The notes under the pieces are model-generated. The model did not search any database. It was not told the origin of the DNA and worked only from the letters and a program-made list of their open reading frames with translations. Below are positions 1 to 55,397 of a stretch of 55,397 bases of DNA, in pieces (within the stretch, counting starts at the first letter, position 1; the number at the start of each line of letters is the position of its first letter). Origin of the DNA: Hydrogenophilales bacterium 12-61-10. GTDB taxonomy: Bacteria; Pseudomonadota; Gammaproteobacteria; Burkholderiales; Thiobacillaceae. The DNA is taken from assembly GCA_002279795.1 (NCBI GenBank), contig NCCT01000001.1, positions 1 through 55,397 on the forward strand. Direction: 5' to 3'. The position numbers and the translations under genes are program-made.

Positions 1-1087
<1,087 letters not shown>

Positions 1088-1130
1088 GGACGGTGAGCGG
1101 TAAGCTGTGAGCGGGTATCGGTTAAACCGC

Positions 1131-1664
1131 TTACAGGGTTTCGATGACGTGATTCTGGTTGGAGTAAATGCAGATGTCGCCTGCAATAGTGAGGCTCTTC
1201 TTCACGATTTCAACCGGGGAAAGTTCGGTGTTTTGCAGCAGCGCCACTGCGGCGGACTGGGCAAACGCACCGCCGGAACCGATGGCGGCGATGCCGAGCT
1301 CGGGCTCCAGCACGTCGCCGTTGCCGGTGAGGATCAGCGTGTAGTCGCGGTCGGCGACAGCCAGCATGGCCTCGAGCCGGCGCAGCATGCGATCAGTGCG
1401 CCAGTCCTTGGCGAGGTCGACCGCGCTCCTGAGCAGATGGCCTTGATGCTTTTCCAGCTTGGCCTCGAAGCGCTCGAACAGGGTGAACGCGTCGGCTGTG
1501 CCGCCTGCAAAACCGGCCAGGACTTTTTCCTGGTACAGCCGGCGCACCTTGCGCGCGGTGGCCTTGATGACGATATTGCCCAGCGTGACCTGGCCGTCGC
1601 CACCGAGGGCGACTTCGCTGCCCCGGCGGACGGAGAGAATGGTGGTGCCGCGATATTGTTCCAT
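1131..1664 (-). CDS. hslV: HslV, proteolytic subunit of the HslUV protease
   Basis: HslV is the N-terminal-threonine peptidase that forms the double hexamer of the HslUV (ClpQY) heat-shock protease. The protein starts [15 protein letters not shown], with the catalytic threonine in the GTT motif, followed by [12 protein letters not shown] and the conserved [19 protein letters not shown] stretch. At 177 residues it has the normal family length. An in-frame ATG three codons upstream (1673) is possible; I prefer 1664 because family members begin just before the GTTI motif. It is the first gene of hslVU. The ATPase partner is frameshifted here, so HslV may lack its partner. Confidence 0.95.
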
Positions 1665-1805
1665 GCCAGCCATTATAAATGAGGCGCAGACAGGGGCGGC
1701 GGCGTTCGGCGGCTCGCGGGTGGCATCAAGGCTTGAAGCCGCCACCCTGTGCCCCACGCCACGACTGCGGCAAGCGCGGCCGTTGAGCGAACGGGGCGTA
1801 GGGCA

Positions 1806-2924
1806 TTACGCTGGGTGGAGCGGAACGAGATGCGCCAGCTGGTCGATGCCCATGACGCGGAAGAGTTCGTGGATCAGCGCGTTGTGGCCGCGCAGGGTGA
1901 TGGACTTGCCGCTGCCCAGGCATTGCATCAGCACGCTGATGAATTGGCTGACGCTGCCGTAGTCGACGCGGGTGACTTGCGTCAGATCGACCAGGACTTC
2001 GTCGTGACTGGCAGCATAGGTTCCAACTTCCTGCAGTGCACTGTCGTTGGCGGGGGTGATTTCTCCGCTGAGGCGCAGCGCGTCGTCGCGTGGCTCGACT
2101 GGCGCGGCCTGCACGACCACAGCGGCCTGCACTTCGCTCCAGGACGGCGGCGAGACTTCAAAGCGCACCGCATAGTCCACCGCCAGGTTTTCGAAGTTGT
2201 CTTCCTGACCGAGCGTCTGGTACAGCTCCAGCAACAGCAGCCAATGAACCGCACGGCTGTGGGTGGCGCGATTCAGGTCCTGCAGCAGCGCAATGAAGCG
2301 ATCCACGCCGCTGACCTGCAGCTTGCGCCTGGCCTTGGTGGCGCTGTTGAGGATTTTGGCGCACTCGCTCGCACCGGCTTCATCCACCATCTCAATGTGA
2401 GAGAAATCAATCAGGACCACGGCAGTTTTGGCTGCGCTTTCAATGCACTCGCGTAACGAGGCTGCTGCCGTTTTGTCGAGCAAGCCTGGAAGCGCCAAGC
2501 TTGCAGCTTGATCCTGTTTCGGCGCGGCAGCTGCACTACTGAGGGCTTTTTGCCAGACCGGCGGTGACGATTCGAAGCGAACAGCAAAATCCAGTGCCAG
2601 CTGATCGAAGTCTTTTTCGCGATTCTGGATATCGTACAGGTCGAACAACATGTACCAGGCGCGCAGATCGCCTGTGTCCAGAACGTCCCGCAACAGGCGC
2701 TCGGTCATGTCGTTCTGGCCGCTCGCATACAGAATGGCGGCTTCGTCTACCGGAGACTGCGGTGCGCCACTGGTTTCTTCCACCACGATCCCGCTGGTGG
2801 CCATGTTCATGGTCAACAGGGTTTCGGTCGACAAATCGTCTATTTCAGGCGCAGTTGCGCCCGCCGGCTGATTGGCCGGGCTGGGTGTTTTGTCCTTGTT
2901 TTTTTTGAAGAACGAGAGAGCCAC
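1806..2924 (-). CDS. double STAS-domain protein with two helical repeats
   Basis: The 372-residue protein starts with GTG. It has a basic, low-complexity N-terminus and then two copies of the same module pair. Residues about 85-128 (WYMLFDLYDIQNREKDFDQLALDFAVRFE) form a helical TPR-like unit and about 145-225 a STAS-like domain. About 225-265 (LLLLELYQTLGQEDNFENLAVDYAVRFE) repeat the helical unit, and about 280-365 form a second STAS-like domain with VLVDLTQVTRVDYGS. STAS domains act in anti-sigma antagonists and other protein-interaction switches. No kinase or sigma factor is adjacent, so the role is unknown. There is no signal peptide, so it is likely cytoplasmic. Confidence 0.8.
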   Translation of the reverse strand: MALSFFKKNKDKTPSPANQPAGATAPEIDDLSTETLLTMNMATSGIVVEETSGAPQSPVDEAAILYASGQNDMTERLLRDVLDTGDLRAWYMLFDLYDIQNREKDFDQLALDFAVRFESSPPVWQKALSSAAAAPKQDQAASLALPGLLDKTAAASLRECIESAAKTAVVLIDFSHIEMVDEAGASECAKILNSATKARRKLQVSGVDRFIALLQDLNRATHSRAVHWLLLLELYQTLGQEDNFENLAVDYAVRFEVSPPSWSEVQAAVVVQAAPVEPRDDALRLSGEITPANDSALQEVGTYAASHDEVLVDLTQVTRVDYGSVSQFISVLMQCLGSGKSITLRGHNALIHELFRVMGIDQLAHLVPLHPA

Positions 2925-3040
2925 AGAATAGTCGTGCTGGAATCAATAGTTAGGCTTGGATACTAGCGCTGTCGACCGTTTGCGGCAAGCAAGTGACGTT
3001 CTGCGGCAGTTTGTCTGCAAACACGAACATTCATGCTGGC

Positions 3041-4990
3041 TTACCGGGGCGGGGTGGCATCCAGTTTCAGCGCGCCCTCCTTGAACGCCTTGAACGCGCT
3101 TTGGTAGTAAGCAATCGCTTCATCGCGCAAACGAGGCACGGTGGCGGTCGGCGTGGCATCGCCCTTGGCGTCGATCTGGAACGTGTCGACACGCTGCTTG
3201 GGGCCGAGCACCACCAGCTTGCCGTCTTTCAGATAGCCCAACTCCTGATAGTTGCTGATGAAGACACGGCGGTTCTGCGGGCGCCCCGGTTCGTCTTGCT
3301 CGAACAGCGAAATGCCGAAGAAGTAGTCATCACCGGGCAGTCCCATGACATCGAGCAGGGTGGGGGGGATGTCGATCTGGCTGGCCAGGCGATCGTCGCG
3401 TCCCGGCTTCAACAGATCGGGCGCATACAGGATCAGCGGAATGCGGTAGCCCTCCAGCGGCAGCGAGGTCTTGCCCGCAGCCGAAGCGCAATGGTCGGCG
3501 ACGATGACGAACAGGGTGTCCTTGAACCAGGGCTTGCTGCGCGCCTGATCGATGAAGCGGCCGATGGCGTAATCGGTGTATTTCACCCCGCCTTCGCGCT
3601 TGCCCGGCGACGGAATATCGATGCGGCCATCCGGATAAGTGAAGGGCCGATGGTTGGACGTGGTCATGATCTGCGCCAGAAACGGCTTGCCGGCAGCGTA
3701 GGCCTGGTCGAGCTGGGTCAAGCTGTTGTCGAACAGAAACTCGTCGGCCACGCCCCACACGTTGGCGAAGCCGACCGATGCCTTGGGGAAGTCGGTGCGA
3801 TCGACCACTTGATAATCGTTGCCGGCAAAATAGGTATTCATGTTGTCGAAATAGCCGTAACCGCCATACAGGAAGAACGTCTCGTAGCCCTGGCGGCGCA
3901 GGATTTCGCCCAGCGTGGCCAGATGCTCGTTGTGGGGGCGGCGCACGATCGCCTGGCCGGGAATCGGCGGGGTGCCGAGCGAGAGCGCTTCCAGCCCGCG
4001 CACGGTGCGGGTGCCGGTGGCGTAGAGCTGGGTGAACAGCACGCCTTCTTTGGCCAGCGCATCGAGGCGCGGCGACAGGCCATCCGGGTTGCCGAAGCTG
4101 CCAAGAAACTTGGCCGACAGGCTTTCTACCGTGATCAGCACGATGTTGCGTGGCGGGCGTTTGAACGGCGAATGCGCAGGATCGAAGGCCTCGCTTGCGT
4201 TCTCCTCCGGGTACAGCACGTGCGACAACGGTTCACGCTCGACGCCGAGTTCGCCGAGGATGTGCGCGGCCTGCGCGGTCGGCAGGGTGGCGTAGAAGCG
4301 GTCGTAATCGAGTTCGTTGCGCTGATAGGCGGCAAAAAAGGTCATCAGGCCGTTGCCGGCCAGTTCATTGGCGTAGGCGTTGCCGGAAAACTGCATCTGG
4401 TCGATATCGCTGAGCTGTCCCGCGCCCCACGGCAGGAGAAACGCCAGCGCGGCATACACCACCCGCCCGGGAGCGCGCGTCGAAGGCGCGGCTGCGGTAC
4501 GGATGGGCCGGCGAAACAGCCAGGTCAGCCCGGCCGCGAGCGCCACCACGCTACCCAGCAGGGGGACCACCGGGTAGGACTCGACGATGTTGCCGATGAC
4601 TTCATGCGTGTAGACCAGATAGTCGACCGCGATGAAATTGAAGCGGGTGGCGAACTCTTCCCAGAAGGTCCATTCCGACAGGGCGCCGAACAGCAGCAGC
4701 GCCGCCAGCACACAGAACAGCACCAGCCGCAGCCCGCCCTGCCAGCGGGTGTTGCGCCAGCGCGTTGGCCATAGCGCTGCCCACAGCAGCATCGGTGCAA
4801 GCAGCCAGGTCAGCGTGGCCAGATCAAAGCCGAAGCCGTGCACGAAGATGCCGGGCCACAGCGCCAGCGGTGTTTTTTCCGTGCCGGTAAAGAGCGTGAG
4901 CGCCAGTCGCGTCAGGCTGGCGATGCCGAGAAACAGCACGGCGTAGGGCAGAAAAGGCAGGGCGCGAAGGCGGGACAGGAACGGTTTCAT
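3041..4990 (-). CDS. membrane-anchored sulfatase / LTA-synthase-like phosphotransferase
   Basis: This is a 649-residue protein. About five hydrophobic segments in the first 200 residues precede a periplasmic alkaline-phosphatase-superfamily domain. NIVLITVESLSAKFLGSFG carries the likely nucleophile threonine, and FVIVADHCA and related motifs match the metal-binding region. Relatives transfer phosphoglycerol or phosphoethanolamine to lipids, glycans or lipid A. The substrate here cannot be told from sequence. I chose ATG 4990 because it opens directly onto the first membrane segment (MKPFLSRLRALPFLPYAVLF); 35 further open codons upstream run into the 52-bp repeat and look non-coding. Confidence 0.85.
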   Translation of the reverse strand: MKPFLSRLRALPFLPYAVLFLGIASLTRLALTLFTGTEKTPLALWPGIFVHGFGFDLATLTWLLAPMLLWAALWPTRWRNTRWQGGLRLVLFCVLAALLLFGALSEWTFWEEFATRFNFIAVDYLVYTHEVIGNIVESYPVVPLLGSVVALAAGLTWLFRRPIRTAAAPSTRAPGRVVYAALAFLLPWGAGQLSDIDQMQFSGNAYANELAGNGLMTFFAAYQRNELDYDRFYATLPTAQAAHILGELGVEREPLSHVLYPEENASEAFDPAHSPFKRPPRNIVLITVESLSAKFLGSFGNPDGLSPRLDALAKEGVLFTQLYATGTRTVRGLEALSLGTPPIPGQAIVRRPHNEHLATLGEILRRQGYETFFLYGGYGYFDNMNTYFAGNDYQVVDRTDFPKASVGFANVWGVADEFLFDNSLTQLDQAYAAGKPFLAQIMTTSNHRPFTYPDGRIDIPSPGKREGGVKYTDYAIGRFIDQARSKPWFKDTLFVIVADHCASAAGKTSLPLEGYRIPLILYAPDLLKPGRDDRLASQIDIPPTLLDVMGLPGDDYFFGISLFEQDEPGRPQNRRVFISNYQELGYLKDGKLVVLGPKQRVDTFQIDAKGDATPTATVPRLRDEAIAYYQSAFKAFKEGALKLDATPPR

Positions 4991-5052
4991 GTGGGATGGG
5001 CTCGGAACGGGCAAACAGACTTCAGCGGACTCGAACAGTGTGTCATGCCCAG

Positions 5053-5156
5053 GTATGGGGTGCGCCTTTGTTACCGTATCGTAATCTCGCCGCAATGAGA
5101 TGCCGTATGGGGTGCGCCTTTGTTACCGTATCGTAATCTCGCCGCAATGAGATGCC
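5053..5156. repeat. 52-bp perfect tandem duplication at the znuB 3' end
   Basis: Two identical 52-bp copies lie at 5053-5104 and 5105-5156. The upstream copy (in the leftward reading direction) contains the last codons and stop of znuB. The second copy repeats them as non-coding DNA before the sulfatase gene. Each copy contains the dyad TTACCGTATCGTAA (5071-5084 and 5123-5136), TTAC-N6-GTAA. Confidence 0.95.
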
Positions 5157-5944
5157 GTGATGTTTGCTAAGCCAAAACGTGCGCGCGCGTGCCGTAAAAC
5201 CACGCCGCCGAGCAGAGCGGAGAGTGCAAGCGCGATGACGATGGCGGGGCCGGCAGGCAGGTCGAACAGTGCCGAGGCGATCAGGCCGCCGGCGTAGGCC
5301 AGCGCGCCGAGTAGCCAGCCGACGATGACGCCGCTGCGCGCCGGCCAGGCGCGCACCGCCAGCGCGGGCAGGATCAGGCTGGCGAACACCAGATAGACGC
5401 CGACCAGTTGCACCGACGCGGTGATCGCCAGCGCGAAGATCAGATAAAAGCCGAGCGCGCCGAGCCGGCTGCCGCGCAGCCACCAGAGGCCGAGCAGCAC
5501 CGCATACAGCAGCGCAATCTGCACGATCTGGGCGGTGCCTACCCAGAGGATCTGGCCGGTCAGCAGCTCCGACAAATGCTCGCCACCGTGCGGGTCGCCC
5601 GCCAGCAGCAGCACGCCGAGGCTGGCCGCGACGACGAAGGTCGAGCCGATCAGCGCTTCCTGAATGTCCGGCCAGCGCCGCTCGCAAAATGCCAGCAATG
5701 CGGCTCCCGCCAGCGCCGCTGCGGCGGCGGCGAGCTGGGTCGGCCAGCCGTCGTCGGCCAATGCGAATGCGTGCGCCGCGATCACCCCCAGCACCGCGAT
5801 CTGCGCGATGGCGAGATCGAGAAAAATGATACCGCGCGCCAGCACCCGCCGCCCCAGCGGCACGTGGGTGGCCAGCACCAGCCAGCCGGCGATCAGTGGC
5901 GGCAGCAGCAGCGCAGGGTCGAGCGCGGCCAGGTTGGCGCTCAT
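5123..5944 (-). CDS. znuB: metal (probably zinc) ABC transporter permease, ZnuB-like
   Basis: This is the membrane subunit of an ABC importer of the Zn/Mn/Fe family (ABC-3). The 273 residues are almost wholly hydrophobic helices. The conserved N-terminal part includes LGRRVLARGIIFLDLAIAQIAVLG, and ASLILPALAVRAWPARS follows later. It overlaps znuA by 4 bases (ATGA), so the two are translationally coupled. No ATPase gene lies in the operon; one must be supplied from elsewhere if the importer works. The zinc assignment rests on the neighbouring zur and COG0523 genes, not on the permease itself. Confidence 0.85.
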   Translation of the reverse strand: MSANLAALDPALLLPPLIAGWLVLATHVPLGRRVLARGIIFLDLAIAQIAVLGVIAAHAFALADDGWPTQLAAAAAALAGAALLAFCERRWPDIQEALIGSTFVVAASLGVLLLAGDPHGGEHLSELLTGQILWVGTAQIVQIALLYAVLLGLWWLRGSRLGALGFYLIFALAITASVQLVGVYLVFASLILPALAVRAWPARSGVIVGWLLGALAYAGGLIASALFDLPAGPAIVIALALSALLGGVVLRHARARFGLANITASHCGEITIR

Positions 5945-6834
5945 TTCGCGCCTTTCAGCAGGTTGGCCAGCGTCACGTCGAACAGGCCGAACAGGTCATC
6001 TGCGCCCGGCGCGCCGCCCACGGTAAACGGCAGCGCAACGGCGGGGATGTCCGCGCGTTCTGCCAGCCAGTCCGACGCGCGCGGGCTCTGGTAAGCAGCG
6101 CGCAGCACCATCTTGGCAGGACTGGTTTTGAGACGCGCCGCGACTTCGGCCAGATAGCCCAGCGAAGGCTCGACCCCGGGTTTGGGTTCCAGCGTGGCGA
6201 CCTCGCGCAGACCCAACCAGCCGATCAGATAGCTGAAAGACTTGTGCTGCACCGCCACCGGTACGCCCCTGAGCGGCGCGGCCTGTTGCTGCCAGCGCGC
6301 GATGGCGGTTTCCCAGCGCGCGGAAAAAGTCTTCCAGCGCGTCTGATAGGCTGCGGCGTGGGCAGGGTCGACTTCGCTCAGGCGTTGCGCCAGCGCCGCG
6401 CCGACGCGCGCGATATTGCGCGGGTCGGTCTGGATGTGCGGGTTACCAGCCGCGTGCACATCGCCCTGCGAGCGATCAAGCAGCGCCGGTTTGTCGAGCA
6501 ATGTCACATAGCGCGTCGCCTCGAAATAACCGGGACGGCCGGGCTGCACCGCAGCGTTGCCGGATTCGCGCAGCAGCAGGGGCAGCCAGCCCACTTCGAG
6601 TTCGGCGCCGGTGCAGACAACGAGATGGGCGCGCCGGGTCTGCGCGATCAGGCTGGGACGTGCCTCGATGCGGTGGGGGTCCTGCATCGCTGTAGTAGCG
6701 TTGTAGACCTTGACGTCGTCGCCGCCGATTTCACGCGCCAGCGCGCCCCATTCAGGTTCGCAGGCGAACACGTTGAGGGCGGCGTGGGCGCTCAAGGGCA
6801 GCCACAACATCAGGATTGCAAAGAGCTGTTTCAT
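5941..6834 (-). CDS. znuA: metal ABC transporter substrate-binding protein, ZnuA-like
   Basis: This 297-residue periplasmic metal-binding protein of the cluster A-I family has a clear signal peptide (MKQLFAILMLWLPLSAHA). Candidate metal ligands are the histidine in QDPHRIEARPS, the GNPHIQTDPRN motif and the QHKSFSYLIGWLGL segment, matching the usual His/His/His/Asp set. It lacks the long His/Asp-rich loop of enterobacterial ZnuA. It starts 10 bases after the outer-membrane protein gene and overlaps the permease. Zinc is inferred from operon context; manganese is less likely. Confidence 0.85.
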   Translation of the reverse strand: MKQLFAILMLWLPLSAHAALNVFACEPEWGALAREIGGDDVKVYNATTAMQDPHRIEARPSLIAQTRRAHLVVCTGAELEVGWLPLLLRESGNAAVQPGRPGYFEATRYVTLLDKPALLDRSQGDVHAAGNPHIQTDPRNIARVGAALAQRLSEVDPAHAAAYQTRWKTFSARWETAIARWQQQAAPLRGVPVAVQHKSFSYLIGWLGLREVATLEPKPGVEPSLGYLAEVAARLKTSPAKMVLRAAYQSPRASDWLAERADIPAVALPFTVGGAPGADDLFGLFDVTLANLLKGAK

Positions 6835-6843
6835 GGCGTTCTC

Positions 6844-8214
6844 CTAGAAGCTGTGGGCGCCGTGGCTGCCCAGACTGTGGATGTATTGCACGAACCACTG
6901 GTTCTCGCTCACGCTTTGCATCGATTTGTCCTGCGAAACTTGCAGGCGGAAGCGCGAGAACTCCGACGGCGAGAAATCGAGCATCAGCGAATGGCGGGTC
7001 GGCGCGTAGTCCGTTACCGGCAGGAAGGCGTTGTTGGCGCCGAAATCGACCGAGCCGGAATCGAGGCGGTCGTACCGGTAACCGGTGCGCCAGCGCGGCA
7101 TGAACTGGTAGACGCCTTGTGCGTAGAAACCCGACTGGTTGGACTTGTAATCGCCGGTCGAACCGCCGCTGCAAAGCGAGGGATTGAGGGGGTCGAGGTC
7201 ATCGCAGGTGAGTTCGTCGTCTTCCTTGCGGCTGAAATACTCGGTCGCGAACTTGAAATTCTGCTCGGTCGCGTTGCCGTTGGGCGCCCATTTCCACACG
7301 AAGTCCGCGATCCAGACCTTGCTGCTGCCGGAGAACAGGGTTTCGGCTTCCACGTCGTTGAGATCGTCGATCTCGCTGTCGCGGTCGCTGGCGCGGGTTT
7401 GCAGATAAGACAGCCCGGCGCGCCAGCTATGCGATACGCCAACGTCGCCGCCAAGGTGGCCAAACAGCACCGTGCTGCCGGCGCCGTTCTTGTTGCGGTC
7501 GGTGCCGGGGAAATTGGCGCCGCGTCCGACTTCCGCGCCGAACTCCATGAACAGTTCGGTCGGCGCCACCCATTTCAGTTGCAGGCCGTCGTTGCCGTAG
7601 GCCTCGCCGAACAGCGCGCGGTACATCAGGTTGTTGTCGGCGAAGTCCCAGGCGTGCGGATGCTGCGTGTTCTGGTAGCCGAGCCCGGACAAAAAGCGGC
7701 CGCCGCGCAGCGTCAGGCCGTTGCCGAGGCTGGTGGTCTGGAACCAGGCTTCCTCGATCTCGACTTCCTCGTCGAGCAGAGCCAGGTTCATATAGCCGCT
7801 GAAATACGGGTCGATGCTGGCGCTCATCACCAGTTCGGTGTGTTCGAGCGAGAAGCCGCGCGGCGCGCCGTGGTCGTGCCCGGCCGGGAAAAAGCCGCTG
7901 ATGTGGCGGTGCTCGATGTCGTCGAGGTTTGCATACTGGCCTTGCAGGATCAGCGAGATGTCCGGATTGAAGCGGTTGCTGGCGGTTGCCGGTTGCGGTG
8001 CGGATGCAGTGGTGGCAAGGGCCGTGTCCGCAGGCGCAGGCGTAGCGGCTGGCTGCGCCTCGGCTTGCTGCAGACGTTTTTCCAGCGACTGGATACGCGC
8101 CTCGTAGCTGGATTTCATTTCTTGCAGTTCTGCGCGCAGGGCGTCGAGATCGGCATCGGCAAAAGCCGGAAAGGCAGCCGCAAGCGCGGCCACCAGCAGG
8201 GTGGGACGGTACAT
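6844..8214 (-). CDS. outer-membrane beta-barrel protein of the zinc operon
   Basis: The 456-residue protein has a signal peptide (MYRPTLLVAALAAAFPAFA), a short coiled coil at about 25-50 (LRAELQEMKSSYEARIQSLEKRLQQAE) and then a barrel-like region rich in alternating aromatic strands. It ends in phenylalanine, as outer-membrane barrels do. The segment HRHISGFFPAGHDHGAPRGFSLEHTELV is histidine-rich and could bind metal. There is no TonB box or plug domain in view, so it looks porin-like. Its place between zur and znuA suggests passage of zinc across the outer membrane; this is inferred from context only. Confidence 0.75.
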   Translation of the reverse strand: MYRPTLLVAALAAAFPAFADADLDALRAELQEMKSSYEARIQSLEKRLQQAEAQPAATPAPADTALATTASAPQPATASNRFNPDISLILQGQYANLDDIEHRHISGFFPAGHDHGAPRGFSLEHTELVMSASIDPYFSGYMNLALLDEEVEIEEAWFQTTSLGNGLTLRGGRFLSGLGYQNTQHPHAWDFADNNLMYRALFGEAYGNDGLQLKWVAPTELFMEFGAEVGRGANFPGTDRNKNGAGSTVLFGHLGGDVGVSHSWRAGLSYLQTRASDRDSEIDDLNDVEAETLFSGSSKVWIADFVWKWAPNGNATEQNFKFATEYFSRKEDDELTCDDLDPLNPSLCSGGSTGDYKSNQSGFYAQGVYQFMPRWRTGYRYDRLDSGSVDFGANNAFLPVTDYAPTRHSLMLDFSPSEFSRFRLQVSQDKSMQSVSENQWFVQYIHSLGSHGAHSF

Positions 8215-8242
8215 GGTTCAACTCCGTAAACGAATGACACAC

Positions 8243-8265
8243 GCCCGCGCAAAGCCTGCGCGGGC
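8243..8265 (-). other. perfect 8-bp stem-loop between zinc-operon genes
   Basis: GCCCGCGC (8243-8250) pairs with GCGCGGGC (8258-8265) across a 7-base loop. No T run follows on either strand, so this is more likely an mRNA processing or stability element than a strong intrinsic terminator. Confidence 0.55.
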
Positions 8266-8275
8266 CGAATGAAAA

Positions 8276-8572
8276 TCAGGCGTGTACGGAACCGGGGGGC
8301 GCGCGGGCGCAGGCGGGACGGGGTGCGAGATCGACGCAGCAGGGTGCGACAGCGACGGCGAGAAAATGCGCTGCGGGGGGAAGCCACAACCCGGGCGGCG
8401 TGGACGGCATCGCCGCCCCCAACTGCGCCTGGGCGACGCAGACCTCGCAGCGCTGCTCGGGCTGGTCGCCGTCGTTGGCATGCAGGTGCGTCAGCGCATG
8501 CGCGAATGCCGCCGCCTGACCGAACAGCAGGGTCAGCGCAAACAGCCAGGGAAGCAGACGGCGCGGCAGCAT
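8276..8572 (-). CDS. small exported Cys/His protein, DUF2946-like
   Basis: The 98-residue protein starts at MLPRRLLPWLFALTLLFGQAAAFAH, a signal peptide. The mature part has a compact set of possible metal ligands: HALTHLHAND, then RCEVCVAQAQLG, then a CC pair near the C-terminus. The His...CxxC layout recalls the DUF2946 family, small exported proteins often found beside metal-uptake genes; this is a visual resemblance. It sits in the zinc operon between yidD and the outer-membrane barrel. A periplasmic zinc-binding role is plausible but unproven. Confidence 0.6.
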   Translation of the reverse strand: MLPRRLLPWLFALTLLFGQAAAFAHALTHLHANDGDQPEQRCEVCVAQAQLGAAMPSTPPGLWLPPAAHFLAVAVAPCCVDLAPRPACARAPPGSVHA

Positions 8573-8582
8573 GGGCGGAATC

Positions 8583-8819
8583 TTACGGTTTTCGCTCGAC
8601 CGGCGGCACCGGATCGTAGCCATGATCGCAGCCCGGGCGGCAGCGGCCAATGCGCTTGGCGGCGAGCCAGCTGCCTTTCCATGCGCCATGTTTTTCGATG
8701 GCCTCCTTGCCGTATTCCGAGCAGGTGGGCAGGTAACGGCACTGGCGGCCGAGCCAGGGCGACAGCGCCAGCTGGTAGACGCGGATTGCGCCGACCAGGA
8801 GCTTTTGCCCCAGGTTCAC
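8583..8819 (-). CDS. yidD: YidD membrane-protein insertion efficiency factor
   Basis: At 78 residues this shows the diagnostic YidD pattern: an amphipathic N-terminal helix (LVGAIRVYQLALSPWLG), then CRYLPTCSEYGKEAIEKHG, WLAAKRIGRCRPG and a C-terminal GYDPVP. YidD helps YidC insert proteins into the inner membrane. Its gene normally lies between rnpA and yidC; here it overlaps the COG0523 GTPase by 4 bases inside a zinc operon. It may be a second copy or a relocated single copy; this cannot be told from the window. Confidence 0.85.
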   Translation of the reverse strand: MNLGQKLLVGAIRVYQLALSPWLGRQCRYLPTCSEYGKEAIEKHGAWKGSWLAAKRIGRCRPGCDHGYDPVPPVERKP

Positions 8820-9754
8820 AGGCGCGGCTCCGGCAGGCGGCTCGCGGCACCACTAAAGTCGATCAGCAGCTGCTCGACGAAGACGGGGTCGAGATCGCGC
8901 ACGATGAACACGAAGCGGCTTGCCCGGGGGTGATCAGACCCGGCATCGTCGTCCGGCCAGGCGTCGAGCTTCACCTCTGGATACAGCACGTGCTGCACGC
9001 CGTGCAGCACCACCGGCTGCGTCTCGCCCTGCAGGTTGACGATGGCCTTGAAGCGCAGCAGGTTTTCGGCGCGAAACGAGGTCAGCATCGACAGCGCCGA
9101 TTGCAGGCCGTAACGATCCAGCGGCGCGTCGAGCACCACTGAAAACGACTGGATGCGCGCGTCGTGCAATTCGGCGGGCGCGTCTTGCAGTGTGGGTTTG
9201 CCGCCCAGCGCGCCGGCGCGGGCGGGCAGGTAGCGTTGCGGCTTGAGCCAGCGCGTCAGTTCCAGTGCTCTTGTCTCGGCGTTCCACAGGCCCAAATTCT
9301 GGACCGCAGCCGGGTCGACTTCGCCGTGCAGCACAGTGATCAGATCGGCCGCCGGATTCAGCGTGGCGAGCCGCGCGCGCAGCGCGGCCAGCGTTTCAGG
9401 CGAAGCGAGATCGGTCTTGGTCAGCAGCAAGCGGTCGGCCACCGCCACCTGCTTGACGGCTTCGAGGTGCGCGTCGAGCTGGCCCATGCCGAATACGGCG
9501 TCGACCATGGTCACCACGCCGTCGAGCCGGAAGCGCGCGCGCACCCAGTTGTCGTGCAGCAGGTTGTCGAGCACCGGCGTGGCCATCGGGCCTTCCATTT
9601 TTTGCAGCAGTTGATGGTCGAGCGCGACAGCGCCGAACTCGTTCATCAGGATCGCCGTGCGCGGCAGCGTGCGCACGATGTGGTTGAGCACCGTGGTCTT
9701 GCCGCTGCCGAGAAAGCCGGTGAGCAGGGTGATGGGGATGGGCTGGTCGGTCAT
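8816..9754 (-). CDS. COG0523 (CobW/ZigA-type) GTPase lacking the CxCC segment
   Basis: This is a G3E-family GTPase of the zinc-metallochaperone group. It has Walker A GFLGSGKT (residues 13-20), NEFG (switch region) and the LTKTD base-recognition motif, plus a C-terminal domain (VLHGVQHVLYPEV). It is 312 residues long. The sequence runs from LMNEFGAVALDHQLLQKMEGPMA straight into TPVLDNLLHD. The family normally has about 45-50 residues there, including the metal-binding GCxCC motif and the ETTGxADP Walker B/G3 motif. The reading frame is kept, so this is an in-frame deletion at about 9586-9592. Such a protein should not bind metal or hydrolyse GTP normally. It sits 17 bases after zur. Confidence 0.85.
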   Translation of the reverse strand: MTDQPIPITLLTGFLGSGKTTVLNHIVRTLPRTAILMNEFGAVALDHQLLQKMEGPMATPVLDNLLHDNWVRARFRLDGVVTMVDAVFGMGQLDAHLEAVKQVAVADRLLLTKTDLASPETLAALRARLATLNPAADLITVLHGEVDPAAVQNLGLWNAETRALELTRWLKPQRYLPARAGALGGKPTLQDAPAELHDARIQSFSVVLDAPLDRYGLQSALSMLTSFRAENLLRFKAIVNLQGETQPVVLHGVQHVLYPEVKLDAWPDDDAGSDHPRASRFVFIVRDLDPVFVEQLLIDFSGAASRLPEPRL

Positions 9755-9771
9755 GGCAAGCGTCTGCTGTA

Positions 9772-10224
9772 TCAGGTCAGGACGTTTGAGCGGGCTGTCC
9801 GGGCGCACGCCGCGCAGCGGCCGTGAATCGTGATGTCGACCCGGCGCGCCTCGAAACCGTCCGGCGCTGCCGGCATCGGCAGGCTGGCGCGTTCGGGCAG
9901 GCAAAACAACTGGCCGCAGGCGTCGCACTCGAAATGCGCGTGGCCGTGGTGGACGTCCGCAATGCCGAAGCGGCGCACCCGGTCCTGTCCGGTCACGCTG
10001 TGCGCCAGGCCCTGCGCAACCAGCCAGTCGAGCACGCGGTAGAGCGTGACCTTGTCGAGGGGCTGGCCTTCGTCAAGGGCGGCTTGCGTCAGGCTTTGGT
10101 GCGAAACGGTGGCGTGCGTCGCCAGCAGCAGCCGCAACACCTGCACGCGGGCGGCCGTCGCGATGGCGTCGCGGTCGCGGATCAGGCGGATGGCGTTGTC
10201 ATGCAGGGCAGCGAGGGCGGGCAT
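9772..10224 (-). CDS. zur: Zur, Fur-family zinc uptake regulator
   Basis: This 150-residue Fur-family repressor has an N-terminal winged helix (RVQVLRLLLATHATVSHQSLTQAA...DKVTLYRVLDWLVAQGLAHSV). Metal sites follow: HHGHAHFECDACGQLFC with a CxxC, and a second CAAC near the C-terminus. Two CxxC pairs are typical of Zur. Zur with zinc represses zinc-uptake genes, and it heads an operon containing znuA, znuB and a COG0523 GTPase, which supports zinc over iron. An ATG at 10233 is also in frame, but it lies inside a good -10 box (TAGAAT); I therefore prefer ATG 10224. Confidence 0.85.
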   Translation of the reverse strand: MPALAALHDNAIRLIRDRDAIATAARVQVLRLLLATHATVSHQSLTQAALDEGQPLDKVTLYRVLDWLVAQGLAHSVTGQDRVRRFGIADVHHGHAHFECDACGQLFCLPERASLPMPAAPDGFEARRVDITIHGRCAACARTARSNVLT

Positions 10225-10231
10225 GGCCGGC

Positions 10232-10271
10232 ATTCTAGGTGACGGCAGGCCGTCCGTGCAACCAAGTTGCA
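10232..10271 (-). promoter_or_regulatory. zur promoter with overlapping palindromic operator
   Basis: Reading leftward, TGCAACTTGGTTGCA (10271-10257) is a perfect 6-bp inverted repeat with a 3-base spacer. Its second half overlaps a -35-like TTGCAC. After 18 bases follows the -10-like TAGAAT (10237-10232). Transcription would start about at ATG 10224, so the zur mRNA may be leaderless. The palindrome is a candidate Zur (or Fur-family) autoregulatory operator; the motif identity is not confirmed. Confidence 0.5.
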
Positions 10272-10281
10272 TCCGGGGGGA

Positions 10282-10308
10282 TAAAAAACCCGCCGGTCGA
10301 GGCGGGTT
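10282..10308 (-). terminator. rho-independent terminator of dksA
   Basis: AACCCGCC and GGCGGGTT (10287-10294 / 10301-10308) pair across a 6-base loop and are followed on the minus strand by TTTTTTAT. It lies 7 bases after the dksA stop and separates dksA from the zur operon. Confidence 0.85.
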
Positions 10309-10314
10309 CGGGGG

Positions 10315-10734
10315 TCAGGCGTGCAGCTTTTCCTTGCGCTCGTGACGCTCCTGCGCCTCGATGGAATACTCGGCGGTGGGGCGCGCCAGCATGCGCGGCA
10401 GGCCGATGGGGTCGCCGGTTTCCTTGCAGTAGCCGAAATCGCCGGAATCGAGGCGCACCAGCGCGGACTGGATTTTTTTCAGCAGCTTGCGCTCGCGGTC
10501 GCGCACGCGCTGTTCCAGCATGTGCTCTTCTTCCACCGTGGCGCGGTCGTTGGGGTCGGCGAAGTTTTCGTTTTCCTTCAGGTGTTCGCCGGTATCGGCC
10601 GCGTTGGCGAGCATTTCGTCACGCAGGGCTTCGAGGCGGGCACGAAAGAAGGCAAGTTGCTCGGCATTCATGTACGCGGAGGCCGGCATTTTCAGCAATT
10701 GGGCTTCCGTAAGCAGTTTGGGCGAGGCGGGCAT
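10315..10734 (-). CDS. dksA: DksA, RNA polymerase-binding transcription factor
   Basis: DksA binds in the RNA polymerase secondary channel and acts with ppGpp in the stringent response. The 139-residue protein starts MPASPKLLTEAQLLKMP; its central coiled coil (MNAEQLAFFRARLEALRDEM...EEEHMLEQRVRDRERKLLKKIQSAL) is followed by the zinc-finger region. In that region only FGYCKETGDPIG keeps a cysteine. The other usual cysteines are replaced (DPIGLPRMLARPTAEYSIEAQ), making it a low-cysteine, DksA2-like form. I chose ATG 10734 over the TTG directly before it; a GGAG lies 9 bases upstream. Confidence 0.9.
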   Translation of the reverse strand: MPASPKLLTEAQLLKMPASAYMNAEQLAFFRARLEALRDEMLANAADTGEHLKENENFADPNDRATVEEEHMLEQRVRDRERKLLKKIQSALVRLDSGDFGYCKETGDPIGLPRMLARPTAEYSIEAQERHERKEKLHA

Positions 10735-10931
10735 CAAAAACTCCAGACATCATCTAGGACAGTAAAAGTGCGTGACCGGGGTGTGCTCCGGCAGGCAACC
10801 GGGAGGCCGGCTGCGTTCATGCGCGTCTGCCATCATAACCCTACTCGGGTGAACCTTGCCAGCCGCAGGGCTGATTCAGTCCATGGCGCCGACCGCAACA
10901 GAAGCCACGGCCATTGGGGGATAATTTACGG

Positions 10932-12008
10932 ATGAAAACCGCCCTCCCTTTAGTTGTCCTTCTCGTGTTGTTGAGCGCCTGCAGCAAGGATGCACCGTCC
11001 ACCCCGCCCGCAGATATCCGTTCGGTACGCGCCGAGCAGGTCGGGTTGCACGGCGCGCAAGGCAGCACGCGTTACAGCGGGGAGGTCAGGGCGCGCTATG
11101 AGACCGATCTGGCGTTTCGCGTGACGGGGCGGGTGCAAACGCGCGCGGTGGAGGCCGGCACGCTGGTCAAGTCGGGGCAGCTCATCGCCACACTCGACCC
11201 GGCCGACTATGCCCTGGCGTCGACCGCGGCCCAGGCGCAGCGGGTGGCCGCAGAGGCCGAAGCCCGGCTGGCGCAGCAGGACTTGCAGCGCTATACCGCG
11301 TTGCGTGCACAAAACTTCATTTCCCAGGCTGAGCTTGATCGCCGCGAGTCGGTGTCACAGGCCGCTCAGGCGCGTGCAAGGGAATTGCGCGCCGAAGCGA
11401 GCCGTCAGGGCAACCAGCAGGCGTATACCCGCTTGACCGCACCCTATGCCGGGGTGGTGACGGCGACTCGGGTCGAGGCCGGACAGGTGGTTGCCGCCGG
11501 GCAGCCGGTGGCGAGTCTGGCGCGAACGGGCGAACGCGAAGTGCGCATCGACGTGCCGGAAAATGCGCTCGATGACTTGCGTGCGGCGCGTACGCTCAAG
11601 GTTCGACTTTGGTCGGCGCCGGATGCAACGTATGTCGGCCGCTTGCGCGAGGTCTCGCCGATGGCCGACGCGACCAGCCGCACATTCAGTGCGCGGGTCA
11701 GCATTGCCGACGCCGATGCGGCAGTAAAGCTCGGCATGACCGCCACGGTCGAGGTTGACAGCGAAAGCGCCCCGAGCCTGTCGGTGGCGCAGAGCGCGTT
11801 GTTCAAGGTCGATGGCCAGCCGCAGGTATGGGTCGTTGAGCAGAAAAGCGGCAAGGTGGCGGCACGCAGCGTGCAGCTCGGCGCGCTGGCGGGGGAGCGC
11901 GTTGCAATCGTGTCCGGCGTGGCGGCGGGTGAATGGGTGGTGACCGCCGGGGTGCACAAGCTTGCGCCAGGACAGCAGGTGCGTGTGTTGACGCCCGCCC
12001 AGCCATGA
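10932..12008 (+). CDS. RND efflux periplasmic adaptor (membrane fusion lipoprotein)
   Basis: This 358-residue membrane fusion protein begins with a lipoprotein signal (MKTALPLVVLLVLLSACSKD, lipobox LSAC). Then come a barrel-sandwich half (RVTGRVQTRAVEAGTLVKSGQLIATLDPADY), a helical hairpin at about 95-160, the second sandwich half (YAGVVTATRVEAGQVVAAGQPV) and a beta-barrel domain. It bridges the inner-membrane RND pump to an outer-membrane channel. The start at 10932 places the lipobox correctly. It overlaps the pump gene by 4 bases. No TolC-like channel gene is nearby. Confidence 0.92.
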   Translation: MKTALPLVVLLVLLSACSKDAPSTPPADIRSVRAEQVGLHGAQGSTRYSGEVRARYETDLAFRVTGRVQTRAVEAGTLVKSGQLIATLDPADYALASTAAQAQRVAAEAEARLAQQDLQRYTALRAQNFISQAELDRRESVSQAAQARARELRAEASRQGNQQAYTRLTAPYAGVVTATRVEAGQVVAAGQPVASLARTGEREVRIDVPENALDDLRAARTLKVRLWSAPDATYVGRLREVSPMADATSRTFSARVSIADADAAVKLGMTATVEVDSESAPSLSVAQSALFKVDGQPQVWVVEQKSGKVAARSVQLGALAGERVAIVSGVAAGEWVVTAGVHKLAPGQQVRVLTPAQP

Positions 12009-15000
12009 GCGGCACACCGCAGTTCATCCCGGGTCGCGGCAACCTGTCGCGCTGGGCCATCGAGCATCCGGCGCTGGTGCGATTTTTCATCGTGCTGATC
12101 CTGCTGGTGGGCGCGCGTTCGTATCTGCAGCTGGGGCAGGCAGAAGATCCGCCGTTCACCTTCAAGACCATGTTGATCCAGGCGCAGTGGCCGGGGGCGA
12201 CGACGCAGGAAGTCTCGGAGCAGCTGACCGAGCGCATCGAGAAAAAACTGCAGGAAATGCCCGAGCTGGATTACGTTTCGAGCTATGCCAAGCCGGGCGA
12301 GACCGCGCTGTTCGTCAACCTCGATGAGACCCTGCGCGGGCGCGACGTGGCGGACGCCTGGTATCAGGTGCGCAAAAAAATCGGCGATCTCGCGCCGCAA
12401 CTGCCTGCTGGCGTGCAGGGACCGTTTTTCAACGACGAGTTCGGCGACACCTTCGGCTCGATTTACGCCATCACCGGCGATGGCTTTTCCCGAGCCGACC
12501 TGCGCCGCATCGGCGAGGACGCGCAGCGCGAGGTGCGCCGCCTGCCCAACGTCGGCAAGGTCGAACTGTTCGGTGTGGTGCCGGAAAAAATCTATATCGA
12601 GGTGCCCACGCAAAAACTCGCCACGCTGGGCATCACGCCACAACAGTTGATCGCGGCGGTTCAGGAACAGAACAGCGTGGTGGCCAATGGCCGGGTAGAG
12701 AACGCGGTGCTGTCGATCCCGCTGCGGGTGTCGGGGCCGTATTCCAGCGTCGAACGTGTGCGCGAAACCGTGGTCAAGTTCGGCGCTCGCAGCCTGCGGC
12801 TGGGCGACCTCGCCGAGGTGACGCGGCGCTACGAAGATCCGCCGGCGACCGAAGTACGCTCGCAGGGCGAGCCAGCCGTGCTGCTCGGGGTGTCGCTGGC
12901 CGAGGGCGGCGATGTGGTGACGATGGGGCGCGATGTGGTTGCCGCCATGGACGCGCTGCAAAAATCGCTGCCGGTGGGGGTGGAAATTCGCCAGATCCAC
13001 GATCAGCCGAGCATCGTCACCCATGCGGTCAAGCTGTTCATGCAAAGCTTTCTGGAAGCGGTAGCCATCGTGCTGGCGGTCACCTTCCTGGCGCTGAAAT
13101 GGCGCGCGGGGCTGGTGGTGATGCTGAGCATTCCGGTGGTGCTGGCGATCACCTTCACTGCGATGTGGCTGTTGAACATCGACCTGCATCGCATCTCCAC
13201 CGGCGCGCTCATCATTGCGCTCGGCCTGCTGGTCGACGACGCCATCATTGCGGTCGAAATGATGGCGCACAAGCTCGAAGCCGGCTGGGGGCGCTTCGAG
13301 GCGGCGACCTACGCGTTCCAGTCGACCGCGTTTCCGATGCTGACGGGTACGCTGCTGACCGCCACCGCGTTTCTGCCGATTGCGCTCGCCAAGTCGGTCG
13401 TCGGCGAATACACCTTCGCGATTTTCGCGGTGACGACGATTGCGCTGCTGTCGTCCTGGCTGGTGGCGGTCGTCGTCACGCCCTATCTGGGCTATGTGCT
13501 GCTGAAGCCGGTGCATCAGGTCACCGACGAAGACGCGAGTTATCACACGCCGTTTTACCGTCGTTTCCGGGGAATAGTGACCTGGTGCGTCACGCGCCGC
13601 CGTACGGTGATTGCGCTGACGGTGCTGGCGCTGGTCATCGGCGTGGCGGCGATGCAAAAAGTGGAGAAACAGTTTTTTCCGCAGTCCGACCGGCTGGAAA
13701 TCCTGGTCGAAATGTGGCTGCCGGAAGGTGCCTCCATCGACGCCACGCGCGCCGAAGCGGTGAGGCTCGAATCGCAACTGCGCCGTGACAAGGACGTGGC
13801 GCACGTCGTCAACTACATCGGCCAGGGTGCGCCGCGCTTCGTGCTGGGGCTGGACCAGCGCCTGAACAACCGCAACTTCGCGCAGCTGGTGGTGATCGCG
13901 CAGGACGTGCCGGCGCGCGAGCGTGAAATCGCCCGTATCCGCCAGCTGTTCGAGACCGATTTCCCCAATGTGCGCGGCCGTGCGGTGCGCTTCGAATACG
14001 GCCCGCCGGCAGGCTATCCGGTGCAATACCGGCTCTCCGGCAGCGACATTCCGCGACTCAAGATCGAGGCCGAAAAGCTGCGCGCCATCGTCGCCGCACA
14101 ACAGCAGGTCACGGCGGTGAATCTGGACTGGAACGAACAATCGCTGGCCATGCGTGCGCAACTCGATCAGGACAAGATCAAGGCGCTGGGCCTGAGTTCG
14201 GAACAGGTCGGGCGCGTGCTGGCCTTGCAACTGGCGGGTACCCGCGTCACCCAGTTTCGCGAAAACGACCTGTTGATCGACGTGGTGCTGCGCACGCCGC
14301 GCAGCGAGCATCGCGATGTCGATGTCCTGCGCGCGCTGCCGATCGGCAATTTCAACGGCCAGAGCGTGACGCTGGGGCAGATCGCCACCTTCGAGCCGGT
14401 GTTCGAGGACGGCGTGATCTGGCGCCGCGACCGCCTGCCGACGATTTCCGTGCGCGGCGACCCGGTCGGCGCGGTGCAGCCCGACACCCTGATCGCCGCC
14501 CTGGCGCCCAAGGTCGACGCGTTCAAGGCGCAGTTGCCGCCCGGCTTCCGGCTGGCAATCGGCGGGCCGGTGGAAAGCAGCGCCAAGGCCAACGCCGCTA
14601 TCGGTGCCTCGTGGCCGCTGATCCTGATCACCACCTTCACCCTGCTGATGCTGCAACTCGGCAGTTTCTCGCGCTCGCTGCTGGTAGTGCTGACCGCGCC
14701 GCTCGGCATCATCGGCGTGGCGATCGCCCTCTTGGTGAGCGGCCAGCCGATGGGCTTCGTAGCCCTGCTCGGCATCATTTCGCTGTCCGGCATGATCATG
14801 CGCAACTCGGTCATTCTGGTCGACCAGATCCAGCAGGACGTCGCCCGCGGCCTGTCGCAGTGGGACGCCATCATCGAGTCAACCGTACGGCGCATGCGCC
14901 CGATCAGCCTCACCGCAGCGGCGGCGGCGCTGGCGATGATTCCGCTGTCGCGCTCGATTTTCTGGGGGCCGATGGCGGTAGCGGTGATGGGCGGCCTGGT

Positions 15001-15073
15001 CGCTGCGACTTTTCTCACCCTGTTTTTCCTGCCGGCCTTGTATGCGGCGTGGTTTCGCGTCAAGCAGGTGTAA
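12005..15073 (+). CDS. RND efflux pump, inner-membrane permease subunit
   Basis: The 1022-residue RND transporter is a proton-driven efflux pump. TM1 lies at about 20-38 (HPALVRFFIVLILLVGARSYL), followed by the first large periplasmic domain, TM2-6 at about 340-480, and a second half with the same plan. The TM4 motif LGLLVDDAIIAVEMM holds the paired aspartates of proton relay. GPMAVAVMGGLVAATFLTLFFLPALY closes the protein. ATG 12005 overlaps the adaptor stop (ATGA), which fixes the start. Substrates cannot be inferred, although the sequence looks closer to multidrug (HAE-type) than heavy-metal pumps. Confidence 0.93.
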   Translation: MSGTPQFIPGRGNLSRWAIEHPALVRFFIVLILLVGARSYLQLGQAEDPPFTFKTMLIQAQWPGATTQEVSEQLTERIEKKLQEMPELDYVSSYAKPGETALFVNLDETLRGRDVADAWYQVRKKIGDLAPQLPAGVQGPFFNDEFGDTFGSIYAITGDGFSRADLRRIGEDAQREVRRLPNVGKVELFGVVPEKIYIEVPTQKLATLGITPQQLIAAVQEQNSVVANGRVENAVLSIPLRVSGPYSSVERVRETVVKFGARSLRLGDLAEVTRRYEDPPATEVRSQGEPAVLLGVSLAEGGDVVTMGRDVVAAMDALQKSLPVGVEIRQIHDQPSIVTHAVKLFMQSFLEAVAIVLAVTFLALKWRAGLVVMLSIPVVLAITFTAMWLLNIDLHRISTGALIIALGLLVDDAIIAVEMMAHKLEAGWGRFEAATYAFQSTAFPMLTGTLLTATAFLPIALAKSVVGEYTFAIFAVTTIALLSSWLVAVVVTPYLGYVLLKPVHQVTDEDASYHTPFYRRFRGIVTWCVTRRRTVIALTVLALVIGVAAMQKVEKQFFPQSDRLEILVEMWLPEGASIDATRAEAVRLESQLRRDKDVAHVVNYIGQGAPRFVLGLDQRLNNRNFAQLVVIAQDVPAREREIARIRQLFETDFPNVRGRAVRFEYGPPAGYPVQYRLSGSDIPRLKIEAEKLRAIVAAQQQVTAVNLDWNEQSLAMRAQLDQDKIKALGLSSEQVGRVLALQLAGTRVTQFRENDLLIDVVLRTPRSEHRDVDVLRALPIGNFNGQSVTLGQIATFEPVFEDGVIWRRDRLPTISVRGDPVGAVQPDTLIAALAPKVDAFKAQLPPGFRLAIGGPVESSAKANAAIGASWPLILITTFTLLMLQLGSFSRSLLVVLTAPLGIIGVAIALLVSGQPMGFVALLGIISLSGMIMRNSVILVDQIQQDVARGLSQWDAIIESTVRRMRPISLTAAAAALAMIPLSRSIFWGPMAVAVMGGLVAATFLTLFFLPALYAAWFRVKQV

Positions 15074-15106
15074 CAAAACGCAAGACGCATGTTGCAAAGG
15101 GGGCAC

Positions 15107-15670
15107 ATGAAATCGATCGTGATTGGACTGTCGCTGCTGCTGGGCGGCTGTGCGGGCCTGCAGTCAACCGACCCGGCATCGCCGTATTACGCCTATCCGC
15201 CGGGCTGGGCGCTGCAGCTTGAGCGGGTGCTGCCGATCGACCCGGGTGCGGCCACGGTACGCCTGCAATACGGGCGCATCGTGCCGCGCAACGGGGTGCA
15301 GGAATACGATCCGTTCTGCATCATGGAAGTGAACACCGTGAGCCCTCAGGTGCAGCTGCTGCAGCCGGGCCGGTTCGAGGTGCTGCAACTCACGCGCAGC
15401 GTCAGCGAAATCACCGCAGCAGCATCGCCCCCTAATCCGCAGGGGCTGATGAAAACCGGCCTGGGCGGCAGCGACACGCCATCCTTTTTGTATTACGTCA
15501 CCACCTTCCGGCTACGCAATGCCGACCAGCCCGATGTGCGCAGCCTGACCTGCGCCTGGGACCAGATGGCGCCCGGCAACCGCTCGTTGATGCGCCACCT
15601 CACGCTGGATGAAATCCGTTCGGCGCTGGGTAGCTGGATGACCCTGATTCCCCCCAAGGAGCGCCTGTGA
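15107..15670 (+). CDS. uncharacterised lipoprotein
   Basis: The 187-residue protein starts MKSIVIGLSLLLGGCAG, a lipoprotein signal with lipobox LGGC. The mature part has a region of beta character (VRLQYGRIVPRNGVQEYDPFCIMEVNTVS) with two further cysteines. I do not recognise the family. The stop overlaps the GTG start of the PPK2 gene. A diverged copy of its last 21 codons is found at 16675-16740, so a paralogue once stood downstream. Confidence 0.7.
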   Translation: MKSIVIGLSLLLGGCAGLQSTDPASPYYAYPPGWALQLERVLPIDPGAATVRLQYGRIVPRNGVQEYDPFCIMEVNTVSPQVQLLQPGRFEVLQLTRSVSEITAAASPPNPQGLMKTGLGGSDTPSFLYYVTTFRLRNADQPDVRSLTCAWDQMAPGNRSLMRHLTLDEIRSALGSWMTLIPPKERL

Positions 15671-16476
15671 AACTGACCGATACCCGCATCAAGCCCGATA
15701 GCAAAATCAAGCTGAGCGATTGGGACGCCGATGACGACGCCATCATCGGCAAGGACAAGCCCGACGCGCGCGAACGCCTGGACGAACACCGCGCGCGGCT
15801 CGAAACGTTGCAGGAGTTGTTGTACGCCGAAGGCAAACACAAGCTGCTGGTCGTGCTGCAGGCGATGGATACCGCGGGCAAGGATTCGACCATCCGCCAC
15901 GTGTTTCAGGGCGTCGATCCGCTCGGTGTGCAGGTGGCCAGCTTCAAGTCGCCGACGCCGTATGAACTGGCACGCGACTATCTGTGGCGCGTGCATCACC
16001 ATGTGCCGGGCGCGGGCGAAATCGCCATTTTCAACCGTTCGCACTACGAAGACGTGCTGATCACCCGGGTCAACGGCTGGATCGACAAGGACGAGTGCAA
16101 GCGGCGCTACCGGCAGATCAACGACTTTGAACGCATGCTGGCGGAAACCGGCACCACGATCCTCAAGTTCTACCTGAACATCTCGAAAGACGAGCAGAAA
16201 AAGCGGCTGGAAGAACGCCGCGACACCCCGGAAAAGCAGTGGAAGTTCCAGCCCGGCGACCTTGCCGTGCGCGAACAGTGGGACGACTACATGGAGGCCT
16301 ACGAGGCCGCGCTCTCGGCCACCAGCACCGAGCACGCGCCATGGCACGTGATCCCAGCCAACAGCAAGCTGGTGCGCAATCTGACGGTGTCCGGCCTGCT
16401 GATCGAGGCGCTGGAAGGCCTGAAGATGCGCTACCCCGATCCTGCGCCCGGGGTGACAGAGATCAAAATTGTTTGA
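15667..16476 (+). CDS. ppk2: PPK2-family polyphosphate kinase
   Basis: PPK2 enzymes transfer phosphate between polyphosphate and nucleotides (AMP, ADP or GDP depending on class). The 269-residue single-domain protein has Walker A-like QAMDTAGKDSTIRHV, the lid/Walker B region EIAIFNRSHYEDVLI and the following ...RYRQINDFERMLAETGT, all typical of one-domain PPK2. The start is GTG 15667, overlapping the preceding lipoprotein stop (GTGA). Class (NDP-forming or NTP-forming) cannot be settled by eye. Confidence 0.9.
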   Translation: MKLTDTRIKPDSKIKLSDWDADDDAIIGKDKPDARERLDEHRARLETLQELLYAEGKHKLLVVLQAMDTAGKDSTIRHVFQGVDPLGVQVASFKSPTPYELARDYLWRVHHHVPGAGEIAIFNRSHYEDVLITRVNGWIDKDECKRRYRQINDFERMLAETGTTILKFYLNISKDEQKKRLEERRDTPEKQWKFQPGDLAVREQWDDYMEAYEAALSATSTEHAPWHVIPANSKLVRNLTVSGLLIEALEGLKMRYPDPAPGVTEIKIV

Positions 16477-16491
16477 TCGCTTGTCTTGCTG

Positions 16492-16659
16492 TCAGGGTTT
16501 CTTGCGCGCGCGTGGATGCGCCTGGTCGTAGGCCTTGGCGAGGTGTTGCCAGTCGAGGTGGGTGTAGACCTGAGTCGTGCTGATGCTGGCGCGGCCGAGC
16601 ATTTCCTGCACTACGCGCAGGTCGCCGGAGGATTGCAGCACGTGGGTGGCAAACGCGTG
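16492..16659 (-). pseudogene. duplicate fragment of the xerC 3' end
   Basis: About 168 bp match the 3' end of the intact xerC (19097-19264), including the stop codon, with roughly 11 mismatches by eye. Homology stops abruptly at GCGTGA, where a lipoprotein-tail fragment begins. Both copies have the same orientation, so they form imperfect direct repeats bounding the 16.5-19.1 kb accessory patch. Confidence 0.9.
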
Positions 16660-16674
16660 AACGGTAGTGTCCCC

Positions 16675-16740
16675 CTTTCACAAATGCGCAGCGCGCTGGG
16701 CGACTGGATCAGTTTGACTCCATCGGCCGAGCGGCTGTGA
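16675..16740 (+). pseudogene. 3'-tail remnant of a paralogous lipoprotein gene
   Basis: The last 21 codons read [21 protein letters not shown] followed by TGA. They align with the C-terminus of the lipoprotein at 15107-15670 (LDEIRSALGSWMTLIPPKERL). Nothing upstream continues this gene; the xerC fragment on the other strand abuts it. Confidence 0.7.
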
Positions 16741-16771
16741 TGGGAGGGGGCGAGGAAGGGTGGACAGACCT

Positions 16772-16790
16772 CCCCCTTTTTCAAAGGGGG
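16772..16790. repeat. REP-like hairpin, CCCCCTTT/AAAGGGGG
   Basis: A perfect 8-bp stem with a 3-base loop is followed by ATTGAGGGGGATTT. Sequences of this kind recur in intergenic DNA of many proteobacteria (from general knowledge). The nearby gtgtccccctttcac at 16668-16682 resembles part of the same element at the fragment junction. Confidence 0.6.
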
Positions 16791-16876
16791 ATTGAGGGGG
16801 ATTTGAGCTGTTGGTTTTGGTGAGGTATTTGGTTGAGTTGCGGCTGGTTGGCCGGGGGTAGCCCGGCGGCTAGTCA

Positions 16877-16902
16877 CTTTTCTTGTCTCGCCAAGAAAAG
16901 TA
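16877..16902. repeat. REP-like hairpin, ACTTTTCTTG/CAAGAAAAGT
   Basis: A perfect 10-bp stem with the 6-base loop TCTCGC is followed by AACCAAAAGAAGGCGACCCC. I recall very similar elements scattered in many beta- and gammaproteobacterial genomes. Its minus-strand translation (PSFGYFSWRDKK) is a known source of spurious annotated proteins. Confidence 0.7.
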
Positions 16903-17206
16903 ACCAAAAGAAGGCGACCCCGACATCCCCGAAACCCCGGAAATCGAGCCTACCGGGTGGGCGGCAAAGAACTCGTTCTTCTTTTGCTGTTTTGATTTGA
17001 TTTTTGTGAGAAGAACTTCAGACACCTTTGCCGCTGATCCACCCGCCAGACTCAATTTCCGGCGGGGCTGAGAGGGGAGGAAGGTCAAAATCAGTGCGCT
17101 GGTGGCTGGGAATTTGCGATTATTATTTGGGCTTCCACGTCGGTGCAGACATGATTGCCTTGCGCGGGCTAAAAACAATTCGAGCACGGCCCCTTTGATC
17201 GTTGAC

Positions 17207-17617
17207 TCACTTGCATGCGAGCTTCATAACATCCAAATTCAGGTTGTTTTGATACACCTTCTGCCCGGGGGTCCACCATTGCGGTTTAGCACGTGAATTT
17301 GTGTGTCCATTTCCTTGGCCAAAACGTGCGTCGTACCAAACACTCTCCAAGACTTTAAAGTATTGATTTTTACAGTCGAAAAGCGATCGGTATACGAGTG
17401 AGTTCTTTTGAAGATATTGTCTACCTGACTTTAAACGTTGAGTCTCACCGAAGTTTGATACCCAAACCGCCTCCGCGTAATGTCCTTTTATTTGCGTAAG
17501 GCTCTTGTCCATGTAGACAGAAGTACCTCCTCTCTCAACGACAAAGTCCCATGCAGCCGAACTCGCAGGAACATACATGGTTAGCATAATTACAAGGAAA
17601 AATCTGTAGGCTTGCAT
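17207..17617 (-). CDS. exported protein, surface-adhesin-E-like
   Basis: The 136-residue protein has a signal peptide (MQAYRFFLVIMLTMYVPASSA). The mature part starts with WDFVVERGGTSVYMDKSL and contains the VWVSNF, SGRQYL, YRSLFDC and YFKVLES blocks, which recall the adhesin-E family of small secreted proteins. Two cysteines (SLFDC, KLACK) may form a disulfide. The DNA is clearly more AT-rich than the chromosome around it, suggesting transfer. The start at 17617 fits the signal peptide; the reading frame upstream is non-coding. Confidence 0.6.
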   Translation of the reverse strand: MQAYRFFLVIMLTMYVPASSAAWDFVVERGGTSVYMDKSLTQIKGHYAEAVWVSNFGETQRLKSGRQYLQKNSLVYRSLFDCKNQYFKVLESVWYDARFGQGNGHTNSRAKPQWWTPGQKVYQNNLNLDVMKLACK

Positions 17618-17729
17618 TGCGAACTCTTTCTGGATTTTAATCATGGACAGCAAGTATCGGCAGTGTTTGTTTGTATGAAACGGCTGGCAAAGAAAAACGC
17701 GATTTTTTCGAGTCTCCGCGGTTCCTGCG

Positions 17730-18269
17730 TTAAGTCCGTAACGAACAGGCAGGACAAATTTGTTCATTGCTAATGGCCACAAATCGATTTCTGCAAATTT
17801 TACAGATACGCAGTATCTCTATTTCCATGAAATCAGCTCCGATTATGCGCTCATGAAATCCAACAAATATCTTGTTTAGGAACCGCATTCCAAACTCATG
17901 TGGGGTACTGTTCTCGTCGAGTTCAATATTCATAATGTTCTCTGCAATGGCAATTTTCTCTGCACCTGCTTGAAGGCCCGTCGGGCTAACAATAATTCCT
18001 CCATCAGCGCCCGAATCTAGAATTCGATAGGCAAGTCCTGCTAATTTTTCCTGATTCTGTTTCGATGTGGTGTATCGACGGCATTCAACAATCAGAAACC
18101 CTTCACCGTCTGCGAGAAAAGCCTTTGCATCAATCTTCCAGCTTGTCTTCGATCGACGTCCAGTCACTACCTGCGAGGGTTCGACATGCGTGACCCCAAA
18201 CTCATCAGAGAACTGATTGAGCAAATAGGCCGCTACATCTTCGTACGATTTCCATTTTTTATCGTTCAT
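17730..18269 (-). CDS. Mrr-like restriction endonuclease-fold protein with zinc ribbon
   Basis: This 179-residue protein starts MNDKKWKSYEDVAAYLL. It shows a PD-(D/E)xK-like core: WKIDAKAFL (Asp), FLIVECRRY (Glu-x-Arg in place of the usual E/QxK), then KQNQEKLAGLAYRI, as in Mrr-type nucleases. The C-terminus is a four-cysteine ribbon, ICKICRNRF...QICPACSLRT. Composition is AT-rich compared with neighbours. It may act in type IV restriction or DNA repair. Only a 22-bp repeat array and a broken DUF4160 pair lie upstream, and no methylase is nearby. Confidence 0.65.
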   Translation of the reverse strand: MNDKKWKSYEDVAAYLLNQFSDEFGVTHVEPSQVVTGRRSKTSWKIDAKAFLADGEGFLIVECRRYTTSKQNQEKLAGLAYRILDSGADGGIIVSPTGLQAGAEKIAIAENIMNIELDENSTPHEFGMRFLNKIFVGFHERIIGADFMEIEILRICKICRNRFVAISNEQICPACSLRT

Positions 18270-18362
18270 CAATTGATGCCCAAAAACGGCTCCGGGGTCT
18301 TGCAATAACTCATACGCGACGCGCGAATTACGCTGCCACCGCCAGCGGCTGAATCGCCGCCA

Positions 18363-18444
18363 AGAATAAATGGGGTCGAGAATAAATGGGGTCGGACACG
18401 AGAATAAATGGGGTCGGACACGAGAATAAATGGGGTCGGACACG
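18363..18444. repeat. 22-bp tandem repeat, 3 full copies plus a truncated one
   Basis: A 22-bp unit beginning AGAATAAATGGGGTCGG and ending ACACG repeats without spacers at 18379-18400, 18401-18422 and 18423-18444. A 16-base partial copy precedes it at 18363-18378. On the minus strand each unit reads CGACCCCATTTATTC, a motif I recall from REP-like elements in proteobacteria. Confidence 0.95.
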
Positions 18445-18465
18445 ATTTAAGGCACGCGAAAGCAC

Positions 18466-18720
18466 TCAAGCCGCCAATGAATGCCCCTGCGTCTGATCGC
18501 CGATTCCCATCAGCAGTCCTTCCACGCTGATGTCTTCGTCCAGCGCATCCCAATGCAGGCCGCTTCCATTACCTGACATTTCGTATTGCAAACGCTGCTC
18601 AGGCGTCGCGCGCAGAAGTCGCGGAAAATACGCCAGGGGCACGCCGAGTTTGCGGCCGTCCGACAAGTCCACCCACATCATCGACTCGTCGAATTCGAGC
18701 CTAGTCGCCGAAATGTTCAT
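18466..18720 (-). CDS. DUF2442 protein
   Basis: The 84-residue protein (MNISATRLEFDESMMWVDLSDGR...GVPLAYFPRLLRATPEQRLQYEM) matches the DUF2442 pattern. These proteins are usually encoded directly after a DUF4160 gene, and the pair has been proposed as a toxin-antitoxin-like module. Here the gene overlaps the end of the broken DUF4160 gene by 20 bases. I chose ATG 18720; an ATG five codons upstream is less likely. Confidence 0.8.
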   Translation of the reverse strand: MNISATRLEFDESMMWVDLSDGRKLGVPLAYFPRLLRATPEQRLQYEMSGNGSGLHWDALDEDISVEGLLMGIGDQTQGHSLAA

Positions 18721-18942
18721 GCCATGCCCTTTCAATCTCGTCTCTGCGCGTTTCCACGATCTGCACCAAGCTGTTCACTTCCTTGCCGGTAAATCCCTGA
18801 TTGTTCGAAAGGCCAACGGGGTTCAACCATAATTCGCGCGCTTGCCATCCTTGCGGACATGCACGTGGATCGGTTCACGAGGATTGCCTTCGTTCGAAAA
18901 GAAGAAAAAGCGATAGCCCTCGAACTGGAAGATGGTTGGCAT
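18701..18942 (-). pseudogene. DUF4160 gene with a one-base frameshift
   Basis: From ATG 18942 the frame reads MPTIFQFEGYRFFFFSNEG then PREPIHVHVRKDGKRA, the DUF4160 signature, and then stops. One missing A near 18831-18834 (gcgcgAATTatgg, expected gcgcgAAATTatgg) explains it. In the next frame the protein continues KLWLNPVGLSNNQGFTGKEV...IERAWHEHFGD to a TAG at 18701. The 242-base span is one short of a multiple of three. It precedes DUF2442. It could be a real lesion or a sequencing error. Confidence 0.85.
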
Positions 18943-19096
18943 GGTTGGATGTTAGCGCATCGCTTCCCGTCTTGTCTGGCTGTTCACTCCGGGCCGGATT
19001 TCGTCCTCCGGCCATGCCGCGATTTCACGGCGTGCCATGCAAAATCCCGCCCGTTGTTGTCCCCGCTCTTTCGAGCGCAAACCGCCAGCCGCAGGA

Positions 19097-19981
19097 TCAG
19101 GACTTCTTGCGCGCGCGTGGATGCGCTTGGTCGTAGACCTTGGCGAGGTGTTGCCAGTCGAGATGGGTGTAGACCTGCGTCGTGCTGATGCTGGCGTGGC
19201 CGAGCATTTCCTGCACCGCGCGCAGGTCGCCGGAGGATTGCAGCACGTGGGTGGCGAAGGCGTGACGCAGCAGGTGCGGGTGAACATGCTGGCTCAAGCC
19301 GGCCTGCATGGCCCAGCGCTGAAGGCGTAGCTGGATGCTGCGCGGCGACAGACGCGTGCCACGCTGATTAAGGAACAGGGCAGGCGTGTTGTCGCGCGGC
19401 TGCCGCTGTTGCAGCCAGGCGGCCAACGCGGTTAAGGCCTGTTGGCCGACTGGCACGATGCGGGTTTTACGTCCTTTGCCGGTGACTTGCGCTTCGCCGG
19501 ATTGCAGATTGACATCGTTCAGATCCAGATCGGCCAGCTCGGACAGACGCAGCCCGGACGAATAGAACAGCTCGAACATGGCGCGGTCGCGCGCCTGCAA
19601 GGCATTGTCTTCGGTGGCGGCATGGTCGCCATTCAACAGCTGCGCGCAGGTGTCGGGTGACAGCACTTGCGGCAAGGCTTTGGCGGCCTTCGGCGGACGC
19701 AGGCCGATGCAGGGATTGCTGGCGTAGCCGAGGCGGCGGCAGGCAAACACATAAAACCCGCGCCAGCTGGACAGGTGCCGCGCCACGCTGGCGGGCGACA
19801 GAGCGTGGCCGCGCAGTTTGACGATGGCGCCGCGGATGTCGGTGACACTGAGTTCCGCGAGCGGCTTGCCGGCGGTCAGCTGGGTGAGCTGGGCCAAATC
19901 CCGCTGATAGGCGCTGAGGGTATGTGGCGACAGCCGCCGTTCGGCAGCAAGATGTTGCAGGTAGCTGTCGACCGGGTTCAA
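19097..19981 (-). CDS. xerC: XerC site-specific tyrosine recombinase
   Basis: XerC works with XerD at dif to resolve chromosome dimers. The 294-residue protein has an N-terminal SAM-like domain (SYLQHLAAERRLSPHTLSAYQRDL) and a catalytic domain with Arg in SSGLRLSEL, Lys in TGKGRKTR, His/Arg in HPHLLRHAFATH, His in MLGHAS and the nucleophile Tyr in TTQVYTHL. The start is TTG 19981, 7 bases after the DUF484 stop; no ATG lies near. dapF-DUF484-xerC is the standard order. Its 3' end is duplicated at 16492-16659. Confidence 0.93.
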   Translation of the reverse strand: MNPVDSYLQHLAAERRLSPHTLSAYQRDLAQLTQLTAGKPLAELSVTDIRGAIVKLRGHALSPASVARHLSSWRGFYVFACRRLGYASNPCIGLRPPKAAKALPQVLSPDTCAQLLNGDHAATEDNALQARDRAMFELFYSSGLRLSELADLDLNDVNLQSGEAQVTGKGRKTRIVPVGQQALTALAAWLQQRQPRDNTPALFLNQRGTRLSPRSIQLRLQRWAMQAGLSQHVHPHLLRHAFATHVLQSSGDLRAVQEMLGHASISTTQVYTHLDWQHLAKVYDQAHPRARKKS

Positions 19982-19988
19982 CCTGGAC

Positions 19989-20681
19989 TCAATCCTGCAT
20001 CCGCAGCAAGGCGGCGCTGATGAGCTGCCCCAGGCGCTCCAGATAAAGCGTGCCCATGCCGGCGTAGAAGCGGTTTTCTTCTTCGGAGGCGAGCACCAGC
20101 AGCCCCAGCGGAACACCGTTGGCCGATACGCGCAGGGGAATGCAGGCAAACGCGCGCAGGTGCGGCGACACGGTTTCACCAAACCAGTTGATGGCCTCGT
20201 CCACCGCCAGCACGCCGCACACCGGATGCGCCATGGCGCTGATCTGGTCGCGAGCGGTTTGCGCAACCGGGTCGCTCAGGCCGGGCACGCTATCGCTTGG
20301 CAGATTCCACGCGCGCAGCGCATGGTGCGGCACGGCAAATCCTTCGCGCAGGTGCAGCGTCAGCGCGACCAGAATGTCCTGCGGTGTGCGCGTGGCCATC
20401 AGCGCCAGCGCGAGCGCCTGCATCTTGTCGGAAATACCGTCGTTTTCTTCGCCAAACTGGATCAGTTCGGTCAGCTTGTTTTCCAGCATGCGCACCTTGT
20501 CGCGCATCGAGATGAGCTGTCGCTCGCTCATCGAGATGGCGTGCGTGCCGTGCGGATGGGGGATGTTCAGTTCCGCCAGCAAGGCGGGAAAATTGTTGAA
20601 GAAATTCGGATGCTGGATCAGAAAATCAGCAACAGCCTGGGGATCGAGCGCGGGGGTTTGGGTGTCGCTGGCTGTGGTCAT
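19989..20681 (-). CDS. DUF484 family protein (GAF-like)
   Basis: The 230-residue protein matches the COG3159/DUF484 pattern: [53 protein letters not shown] near the N-terminus, a coiled coil, then a GAF-like domain. Its molecular role is unknown, but the gene lies between dapF and xerC in many proteobacteria, as here. It overlaps dapF by 4 bases. Confidence 0.9.
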
Positions 20682-21529
20682 GGGATTTCAATGGCTCCTT
20701 CAAATACGGTAACGGCGGGGCCGGTCATATACACCGGCTGGTCCTTGCCCGCCCATTCGATGATCAGATCGCCGCCCCGGGTGTGGACGCTCACCGGGCT
20801 CTTCAACCAGTCCTGGCGGATGCCGGCGACGGCTGCCGCGCAGGCACCGGTGCCGCAGGCGAGGGTTTCGCCCGCGCCGCGTTCGAATACGCGCAGGCGG
20901 ATGTCGTGCGGCGTCAGCACCTGCATGAAGCCGGCGTTGACGCGTTGCGGGAAACGTTGGTGCGCTTCGATCGCCGCGCCGAGGATATCCACTGGCGCAC
21001 TGTCGAGATCGTTCACCTTTAAAACGGCGTGCGGGTTGCCCATCGAGAGCGCGGAAATTTCGAGGGTGTGGGTGCCGACCTTGAGCGGGTAGGTCAGCGC
21101 TTCGGCGGTCGCGACAAACGGGATGTCGGCCGGCGCAAAACGCGGCGCGCCCATGTTCACCGTGACTTGGCCATTGTCGAGCAGGCGAGGTTCGATGATG
21201 CCGGACGCGGTTTCGACGCGGATCGCGGTTTTGTCGGTGAGTCCCTTGTCGTGAACGAAGCGCACGAAGCAGCGCGCGCCGTTGCCGCACTGTTCGACTT
21301 CGCCGCCGTCGGCGTTGAAGATGCGATAGCGGAAATCGACGTCGTCGCGGCTGGGCTTTTCGACCAGCAGGATCTGGTCGCAGCCGACGCCGAAATGGCG
21401 GTCGGCGAGGCGGCGGCACTGCTCGGGTGTCAGCGCAACGTCTTGCGAAATACCGTCGATGACGACGAAGTCGTTGCCGAGGCCGTGCATTTTGGTGAAG
21501 CGAAGCGTCATGCCTGATGGCGTGTTCAT
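20678..21529 (-). CDS. dapF: diaminopimelate epimerase
   Basis: DapF converts LL- to meso-diaminopimelate, the lysine and peptidoglycan precursor. The 283-residue protein carries both catalytic-cysteine motifs, [17 protein letters not shown] and [14 protein letters not shown], and the N-terminal [16 protein letters not shown] 21529 overlaps the upstream stop (ATGA); ATG 21511 ([10 protein letters not shown]) also fits the family N-terminus well. Confidence 0.95.
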
Positions 21530-21945
21530 GCGGTAAATAGTCTGACGTAGTCTTTAAGAATGCAGCGATCCATTACCACCGTCATGCCGCCTGCTTGCGC
21601 CTGTTGCGCGGCGGCGTCATGCACGATGCCTTCCTGGATCCAGATGGACGGCAAGTGTAGCGCCAGGCATTGCTCGACGATAGCAGGCACGTGCCCGGGG
21701 GCGCGGAACACATTCACCAGATCGACCTGGAACGGGATGTCGGCGAGATCCGCGTAGGCAGGTTCGCCCAGCACGCTGGCCACCAGTGGCCGCACCGGCA
21801 CGATGCGAAACCCATAGCGCTGCATGGCCTGCGCCACGCGGTAGCTGGGCCTGGCGGGCTGCGGCGAGAGGCCGACCACGGCGATGGTTTTGACGCGATC
21901 GAATAGCGCGCGCAGGGCGTCGTCGCCGGGATTGCCGAAGCTCAC
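21526..21945 (-). CDS. CoA-binding (YccU-type) Rossmann protein
   Basis: This 139-residue single-domain protein has the CoA-binding fold of succinyl-CoA synthetase alpha. It shows [34 protein letters not shown] (nucleotide-binding loop), [18 protein letters not shown] and [13 protein letters not shown]. Function is unknown across the family. The start is GTG 21945, overlapping the GNAT stop (GTGA). It is co-transcribed with dapF. Confidence 0.88.
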
Positions 21946-22454
21946 AGGGTTTTCTCCATCACATGGTCGTCCATCACGAAGCCGTGGCCGATGTCGAACA
22001 CGCGCGATTCGATGATGCGAAAGCCGTGTTTTTGATAGACGGCGATCGCCGGCATGTTGCCGCGATTGACCTGCAGCCACAGGCGACGGGCGTGGTGCGC
22101 GCGCGCCCAGTCCTGCACCGTGGTTAGCAACGCGCTGCCGATGCCGTGGCGCTGGCGGTCGGGATGCACATAGAGTTTGTCGAGTTTGGCATCGGCGCCG
22201 CCAAGCAAAATATCGGCGCTGTTCAGTGAAGCATGGGCGAAGCCGGCGAGCATTTCTCCGGCAAACGCGCCCCACCAGGCGTGTCGAGGGTCGTCGAGTT
22301 GCGCGTGAATGTGTGTGGCGGCGTAACGGTCGGCCAGCATGAAATCAATCTGCGCCTGCGTAATCAGCGCCGGATAAGTGGCCTGCCACACCCCGCGCGC
22401 CAGCGCGCTGACGGCTTCGACTTCGTACGGCGTCAGCCGATGGATGTCAGTCAT
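21942..22454 (-). CDS. GNAT-family N-acetyltransferase
   Basis: The 170-residue acetyltransferase has an acetyl-CoA binding block KLYVHPDRQRHGIGSALLTTVQDWA (motif A, R/Q-x-x-G-x-G/A) and a motif B region RLWLQVNRGNMPAIAVYQKHGFRI. The substrate is unknown. I chose ATG 22454, which overlaps the end of the acyltransferase gene by 8 bases; an ATG 5 codons earlier is possible. Confidence 0.88.
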   Translation of the reverse strand: MTDIHRLTPYEVEAVSALARGVWQATYPALITQAQIDFMLADRYAATHIHAQLDDPRHAWWGAFAGEMLAGFAHASLNSADILLGGADAKLDKLYVHPDRQRHGIGSALLTTVQDWARAHHARRLWLQVNRGNMPAIAVYQKHGFRIIESRVFDIGHGFVMDDHVMEKTL

Positions 22455-23358
22455 ACAGGCTGGCTTCACCGATCGGGCGCGTCTTGAAGCGGCGATGTAG
22501 CCACAGATACTGTTCCGGCATTTCGCGGATACGGTCTTCGATGAAGGCGTTCATGCGCGCGACATCGGCGTCGAGGTCGCCACTCGGGAAGTTTTCCCAC
22601 GGCGGATAAAAGCGCAGTGCATAGCCGCGTCCCCACGACAGTTGGCGAGTGATGACCGGGATGACCTGCGCATCGGTGAGCTTGACCAGGCGCGGCAGCG
22701 CCGACACGGTGGCGGCGGGGATGCCGAAGAACGGCGCGAATACCGCGTTGAGGCGACCATGATCCTGGTCCGGCAGGTAGTAGAACGGCAAGCCGCGCTT
22801 GATCGCGGCGAGTGTGGCCTTGATGCCTTCATGACGTTCGATCAGCACGATGTCCGAAAAACGCGTGCGGCCGTGGCGCATGTATTTGTCGGCGACCGGG
22901 TTCTGCGCGCGTGCATACATCGAGACGATGGTCTGGTCCATGGTCAGGCGGATGCCGCCCATGTCGAGACCGACGAAGTGCGGCGCCAGCCAGATCACCG
23001 GCCGCACGCCGTCGCCGCGCGCGGCTTCGGGGTTGTCGATGCGCACCAGACGGCGCACGCGCGCGGCCGATCCCCACCACAGGATGCCGTATTCCAGCGC
23101 GGCGCGGATCGAGGCCTGAAAGGTCTGCCGCAGCCAGCGGCGGCGCTGCGCAGCGGATACGTCGGGAAAACACAGCGCCAGATTGGTGGCGCCGACCCGG
23201 CGTCGCTTGCTGGGTATCTGCGCGGCAATCCAGCCGAGGCTGTTGCCGATGGCCGCCTGCAGCGGCAGCGGCAGCCAGTGCAGCAGCCACAGGGCGAAGA
23301 CGCCGAGCCAGACCGGCAGCAACGCAGGCCGCAGCAGGATGCGGGATGCACCGATCAT
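22447..23358 (-). CDS. LpxL/HtrB-type lipid A acyltransferase (copy 1)
   Basis: This 303-residue inner-membrane acyltransferase adds a secondary acyl chain to lipid A. One N-terminal membrane segment (LLPVWLGVFALWLLHWLPLPL) precedes the HX4D motif in LAPHFVGLDMGGIRLTMDQ, then PDQDHGRLNAVFAPFFG. It is the most diverged of three tandem homologues; its ATG overlaps the stop of the next (ATGA). Confidence 0.9.
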   Translation of the reverse strand: MIGASRILLRPALLPVWLGVFALWLLHWLPLPLQAAIGNSLGWIAAQIPSKRRRVGATNLALCFPDVSAAQRRRWLRQTFQASIRAALEYGILWWGSAARVRRLVRIDNPEAARGDGVRPVIWLAPHFVGLDMGGIRLTMDQTIVSMYARAQNPVADKYMRHGRTRFSDIVLIERHEGIKATLAAIKRGLPFYYLPDQDHGRLNAVFAPFFGIPAATVSALPRLVKLTDAQVIPVITRQLSWGRGYALRFYPPWENFPSGDLDADVARMNAFIEDRIREMPEQYLWLHRRFKTRPIGEASLYD

Positions 23359-24236
23359 GTCGGCGCGGCGTCCGGGGGCGGCGCGTCGCCCGGGCGTTTG
23401 TGGCGGTTGTAGCTCCACAGGTACTGCGCGGGAAAGCGGCGCACCACGTCTTCCACCCCCTGGTTGATTCGCAGGGCAGCCGCAGTCTTGTCTGCCGGCA
23501 GCGCATCGAGCACCGGGTAGGCGTGCAGGTGATAGCCGCGTCCCCAGCTCAGGCGTTCGGCTACGACAAAAAAAGCGGCAGCGCCGGTCTTGCGCTGCAG
23601 GCTGGCGACCAGCGTCGGCGTGTAGGCTGGACGGCCGAGAAACGGCGCCCACACGCCATCGCCACCGGTCGCCACCTGGTCGGGCAGGATGCCGATGGCC
23701 TCGTGACGCTTGAGCGCGGCCAGTTGCGCGCGTACACCGGACAGGTCGGTCGGCACCAGCGTTGCCTGGCCGCGCTGGCGTCCATTTAACATCAGCTCGG
23801 ACAGCACCGCCTTGCGCGGCGGCTTGTACATGGCGGTGAACGGGTGGCGCGCGGCGTAATCCAGATTGAGCAGTTCGAAGCAGCCGATATGCGGGCCGAT
23901 CAGGATGATCCCCTTGCCGGCCTCGCGGGCGGCGTCGATGGCCTCCCAGCCGCTGCGGCCCTTGACCAGTTTCAGCACCTGTTCATACGGGCGCAGCCAG
24001 ACTGGCAGCAGCTCGATGATGGCCTTGCCGGATTCGGCGATGGACTGGCGCAGCAGGCGGCGGCAGTCTGCGCCCGGCGAGCACAGGCCGCTGTCGAATA
24101 CGTTGTTGCGCATGCGCACCGAATGCCGGCCTGGCGCCCAGTAGATGAGCCAGCCAAGCACGATGCCGATACCGTGAAGCAACGGCAGGGGCAGACGCGC
24201 CACCAGCTTGAGCAGGATCAGCAGTGCGCGATTCAT
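23355..24236 (-). CDS. LpxL/HtrB-type acyltransferase (copy 2)
   Basis: This 293-residue acyltransferase has an N-terminal hydrophobic helix ([22 protein letters not shown]) and HX4E in [14 protein letters not shown], plus [24 protein letters not shown]. It is very close to copy 3, especially over the last 130 residues, where only a few positions differ. It starts at ATG 24236, overlapping copy 3 by 4 bases. Relatives use HX4(D/E), so catalysis is expected. Confidence 0.9.
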
Positions 24237-25138
24237 ACGGCTGGACATTCGGTGGGCAATGCGACCCCGCCCGGGCACTTGTGGCGGTTGTAGCGCCATT
24301 GATATTGCGACGGAAAGTGGCGCACCACGGCTTCGACGCCCTGGTTGATGCGCAGGGCGGCGGCGGTCTTGTCTGCCGGCAGTGTGTCGTTCATGGGGTA
24401 TGCATGCAGGTGATAGCCGCGTCCCCAACTCAGCCGTTCGGCAGCGACGAAGAAGGCTGCCGCGCCGGTCTTGCGCTGCAGGCTGGCGACCAGCGTTGGC
24501 GTGTAGGCCGGGCGGCCGAGAAACGGCGCCCAGACGCCGTCGCCGCTGGTCGCCACCTGGTCGGGCAGGATGCCGATGGCTTCGTGGCGCTTGAGCGCAG
24601 CCAGTTGCGCACGCACGCCCGACAGGTCGGTGGGCACCAGCGTCGTCAGGCTGCGCTGGCGGCCGGCCAGCATCAGTGCATTGAGCAAGGGGCTGGGAGC
24701 GGGTTTGTACATGATGGTGAACGGGTGGCGCGCGCCGAAATACTGGCCGATGATCTCGAAACAGCCGATGTGCGGCGCAATCAGGATCACCCCCCGGCCC
24801 GCTGCGCGCGCAGCATCGATCGCCTCCCAGCCGCTGCTGCCGCGCACGTGCTGCAGCACGATTTTGTCCGGACGCAGCCACATCGGCAGCAATTCCGCGA
24901 AGGCCTTGCCGGATTCGCTGACGCTTTGACGCAGCAGGCGATTGCAGCTGTCCCCCGGCGTGCACAGGCCGCTGTCGAACACGTTGTTGCGCATGCGTGC
25001 CGAATGCCGGCCCGGCGCCCAGTAAACCAGCCAGCCGAGCGCAACGCCGATGCCGTGCAGCACGGGCAGCGGCAGGCGCGCCAGCAATCTGAGCAGGAGA
25101 ATCACGTAGGCTTGACGCTGCGGAAACAAGCGCGGCAC
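24233..25138 (-). CDS. LpxL/HtrB-type acyltransferase (copy 3)
   Basis: This is the first gene of the tandem set (301 residues from GTG 25138). It has HX4E in [15 protein letters not shown] and the same C-terminal blocks as copy 2. A second GTG at 25105 gives a start aligned better with copy 2 ([18 protein letters not shown]), so the start is uncertain. The gene runs away from metK; the 132 bases between them hold the metK leader. Confidence 0.88.
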
Positions 25139-25151
25139 AATGCCAGGCCAC

Positions 25152-25212
25152 CAGCCGCCGCGTTAATCTTGACAACTTGCGGGCGGGATACAAATACAGC
25201 TAAAGCGTCGCC
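25152..25212 (+). promoter_or_regulatory. candidate SAM-II riboswitch in the metK leader
   Basis: GCCGCCGC (25154-25161) pairs with GCGGGCGG (25179-25186, one bulge) around a 17-base loop. Directly after it comes GATACAAATACAGCTAAA (25187-25204), close to the GAUAAAUGUAGCUAAA tail of the known SAM-II aptamer. A short pseudoknot GAC (25171-25173) with GTC (25207-25209) is possible. SAM-II is known mostly from alphaproteobacteria, so this needs a covariance search; metK is the right target gene. Confidence 0.5.
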
Positions 25213-25220
25213 GCTCTGCA

Positions 25221-25258
25221 GGTCCCGAGAGTTGCTTACGCAAACGTTAACCGGGACC
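25221..25258 (+). other. extended hairpin just before the metK ribosome site
   Basis: GGTCCCG (25221-25227) pairs with CGGGACC (25252-25258), with an inner GTTGC / GCAAAC stem. It ends 2 bases before the AGGAG ribosome site at 25261-25265, so it could act as the expression platform of the upstream riboswitch candidate. No T run follows, so it is not an intrinsic terminator. Confidence 0.6.
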
Positions 25259-25270
25259 ACAGGAGCGCTC

Positions 25271-26452
25271 ATGCAACAACAAGCCTTGCAAAAGGATTTC
25301 ATTTTTACGTCTGAGTCGGTGTCTGAAGGGCATCCCGACAAGATGGCGGATCAAGTGTCGGATGCGGTACTCGACGCGATTCTAACCCAGGACAAACATG
25401 CGCGCGTTGCCTGCGAAACGCTGCTGACCACCGGTTTGTGCGTCATCGCCGGCGAGATCACCACCTCGGCAGTGATCGATTACAACCAGATCGCGCGCCA
25501 GACCATCAAGCGCATCGGCTACGACTCTTCCGAGATTGGCTTTGACTACAACACCTGTTCGGTGCTGGTCACCATCGGCAAGCAGTCGCCCGATATTGCG
25601 CAGGGCGTGAACGAGGGCGAGGGTATGTTCCTCGACCAGGGCGCGGGCGATCAGGGGCTGATGTTTGGCTACGCCTGCAACGAAACCTCGGTGTTGATGC
25701 CCATGCCAATTTACCTCGCTCATCGCCTGACGCAACGCCAGTCCGAACTGCGCAAGGACGGCCGCCTGCCGTGGTTGCGCCCGGATGCCAAGTCGCAAGT
25801 GTCGATCCGCTACGTGGACGGCAAGCCGCACTCCATCGACACCGTCGTGCTCTCGAGCCAGCATCACCCCGAAGTCTCGCATGCGGTACTAACCGAAGCG
25901 GTGATCGAGGAAATCATCAAACCGGTGATGCCGAAGAACATGCTCACTGCCGACACGCGCTATCTGGTCAACCCCACCGGGCGTTTCGTCATCGGTGGTC
26001 CGATGGGCGATGCCGGTCTCACCGGTCGCAAGATCATCGTCGACACCTACGGCGGTGCAGCGCCACACGGCGGCGGTGCGTTCTCCGGCAAGGACCCGTC
26101 CAAGGTTGACCGCTCGGCTGCGTATGCTGGCCGTTACGTGGCGAAGAACATCGTCGCCGCCGGCCTGGCCGACAAGTGCCTGGTGCAGATCAGTTACGCG
26201 ATTGGTGTGGCCAAGCCGACGTCGATGATGGTCGACACCTTTGGCACCAGCAAAATCCCCGAAGCCAAAATTGTTGAACTGATCGCCGCGCATTTCGACC
26301 TGCGCCCCAAAGGCATCGTCAACATGCTCAATCTGCTGCGCCCGATCTACACCGCGACCGCGAGCTACGGCCACTTCGGCCGCGAGGAACCCGATTTCAC
26401 CTGGGAAGTGACCGACAAGGCGGCTGAATTGAAGGCTGCAGCCGGTTTGTAA
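25271..26452 (+). CDS. metK: S-adenosylmethionine synthetase
   Basis: MetK makes SAM from methionine and ATP. The 393-residue protein shows [24 protein letters not shown] (ATP/Mg site), [16 protein letters not shown], and the P-loop-like [30 protein letters not shown] 25271 has a good AGGAG site 5 bases upstream. The leader carries a SAM-II-like structure. It heads the methionine-cycle cluster with ahcY and metF. Confidence 0.97.
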
Positions 26453-26482
26453 ATGGGCATGGCATAATTCGCAACTCAATTT

Positions 26483-26498
26483 GGGCGACCTGTCGCCC
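26483..26498 (+). other. GGGCGA/TCGCCC hairpin after metK
   Basis: GGGCGA (26483-26488) pairs with TCGCCC (26493-26498) across CCTG, 30 bases after the metK stop. No U run follows, so termination is uncertain. It lies just before the SAH riboswitch. Confidence 0.5.
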
Positions 26499-26502
26499 CC
26501 CT

Positions 26503-26584
26503 GCACTGAGGAGCGCTGCGACTGTCGCCGGTTTGATCCGAAACGACAGCCAGGCTCAGCGCAGGCGATGATTCAACCGCGCTC
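26503..26584 (+). promoter_or_regulatory. SAH riboswitch upstream of ahcY
   Basis: The pattern CTGAGGAGCGCTGC (26506-26519), a hairpin CTGTCG/CGACAG (26522-26527 / 26544-26549), CAGGCTCAG (26551-26559) and a 3' GCGCTC (26579-26584) pairing with GAGCGC (26511-26516) is the SAH riboswitch layout: P1 CTGAG/CTCAG plus pseudoknot. SAH riboswitches turn on ahcY when S-adenosylhomocysteine accumulates, and ahcY follows 65 bases downstream. Confidence 0.93.
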
Positions 26585-26649
26585 GTTGACTTGCAGCCGG
26601 GCTGTGGGCAAACGAGCACCCACCCCGCTGTCATTCAAGGAGTTTCACC

Positions 26650-28074
26650 ATGAATGCAGTTTCTACCCCCTCTGGTTTTACCGATTTTGTCATCGCCGAC
26701 TTGGCGCTGGCTGACTGGGGCCGCAAGGAAATCCGTATTGCCGAAACCGAAATGCCGGGCTTGATGGCGATCCGTGAGGAATTCACCGCGAGCCAGCCTT
26801 TGAAGGGCGCGCGCATCACCGGTTCGCTGCACATGACCATTCAGACCGCCGTGCTGATCGAGACGCTGACCGCGCTTGGCGCCGAAGTGCGCTGGGCGTC
26901 GTGCAACATTTTCTCGACCCAGGATCACGCCGCCGCTGCGATTGCCGCTGACGGCATTCCGGTGTTCGCGGTGAAGGGCGAGTCGCTGGAAGACTACTGG
27001 GATTACACCCACCGCATCTTTGAATGGACGGATGGTGGCTACTCGAACATGATTCTCGACGACGGCGGCGATGCCACGCTGCTGCTGCATCTGGGCGCGC
27101 GTGCCGAAAAAGACATCAGCGTTGTCGGCAACCCGACCAGCGAAGAAGAGCGCGTGCTCTACGCCGCGATCAAGGCCAAAGTGGCAGCCGACCCGACTTG
27201 GTATTCGGTGCGCCTGGCCGCCGTCAAGGGCGTGACCGAGGAAACCACCACCGGCGTGCACCGCCTGTATCAAATGCACGCGCGCGGCGAACTCAAATTC
27301 CCCGCGATCAACGTCAACGATTCGGTCACCAAGTCCAAATTCGACAACCTTTACGGCTGCCGCGAATCGCTGGTCGACGGCATCAAGCGCGCCACCGACG
27401 TGATGATCGCCGGCAAGGTTGCCGTGGTGGCGGGATATGGCGACGTCGGCAAGGGTTCGGCACAGGCACTGCGTGCGCTGTCCGCCCAAGTGTGGATCAC
27501 TGAAATCGACCCGATCTGCGCGCTGCAGGCCGCGATGGAAGGTTACCGCGTGGTGACCATGGACTACGCTGCCGACAAGGCCGACATTTTTGTCACCGCT
27601 ACCGGCAACTTCCACGTCATCACCCACGATCACATGGTGAAGATGAAAAACCAGGCCATCGTCTGCAACATCGGTCACTTCGACAATGAAATCGACGTCG
27701 CCGGGGTGGAAAAATACCAGTGGGAAGAAATCAAGCCGCAGGTTGACCACATCATTTTCCCCGACGGCAAACGCATCATCATGCTGGCCAAGGGACGCCT
27801 GGTGAACCTCGGCTGCGCGACCGGCCACCCGTCGTATGTGATGTCGTCATCGTTCGCCAACCAGACCATTGCGCAGATCGAGCTGTGGCAGGAACGTGAT
27901 ACAGGCAAGTACCCCATCGGCGTTTACACCCTGCCCAAGCACCTGGACGAGAAGGTTGCGCGCCTGCAGTTGCGCACACTGAATGCACAGCTGACCGAGC
28001 TCTCCGACTACCAGGCCAGCTACATCAGCGTGGACAAGAACGGCCCCTACAAGGCCGACCATTACCGTTATTGA
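26650..28074 (+). CDS. ahcY: adenosylhomocysteinase
   Basis: AhcY splits S-adenosylhomocysteine to homocysteine and adenosine, recycling SAM. The 474-residue protein has [40 protein letters not shown] (substrate region), [29 protein letters not shown] and the NAD-binding [16 protein letters not shown]-terminal KADHYRY is family-typical. An AAGGAG site precedes the ATG. Confidence 0.97.
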
Positions 28075-28090
28075 TTCCAGGGAGAACAGC

Positions 28091-28438
28091 GTGCGCATTT
28101 TGCTGATTTGGGTACTGAATGCCGTGGCCTTGCTGGGCGTGGCCTATTTGCTGCCGGGCATCGAGGTCACCAGCTTTGGTTCGGCCATGCTGGCCGCGCT
28201 GGTGATCGGCCTGCTCAATACGCTGGTGCGCCCGGTGCTGGTCGTGCTCACCTTGCCCATCACGCTGTTGACCTTGGGGCTGTTCTATTTCGTGCTGAAC
28301 GGCTTGCTGTTCTGGCTGGCGGGCAATTTGTTGTCCGGCTTTGCCGTTCACGGATTTATTACCGCCATGCTGGGCGCCATCCTGTACAGCGTGATCGCTT
28401 GGGCGCTGTCGGCGCTCGTTCCCGGCAAAAAAGACTGA
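28091..28438 (+). CDS. small four-helix membrane protein (phage-holin-4 / YvlD type)
   Basis: The 115-residue, very hydrophobic protein has four membrane segments (ILLIWVLNAVALLGVAYLLPG; AMLAALVIGLLNTLVRPVLVV; PITLLTLGLFYFVLNGLLFWL; FITAMLGAILYSVIAWALS). The family name derives from a domain label; a holin role is not implied. GTG 28091 has a GGAG site upstream. It lies between ahcY and metF, 3 bases before metF, an arrangement I recall from other betaproteobacteria. Confidence 0.85.
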   Translation: MRILLIWVLNAVALLGVAYLLPGIEVTSFGSAMLAALVIGLLNTLVRPVLVVLTLPITLLTLGLFYFVLNGLLFWLAGNLLSGFAVHGFITAMLGAILYSVIAWALSALVPGKKD

Positions 28439-28441
28439 ACC

Positions 28442-29275
28442 ATGAACCAACGGACTTTCAGCTTCGAATTTTTTCCGCCCAAAACCGCGGAGGGCGCAGA
28501 AAAACTACGTGCCACCCGCGCGCAACTGGCGCAACTCAACCCCAAGTTTTTTTCGGTGACCTTCGGCGCGGGTGGCTCCACCCGCGACCGCACCCTGGAA
28601 ACCGTGCGCGAAATACAGGCATCCGGCAGTGACGCCGCGCCGCATCTGTCGTGCATCGGCTCCACCCAAGACAATATCCGCGAGATATTGAACGAATACA
28701 AAAGCCAGGGCATCCGCCATCTGGTTGCGCTGCGCGGCGATTTGCCGTCGGGCAGCATGGACGCGGGCGAGTTCAACTACGCCAACGAACTGGTGAGTTT
28801 TATCCGGTCAGAGACCGGCGACTGGTTCGAAATCGAAGTCGCCGCCTATCCCGAAATCCACCCGCAAGCGCGCTCGTGGACCGACGATCTTGCCAACTTC
28901 AAGCGCAAGGTCGATGCCGGGGCGAACGCCGCCATCACCCAGTATTTCTTCAATGCCGACGCCTACTTTCGCTTCGTCGACGAAGCGCGGGCAATGGGCG
29001 TGAGCATTCCCATCGTCCCCGGCATCATGCCGATCGGCAACTACGTGCAACTGGCGCGGTTTTCGGATGCCTGCGGCGCGGAGATCCCACGCTGGCTGAG
29101 AAAGAAGCTGGAAACCTACGGCGACGATCTGGCGTCGATTCGCGCCTTTGGACTGGATGTCATCACCGACCAGTGCGAGCGCCTGCTGGCCTGCGGCGCA
29201 CCGGGCCTGCATTTTTACACCATGAATCAGGCAGGTCCGACCACGACCATCTGGCAGCGGCTGGGTTTGTCCTGA
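28442..29275 (+). CDS. metF: 5,10-methylenetetrahydrofolate reductase
   Basis: MetF reduces methylene-THF to methyl-THF for methionine synthesis, using FAD. The 277-residue TIM barrel has the start FSFEFFPPKTAEGAEKL, SVTFGAGGSTRDRTLETV, HLVALRGDLPSG and the GANAAITQYFFNADAYF block. It is the last gene of the ahcY operon. A short hairpin CCTGGC/GCCAGG (29287-29303) lies where it converges with the next gene. Confidence 0.96.
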   Translation: MNQRTFSFEFFPPKTAEGAEKLRATRAQLAQLNPKFFSVTFGAGGSTRDRTLETVREIQASGSDAAPHLSCIGSTQDNIREILNEYKSQGIRHLVALRGDLPSGSMDAGEFNYANELVSFIRSETGDWFEIEVAAYPEIHPQARSWTDDLANFKRKVDAGANAAITQYFFNADAYFRFVDEARAMGVSIPIVPGIMPIGNYVQLARFSDACGAEIPRWLRKKLETYGDDLASIRAFGLDVITDQCERLLACGAPGLHFYTMNQAGPTTTIWQRLGLS

Positions 29276-29292
29276 TCTCGGTGGTGCCTGGC

Positions 29293-29604
29293 CTAGAGCC
29301 AGGTAATCCGCCGCTCCAGCGTGGTGTGATCGACCACAGCGTCCTTCAGCATCGCACCGTCGTCGCTTGAACCGACGACGACTGCCTTGTCGGCGACCGG
29401 CGCCAGATTGTCGAGTTTGAAGCGGCCCTTGCCGGTCTGGTCGCGCAGGAAGCAGCTTTCGTCGAAGAACAGGCGGTCGCCGCTGGCGTCGATTTCATCG
29501 GAGTCGACCGAGTCGTAGCCGATCAGCGTTTTCACGTCGTCGAGTCCGCTGAGTTCAACTGCACTCACGGTCTTGGCGTTTGCATCGATCAGATAGGCTT
29601 TCAT
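29293..29604 (-). CDS. conserved hypothetical protein
   Basis: The 103-residue acidic protein starts MKAYLIDANAKTVSAVELSG. The rest suggests a compact alpha/beta fold (DRLFFDESCFLRD, DKAVVVGSSDDGAML), with no recognisable catalytic motif and no signal peptide. It lies 8 bases after the aminotransferase stop, so they share a transcript. The family is not recognised; short DUF3846-like proteins have a similar style. Confidence 0.65.
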   Translation of the reverse strand: MKAYLIDANAKTVSAVELSGLDDVKTLIGYDSVDSDEIDASGDRLFFDESCFLRDQTGKGRFKLDNLAPVADKAVVVGSSDDGAMLKDAVVDHTTLERRITWL

Positions 29605-29612
29605 GGCGGTCC

Positions 29613-30725
29613 TCAGAGGCTGGATTTGAGTGCGTTCAGGCAGGTGTCGATGTTTTCCTGCTTGGCCGAATAGCCCATCAGGCCGATGCGCCAGATTTTG
29701 CCGGCCATGTCGCCAAGTCCGGCGCCGATTTCGAGATTGAAGTCATTCAGCAGCCTGGCGCGCACTGCTGCTTCGTCAACACCGTCGGGCACGTAAATCG
29801 AATTGAGCTGCGGCAGGCGGGCGGATTCCTCGACCACGTAGCGCAGGCCCATGGCTTCGAGCCCTGCCTTGAGTTTTTCGTGCATCGCGCGGTGGCGCGC
29901 CCAGGCGTTTTCCAGACCTTCTTCTTCGAGAATCACCAACGCCTCGTGCAGGCCGTACATCGGATTGATCGGCGCGGTGTGGTGGTAGGTTCGCTTGCCG
30001 GCCGACTGCCAGTAGCCGAGTACCAGATTGAGATCGAGGAACCAGCTTTGCACCACGGTCGTGCGCGCCTTGATGCGGGCGATGGCTTTGTCCGAAAACG
30101 ATACCGGCGACAAACCGGGCGTGCATGACAGGCATTTCTGGCTGCCGGAATACACCGCGTCGATGCCCCACTTGTCCATGTAGATCGGCGTGCCGCCGAG
30201 GCTGGTGACGCAGTCCATGATGGTAAGCGCGCCGGCTTCCTGCGCGATCTTGCCCAGCGTTTCCGCATCCGACTGCGCGCCGGTTGATGTTTCGGCGTGG
30301 ACAAACGCCAGTACCTTGGCATCGGGATTCGCCTTGAAGGCATCGCGCACTTTCTGCGGATCGACCGGCGCGCCCCAGGCGTCTTCCACCACCACTGGCA
30401 TGCCGCCGCAGCGCTTGACGTTTTCGAGCATGCGCCCGCCAAACACGCCATTCTTGCAGACGATGACCTTGTCGCCCGGTTCCACCAGGTTGACGAAGCA
30501 CATTTCCATGCCTGCCGACCCCGGCGCCGAGACCGGGAAGGTCAGCGCGTTGTCGGTCTGGAATGCCATCCGCAGCATGGACTTGATCTGTTCCATCAAC
30601 TCGACGAAAGCCGGGTCGAGGTGGCCGATGGTCGGACGCGCCATCGCGTCGAGGATGCGCTGCGGTACGTCGGACGGGCCGGGGCCCATGAGAACGCGCT
30701 TGGGAGGAATGAAAGAAGCAGTCAT
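29613..30725 (-). CDS. alanine/serine-glyoxylate aminotransferase family protein
   Basis: This 370-residue PLP class-V enzyme includes PKRVLMGPGPSDVPQRILDAMA, HAETSTGAQSDAETLG, MDCVTSLGGTPIYMDKWGIDAVYSGSQKCLSC (Lys of the Schiff base in SGSQK) and the KRTYHHTAPINPMYGLHEAL block. Relatives move the amino group between alanine or serine and glyoxylate. ATG 30725 puts the family start MTASFIPPKRVLMGPGP in place. Which amino donor is used cannot be said. Confidence 0.9.
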   Translation of the reverse strand: MTASFIPPKRVLMGPGPSDVPQRILDAMARPTIGHLDPAFVELMEQIKSMLRMAFQTDNALTFPVSAPGSAGMEMCFVNLVEPGDKVIVCKNGVFGGRMLENVKRCGGMPVVVEDAWGAPVDPQKVRDAFKANPDAKVLAFVHAETSTGAQSDAETLGKIAQEAGALTIMDCVTSLGGTPIYMDKWGIDAVYSGSQKCLSCTPGLSPVSFSDKAIARIKARTTVVQSWFLDLNLVLGYWQSAGKRTYHHTAPINPMYGLHEALVILEEEGLENAWARHRAMHEKLKAGLEAMGLRYVVEESARLPQLNSIYVPDGVDEAAVRARLLNDFNLEIGAGLGDMAGKIWRIGLMGYSAKQENIDTCLNALKSSL

Positions 30726-30873
30726 AAACCTTGTTCTCTTTGTGGAAAGGATCAATTAAAACAAAGGCTTGATTCTACGGACAAATGCAGGGACGGGATA
30801 CTCTCTCTCACCCATCGCCGCATCGCCGCGCGAGCGTCTATGGTGAAGGTTTCGACAGCGAAGGGGGCGAATA

Positions 30874-31398
30874 ATGAACACGATTCGGATAGCGACGCTG
30901 GGTGGAATCGGTGCGCTGGGCTTTGCGTTGACGATGCCGCAGGCTGCAACGGCTGGCGCTGAGGTGACGCTCAACGACGCTGACAAGGCAGCGGTGTTCA
31001 AGGCAGCCGGCGCGGTGCAGCGCAAAGGCATCTGGGTGATCTGCGAGCCGCCGGCCGATTCCGGCGCCCCCACTTCCTCGGGGGCGGTTATCGACACGGT
31101 GCGCGACCTCAATGGCGACGGCCGCCCCGAAGCGGTGGTCAGCGACGGCGGGACATATTGCTACGGCCACGCCGGCATGGGATTCCAGCTACTCAGCAAG
31201 CAGGCCAACGACAGCTGGAAAGTGATGGCCGGCAGTAACGGCATCCCCGAGTTCCTGAAAACCCAGGGCAAGGGCGGCTGGCCGGATATCTCGATCGGCG
31301 GCCCGGGCTTCTGCTTTCCGGTGCAGCGCTGGAACGGCAAGACGTATGAACTGAACCGTTTCGAGTACGAGGGCAAGCGCTGCAAACCGCCGCGCTGA
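30874..31398 (+). CDS. exported hypothetical protein with a calcium-loop-like motif
   Basis: The 174-residue protein has a signal peptide (MNTIRIATLGGIGALGFALTMPQAATA). In the mature part, DLNGDGRPEAVV resembles the FG-GAP/EF-hand-like calcium loop. Three later cysteines (YCYG, GFCFP, RCKPP) add to one earlier (VICEP). A GGGGGCG ribosome site precedes the ATG. It is divergent from the aminotransferase; family unknown. Confidence 0.65.
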   Translation: MNTIRIATLGGIGALGFALTMPQAATAGAEVTLNDADKAAVFKAAGAVQRKGIWVICEPPADSGAPTSSGAVIDTVRDLNGDGRPEAVVSDGGTYCYGHAGMGFQLLSKQANDSWKVMAGSNGIPEFLKTQGKGGWPDISIGGPGFCFPVQRWNGKTYELNRFEYEGKRCKPPR

Positions 31399-31407
31399 AA
31401 TAGGCGC

Positions 31408-32163
31408 TCAGGCCGGCGGCTCGCCCATCAGCGGCTTCATCGCCGTCAGCATGCTGTTGAAGATGCGCGGATGCGTCTTTTCCTGCTCAGCCAGCATCTG
31501 CTTCATCGCTTGGCGCTGTTGTGGCTTGGCGAAGCAGCAGGGGCAGTTGTCGGAAATGACCGGCAGCCCGGCGTCGAGGGCGAACGCGCGGGTTTGGCGT
31601 TCGCGTGCGTAGGCAAACGGGCGGATCAGGCGCAAGTCGCCCGCATCGTTCAGATAGTGCGGCGACATGGTGCGGAGCTTGCCGCCGAACAGCATCGACA
31701 TCATCAGCGTTTCGGCCAGGTCGTCGAGGTGCTGCGCCAGGGCGACGACGTTGCAATTCTGTTCGCGGGCAATGCGATACAGGATGCCGCGCCGCATGCG
31801 TGAACCATACGCACAGAAGGAATCCGTATCTTTGGTCAGCGTTCGGAGCGCGTCGCGCATGATCGGCTGCGATTCCAGAAAATACGGCACGCCCAGCGCG
31901 GCCAGATACGGCACCATCGATTTGGGGCTGTAATCGTCGGTTTGCGGGTCGACGGTACAAGCCAGCAACTCGAATTTCACCGGCGCCTTTTGCTGCAGGT
32001 GATGCAGCGTATGCAGCAGCGCAAGCGAATCCTTGCCGCCCGACAGGCCGAGCAGGATGCGGTCGCCGTTGCGGATCATGCGCCAGTCGCCGATGGCGCG
32101 GCCGGTGGCGGTGAGAAGCGAACGGGAGGGTTTGACCCAGCCGGTGGGAATAGCCTGACTCAT
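31408..32163 (-). CDS. ttcA: TtcA-like tRNA 2-thiocytidine synthetase with an altered cluster motif
   Basis: TtcA thiolates cytidine 32 of tRNA using ATP and a 4Fe-4S cluster. The 251-residue protein has the PP-loop LGLSGGKDSLALL (about 39-50), LAQHLDDLAETLMMSMLFGGKL and CPCC at 207-210. The first cluster motif reads CAYGSRMRRG (C117), where the family has CxxC: the second cysteine is glycine. It is also shorter than enteric TtcA. The gene lies 7 bases after msbA and may belong with it. Confidence 0.85.
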   Translation of the reverse strand: MSQAIPTGWVKPSRSLLTATGRAIGDWRMIRNGDRILLGLSGGKDSLALLHTLHHLQQKAPVKFELLACTVDPQTDDYSPKSMVPYLAALGVPYFLESQPIMRDALRTLTKDTDSFCAYGSRMRRGILYRIAREQNCNVVALAQHLDDLAETLMMSMLFGGKLRTMSPHYLNDAGDLRLIRPFAYARERQTRAFALDAGLPVISDNCPCCFAKPQQRQAMKQMLAEQEKTHPRIFNSMLTAMKPLMGEPPA

Positions 32164-32170
32164 GTGTGGC

Positions 32171-33913
32171 TCATGCGGAAAATTGCAGGGCGTGCAGCTG
32201 GGCGTAACGGCCTTGTTTGCCGATCAGTTCGGCATGGCTGCCGATTTCGACGATGCGCCCACCTTCGAGCACCACGATGCGGTCGGCGCGTTCGATGGTG
32301 GACAGCCGATGCGCGATGACCAGCGTGGTGCGATTTTGCATCAGGGTTTCCAGCGCGGCCTGGACGTGGCGTTCGGATTCGTTGTCGAGCGCCGAGGTGG
32401 CTTCGTCGAGGATGAGAATCGGCGCGTTTTTCAGGATGGCGCGCGCGATGGCAATGCGCTGGCGCTGGCCGCCGGACAGGCGCATGCCGTTTTCGCCGAT
32501 CAGGGTATCAAGTCCGTCAGGCATCGCCTGGATGAAATCCCAGGCATGGGCGGCGACGCAGGCGGCGCGTATTTCATCCACGCTCGCATCGCGCTTGCTG
32601 CCGTAGGCGATGTTGTGTCCCAGCGTGTCGTTGAACAGCGTGACGTCCTGCGACACCAGTGCGATATGGCTGCGCAAATTTTGCAACTGGATGTCGCGGA
32701 TGTCGTGGCCGTCGAGGGTGATGACGCCGCTATCCGGATCGTAAAAACGTGGCACCAGATTGGCCAGCGTGGTCTTGCCGGAGCCCGATGCACCGACCAG
32801 CGCGACGGTCTCGCCCGGCGCGATGTCGAGGTCGATGCCATGCAGGGCAGGCGTTGTTTTGCCGGGGTAGCAGAGGCTGACACCGCGCAAGGCCAGTCGG
32901 CCTTCGATGCGGGCGAAGCGCTGGGTACCGGCATCGCGCTCGGCGTCCTGGTCGAGCATGGAGAAGATGGTTTCGGCGGCGGCGAGTCCGCGCTGCAGCT
33001 GGTCGTTGACTGCGGTCAGACGCTTCAACGGCGCGAACAGCAGCAGCATCGCCATGAAAAAAGCGACGAAGCCGCCGACCGTGGTGGCGTTGTCGCTGGC
33101 CTGGTCGGCGGCGATGTAGACGATGACCGCCAGCGCAATCGCGGCGATGAACTGGATCACCGGTTCGTACACCGCGTTGGCGGCAACGCGCTTCATTTCA
33201 TAGGCGCGCGCGAGATTGGCGGCGCAGAGAAAGCGGTCCTGCTCGTAGGCTTCGCCGCCGTAGAGCTTGACCACGCGATGGCCACCCACCGCCTCGTCCA
33301 CCACCTGCGTCAGGTCGCCGATATTTTGCTGCGCCTTGCGCGACAGCCCGCGCAGGCGCTTGCTCGCCAGCCGCACCACCCACAACGTGAGCGGCACCAG
33401 CGCGAACACGATCAAGGTCAGCCGCCAGTTCAGCCACACCAGATAGCCGAGCAGACCCAGCACCGTCACCGTGTCGCGCACCAGCGTGGTGAGCGAGCTG
33501 GTGGCCGATTGCGTCACCTGGGTGACGTTGAACGCCAGCTGCGCGATCAGCTGGCCGCTCGGGTTCTGGTCGAAGTAGCGCGTCGGCAGCGTCATCAGCT
33601 TGTCGAACATCGCCGCGCGTAAATCCATCACCAGACGGCTGCCCACCCACGCCATGCAGTAGGTGCTGACGAAACTGGTGAGGCCGCGCACCACGAACAG
33701 CGCCAGCAGCAGCAGCGGCACCCAGCGGATGAAGTCCTGGTCCTTGGCGACGAAGCCTTGATCGAGCAGCGGTTTGAACAGCGCCGGCAGCATCGGCTCG
33801 GTGGCGGCGGTGAGGATCAGCGCGACCAGCGACAGCGCAAACATGCGCCAGTAGGGTTTGACGTAGGTCAGCAGGCGGCCGTACAGCGCGCGGCTGTTGG
33901 GTACGGGCGTCAT
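32171..33913 (-). CDS. msbA: MsbA-like lipid A flippase (ABC exporter)
   Basis: MsbA flips lipid A-core across the inner membrane. The 580-residue half-transporter has six N-terminal helices and an ABC domain with Walker A GASGSGKTT, signature LSGGQRQR, Walker B ILILDEATSALD and H-loop AHRLSTIE. It overlaps mgtE by 4 bases (ATGA). The LpxL-type genes in this window make lipid A, consistent with this assignment, though they are not adjacent. Confidence 0.93.
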   Translation of the reverse strand: MTPVPNSRALYGRLLTYVKPYWRMFALSLVALILTAATEPMLPALFKPLLDQGFVAKDQDFIRWVPLLLLALFVVRGLTSFVSTYCMAWVGSRLVMDLRAAMFDKLMTLPTRYFDQNPSGQLIAQLAFNVTQVTQSATSSLTTLVRDTVTVLGLLGYLVWLNWRLTLIVFALVPLTLWVVRLASKRLRGLSRKAQQNIGDLTQVVDEAVGGHRVVKLYGGEAYEQDRFLCAANLARAYEMKRVAANAVYEPVIQFIAAIALAVIVYIAADQASDNATTVGGFVAFFMAMLLLFAPLKRLTAVNDQLQRGLAAAETIFSMLDQDAERDAGTQRFARIEGRLALRGVSLCYPGKTTPALHGIDLDIAPGETVALVGASGSGKTTLANLVPRFYDPDSGVITLDGHDIRDIQLQNLRSHIALVSQDVTLFNDTLGHNIAYGSKRDASVDEIRAACVAAHAWDFIQAMPDGLDTLIGENGMRLSGGQRQRIAIARAILKNAPILILDEATSALDNESERHVQAALETLMQNRTTLVIAHRLSTIERADRIVVLEGGRIVEIGSHAELIGKQGRYAQLHALQFSA

Positions 33914-35352
33914 AGCAGAAGCACCGTGGCCAGGCCGAGAAAGATGAAGAAGCCCATGCTGTCGGTGATGAAAGTGAGCAGTACCGAGGAGCCGATGGCG
34001 GGATCGCGCTTGAAGCGTTCCAGCGTCATCGGAATGAAGATTCCGGCCAGCGCGGCGACCAGCAGGTTCAGCAGCATCGCCAGCGCCATGACGCCGCCGA
34101 GTGCTGGGTTGTCATACAGCAGCCAGGCGAACAGGCCGACCGCCGAGCCCCACATCAGGCCATTCAGCAGGGCGACGCCGATTTCCTTGACCACCAGCCG
34201 TTTTGCATTGGCCGGGGTGATGTGGCCGAGCGCAAGGCCGCGAATGATCAGGGTGATGGTCTGGTTGCCCGAGTTGCCACCGATGCCGGCGATGATCGGC
34301 ATCAGCGCCGCCAGCGCGGCGAGTTTTTCAATGCTGCCTTCGAATGCGCCGATCACCCGCGAGGCGACGAAGGCGGTGGCGAGGTTGATCGCCAGCCACA
34401 TCCAGCGGTTCTTGGCCGCGTTCCACACGGTGGAAAACAGGTCTTCCTCTTCTTTCAGGCCGGCCATCGACAGCATGTCGGCGTCGGCCGATTCGCGGAT
34501 GTAGTCCACCACAGCGTCGACCGTCAGCCGGCCGATCAGGCGTCCCTGCGCATCGACCACCGGCGCCATCACCAGGTCGTAGCGCTCGAACGCCTGCGCC
34601 GCTTCCTGCGCTTCGTCCTCGGGATGAAACTTGACGAAGTCCTCCACCATCACCGCCGCCACCGAGGCTTCGGGATCGGTCGTCAGCAGGCGTTTCAATG
34701 GCAGCACGCCGATGATCGCGTCCGTGCGGTCGACCACGAACAGCTTGTCGAGCTGGTCGGGCAACTCGCCCAGACGGCGCAGGTAGCGCAGTGCGACTTC
34801 CAGCGTGACGTCGACGCGGATCGTCACCATCTCGAAATCCATCAGCGCGCCTACCGTGTCCTCGGGATAGGCCAGTGCCGATTGCAGGTGCGCGCGCTTC
34901 TGCGCGTCAAGGCTGGTGAGTAGCTCCTGGATTACGTCGTGCGGCAGGTCGGCCGCGATGTCGGCAATCTCGTCGGTGTCGAGCGACTCGGCGGCGGCCA
35001 GCAGCTCCGCCTTGTCCATGCTCTGGATCAGCGATTCGCGTACCGAGTCAGACACTTCCAGCAGGATTTCGCCGTCGTATTCCGCGTTAACCAGACCCCA
35101 CACCAGGCGCCGTTCATCCAGCGGCAACGCCTCCAGAATGTAGGCGATGTCGGCCGGGTGCAGCTGTTCCAGCTTGCGCTCCAGCTCCGCGAGATTCTGC
35201 TTGTGCACCAGGTTCTCGACCAGCGCCTGGCGTGGTCCGCCCTGCTTGTGCACCAGCTCTTCGACCAGCCGCATTTTGGCGAGCAGGGACTGCACCTGGA
35301 TCAAGTGCGTTTCGAGGTTGTCCTGCGACTGGGTTTCGAGGGAATCGGTCAT
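33910..35352 (-). CDS. mgtE: MgtE magnesium transporter
   Basis: The 480-residue MgtE-family channel has a helical N domain (about 60-150, HPADIAYILEALPLDERRLVWGLV), a CBS pair at about 190-310 (VDRTDAIIGVLPLKRLL, VVDAQGRLIGRLTVDAVV), then five membrane helices with the pore signature IAGIGGNSGNQTITLIIRGLALG. Mg2+ gating is by the CBS region in this family. Confidence 0.95.
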   Translation of the reverse strand: MTDSLETQSQDNLETHLIQVQSLLAKMRLVEELVHKQGGPRQALVENLVHKQNLAELERKLEQLHPADIAYILEALPLDERRLVWGLVNAEYDGEILLEVSDSVRESLIQSMDKAELLAAAESLDTDEIADIAADLPHDVIQELLTSLDAQKRAHLQSALAYPEDTVGALMDFEMVTIRVDVTLEVALRYLRRLGELPDQLDKLFVVDRTDAIIGVLPLKRLLTTDPEASVAAVMVEDFVKFHPEDEAQEAAQAFERYDLVMAPVVDAQGRLIGRLTVDAVVDYIRESADADMLSMAGLKEEEDLFSTVWNAAKNRWMWLAINLATAFVASRVIGAFEGSIEKLAALAALMPIIAGIGGNSGNQTITLIIRGLALGHITPANAKRLVVKEIGVALLNGLMWGSAVGLFAWLLYDNPALGGVMALAMLLNLLVAALAGIFIPMTLERFKRDPAIGSSVLLTFITDSMGFFIFLGLATVLLL

Positions 35353-35607
35353 GGGCGAGCCGGAGAGCGAGCGGGCGATTGTAGCGCGTTACCGAAAATT
35401 CCCGGGCGGCCACAGGCGGGCTGCGGCGGCGGCGACAGGGCTGGAGCAGGGTGCGCGCATCTTGCAGGGGGCGCCGGAGCAGCCGCGGTTTTTGTTGGTA
35501 TCCTTAGTGCTGACAGGGTGGATTTTGGCTGCCGGGTGAGACGGGTTGAAGACCGGGTACGGATGAAGAGGATGGGCTTGATGTTTGACGATTCTGCTGT
35601 TTGATCC
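35353..35607. promoter_or_regulatory. divergent intergenic region between mgtE and the PAS kinase
   Basis: These 255 bases separate the leftward mgtE and rightward sensor kinase genes, so the promoters of both should lie here. I see no clear consensus promoter, hairpin or RNA in it; a 62-codon open frame from 35351 has no recognisable protein features. Confidence 0.35.
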
Positions 35608-37962
35608 ATGACAATCGAAAAGAAATCACCCGGACCCCAGCTCGATGCGGTCAAACCGGCCCGTGCCCCCTCGCTGGCTCGCCGCAAGCAGGCCAACCCG
35701 CCTGCCGGGGATCCTCTTGCCGTCACGCAGCCAGTGCAAACCGGGGCGGACCAGGCCGCCGCGACGGGTGGCCTGGCCGCATCCCGCGCGAATCCTTCTC
35801 CGCGGCACACGCAGGTGGAGCTGCTGCAACGCGTGCGCCAGCTTGAGTTCGAACTCAGAACCTCGGGCGACGCCCTGCAACGCACGATCAGGGAACTCCA
35901 GTCCTTCAACGAGGAACTGGAAACGTCTTCCGAAGAACTGCATTCGACGAATGCGGAATTGACCACAGTCAACGCCCAGCTATGGGAAAAAATCGATGCG
36001 CTGGATCGCGCCAACAGTGATGTGGCCAACTTGCTGGCCAGCGTCGACAACGCCACGCTCTTTCTCGATGGAAATGGCGCTATCCAGCGTTTCACGCCCA
36101 GCGCCACGCGCCTGTTCAATCTGATTGCGGCCGATGTGGGGCGTCCCCTCGCGCACATCAGCACACGCTTCGAAGATCCGGATTTGTTGCGGGATATCAA
36201 CCAGGTGCTGCAGAACCTGACGCCCAGCGAGCGTGAGGTGTCTTACGCACAGGACCAGTGGTATTTGCGCCGCATCACGCCTTATCGCACGGTGGACGGC
36301 CGCATCTGCGGCGTCGTCCTGAGCCTCACCGACATTACGCAGCTCAAGCGCGTCGAACTGAAGTTGCGCGACCTCACCGAACACCTTGAGCAGCGCGTGG
36401 CCGGGCGAACGGCTGAACTGGAGGCCGAAATCAGCCAACGCAAGCTTGCGGAACAGGCGTTGCGCGCAAGCGAGCAGAGCCTGCGCGCATTGATCGCCGA
36501 CGCGCCGGTGGGAATTGTGCAGACCCATCCGGAAAGCGGCCGTTTCCTGATGGTGAACCCCCACTTTTGCGCCATGCTGGGCTATGGCGAGTCTGAATTG
36601 CTTGGCCGGTCTTTTGCGGAGATCACCCATCCGGACGATCGGCAAGCCAATCTTCAAACACTTTTGAACCTTGCGCACGGCATTGCGCCAGGCTACGAGC
36701 TGGAAAAACGCTACCTCCGCAAGGATGGCGCCACGCTCTGGGTTAATTTCAAAGTGATCCTGGTACGCGACCCGCACGGCCAGCCCCTGCATGCGCTCGG
36801 CGTGGTGTCGGATATCACCGAGTGCAAGCTGCTGCAAATCCAGCTCGACCAGCATGGCGCCGCGCTGCAGCGCGAGCGCAATTTCATTCATACCATTCTG
36901 GATACCGTTGCCGCCCTGGTCATGGTGGTTGACCCGGAAGGCCGTCTGGTGCGCTTCAACACCGCCTGCAGCACGGCGGCCGGTATCGATTTCTCGGAGT
37001 TAGTCGGATCGACGCACTGGCAGACGCTGATTCCCCTGGATGAAATCGACGCGGTCCAGCACGTTATCGCGCAACTGTTTTCCGGCGAGGCGTCTGTCGT
37101 CCAGCACGAAAACAGCTGGCGCCGTCCCGACGGGACCCTGCGTCTGTTGGACTGGACCAATACCGTGCTGAAAGATGCCGCGGGCCGGATTCAATACGTG
37201 ATCGGCACCGGCATCGACATCACCGACCAGCACCATGCCGAAAGCCGGGTGCGCGAAATTCTCGAAGATGCTTCACGCCTGCAGCGCATGCAAACCGTCA
37301 ACGAGTTGGCGACCCTGCTGGCGCATGAGCTCAACCAGCCGCTCGCCGCGATCGCAAGCTACGCTGAGGCAGGCCAGCAGCTGCTGGGCCACACGCCGCT
37401 GAAACAGGATAAGTTGACGCGGAATCTGGAGCAGATCAGCCAGCAAGCGCTGCGTGCCGGCGACGTCATCAAACATTTGCGTGCGTTCGTCGGACGGCGG
37501 CGTATCGATCCCGTCGCGCTGGATTTGAACCAGGTGGTGCGCAACACCTGCAGCCTCATGTTGCCCAAGGCACGCAGTCGCGGCATCCATCTCGTACTCG
37601 AACTGGCCGATTCCCTGCCACTGGCCATGGGCGTGGAAGTGCATGTCGGCCAGGTGCTGCTCAACCTGATGCGCAACGCGATCGATGCCATCCGCGAATG
37701 CAGGGTGAAACACGGCCGCATCGTCGTGACGACCCTGCATTGCGGCGACAGGATTCAGGTCAGTGTGCGCGACAGCGGCCCCGGGGTCGATGCTGAGCAG
37801 GCGGACAAAGTGTTCGAGCCGCTCGCCAGCCACAAGGAATTCGGCCTCGGGGTCGGTCTGCGCATCAGCCGTAATCTGATCGAGGCGGACGGCGGCCGGC
37901 TGTGGGTCGAGCCGCAGTCGCCGGGCGGCGTTTTCCATTTCGTTTTGCCGCTTGCGCCATGA
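35608..37962 (+). CDS. multi-PAS sensor histidine kinase (FixL-like)
   Basis: In this 784-residue soluble kinase, residues about 70-130 form a coiled coil (LQSFNEELETSSEELHSTNAELTTVNAQLWEKIDAL), and 140-250 a PAS domain. This is the arrangement found at the C-terminal side of CheB-CheR-PAS hybrid proteins. Two further PAS domains lie at about 290-410 and 425-540. The kinase core has the H-box LLAHELNQPLAAIASYAEAG and ATP-binding NLMRNAIDAI, DSGPGVDAEQADKVFEPL and GLGVGLRISRNLIEADGG. No membrane segments are seen, so it senses an intracellular signal. It overlaps the FixJ-like partner by 4 bases. Confidence 0.9.
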   Translation: MTIEKKSPGPQLDAVKPARAPSLARRKQANPPAGDPLAVTQPVQTGADQAAATGGLAASRANPSPRHTQVELLQRVRQLEFELRTSGDALQRTIRELQSFNEELETSSEELHSTNAELTTVNAQLWEKIDALDRANSDVANLLASVDNATLFLDGNGAIQRFTPSATRLFNLIAADVGRPLAHISTRFEDPDLLRDINQVLQNLTPSEREVSYAQDQWYLRRITPYRTVDGRICGVVLSLTDITQLKRVELKLRDLTEHLEQRVAGRTAELEAEISQRKLAEQALRASEQSLRALIADAPVGIVQTHPESGRFLMVNPHFCAMLGYGESELLGRSFAEITHPDDRQANLQTLLNLAHGIAPGYELEKRYLRKDGATLWVNFKVILVRDPHGQPLHALGVVSDITECKLLQIQLDQHGAALQRERNFIHTILDTVAALVMVVDPEGRLVRFNTACSTAAGIDFSELVGSTHWQTLIPLDEIDAVQHVIAQLFSGEASVVQHENSWRRPDGTLRLLDWTNTVLKDAAGRIQYVIGTGIDITDQHHAESRVREILEDASRLQRMQTVNELATLLAHELNQPLAAIASYAEAGQQLLGHTPLKQDKLTRNLEQISQQALRAGDVIKHLRAFVGRRRIDPVALDLNQVVRNTCSLMLPKARSRGIHLVLELADSLPLAMGVEVHVGQVLLNLMRNAIDAIRECRVKHGRIVVTTLHCGDRIQVSVRDSGPGVDAEQADKVFEPLASHKEFGLGVGLRISRNLIEADGGRLWVEPQSPGGVFHFVLPLAP

Positions 37963-38633
37963 AACCGACCGTATTTGTCGTCGACGATGACGATGCCATG
38001 CGCGATGCGCTGACCCAGTTGCTGGAGTCAGCCGGCCTCAACGTGGAAAGCCACGCCGACGGCCCCGCCTTTCTGGCAGCCTATGATCCTGATCGTACAG
38101 GCTGCCTGCTGCTGGATATGGCCATGCCGGGGATGACCGGACAGCAGGTTCAGGAAGCCCTGAATGCGCGCGGGCTCGTCGTTCCGATTGTGTTCTTGAC
38201 GGGCCATGGCGACATTTCCATGGCGGTTCACGCCGTGCAGTCGGGGGCGGTGGACTTTCTGGAAAAGCCGATACAGGGAAGCATCCTGATCGAACGGGTG
38301 CAACGCGCCTTGCAACTGGATCGGGAATGGCGCCTGGAACGCGGCAGCTTGCGGGCCATCCAGCAGCGTTTTGCCCTTTTGAGCCCGCGTGAGCGGGAAG
38401 TCATGGCGCAGGTGGTGTCCGGCCTGACCTGCAAGGAAATCGCCAAAAAGCTCGACCTCAGTCCGCGCACGGTCGAGGTTCATCGCGCCCATGTCATGCA
38501 CAAGATGGGGGTTTCAACCCTGGCCGGGCTGGTCCGTCTGGTCGCTGAGCAGACCGCTGATACCGCCTTGCCCGCTCTGGCGATAGCGCTGCAGGCGAAG
38601 CGGCAAGCCCAGCCGGAGCCGGACGGCATGTGA
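37959..38633 (+). CDS. FixJ-family response regulator
   Basis: This 224-residue receiver-LuxR regulator has a receiver motif VDDDDAMRDAL with phospho-acceptor Asp in LLLDMAMPGMTGQQV, and a C-terminal HTH LSPREREVMAQVVSGLTCKEIAKKLDLSPRTVEVHRAHVMHKM. It starts within the kinase stop (ATGA), so the two form a two-component pair. Targets are unknown. Confidence 0.93.
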   Translation: MKPTVFVVDDDDAMRDALTQLLESAGLNVESHADGPAFLAAYDPDRTGCLLLDMAMPGMTGQQVQEALNARGLVVPIVFLTGHGDISMAVHAVQSGAVDFLEKPIQGSILIERVQRALQLDREWRLERGSLRAIQQRFALLSPREREVMAQVVSGLTCKEIAKKLDLSPRTVEVHRAHVMHKMGVSTLAGLVRLVAEQTADTALPALAIALQAKRQAQPEPDGM

Positions 38634-38685
38634 CGCCGTTGCTGCGCGCGGCCGGATAACGTCCGGCTCGAATTAGCGCGATGGC

Positions 38686-39384
38686 TTACTTCGGTACTTG
38701 GGCGTATCCCATGTAGCGCTTGATGACCGCCACCCGCCGTTGATAGGCGCGCGAACTGCGGTGGTTTTCGAACCAGCGCGGATTCGGGGCCATGGCGGCC
38801 ATGCGGGCGGCCTGATCGCGGTTGAGCTTGGCGGCGGATTGCTTGTAATAGCGGCGTGCAGCGGCTTCGGCCCCGTAAATGCCGTTGCCCCACTCGATGA
38901 CGTTGAGATAGACCTCCAGAATCCGGCGCTTGCTCCAGGTCGCTTCGATCATCAGGGTGATGACGGCTTCCTGGCCCTTGCGGATGAAGCTGCGGTCGCC
39001 GGACAGGAACAGGTTCTTGGCGAGCTGCTGGCTGATGGTGGAACCGCCGGCAACGAGCTTGCCTTTCTTCAGGTTCTTTTTGACGGCGGCCTCGATGCCT
39101 TCGACGTCGAAGCCTTCGTGCGAGATGAATTTCGCGTCTTCGGCGGCAACGATCGCGCGTTTGAGGTGGATGGATATCTTGTCGTAGGGCACCCACTTAT
39201 GGCGCAGTTCGGCATCGGGGTTCTTGTCCTGCTGACGCGCCAACCCCGCCTCCATGAATGCAGTGGACGTAGGGTTGTGATCGATCCACCACAGCACGTG
39301 GGCGAAAATCCACAGTTGATACAGCAGCAGCAAGGCAACGGCTGCCGCAATGCTTCTGCCGATCCAGCGCAGTGCCGTTTTCAT
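38686..39384 (-). CDS. mtgA: monofunctional peptidoglycan transglycosylase
   Basis: MtgA polymerises lipid II glycan strands without a transpeptidase. The 232-residue protein has one N-terminal anchor ([23 protein letters not shown]) and family-51 motifs: [70 protein letters not shown] 39384 overlaps the aroE stop by 4 bases. Confidence 0.95.
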
Positions 39385-40178
39385 GCGCGCAGTCCCGCAA
39401 TCACGGGCGCGGTGTCGGGCCGCACGCCGCGCCACAGATAAAAGGCTTCGGCCGCCTGTTCCACCAGCATGCCGAGGCCGTCGGCGGTGGCGGCGCCGTG
39501 GCCGCGCGCGAAGCCGAGGAAGGGCGTATCGCGGCCATACATCATGTCGTAGGCCAGTGTGTTCGCACCGAAAATGCGCGGGGACAGCGGGGGCAACTCG
39601 CCTGCCAGGCTGGCTGCAGTGGCATTGATGACGAGATCAAACGGTGTGTCGGCGGCTTCGAATGCAGAGGCGCTGACGCCCCGCCCGAACAGCCCGGCCA
39701 GTTCCTGTGCGCGACCCAGGGTTCGGTTCGCGATCACCAGCACTGCGGGCTGCTGATCGAGCAGCGGTTCGATCACCCCGCGCGCCGCGCCGCCGGCGCC
39801 CAGCAGCAGGATGCGCTTGCCGCCCAGTGCGCAGTGCAGATTGTGGGTGAGGTCGGCGACCAGTCCGGCACCGTCGGTGTTGTCGCCGAGCATGCCGTCG
39901 CGGTCGAAGCTCAGCGTATTGACCGCCCCGGCGCGCTCGGCACGCGGACTCAGGCGAAGTGCCAGCTTGAACGCGGTTTCCTTGAACGGCACCGTGACAT
40001 TCGCGCCACGCCCGCCTGCTGCGATGAACGCCGCCAGGCTGTCGGCAAAGCCGTCCAGTGGCGCGAGTATGGCTTCATAGCTGATGTCCTGCCCGGTTTG
40101 GCGAGCAAACGCGGCGTGGATCAGCGGGGATTTTGAGTGGGCGATGGGATGCCCGAATACAGCGTAGCGATCAGTCAT
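39381..40178 (-). CDS. aroE: shikimate dehydrogenase
   Basis: AroE reduces 3-dehydroshikimate with NADPH in aromatic amino acid synthesis. The 265-residue protein has [46 protein letters not shown] (Rossmann loop) and [13 protein letters not shown]. It overlaps mtgA. Confidence 0.96.
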
Positions 40179-40215
40179 GGCGCGCTATTCTAAAGCAGCG
40201 CAGACAGCGCGCACC

Positions 40216-40671
40216 TCAGGTTTGCGTCCAGGGCAGCCCGCGTTGCTGCCAGCCGTTCTGCGCATTGCGGTGGCCGGTGCTTTTGTCGAGATCCCCCTCG
40301 AATCCTTCCAGCACGTTGTAGCAATGCCGCAAGCCGGCTTCGGTGCCCACGATGGCGGCGCGGTGCGAGCGCTGGCCGCTGCGGCAGATGAAAAACAGCA
40401 GCGACTCCGGATCGACCGCCTGCTTCAACTGTGCGGGAAAATGCGGATTGATCACCCAGCCCGGCCACGACTGCCATTCGACGTGGACGGCCCCGGGCAG
40501 GGTGCCGGTCAATTCCAGTTCGGCACGCGAACGCACATCGATGAGTTGCGCGCCCGGCGCCAGTTGCAATAGTTCATGCGCTTCATGTGGCAGCAGTGCA
40601 CCAATATATGGCCATGCCTGAGCCTTGCTGCGGGTGTGGGCAGCGTTAAGCAATTCGGTAATTCGTCCCAT
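40216..40671 (-). CDS. rhodanese-domain protein
   Basis: This 151-residue single rhodanese domain includes LIDVRSRAELELTGTLPGAVHVEW and the active loop FICRSGQRSHRAA with a catalytic cysteine. ATG 40671 (MGRITELLNAA) fits the domain length. It likely moves sulfane sulfur; partner unknown. Confidence 0.85.
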   Translation of the reverse strand: MGRITELLNAAHTRSKAQAWPYIGALLPHEAHELLQLAPGAQLIDVRSRAELELTGTLPGAVHVEWQSWPGWVINPHFPAQLKQAVDPESLLFFICRSGQRSHRAAIVGTEAGLRHCYNVLEGFEGDLDKSTGHRNAQNGWQQRGLPWTQT

Positions 40672-40727
40672 GATTTGGCTCCCAGTTTGTTTTCCACAGT
40701 ATAGGAAGCGCTTGACAGCTTGTTCTG

Positions 40728-40744
40728 TGCACTTAATTAGTGCG
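40728..40744 (+). promoter_or_regulatory. NtrC-type binding site 1 upstream of glnA
   Basis: TGCACTTAATTAGTGCG is an inverted repeat of GCACT around TAATT, matching the NtrC consensus style TGCAC-N7-GTGCA. Its centre lies about 120 bases before the sigma-54 promoter. Confidence 0.7.
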
Positions 40745-40757
40745 CTGAAATCTGTCG

Positions 40758-40774
40758 TGCGACAAAATAGTGCA
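40758..40774 (+). promoter_or_regulatory. NtrC-type binding site 2 upstream of glnA
   Basis: TGCGACAAAATAGTGCA matches the NtrC consensus with one mismatched half-site. Its centre is 30 bases from that of site 1, about three helical turns, as with paired NtrC enhancer sites. Confidence 0.65.
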
Positions 40775-40848
40775 TTCATTCAGTGGCAAGCGGGCTTGTC
40801 TTCGCGACCTGCCCTTGTGGCACAATGCCAGACAGATATTTTCAGGTG

Positions 40849-40864
40849 TGGCACGGTTTCTGCT
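40849..40864 (+). promoter_or_regulatory. sigma-54 promoter of glnA
   Basis: TGGCACGGTTTCTGCT has the GG-N10-GC spacing of -24/-12 promoters (consensus TGGCACG-N4-TTGCT, one mismatch). It lies 65 bases before the glnA start and downstream of two NtrC-type sites. Confidence 0.8.
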
Positions 40865-40928
40865 GGCTGAACATCCCGTACATATCGAATATGTCGTTTA
40901 ATCTTATTTCAGCTTGAGGAGAACCCGC

Positions 40929-42338
40929 ATGGTCGTGGCCGATGTAATTAAAATGATCCAGGATAACGAAGTCAAATTCGTTGATCTGCGCTTTACCGAT
41001 ACGATTGGCAAGGAACAACACGTGTCGATCCCTGCTCGCCTGGTGGATGCCGAGTGGTTTGAAGCCGGCCACCCGTTCGATGGCTCATCGATCGCTGGCT
41101 GGAAAGGCATTCAAGCGTCTGACATGCTGCTTTCCGCTGATCCGGATTCGGCCTGGATCGACCCCTTCTTCGACGAATCCACCCTGATCCTGACCTGCGA
41201 CATCATCGAGCCGTCCGACGGCAAAGGCTACGAGCGCGATCCACGTTCGGTCGCCAAGCGTGCTGAAGCTTACCTCAAGTCCACCGGCCTCGCTGACACC
41301 GCCTACTTCGGCCCCGAGCCCGAGTTCTTCATTTTTGATTCCATCACGTGGCACGATGACATGTCGGGTTGCAGTGTGAAAATCAACTCCGAAGAAGCGG
41401 CCTGGTCCTCTGCCGAAAAATACGAAAACGGCAACACAGGCCATCGTCCCAGCGTCAAGGGCGGCTATTTCCCCGTGCCCCCGGTCGATTCGCTGCAGGA
41501 TATTCGTGCCGCCATGGTGTTGGCGCTGGAAGAAGCCGGCGTTCCGGTCGAAGTGTTCCACCACGAAGTGGCGACCGCCGGCCAGTGCGAAATTGGCACC
41601 CAGTTCAGCACGCTGACCAAGCGCGCCGACTGGACGCAGATGTTGAAGTACATTGTGCACAACGTCTCGCACGCCTACGGCAAAACCGCGACCTTCATGC
41701 CCAAGCCCATCGTTGGCGACAACGGCTCCGGCATGCACGTGCACATGTCGCTGTGGAAAGACGGCAAGAATCTGTTCGCGGGCAACGGCTACGCCGGCCT
41801 GTCCGAGCTGGCCCTGTACTACATCGGTGGCGTCATCAAGCACGCCAAGGCGCTGAACGCGATCACCAACCCGTCGACCAACTCCTACAAGCGTCTGGTT
41901 CCGGGTTTTGAAGCGCCGGTGATGCTGGCCTACTCGGCACGCAACCGTTCGGCTTCGATCCGCATTCCGATCGCCGCCAGCGAAAAAGCGCGCCGCATCG
42001 AAACGCGTTTCCCCGATCCGATGGCCAACCCCTATCTGTGCTTTGCCGCGCTGATGATGGCGGGTCTGGACGGCATCCAGAACAAGATCCACCCCGGCGA
42101 CCCGTCGGACAAGGACTTGTACGACCTGCCGCCGGAAGAAGACGCGAAGATTCCGAAGGTTTGCCACAGCCTGGAAATGGCGCTGGACGAGCTCGACAAG
42201 GATCGCGAGTTCCTGACGCGTGGCGGTGTGTTCACCAACGACATGATCGACGCTTACATCACGCTCAAGATGGATGACGTCACCAAGTTCCGCATGACCA
42301 CACACCCGGTCGAATTTGCGATGTATTACTCGCTGTAA
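40929..42338 (+). CDS. glnA: glutamine synthetase, type I
   Basis: GlnA makes glutamine from glutamate and ammonia. The 469-residue protein has [50 protein letters not shown], and [13 protein letters not shown] near the active site. [10 protein letters not shown] carries the adenylylated tyrosine. The ATG has an AGGAG site. It is controlled by the sigma-54 promoter and NtrC-type sites upstream. Confidence 0.97.
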
Positions 42339-42359
42339 GCCACGCGCAAACAGGAAAAA

Positions 42360-42383
42360 GGGCAGCCCAGGCTGCCCTTTTTT
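42360..42383 (+). terminator. rho-independent terminator after glnA
   Basis: GGGCAGC/GCTGCCC (42360-42366 / 42371-42377) pairs across a 4-base loop and is followed by TTTTTT. It lies 21 bases after the glnA stop. Confidence 0.93.
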
Positions 42384-42470
42384 ATGCCTGCCGACCCGCC
42401 GCGGAGCGTTCGGCTGCTTCAGAAAGTTCGGTTTAGTCCGTAATGATTTGGGTACGTTACACTGATCCCC

Positions 42471-42944
42471 ATGCAAAAACTCCCTGTCCTTTTTCTGTTT
42501 TCCCTGATTCTGGCTGCCCCCGCGCAGGCTGAAATCTACAAGTACATCGACGAAAGTGGCCATGTCACCTTTACCGATGTGTACAAAAAAGGAGCGAAGC
42601 GGATCGATCTACCGGGTGCGCCGACGTCATTGCCGTCGCGGGGGCTATCCACCGGCAAGCGTGCCTCGGCGAATCCCAGTCCCACCGATTTTCCACGCAT
42701 CGATGCGGGCACGCAAAAGCGCCGCGACGACATCCGGCGTCAGGTGTTGCAGGATGAAATCAATGGCGAGCGCAAGAATGCTGCCGAGGCGCGCCGGCAG
42801 TTAACCCTGGGCGAAAGGCTTGCGCCGGGGGAGCGCAAGAGCGATGCGAGCTATCTGAATCGCGTTAAATCCCTGCGCAATAGCGTGCAGCAGCATGAGC
42901 AGAACGTGATTTCCATCCAGCGCGAACTGGCCAACCTGAAGTAG
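42471..42944 (+). CDS. DUF4124 domain-containing exported protein
   Basis: The 157-residue protein has a signal peptide (MQKLPVLFLFSLILAAPAQAEIYKY), then the DUF4124 core YIDESGHVTFTDV. A basic, coiled-coil-like C-terminus follows (RRDDIRRQVLQDEINGERK, SLRNSVQQHEQN). Its function is unknown. It lies between glnA and the glnL/glnG pair. Confidence 0.85.
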   Translation: MQKLPVLFLFSLILAAPAQAEIYKYIDESGHVTFTDVYKKGAKRIDLPGAPTSLPSRGLSTGKRASANPSPTDFPRIDAGTQKRRDDIRRQVLQDEINGERKNAAEARRQLTLGERLAPGERKSDASYLNRVKSLRNSVQQHEQNVISIQRELANLK

Positions 42945-43058
42945 GTTGAGTGCGCTCTGCGGCGCCTTGCCGCAGCGCTCGCGCGTGAAATAACCCCTTG
43001 CAGCGCGATAACGCCGGCACATTGATACGCTGGCACAATCAGTGCTTTCATTCAGTGC

Positions 43059-44114
43059 ATGAGCACGATGCCCAACTCCCCCGGTCAGTTTTCAGGTCTT
43101 GATTGTCTATCGACTGGCGTCATGGTCCTGGACGCGCTTGACCGCATCGAATACGTCAATCCTGCAACCGAAACCCTGCTGGGTATATCGGGCGTGCTGC
43201 TGATCGGCAGCTCGGCCGGACAGATGTTCGAGCAAAGTCCTGAATTGCTGGCGGCGATCCGGACCGCGCGCCTGCAGCAGGAGGCTGTCATCGAGTACGA
43301 AATCGATGTCGCGGCAAACGGGCATCCGCCTATCCGGCTGGGCTGCAGCATTTCGCCGCAGGAAGCACCGCCGAATTCGCTGTTGATCGAGATGCGCGCC
43401 GTCGATCCGCACTTGCGCATCGCACGGCTTGAACAGGCGCGCATGCAGCAGGAAGCCAATCGCGAATTGCTGCGCAACCTGGCTCATGAGATCAAGAATC
43501 CGCTGGGCGGCATCCGTGGCGCGGCGCAATTGCTCGAACACGAATTGCCGCGTGAATCGCTGCGTGAATACACCCAGGTCATCATCAAGGAGTCCGATCG
43601 CCTGCAGTCGCTGCTGGAGCGCCTGCTGACGCCGCATCGGACGCCCCGTTTTGGTGCGGTCAACATCCATGAAGTGCTGGAACGGGTGCGCAGTCTGGTG
43701 CTGGCCGAAACCCCCAGCGTCACCTTGCGGCGTGATTACGATATCAGCCTGCCCGAAATCCGGGCCGATGTAGAGCAGCTGATCCAGGCCACGCTCAACA
43801 TTGCGCGCAATGCCATCCAGGCCATGCACGGCCAGGGCACCGTTATTTTCAAGACCCGGGTCGCACGGCAAAGCACGCTGGAAAGCCGGCGACACCAGCT
43901 CGGTATGCGGATCGACATCATCGACGATGGCCCCGGCATTCCCGACGAAATTCGCGGACAGATTTTTTATCCGCTGGTGTCGGGACGTGAGGGAGGAAGT
44001 GGTTTGGGCCTGGCGGTGGCGCAGACGCTGATCGCGCAGAATCACGGCACCATCGACTGCGAAAGCCATCCGGGGCATACCGTTTTTTCAATTTTTCTTC
44101 CACTTCCCTCCTGA
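43059..44114 (+). CDS. glnL: NtrB nitrogen-sensing histidine kinase
   Basis: This 351-residue NtrB is controlled by PII and phosphorylates NtrC. It has an N-terminal PAS domain (VMVLDALDRIEYVNPATETLLG), H-box NLAHEIKNPLGGIRGAAQLL and ATP-binding DDGPGIPDEIRGQIFYPLVSGREGGSGLGLAVAQTL. An in-frame ATG at 43068 is possible. It is followed by glnG after 5 bases. Confidence 0.95.
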   Translation: MSTMPNSPGQFSGLDCLSTGVMVLDALDRIEYVNPATETLLGISGVLLIGSSAGQMFEQSPELLAAIRTARLQQEAVIEYEIDVAANGHPPIRLGCSISPQEAPPNSLLIEMRAVDPHLRIARLEQARMQQEANRELLRNLAHEIKNPLGGIRGAAQLLEHELPRESLREYTQVIIKESDRLQSLLERLLTPHRTPRFGAVNIHEVLERVRSLVLAETPSVTLRRDYDISLPEIRADVEQLIQATLNIARNAIQAMHGQGTVIFKTRVARQSTLESRRHQLGMRIDIIDDGPGIPDEIRGQIFYPLVSGREGGSGLGLAVAQTLIAQNHGTIDCESHPGHTVFSIFLPLPS

Positions 44115-44119
44115 ACCCC

Positions 44120-45538
44120 ATGGCTAAATCTACTTGTGTTTGGATTGTTGACGACGATCGATCGATTCGCTGGGTGCTCGAAAAGGCCATGCAGCGCGAG
44201 AATATTCCGTGCATGGTGTTCAATTCGGCAAGCGATGCCTTGCGTGAACTGGAACAAAGCCAGCCGGCCGTGGTGCTGTCCGACATCCGCATGCCAGGTG
44301 CGAGCGGCCTCGAATTGCTGCAGGCGCTGAAGGAGCGCTTGCCCAAGGTGCCGGTCATCATCATGACGGCGTATTCCGACCTCGACAGCGCCGTCGCGGC
44401 GTTCCAGGGCGGCGCGTTCGAATACCTGCCGAAGCCGTTCGACGTCGATCAGGCGCTGGAACTGGTGCAGCGCGCGCTGGCAGAAAATGCCAGCAGCGAT
44501 GTGCTGCAGGGCAGCGATGTCCCTGCACCCGAAATCCTCGGCCAGGCACCTGCCATGCAAGAGGTCTTTCGTGCCATCGGCCGCCTGGCGCACTCGCATG
44601 CCACCGTGCTGATTACCGGCGAATCCGGCAGCGGAAAGGAACTGGTGGCGCAAGCGCTGCATCGCCACAGCCCGCGCGCCAGCGGAGCATTTATTGCCTT
44701 GAATACGGCTGCGATTCCCAAGGACTTGCTGGAATCCGAATTGTTTGGCCATGAGCGCGGCGCGTTCACCGGCGCTGCGGCGCAACGGCGCGGGCGCTTT
44801 GAGCAGGCTGACGGCGGAACCCTGTTTCTGGATGAAATCGGCGACATGCCCGCTGAACTGCAAACCCGCTTGCTGCGCGTGTTGTCAGATGGGCAGTTTT
44901 ATCGCGTAGGTGGCCACTCGCCGATCAAGGTGAATGTGCGGGTGATTGCCGCGACCCACCAGGATTTGGAAGTGCGCGTGCGCGAAGGTCTGTTCCGCGA
45001 AGACCTGTTTCATCGCCTCAACGTGATCCGTCTACGCTTGCCAGCCCTACGCGAACGGCGCGAGGATATTCCTCTTCTGGTGCGCCATTTCATGCAGAAA
45101 AGCGCGCGTGAATTGGGGATGGAAGCCAAGGGCATGTCGGACGCCGCGCTTAAATCGCTGGTGAGCCTGCCGTGGAGCGGCAATGTGCGCCAGCTCGAAA
45201 ACGTCTGCCACTACCTGACCGTCATGGCGCCAGGTCAGGTGGTCGAGGTGGGCGATCTGCCGGCTGACCTGACCCTGAACACGGCCGACTCCGCCACCGG
45301 AGACTGGTTGCATGGCCTGGCAGCCGAGGCCAGTGCACGCCTTTCGCGCGGGGATGCTTCCATTCTCGACGACCTGACGCAGGCGTATGAAAAAACCCTG
45401 ATCGAGGTGGCGTTGCGCCACACTGCCGGGCGTCGCATCGAAGCAGCCCACTTGCTGGGCTGGGGGCGAAACACGCTGACGCGAAAAATTCACGAACTGG
45501 GGATGGACAACGAGATTGGGGCCGAAGAAGCCAAGTGA
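44120..45538 (+). CDS. glnG: NtrC sigma-54-dependent response regulator
   Basis: The 472-residue NtrC has a receiver with acceptor Asp in VLSDIRMPGASG, an AAA+ domain with GESGSGKELVAQALH, the sigma-54 contact loop GAFTGAAAQRRGRFEQADGGTLFLDEIGD, and a C-terminal Fis-type HTH (RRIEAAHLLGWGRNTLTRKI). It should bind the two sites upstream of glnA. Confidence 0.96.
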   Translation: MAKSTCVWIVDDDRSIRWVLEKAMQRENIPCMVFNSASDALRELEQSQPAVVLSDIRMPGASGLELLQALKERLPKVPVIIMTAYSDLDSAVAAFQGGAFEYLPKPFDVDQALELVQRALAENASSDVLQGSDVPAPEILGQAPAMQEVFRAIGRLAHSHATVLITGESGSGKELVAQALHRHSPRASGAFIALNTAAIPKDLLESELFGHERGAFTGAAAQRRGRFEQADGGTLFLDEIGDMPAELQTRLLRVLSDGQFYRVGGHSPIKVNVRVIAATHQDLEVRVREGLFREDLFHRLNVIRLRLPALRERREDIPLLVRHFMQKSARELGMEAKGMSDAALKSLVSLPWSGNVRQLENVCHYLTVMAPGQVVEVGDLPADLTLNTADSATGDWLHGLAAEASARLSRGDASILDDLTQAYEKTLIEVALRHTAGRRIEAAHLLGWGRNTLTRKIHELGMDNEIGAEEAK

Positions 45539-45564
45539 TGCCAGCGGCATATTTGATGGACAAC

Positions 45565-45593
45565 AAAAAAGCCGACGCGATGTCGGCTTTTTT
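45565..45593. terminator. bidirectional terminator between glnG and grxD
   Basis: AAAAAAGCCGAC and GTCGGCTTTTTT pair across a 5-base loop, so both convergent genes end here (T run on each strand). Confidence 0.9.
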
Positions 45594-45608
45594 GCGATTG
45601 GAGCGCGT

Positions 45609-45929
45609 TCAGGCGGCTTTGGCTTCTTCGAGCACTTTCTGGATTTCGCCCTTCTGGTACATCTCGATCATGATGTCGCAGCCACCGATCAATTCGCCGT
45701 TTACATACAGCTGCGGGAAGGTCGGCCAGTTGGCGTAATGCTTGAGATTTTCGAAAATTTCCGGGTCGGCCAGCACGTTGACTGCCAGAAAGTTCTGCAC
45801 GCCACAGGCTTGCAGGACTTGTGCGGCTTTCGAGGAAAAGCCGCACTGCGGGAACTGGGGCGTGCCTTTCATGTACAGCACAACGGTGTTGTTGGTGACT
45901 TGGTCACGGATGCGATCGAGAGGGGACAT
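45609..45929 (-). CDS. grxD: monothiol glutaredoxin
   Basis: The 106-residue CGFS-type glutaredoxin binds and transfers Fe-S clusters. It has MKGTPQFPQCGFSSKAAQVLQACG (CGFS site) and NWPTFPQLYVNGELIGGCDIM. The start at 45929 follows an AGGAGCC-type ribosome site. Confidence 0.95.
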   Translation of the reverse strand: MSPLDRIRDQVTNNTVVLYMKGTPQFPQCGFSSKAAQVLQACGVQNFLAVNVLADPEIFENLKHYANWPTFPQLYVNGELIGGCDIMIEMYQKGEIQKVLEEAKAA

Positions 45930-46008
45930 GGCGGCTCCTTGGGTTGCGGATTGACACTCGAATACCCGAGTGGAATGGTCAAGAATTATACGCCCGGTAA
46001 ACCGCGCG

Positions 46009-47133
46009 TCAAGCGGGTTTCGGGACGTCGCTGTCGGGCGTCGAACGCATAAAAGCTTTGTGAAACAAATGCGGGACAAGCAGATGGACGGGCATGCGCA
46101 GCCAGTGCGCGCGCACAAAGGCCGCCAGGCGGGCTGCCGGGGTCAGGGCGTCTGCGCAGCTGGCATGCACGGGCGCAAGCACACGGGTAAAAATCGCATC
46201 CATCAGGCCGAGGGTGAGGCGATTCGGCGCGGCCGCGCGCAATGACGTGAAGACGCTGTCGGGAATCGGCGTGTCCAGAAAGTAATGCAGGTAGCGCAAG
46301 GCGTAGTAAAGCGAGCGAGCGAGCTGCAATTCGTCCGCGCGTGCCGTGAGGCGTGGCCAGAAGTTGGGGGAATCGGCGGCGTCGCGCACCAGCAGGTCCA
46401 GGTCGGTGAGATCGCGCAGGCCATGCGGCAATTCGCCGTCATGAAACAGGTGGGTGGCGGAATGCAGGATGCGGTCTTCAGTCGACAGCACATAAATCCC
46501 GGGCATGTCTTCGACTGCGACGGCGCTGCTGCGCAGCCTGCCCGAGTCGGGGTGGTAGCGGGCGGTATCAGGCAGGATCGCGTGATGGACATCGATCACG
46601 GTGGCACGCTTGATGTGCTGCATGGGCGGGATTTCATGCATCCAGCGGCGGTAATAGCGCTGGTCATAATCCGACAGGCCGGTGGCGTTCCAGCCGGCCA
46701 GCATCAGCGCGGCTTCGACCGGCCCCAACTGCTCGCGGGGCACCAAAATATCGATGTCGTTAAACAGCCGTCCTGCCGCTGCGGGCAGCCCGGCGACCAC
46801 ATAGGCGCCGCCCTTGAGCACGATGACGGGAATCGCCAGCTTGGCCAGCGCCAGGCGGATTTGGCTGACTTCCCAGCGCACGGCGAGCTGCTGCTTGTCC
46901 GCCAGCGTGGCCGCCGCATCAAAATGCCAGCGCGCCTCGTTCGGAATGCCACTTACCAGGTCATGCTGATCGAGCACATGGCGAACGCGCGCCAGCAACC
47001 CTGCGCTGCGTGCCTGCCTGATCAACAGATCCCAGTCGGCCATTGAAAACTGGCGCACTCGACCCGGGTTGCACAGGGTGGCTGAGACATGGTCCTTGGG
47101 CCGGGTGGACCGGACCCGGCTAAACCGTGACAT
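46009..47133 (-). CDS. nucleotidyltransferase-fold protein of the HPr-kinase-related locus
   Basis: In this 374-residue protein the central part (IPVIVLKGGAYVVAGLPAAAGRLFNDIDILVPREQLGPVEAALMLAGW) shows the nucleotidyltransferase motif DIDILV with the first two catalytic aspartates. Then come HEIPPMQHIKRATVIDVHHAIL and a helical C-terminus. It matches the uncharacterised NTases seen next to HPr-kinase-related kinases. It overlaps the kinase stop by 14 bases (ATG 47133). It probably transfers a nucleotide to a substrate of the operon; this is inferred. Confidence 0.8.
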   Translation of the reverse strand: MSRFSRVRSTRPKDHVSATLCNPGRVRQFSMADWDLLIRQARSAGLLARVRHVLDQHDLVSGIPNEARWHFDAAATLADKQQLAVRWEVSQIRLALAKLAIPVIVLKGGAYVVAGLPAAAGRLFNDIDILVPREQLGPVEAALMLAGWNATGLSDYDQRYYRRWMHEIPPMQHIKRATVIDVHHAILPDTARYHPDSGRLRSSAVAVEDMPGIYVLSTEDRILHSATHLFHDGELPHGLRDLTDLDLLVRDAADSPNFWPRLTARADELQLARSLYYALRYLHYFLDTPIPDSVFTSLRAAAPNRLTLGLMDAIFTRVLAPVHASCADALTPAARLAAFVRAHWLRMPVHLLVPHLFHKAFMRSTPDSDVPKPA

Positions 47134-48043
47134 GCTGTTCGGCCAGACGATCAAAGGAAGCGACCGCTTCATTCAGCTGGCTGTATTCAAAATCGTAGCA
47201 GCCGACGCGCTCGATCAGCGAGGTGCCGACGCGAAATCCTTCCGCGCCGAGATGGCTGTAATTGAACGCATTCTGTGCCAGAAACATGAAGGTTTGCGCT
47301 TTGGAGCGGGGGGTGAGCCGCGTTTCGGCCTTGGCCGTCCATTTGGGAAAAATCACCCAGCCCGGTCGCGCCACTTCGTGCTGACGCCGCACGCTTTCCG
47401 TTGGCGGCCGCATATGCGCAACCGTGCCTTTGGCCGTGTCGTGTGATTCCCGGTTGATAAAGGCATTGGGCGAGAATGCCCGGATGACATCGATCGACTG
47501 GTTTTTCAAACTCACCGGGCGCGCCAGCGGGTGAATCTGGCCGGTCAGGCGGTCGATCAGGGTAAGTTCGTCCGACAGCAGGCGCCAGCCGGATAGCACC
47601 AATCCCGCTGTCAGGGTGCTTTTTCCGGAGCCGGGCGGAGCGGGCAGGATGGCGGCCAGACCGTTTTTTTCAACCACCGCCGCGTGAATGATCAGGTATT
47701 GATGGGCGTGCATCGACACGCACCAGTTTAGCCCCCATTCCAGCATGGGGTAAGCCTGATCCAGCGGCAGCGGTTTGAAAGGCAGGCTGCCGTCAGACGA
47801 GAAATCGACCTGGGGCCGAAACCAGCGACGCAAGCGATTGGGTGGGTTCAACTCGACATGAAAGTCGGCAAAAGCATGGTGTGAATCACGTGTCTCGAAC
47901 TGGCCGTAGAGGTCGACCAGTCCTTGGGCAACCGAAGGCAGGCTGGACTTCACCCGCAGCGAAAAAGGCCCAGTGCGTAACCACACACCTTGACCGGCGA
48001 GTCGCTGCCGCAACTCGGCAGGGGATAACTGAAGCAGCTTCAC
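47120..48043 (-). CDS. HPr kinase-related protein (HprK-related kinase A type)
   Basis: This 307-residue kinase relative has a P-loop PAPPGSGKSTLTAGLVL (about 136-152) and the following GWRLLSDELTLIDRLTG, as in the HprK fold. It lacks the rest of a PTS context; no HPr gene lies in the window. Similar kinases phosphorylate tail or side-chain residues in lasso-peptide clusters. It overlaps the PqqD-like gene by 4 bases (ATGA) and shares its operon. Confidence 0.85.
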   Translation of the reverse strand: MKLLQLSPAELRQRLAGQGVWLRTGPFSLRVKSSLPSVAQGLVDLYGQFETRDSHHAFADFHVELNPPNRLRRWFRPQVDFSSDGSLPFKPLPLDQAYPMLEWGLNWCVSMHAHQYLIIHAAVVEKNGLAAILPAPPGSGKSTLTAGLVLSGWRLLSDELTLIDRLTGQIHPLARPVSLKNQSIDVIRAFSPNAFINRESHDTAKGTVAHMRPPTESVRRQHEVARPGWVIFPKWTAKAETRLTPRSKAQTFMFLAQNAFNYSHLGAEGFRVGTSLIERVGCYDFEYSQLNEAVASFDRLAEQHVTV

Positions 48044-48294
48044 GGTGTTTCGAGCAGGCCAAGCTTGCGCAAACTGGCAAGCGACTCCTGGGTCAAGGAG
48101 GTGAGATGTTCGCTGCCGGACAGGTCGAGACGGGATGACAGGGCGGGTTCGATTTCGTGAGCCATCATGCCAGGACGGCTTTGGATCAGCTCGAATAGCG
48201 CCAGGGTGAAAGGGGCAAGCAGATGCGTGTCGCCTGAGGCCGTATCAAATACGACGGCTTCGTTGTCAAAGGACTTGAACTGAAAGCGTGCCAA
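48040..48294 (-). CDS. PqqD-like small protein (HPr-rel-A-associated)
   Basis: The 84-residue protein (MARFQFKSFDNEAVVFDTASGDTHLLAPFTLALFEL) follows the PqqD/RRE fold pattern: beta strands, then helices (LTQESLASLRKLGLLE). PqqD-type domains bind leader peptides of modified peptides. It is directly followed by the kinase. I recall this family as the PqqD partner of HprK-related kinase A. Confidence 0.8.
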   Translation of the reverse strand: MARFQFKSFDNEAVVFDTASGDTHLLAPFTLALFELIQSRPGMMAHEIEPALSSRLDLSGSEHLTSLTQESLASLRKLGLLETP

Positions 48295-48296
48295 GC

Positions 48297-48325
48297 GTGT
48301 GAGTTCGTGTGAGTTCGTGTGAGTC
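48297..48325. repeat. 10-bp tandem repeat, about three units
   Basis: GTGTGAGTTC occurs at 48297-48306 and 48307-48316, then GTGTGAGT(C) at 48317-48325. It lies in the 37 bases between the Tat protein gene and the PqqD-like gene. Confidence 0.9.
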
Positions 48326-48331
48326 GTGGAG

Positions 48332-48997
48332 TTATGGCTCAGTTACGTGAAATGTGCTCTTGATGTAATCAACGATATCTTTCGAACTCCATTCCACGCC
48401 GGCAACAGGTTCGAAATACGTCTGGCTATCCCACTCGCGCCACATGTTGATGACATCGGACTCCGATAAAACCGGTGTCAAGCCTGCCGCGGCATTGAGC
48501 AGGGCGGCAACGATGTGCGCGCCCAAGTTATCCGGATCAGTCAAATTCCAGGGGTTGTTGCCGTCGTTCAAATGCATGATCTGCATCATCGACAATGACG
48601 TCGTGATAGTCATGGGGTTGCCATCAACATTGGCAAAAAAATTGTCGCCTGCGAAGAGGGGGTGGAACAGGGTGCCCGCAGACCAGTTCTTTGCTTTGTT
48701 GCATTTATTCGAGCAGCTACCCGGGTCGTAGGTCGTGGGCCATTTGTTTGGCTTTTCTTTCCAGTACCCCGGCGAACGGCCGCTGCACGTAATGGGCGTG
48801 CCGTGCTGGCTCAAGTTGCCCGACGTGGCCGCCGAGGGAGATTCGCACACACCAGCCAGCACAGGCCGGCTGGCCAGAGTCAGGATGGCGGTTGCGCCGA
48901 TCGCCGCGCCAGCCAGTTTGCGGCGGGATTGGTCGACCGTTTTTTGCGGTGAGGCGTCAGCTGGGGTGTGGGTAATATCAGGCGTGTGATCAGACAT
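48332..48997 (-). CDS. Tat-exported protein with SPGYW motif, first gene of the HPr-kinase-related operon
   Basis: In this 221-residue protein a 23-residue polar N-terminal extension precedes SRRKLAGAAIGATAILTLASRPVLA, a twin-arginine signal (SRRKL at 24-28). The mature part starts about residue 49 with four cysteines (51, 71, 95, 99) and a CSGRSPGYWKEKP motif (71-83). The rest is helical (MQIMHLNDGNNPWNL, DNLGAHIVAALLNAAAG). SPGYWK-type motifs occur in some extracellular proteins; no function is known to me. Being the first gene upstream of a PqqD-like protein, a kinase and an NTase makes it the candidate substrate. Confidence 0.75.
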   Translation of the reverse strand: MSDHTPDITHTPADASPQKTVDQSRRKLAGAAIGATAILTLASRPVLAGVCESPSAATSGNLSQHGTPITCSGRSPGYWKEKPNKWPTTYDPGSCSNKCNKAKNWSAGTLFHPLFAGDNFFANVDGNPMTITTSLSMMQIMHLNDGNNPWNLTDPDNLGAHIVAALLNAAAGLTPVLSESDVINMWREWDSQTYFEPVAGVEWSSKDIVDYIKSTFHVTEP

Positions 48998-49133
48998 GGC
49001 AGACCTCGAAAGTTGTTTCTAATTAACCAAAAACGAAGCAAGAATTGAACCAGGCTGTCTAAATCAGGCCGCAGTCAGTAGGTAACAGGGCATGCCCGGA
49101 TCAGGGTGAAGCGACTTGGCACAATAGTGTAAA
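48998..49133. promoter_or_regulatory. leader region of the Tat protein gene
   Basis: These 136 bases lie between the prmC stop and the Tat-protein start. Both flanking genes read leftward, so this is probably the promoter region of the operon. It contains TAATTAACC (49020-49028) and an AT-rich patch, but no consensus promoter clear enough to assign. Confidence 0.35.
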
Positions 49134-49997
49134 TTATTCCGACAGTTTGCCACCACTGACGCGCGGAATACCGGACAGGTCATTCCAGGACTGGGGGAAG
49201 GGAAAGCCGCTTTGTTGTAGCAGGGATCGAACGGATTCTGCCTGGTCGTAGCCATGTTCCAGCAGCAGGATTCCGCCGCGCTTGAGATGCGCGCTGGCTG
49301 TTGCAATCAGGTGGCGCAGATCATCGAGCCCGTCGGGGCCGGCGGCCAGCGCGCTGAGGGGTTCAAACCGCACGTCACCGCGCGCCAGATGCGGGTCGGC
49401 TGCAGCGATGTAGGGCGGGTTGCTGACCACCAGGTCGAAGTGTCGACCTGCGAGCGCACTGAACCAGTCGCTCGCCAAAAATTCGACACTTGCGCCGAGT
49501 GATTCAGCATTGCGTTGCGCGATGGCGAGCGCAGCAGGGGAACGATCCACGGCCGTGACGCGGGCAAGCGGGCGTTCCCGTGCCAGGGTGATGGCAATGC
49601 AGCCGCTGCCCGTGCCCAAATCCAGTACGTCGACGGCCTGTTCGGGCGGAATTTGCGCCAATGCCAGTTCAATCAGCCGCTCGGTATCGGGTCGCGGTAT
49701 CAACACATCGGGCGAAACCCGGAAGGGGCGACCAAAAAACTCGCGGCTGCCGACGAGGTAAGCGATCGGGGCGCCGTTGAGCCGGCGTGCAAGCACTGTC
49801 TGATAAGCATCGGCTTGCTGCGCGGGTAGCCGGTCGGTGTCATGTGCGATCAACCAGGCGGCGTCAACACACAGCACATGAGCCGCCAGCACGCGGGCGT
49901 CGAGTCGTGCATCGCGCCGCGGCAAATCGAGCGCTGCAGCGATTCGGGTGGTGGCGTCGTCGATCAGGGCGGCAACGGTGATTGCCTCGCCGCTCAC
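49134..49997 (-). CDS. prmC: PrmC release-factor glutamine methyltransferase
   Basis: PrmC methylates the glutamine of the GGQ motif in release factors. The 287-residue protein has DLGTGSGCIAITLARE (SAM site) and the catalytic NPPYIAAADPHL. It follows prfA after 3 bases, the standard pair. Confidence 0.95.
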   Translation of the reverse strand: MSGEAITVAALIDDATTRIAAALDLPRRDARLDARVLAAHVLCVDAAWLIAHDTDRLPAQQADAYQTVLARRLNGAPIAYLVGSREFFGRPFRVSPDVLIPRPDTERLIELALAQIPPEQAVDVLDLGTGSGCIAITLARERPLARVTAVDRSPAALAIAQRNAESLGASVEFLASDWFSALAGRHFDLVVSNPPYIAAADPHLARGDVRFEPLSALAAGPDGLDDLRHLIATASAHLKRGGILLLEHGYDQAESVRSLLQQSGFPFPQSWNDLSGIPRVSGGKLSE

Positions 49998-50000
49998 GGC

Positions 50001-51083
50001 TTACCCCTCACCCGACAGCGTCGCCAGCAATTCGGCCTGATGCTCGGCCGCCAGGGCGTCGAATAACTCGGTGAGATCGCCGTCCATCATGGCGTCGATT
50101 TTGTATAGGGTGAGGTTGATGCGGTGGTCGGTGATGCGCCCTTGTGGGAAGTTATAGGTGCGGATGCGGTCGGAGCGGTCACCGCTGCCGATCAGACTTT
50201 TGCGGGTACTGGCTTCCAGCGCGTGCTGGGCTTGCAACTCGCGGTCTTTCAGGCGCGCCGCCAGCACGCTCATCGCCTGCGCGCGGTTGCGGTGCTGCGA
50301 GCGGTCATCCTGGCATTCGACCACCAGCCCAGTCGGCAGGTGGGTAATGCGCACGGCGGAGTCGGTCTTGTTGATGTGCTGGCCGCCCGCGCCGGATGCG
50401 CGATAGGTGTCGATGCGCAAATCCGCCGGGTTGATGCTGATTTCGGCCACTTCGTCGGCTTCGGGCATCACCGCGACGGTGCAGGCCGAGGTGTGGATGC
50501 GGCCCTGCGATTCGGTTTCGGGCACGCGCTGCACGCGGTGGCCGCCCGACTCGAACTTGAGCCGCGAATACGCGCCGGCGCCGACGATGCGCAGGATGAT
50601 TTCCTTGTAGCCGCCGACTTCGCCGGGGTTTTCCGACACGACTTCGACTTTCCAGCCCTGGCGCTCGGCGTAGCGGGTGTACAGACGCGCCAGGTTGCCG
50701 GCAAACAGCGCCGATTCGTCGCCGCCGGTGCCGGCGCGAATTTCGAGAAAGATGTTGCGCTCGTCGTTGGGGTCTTTCGGCAGCAGCGCGGTTTGCAGGT
50801 CGGTTTCCAGTTGGGCGATACGGGCGGCGCTGTCGGCAAGTTCGGCTTCGGCAAGTTCGCGCAGTTCCGGGTCGGCCAGCATGTCGTGTGCGGTTTTCTG
50901 GTCCGCTTCGGCTTGCCGGTACTGGCGGAACAGCGCCACCACGGGGTCGAGCTCAGCGCGTTCGCGGGTGAACTTGCGGTAGGTCTCCATGTCGCCGGCG
51001 ATTTCCGGCTGCGACAGCAGTGCATCGAGTTCCTCCAGCCGCTCGTCGGCGCGAGCGAGCTTGTCGGCGAGAGAGGCTTTCAT
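50001..51083 (-). CDS. prfA: peptide chain release factor 1
   Basis: RF1 ends translation at UAA/UAG. The 360-residue protein has a helical N-terminal domain and [22 protein letters not shown] (GGQ catalytic loop, methylated by PrmC). It overlaps hemA by 4 bases. Confidence 0.96.
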
Positions 51084-52330
51084 TCCTGATGCAGGCCGTA
51101 GAGCTGCTTGATCAGGCGGGCGAACTGGTCGCGCTCGGCGCTGCTGGCGTGGTTCAGTGCATGCGTCGGCGCGTGCAGCAGCTTGTTGGCCAGCGCGTGG
51201 CTCATCGCGTCGAGCACGGCGCGCGGATCGTCGCCGCGTGCCAGGGCTTTTTCGGCTTTCTCGATTTCATGGCGGCGATGACGGTCGGCGCTGTCGCGCA
51301 GCGCGCGGATCACCGGCACCAGTTCGCGGCCTTCCATCCAGTGGACAAAGCTTTCGACGCAGGTCTCGATGATCGCTTCGGCCTGCGCCACCTGCGCCAC
51401 CCGGATATCCATGCCTTCGCGCACCACTTCGCCAAGGTCGTCCACGCTGTAGAGGAAGATGTCGTCCATGTTGGCGACCTCGGCTTCGACGTCGCGCGGC
51501 ACGGCCAGATCGACGATGAAGATGGGACGATGGCGGCGCTGCTTGATCGCGCGCTCCAGCATGCCCTTGCCCAGAATCGGCAGCGGGCTGGCGGTGGAGG
51601 TGATGATGATGTCGTAGGCGGCGACTTCATCCGGCAGCGCGGTCAAGGGAATCACCCCGGCGTTGAAACGTTCGGCCAGCGGGCGGGCGCGTTCGGTGGT
51701 GCGGTTGGCCACGGTCATGCGCCGCGGATGCTGAGCGGCAAAATGGGTCATGCACAGTTCGATCATTTCGCCGGCGCCGATGAACAGGCAGGCCTGCTCT
51801 TTGACGCTGGGGAAAATGCGTTCGGCCAGGCGCACCGCAGCCGCGGCCATCGACACTGAATTGGCGCCGATTTCGGTGCTGGTGCGAACTTCCTTGGCGG
51901 CCGAAAAGGTCCGCTGAAACAACTTGTGCAGCAACAGGCCGAGCGTGCCGGCCTCTTCGGCCGTGGCGACGGCCTGCTTCATCTGGCCAAGAATCTGGGT
52001 TTCGCCCAGCACCATGGAATCGAGCCCTGCGGCGACGCGAAAAGCATGCTGCGCCGCTTTTTCGCGCGGCAGCGCATACAGGTAAGGCGCCAGCTCGCGG
52101 CGGTCGATATGATGAAAATCTGCCAGCCATTGCATCACGTCTTCGGGCGACGGCGTGTTGACGTACAGCTCGGTGCGATTGCAGGTGGACAGAATGGCTG
52201 CCTCGGATGCACGCTGGCTGTGGATCAGTTCACGCAGCGCCAGTTCCAGCTTTTCGGGGCCAAACGCGACCTGCTCGCGAATGGCGAGGGGGGCGGTGTG
52301 GTGGTTGACCCCAAGGGTGAGAAGCTGCAT
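51080..52330 (-). CDS. hemA: glutamyl-tRNA reductase
   Basis: HemA reduces glutamyl-tRNA to start heme synthesis. The 416-residue protein has [11 protein letters not shown] (catalytic Cys), [13 protein letters not shown] and the Rossmann [13 protein letters not shown]. hemA-prfA-prmC is the usual operon order. Confidence 0.96.
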
Positions 52331-52377
52331 GACGGCAGGCGGCCGAAAAACGAAGGCGACTATTTTACCTGCTCCCG

Positions 52378-53283
52378 CTAGGCGGCGCGGGTTTGATTGG
52401 GCGGGTCAAAGCGCAAGCGGTCGTAATAGCGTCCGCGATAAAGCAATCTGCGGTGGCCGGGCGAGTCGGAAAATCCGTTGCGGGTGTGCAGCACGTTGTT
52501 GCACAGCAGCCCCATTCCGGGCGTCATCCGTGCGGTCAGCGTGTACTCCGACTCGGCGAGGATTTCGGCCAGCGTTTTGACGGCGGCCTGCGTGGTCGGA
52601 TCGTCTTTCCAGACGATGGAGCGGGTACGCGCGGTGTAGCGCATATAAAGAAAGCCCTGTTCGGAGTCGACGGCGAATACCGGGCCGGACTGTTCGGCGC
52701 GGGCGATATTGTCCTCGTCCATGCGCGCGGGAATGGTCATCGCGTCAGGTTGCATCAGCGCTGCGATGAAGTCCGGGTTAATGTCGCGCAGCTGGATGTA
52801 GGCGATTTCGTGGTCGAGCAGGGCGTTCTCGCCGCCGGTTTCGGCATCCTGCGCGCAATGCAGCGTCATACCGAGAATGCGGCGGTCGAGCGCGTTGTAA
52901 TAGCCGTCGGTGTGCCAGTTGATCGGCTTGTGGGTGTAAGGAATGAATTCGCCCCGCGCGCTGGTTTCGTCATCGTTTGGCGTGATGCTGGACAAACCAT
53001 CTTCGTCGGCAAGGTAATTGCCCTCCAGCCGGACGAGGCCAAGTTGCTGAGCGAGCAGCCTGGGCAGGGACTTGTCGGCGGCAGGCAAATGGGGCGCATC
53101 ATACAAAACCATGTTGGCGCGCCCGCAGGCAACGGCAAGCGCGCGGGATTCGTTTGCCGTCAGCGTGCGCGGATCGTCCAGCGGAACGATCAGTTCATCG
53201 ATATTCCTGGGGTAGGCCGCAAGCTTGGCTTCGCGCCAGTTGCGGTAAGCCGCGTCGTCGGCAAGATCGAACGGTGAGGCCAT
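52378..53283 (-). CDS. TauD/TfdA-family Fe(II)/2-oxoglutarate dioxygenase
   Basis: This 301-residue oxygenase has the iron facial triad HTD in [10 protein letters not shown], the distal His in NVLHTRNGF and 2-oxoglutarate Arg candidates nearby ([13 protein letters not shown]). Relatives oxidise sulfonates or other small acids, with the substrate not predictable. It sits upstream of hemA and downstream of the sulfurtransferase block, with 20 bases to the next gene. Confidence 0.85.
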
Positions 53284-53303
53284 TCAGAGCGAGCGAATCC
53301 GGA

Positions 53304-53924
53304 TTATTCGGGCGGCAGCATGTCGGGCGAGCCGAAGCCGCGCTTGACTGGCGCGTCGGACAGCAGGCCCTTGAAGCTCTTGCGTACCGTGCCCATCATT
53401 TCGGGCATTTCGATGTCCATGATCTGGTCCATGACCCAGGTTTTGTCATCGTCGCCCATCTCGTCGCGGATTTGCAGGCTGAGAAAGCGCAGCGCCGGAA
53501 AGCTGGCCCGTTCGTCATCGGGGAACTCAAATTCGCCGTATTCGGCAAAACGGCGGTTGAGAAAGTCGATGAATTCCTGCTTGTAATTGCGTGGGTCCTC
53601 TTTTCCCACGACTTCGCGCACGTTTTGTTCCATCACTTCACCGAGCCGGTTGCTGACGGCCTGCAAAACGGCCAGGCGCCGCTCCGGTGAGAGCGATGCA
53701 TAGGCCATGCGGTCGCAGTAATGCGCCAGAAAAGCGAGGAATTCGGCAATCAGCTTGAATCCCCTGTCAGGCGTGATGATGTCGTAATTTTCACGGCCCA
53801 GATTGTCGATGGCTTTGTCGGCCACCCGCCAGGCAGTGGTCGCCACGGCCGATGCGATTTCTTCAGCGGTGCGTTCGCCGTCCTTTTTGAACCATATGGT
53901 TTTGACGCGGATGGGCATGGCCAT
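53304..53924 (-). CDS. uncharacterised protein in the sulfur block
   Basis: The 206-residue, acidic, mainly helical protein starts MAMPIRVKTIWFKKDGERT and contains FLAHYCDRMAYASLSPERR and EFIDFLNRRFAEYGEFEFP. It has one cysteine and no signal peptide. AGGAG lies just upstream of ATG 53924. It is probably co-transcribed with the sulfurtransferase (20 bases upstream). The family is not recognised; association with sulfur genes is by position only. Confidence 0.7.
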   Translation of the reverse strand: MAMPIRVKTIWFKKDGERTAEEIASAVATTAWRVADKAIDNLGRENYDIITPDRGFKLIAEFLAFLAHYCDRMAYASLSPERRLAVLQAVSNRLGEVMEQNVREVVGKEDPRNYKQEFIDFLNRRFAEYGEFEFPDDERASFPALRFLSLQIRDEMGDDDKTWVMDQIMDIEMPEMMGTVRKSFKGLLSDAPVKRGFGSPDMLPPE

Positions 53925-53944
53925 GGGTGTTCTCCTGTTGCCGA

Positions 53945-54799
53945 TCAAGCGGCGTTAAAAGTGGCGACGGGGCGGGCGGAATCGCGGATCCACTCGCTCC
54001 ATGAACCGGGGTAGAGCTTTGAACCGGCAAGCCCGGCAATTTCCATGGCCAGCAGGTTATGACAGGCCGTGACGCCAGAGCCGCAGGTATGGACAACATT
54101 TTCAGCCGCGACGCCATCAAGCAGTTGATCGTAGCTCTCACGCAATTCATCGGCGGGCAGATACGTCCCGTCCATATCGAGGTTTTCTTCGAATACCCAG
54201 TTGATCGCGCCAGGAATGTGACCGGCAACGGTGTCGAGTTTTTCGACTTCGCCGCTGAAACGCTGCTCGGGCCGCGCATCGATCAGCTTGTAGTTGGGGT
54301 CGCGCCGGATCGTTTCGACCGTGGCCGCATCGACGCCCCAGTCTGGCGAGTCAGGGCAGGGATACGTTTGTGCCACGATTGTGGGCAACACGTCGGTCAG
54401 CGGGCGTTTTTCACGCGTCCATTTGGGCAGTCCGCCGTTGAGCAAAGCAACGTGTGGATGTCCCAGTCCGCGAAGCAGCCACCACAGGCGAACCGCCATG
54501 GAGCCAAAGCTGTCGTCATAGACGACGACCTGGGTGTCGGGCGTGATGCCCCATTCACCGAGCCTGGCGCAAAAAAGGCCCAGGTCAGGCAACGGGTGGC
54601 GTCCGCTGGTAGACGTGATCGGCGAGGACAGGTCTTCGTCCAGGTGCGCGTAGCGGGCACCCGGAATATGGCTTTTTTGGTACAAACGGCGTCCGGCCTC
54701 GGTATCGGTCAACGTAAAGCGGCAGTCGATGACTATCCAGTTCGGATTGCCGAGTTGGGCAGCGAGTTCTTCTGTGGAAACAATGGTATTGCTGGACAT
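53945..54799 (-). CDS. two-domain sulfurtransferase (3-mercaptopyruvate/thiosulfate type)
   Basis: In this 284-residue protein the N-terminal rhodanese domain (WIVIDCRFTLTDTEAGRRLY) is followed by a C-terminal one with VVHTCGSGVTACHNLLA. CGSGVTA is the 3-mercaptopyruvate sulfurtransferase-type active loop. It has no signal peptide. It is next to a DsrC-like protein (73 bases), fitting sulfur relay. Confidence 0.9.
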   Translation of the reverse strand: MSSNTIVSTEELAAQLGNPNWIVIDCRFTLTDTEAGRRLYQKSHIPGARYAHLDEDLSSPITSTSGRHPLPDLGLFCARLGEWGITPDTQVVVYDDSFGSMAVRLWWLLRGLGHPHVALLNGGLPKWTREKRPLTDVLPTIVAQTYPCPDSPDWGVDAATVETIRRDPNYKLIDARPEQRFSGEVEKLDTVAGHIPGAINWVFEENLDMDGTYLPADELRESYDQLLDGVAAENVVHTCGSGVTACHNLLAMEIAGLAGSKLYPGSWSEWIRDSARPVATFNAA

Positions 54800-54871
54800 G
54801 GGCGGAGGCTTGAAAGGCGGGAGTGGAAAGCCGGGTGCAGCGCACACGGCTCTCGGCTCCAGACTCTGCGA

Positions 54872-55204
54872 TCAGTAGCCGCCCTTACCGAAGGGCTTGG
54901 GTAGGCCGGCGACGCGGCAGCCTTGGCGAGCGGGCATGTTGGGGAACAGTTCGTACAGTTTTTTCTTCCAGTCCACGCCTTCGTGCAACTCGTCCAGTTC
55001 GGCAACCATATTGCGGAAATTCGGTGTTTGACCGTCCTCTTTGTACTTCTCGCGCAAGTAGTTGACGACTTGCCAGTGTTCGTCGGTCAGCTTGATGCCT
55101 TCGGCTTCAGCAATGACAGGGACGATTTCATCACTGAAATTGGCTTCGAGCAGAAAGTTCTCTTCACCCGTTTCGAACTCTTCGCCGTTCAACATGTAAC
55201 CCAT
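54872..55204 (-). CDS. DsrC/TusE-family protein lacking the C-terminal cysteine
   Basis: DsrC and TusE carry sulfur on a flexible C-terminal arm. The 110-residue protein has the family core LTDEHWQVVNYLREKYKEDGQTPNFRNMV and the end LYELFPNMPARQGCRVAGLPKPFGKGGY. DsrC has CysB about ten residues before the end and CysA as the penultimate residue (ending in TGCV or similar). Here C96 (CysB) is kept but the CysA position is replaced by KGGY. The start ATG 55204 has an AGGAG site upstream. Confidence 0.9.
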   Translation of the reverse strand: MGYMLNGEEFETGEENFLLEANFSDEIVPVIAEAEGIKLTDEHWQVVNYLREKYKEDGQTPNFRNMVAELDELHEGVDWKKKLYELFPNMPARQGCRVAGLPKPFGKGGY

Positions 55205-55397
55205 GATTTCTACTCCTATTAAGTTGGTTGAAAAAAAATGCTAAATATTGGCCTGAACGACAGGCGCAATGGATTTGTGCGGAATGAAAATTCCGCAGCC
55301 TAACAAACGATTGCGTCCCATGCCCTCGTCCTGCAGTTGCAAGGATTTGTGAGGAGGGACGTCATGCAGCATAAGGCTGTAACCAAATAAAGGCCCG
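55205..55397. promoter_or_regulatory. leader and promoter region of the DsrC-like gene
   Basis: These 193 bases up to the window edge hold the AGGAG ribosome site at 55212-55216 (read leftward) just before the start, and a poly-A/T run (55230-55240). No other gene is visible; the promoter cannot be assigned by eye. Confidence 0.4.

Follow-up and report, generated by a model that had tools for sequence, protein, structure and literature searches.

A four-gene cassette, in which a protein with a Tat signal is supported as a conserved member, was identified in the window, i.e., the whole analysed stretch of 55,397 nt from Hydrogenophilales bacterium 12-61-10. Besides this protein, it encodes a PqqD-like protein, an HprK-related kinase, and a nucleotidyltransferase (NTase), all on the minus strand, as first read from open reading frames and their translations (Table 1). 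The cassette, which occurs in many bacteria, points to an undescribed phosphorylation, and perhaps also sugar-tagging, of a surface protein before export. With a probability of roughly 60%, we consider it a RiPP-like phosphorylation system coupled to Tat, i.e., a Tat-exported analogue of the linear polyphosphorylated peptides (LPP), with RiPP recognition element (RRE), kinase, NTase, and export acting as proposed below.

Table 1. Features of the cassette and of its Tat-signal protein (positions in the window).
Feature	Position	Strand	Remarks
Tat-signal protein, proposed substrate, class 1	48332..48997	-	221 aa; conserved at cassette
Polar N-terminal extension, residues 1-24	48926..48997	-	long in family, sequence not conserved
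Twin-arginine signal, residues 25-48	48854..48925	-	alignment; specificity of signal-only profile
C-x-x-x-S-x-x-x-S-G-N motif, residues 51-63	48809..48847	-	class-1 alignment
SPGYW, residues 75-79	48761..48775	-	sequence and alignment
PqqD-like RRE (TIGR04353)	48040..48294	-	84 aa; TTG start
HprK-related kinase A (TIGR04352)	47120..48043	-	307 aa; GTG start
Kinase P-loop PAPPGSGKST	47615..47644	-	sequence
Nucleotidyltransferase (PF14907 NTP_transf_5), DIDILV motif	46009..47133	-	family match

Coordinates and family scores confirmed that the operon proposed in an earlier note made from the sequence is real. The stop of the Tat gene is followed after 37 nt by the start of the PqqD-like gene, and the last three genes overlap, as had been noted, by 4 nt (PqqD-like gene and kinase gene) and 14 nt (kinase gene and NTase gene), the latter with an NTase ATG start chosen by us, another in-frame ATG being located earlier, at 47172. 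Family searches assigned the kinase (403.6 bits, cut-off 200), the PqqD-like protein (60.6 bits, cut-off 35), and the NTase (201.3 bits, cut-off 31.2) to their models, and no Pfam or NCBIfam family was matched by the Tat protein. With TIGR04352 and TIGR04353 both above their curated cut-offs and the genes adjacent, kinase and PqqD-like protein belong to the HPr-rel-A system. In regard to the surroundings, PrmC and Grx4 were identified as immediate neighbours by family search and PrfA by reading its sequence; no cyclase, peptidase, or transporter was found among the immediate neighbours, so that the reported absence of cyclase, protease, and exporter holds for the genes directly beside the cassette of the window. 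A promoter scan revealed one site, located before grx4, with 1.1 expected by chance. In comparison with the near relative L032, dN/dS was 0.08 for the kinase, 0.15 for the NTase, 0.21 for the PqqD-like protein, and 0.30 for the Tat protein, with control values of 0.16 (PrmC), 0.03 (Grx4), and 0.03 (PrfA).

Across genomes, the gene arrangement is far beyond chance. A Tat-signal protein was present in 78 of 86 cassettes, and a signal-only profile yielded 27 matches in 274 genomes, 24 of them at a kinase cassette; as the profiles match their own training rows, both counts speak for specificity and not for independent sensitivity. All 21 strong class-1 matches in the 274 genomes were located at kinase cassettes. 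An independent test of the linkage was provided by 29 held-out loci, 26 of which carried the protein, and in nine held-out loci the Tat gene had moved behind the NTase. The linkage spans 36 of the 40 family labels in the kinase tree, with substrate identities to the window protein of 22-37% (L032 apart). Thus, the link of the Tat protein to the cassette, which the note had offered as its own idea, is carried by both sets of loci and by a substrate class that tracks the kinase phylogeny; absence of the protein in relatives, named there as an argument against it, was not what we found.

The cassette is not complete everywhere. Two of the eight loci without a Tat protein are at contig edges (L054 and L097), the other six being L076, L077, L083, L091, L101, and L116, some of which have exosortase-type sugar genes instead. 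The PqqD-like protein was found in 74 and the NTase in 66 of the 86 loci; short length is frequent among the 20 loci in which no NTase was seen, yet L087, L093, and L094 span 9.5-10 kb and still lack it. In six f140 loci, the PqqD position holds only an unrecognised ORF of 73-93 codons. A kinase fragment (G434) was left out of the survey.

The substrates were grouped into an SPGYW-like class (n = 32), a class with a C-terminal C-x-x-S (n = 37), and a third class with the same ending (n = 8), using labels that were pattern-based and then amended by eye before the C-terminal count and the tree, and leaving out L112, whose signal match is included among the 78 but whose substrate frame could not be read. 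The C-x-x-S ending, in full C-x-x-S-[FLI] with an invariant serine, was present in 45 of 45 proteins of classes 2 and 3. SPGYW was rejected as a defining feature, since the two other classes lack it. Substrate class follows the kinase tree: for 86 kinases, the labels need 12 changes versus 39.1 when shuffled, with none of 200 shuffles as low, and of the 37 kinases with C-x-x-S substrates, 36, which come from several classes, fall into one clade (100/98). Two loci, L049 and L084, harbor tiny substrates. A search of NCBIfam release 20 gave no model for class-1 substrates (0/22) and only two weak chance-like matches for 41 class-2/3 substrates.

The Tat protein of the window displays the sequence features of a Tat substrate, i.e., twin arginine, hydrophobic stretch, and small-residue cleavage site, the predicted signal being closed by a plausible site at A48/G49 according to our reading of the sequence. 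This signal was listed neither with the Tat signal model TIGR01409 at E 0.01 nor with Pfam at 0.1. The extension before the twin arginine (residues 25-26) is present as described, with a length of 24 and not 23 residues. As candidates for the modified residue, we identified Ser59, invariant in 22 of 22 aligned class-1 proteins, and alternatively Ser55, conserved at 90% or more in the class-1 alignment; residues 53-62 are predicted to be disordered (pLDDT below 50). A fold search with the model of the protein resulted in 0 matches at E 0.001, and a PDB sequence search with its profile revealed nothing credible.

The extension had been called unusual, which holds as a family trait in terms of length: n-regions of cassette Tat proteins, counted from the nearest ATG, had a median of 25 (range 2-60; 74 usable of 77), while those of ordinary Tat signals from 11 genomes had a median of 7 (range 2-23; 27 usable of 30), a difference with overlapping ranges and a Mann-Whitney p of 3e-9, calculated without fallback starts (proteins lacking an upstream ATG), whose inclusion gave the same median, a narrower range, and a p of 4e-12. 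As a leader, the role the note had given it, the extension fares only in part, with length and polarity conserved but not sequence. None of the 77 extensions or signals contains [YW]xxP, the motif associated with known RREs that bind leaders, and an extension acting as a conserved-sequence leader was rejected, as it contains no conserved motif. Alignment of 46 of the 77 signals located the conserved part of the N-terminus in the Tat signal core (consensus RRRLLKG.....P.I.TL.S), and a leader formed by this core, or by extension plus signal, is therefore more probable than one formed by the extension alone.

Concerning the enzymes, His120, Lys141, Asp158, and Glu159 of the kinase were invariant in 27 of 27 aligned proteins, with the same residues in 86 rows, and the NTase has invariant residues of catalytic type (K-G-x-A, D-x-D, and a third D). 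A canonical HPr(Ser) kinase was rejected based on 16.2 bits to TIGR00679 (cut-off 240). Sequence searches against PDB resulted in a weak match to HprK chains for the kinase (E 0.003), nothing credible for the NTase profile, and only TbiB1 for the PqqD-like protein (E 0.35, among chance-level rows). The model of the latter (pLDDT 91.6) has three strands followed by three helices, a winged-helix as in PqqD/B1. Its top PDB matches are RREs, including TbiB1-leader complexes (TM 0.64-0.68, Foldseek probability 1.00; E 0.0026 at best, all above 0.001), and the predicted structure resembles leader-bound RREs.

A close published precedent for a modification system without cyclase, as the note had suggested, is the LPP system of Bacillota (LppA, B, K, N, S; PMC13381572), which comprises an RRE, an HprK-like kinase, and an NTP transferase, and phosphorylates Ser3 of the core. 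Matched by family type, both systems share a discrete RRE, an HprK-like kinase, and an NTP transferase without macrolactam cyclase; LPP precursors also have 35-200 aa, a conserved N-terminus with a variable remainder, and a single conserved, phosphorylated serine, and the clusters occur in capsule loci. In contrast to LPP, the cassette leader contains a Tat signal and lacks [YW]xxP, the immediate neighbours in the window include neither an SpI-like peptidase nor an MsbA-like transporter, the substrates are mostly larger, and the hosts are Pseudomonadota. In phosphorylated lasso peptides (PMC9266682), HprK-like kinases act on a (C-terminal) precursor serine and NTases on the phosphate (paeninodin PadeK, pseudomycoidin PsmK/PsmN), again with a discrete RRE; compared with these, the cassette has a Tat signal but no cyclase or leader peptidase. 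A lasso peptide cluster was rejected, with no macrolactam cyclase or B2 peptidase beside the window cassette, and the second acidic catalytic residue differs (His-Lys-Asp-Glu in the cassette kinase, His-Lys-Asp-Asp reported for lasso kinases). RREs paired with DUF2282 precursors likewise have a partner that carries an export signal and lacks a clear motif for recognition, but use Sec instead of Tat and other enzymes (PMC12710340). HPr-rel-A itself has the same kinase and PqqD models, and the substrates match no NCBIfam release 20 model convincingly.

In the mechanism we favour, the Tat protein would be synthesised in the cytoplasm and carry at its N-terminus a leader composed of polar extension and distinctive twin-arginine signal. 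The PqqD-like RRE may bind this leader, presenting the protein to the kinase. The latter would (poly)phosphorylate one invariant serine, in the window protein probably Ser59, part of the disordered SGN motif that directly follows the signal, and the serine of the C-terminal motif in the other two classes. Subsequently, the NTase may decorate the phosphate with a nucleotide or sugar, Tat would export the product, and signal peptidase would remove the leader; a dedicated protease or ABC exporter would not be needed, because Tat and signal peptidase would do both jobs. Once exported, the protein probably has a role in the exopolysaccharide matrix. Only tentatively do we extend this to a widespread class of RiPP-like phosphoproteins exported by Tat in Pseudomonadota. 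Here, the RRE would read the twin-arginine signal itself as leader, and kinase and NTase would build a phosphate-linked sugar on the invariant serine, tying the protein to exosortase-associated exopolysaccharide.

Unlikely is a PqqD-like protein acting as Tat proofreading chaperone, with kinase and NTase merely sharing the operon and acting on an envelope or exopolysaccharide sugar or lipid. At L076 and L091, kinase and NTase occur without a nearby Tat gene, and L077 has only the kinase, all three beside sugar-pathway or exosortase-A genes, and exosortase was found in 25 of 27 kinase genomes versus 59 of 247 others (not corrected for shared ancestry). However, the kinase phylogeny tracks substrate class, the motifs with an invariant serine, and likewise the tiny substrates of L049 and L084, look like modification sites, and the nearest kinases of known function phosphorylate peptides. 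The same uncorrected enrichment, together with the presence of exosortase-A genes and of GalE in the vicinity of some loci, would also fit a phosphate-linked glycosylation joining the Tat protein covalently to exopolysaccharide, i.e., an anchor and not RiPP-type tailoring. PsmN puts a hexose on phosphoserine (PMC9266682), and LPP and paeninodin clusters are also found in capsule loci (PMC13381572); since no sugar gene lies beside the window cassette and the link is known from genomes alone, we regard such an anchor as quite improbable. Least of all do we expect a Tat gene without functional link, for although operons can persist without one, the linkage extends over this range of family labels and diverged substrates despite changes in gene order.

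For the curated families of kinase and PqqD-like protein, there was no accompanying substrate model that matches these Tat proteins. With three substrate families and candidate residues supplied, the function of the cassette is therefore directly testable. If true, the RiPP-like reading would mean that phosphorylated RiPP-like chemistry, so far a matter of Bacillota, extends to Pseudomonadota; it would also add Tat as an export route for such products, and offer a protein partner for exosortase-type exopolysaccharide. Among the matches listed in the open-access literature, no paper on the link between Tat protein and cassette was found, which is not proof of absence.

An HtrA/trypsin-like protease was located near 16 loci (15 of class 1) and, because no such gene lies near the window cassette, is not considered a core part. 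Among loci with kinases below the cut-off, four of ten harbored short Tat peptides, which in two cases were adjacent to an NTase and to a fusion of PqqD and kinase.

The Tat-signal, PqqD-like, kinase and nucleotidyltransferase (NTase) genes of the window form a cassette in which the last three genes overlap and the first two are separated by 37 nt. As with the window Tat protein, the searches found no family for any of 22 aligned proteins of the same SPGYW-like type (class 1). Compared with L032, the closest relative found, dN/dS ranged from 0.08 to 0.30 across all four genes. In the gap separating the Tat and PqqD-like reading frames (48290-48330), a short direct repeat, ACTCACACGA, occurs roughly three times, and no clear ribosome-binding site was seen upstream of the TTG start of the PqqD-like gene.

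Cassette genes of the window, in transcription order, and short Tat-signal peptides at other loci
Feature	Position	Strand	Remarks
Tat-signal protein	48332-48997	minus	first; no family match
PqqD-like protein	48040-48294	minus	second; TIGR04353 PqqD family peptide chaperone, above cut-off
Kinase	47120-48043	minus	third; TIGR04352 HprK-related kinase A, above cut-off
Nucleotidyltransferase	46009-47133	minus	fourth; PF14907 NTP_transf_5, above cut-off
Short Tat-signal peptides	L117:3934-4209; L118:4555-4749, 6200-6391; L123:6012-6296; L124:2850-3098		near diverged HprK-like kinases

Above-cut-off TIGR04352 matches were obtained for 27 of 274 genomes in the window's class and 61 of 398 in the phylum; in the window's own family, 34 of 61 genomes have the kinase. 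A signal-peptide profile was searched against 11,665 ORFs of 86 loci, comprising the window, L032 and the loci retrieved by searching the class (26 further ones) and the phylum (58). All matches with E < 0.01 sit at a cassette, and 78 loci had a match, 76 of them on the kinase strand with E < 0.001, the others being L039 (E 0.0037) and L074 (opposite strand). No match was obtained in L054 and L097 (contig edges), L076, L077, L083, L091, L101 and L116. With profiles built for this analysis, 74 of the 86 loci scored for the PqqD-like protein and 66 for the NTase. Many of the remaining 20 cover little sequence, whereas in L087, L093 and L094 no NTase was seen over 9.5-10 kb. At six loci of family f140, all that stands at the expected place of the PqqD gene is an ORF of 73-93 codons that was not recognised. 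Among 29 further loci from the window's own family, kept out of training, we found the Tat protein in 26 (downstream of the NTase in nine), the PqqD-like protein in 28 and the NTase in 27; the loci without Tat protein (L180, L185, L186) are shorter than the others and cut by contig ends. The neighbourhood survey thus bore out the earlier note's assignment of the Tat protein to the same gene set. HprK-related kinase A also occurs without a nearby Tat or PqqD gene in L076/L130, L077 and L091 (NTase in L076 and L091), adjoining an exosortase-A amidotransferase, glycosyltransferase or sugar dehydrogenase.

Reciprocally, the class-1 profile matched in 30 of 274 genomes, and each of the 21 strong matches (at least 131 bits) coincided with a kinase cassette. 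Ten matches scored lower: two class-2 cassette proteins (G057, G134), two short Tat peptides adjoining sub-cut-off kinases (G184, G101) and six SPGYW-domain ORFs of 207-1352 codons away from the kinase (G015:C37:129736, G080:C1:389907, G084:C6:171876, G099:C48:1446, G215:C152:233, G249:C1:3747085). No Pfam model matched this exported-type domain in the proteins scanned. A signal-only profile (34 positions, from 46 of 77 signals) matched once in each of 27 of the 274 genomes, 24 times at an over-cut-off kinase, once adjoining the sub-cut-off kinase of G184 and elsewhere in G036 and G106, with no match in kinase genomes G107, G223 and G259. The same signal core also occurs in a Tat peptide of 86 codons at L127:5191-5451 (-), and the 10.5 kb read there yielded no kinase.

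The putative substrates fall into three classes. Class 1 (32 loci including the window) displays C..S....SGN.S, usually followed by SPGYW, with Cys51 and Ser59 invariant in 22 of 22 aligned proteins. SPGYW, the motif emphasised in the earlier note, is missing from classes 2 (37 loci) and 3 (8 loci), whose C-terminal motif is C-[aromatic or aliphatic]-x-S-[FLI]. Loosened to accept Cys or Ala in first position, this motif lies within the last 20 residues of all 45 class-2/3 proteins, with Cys in 43, and the strict form was found in 38 of 44 from the initial sorting vs. a shuffled mean of 0.07 (maximum 2; 1000 shuffles). The 41 of these 45 that were aligned all share two Cys and the Ser, and the shortest substrates, L049 (74 aa) and L084 (68 aa), consist of the leader and little beyond the C-x-x-S motif. 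In a tree of the 86 kinases, with bootstrap not settled and some long branches, substrate labels take 12 changes vs. 39.1 when shuffled. C-x-x-S kinases of the window's class (L040, L049, L051, L056, L058, L089) cluster with those of other taxonomic classes (clade 100/98), L115 being the sole one outside; therefore, the kinase tracks substrate type more than host taxonomy. Of the computational evidence, this correspondence speaks most strongly for the Tat protein as the substrate.

The polar N-terminal extension, which the earlier note regarded as unusual, is longer than ordinary n-regions (median 25 in 74 usable of 77 cassette proteins vs. 7 in 27 of 30 ordinary Tat signals, with overlapping ranges), but its sequence is unconserved and [YW]xxP was not found in it (n=77). 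P..[TS][LVM] occurs in the hydrophobic part of 55 of 77 cassette signals vs. 1 of 30 ordinary ones. The PqqD-like protein was confidently modelled as three strands followed by three helices, its best PDB fold matches being leader-bound TbiB1, a sactipeptide enzyme and a lasso B1 (E 0.0026-0.07, TM 0.54-0.68). For the window Tat protein (mean pLDDT 71.9), the mature domain was confident and no solved fold matched at E 0.001; residues 53-62, containing the invariant motif, were modelled at pLDDT < 50, as would be expected of a candidate modification site.

Since catalytic-type residues are invariant in the aligned rows (His, Lys, Asp and Glu in the kinase; K-G-x-A, D-x-D and a third Asp in the NTase), both enzymes are probably active. 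Lasso kinases were reported to require His-Lys-Asp-Asp (PMC9266682), whereas the cassette kinase has His-Lys-Asp-Glu; according to PMC9266682, PadeK phosphorylates the C-terminal Ser, and PsmK with PsmN performs phosphorylation, then adds a hexose. The nearest precedent is the linear polyphosphorylated peptides (LPP) of Bacillota, which according to PMC13381572 combine an RRE, HprK-like kinase and NTP transferase without cyclase, with LppK phosphorylating Ser3 of the core and clusters situated in capsule loci. In contrast, the window cassette has neither the leader motif nor the peptidase and transporter of the LPP systems described there (PMC13381572), and we therefore do not class it as LPP. 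The cassette probably operates in LPP fashion, with Tat taking the exporter role.

Exosortase (PF09721) occurred in 25 of 27 kinase genomes vs. 59 of 247 others (Fisher p 1.8e-12, ignoring shared ancestry); the window's genome has two, both on other contigs. Among ten neighbour proteins hand-picked from other loci, four exceeded cut-offs of exosortase-A system models (TIGR03087, TIGR03088, TIGR03098, TIGR03108), and a truncated one matched TIGR03099 below cut-off. Others were GalE (TIGR01179), a nucleotide-sugar dehydrogenase (TIGR03026) and an HtrA-like protease (below cut-offs), while two had no clear family assignment. From this genomic context alone, we infer a matrix role. A trypsin/HtrA-like serine protease, possibly a periplasmic processing partner, is frequent near class-1 cassettes (L033:5211-5990 (-), L045:6601-7401 (+) and 14 other loci); the window cassette has none nearby.

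A wider family includes ten loci whose kinases score below the cut-off (L117-L126). Four of them carry Tat peptides encoded by short ORFs (63-94 codons), perhaps representing a more RiPP-like sister system; in L123 and L124, a single ORF for PqqD and kinase is followed by an NTase. L118 has two such peptides.
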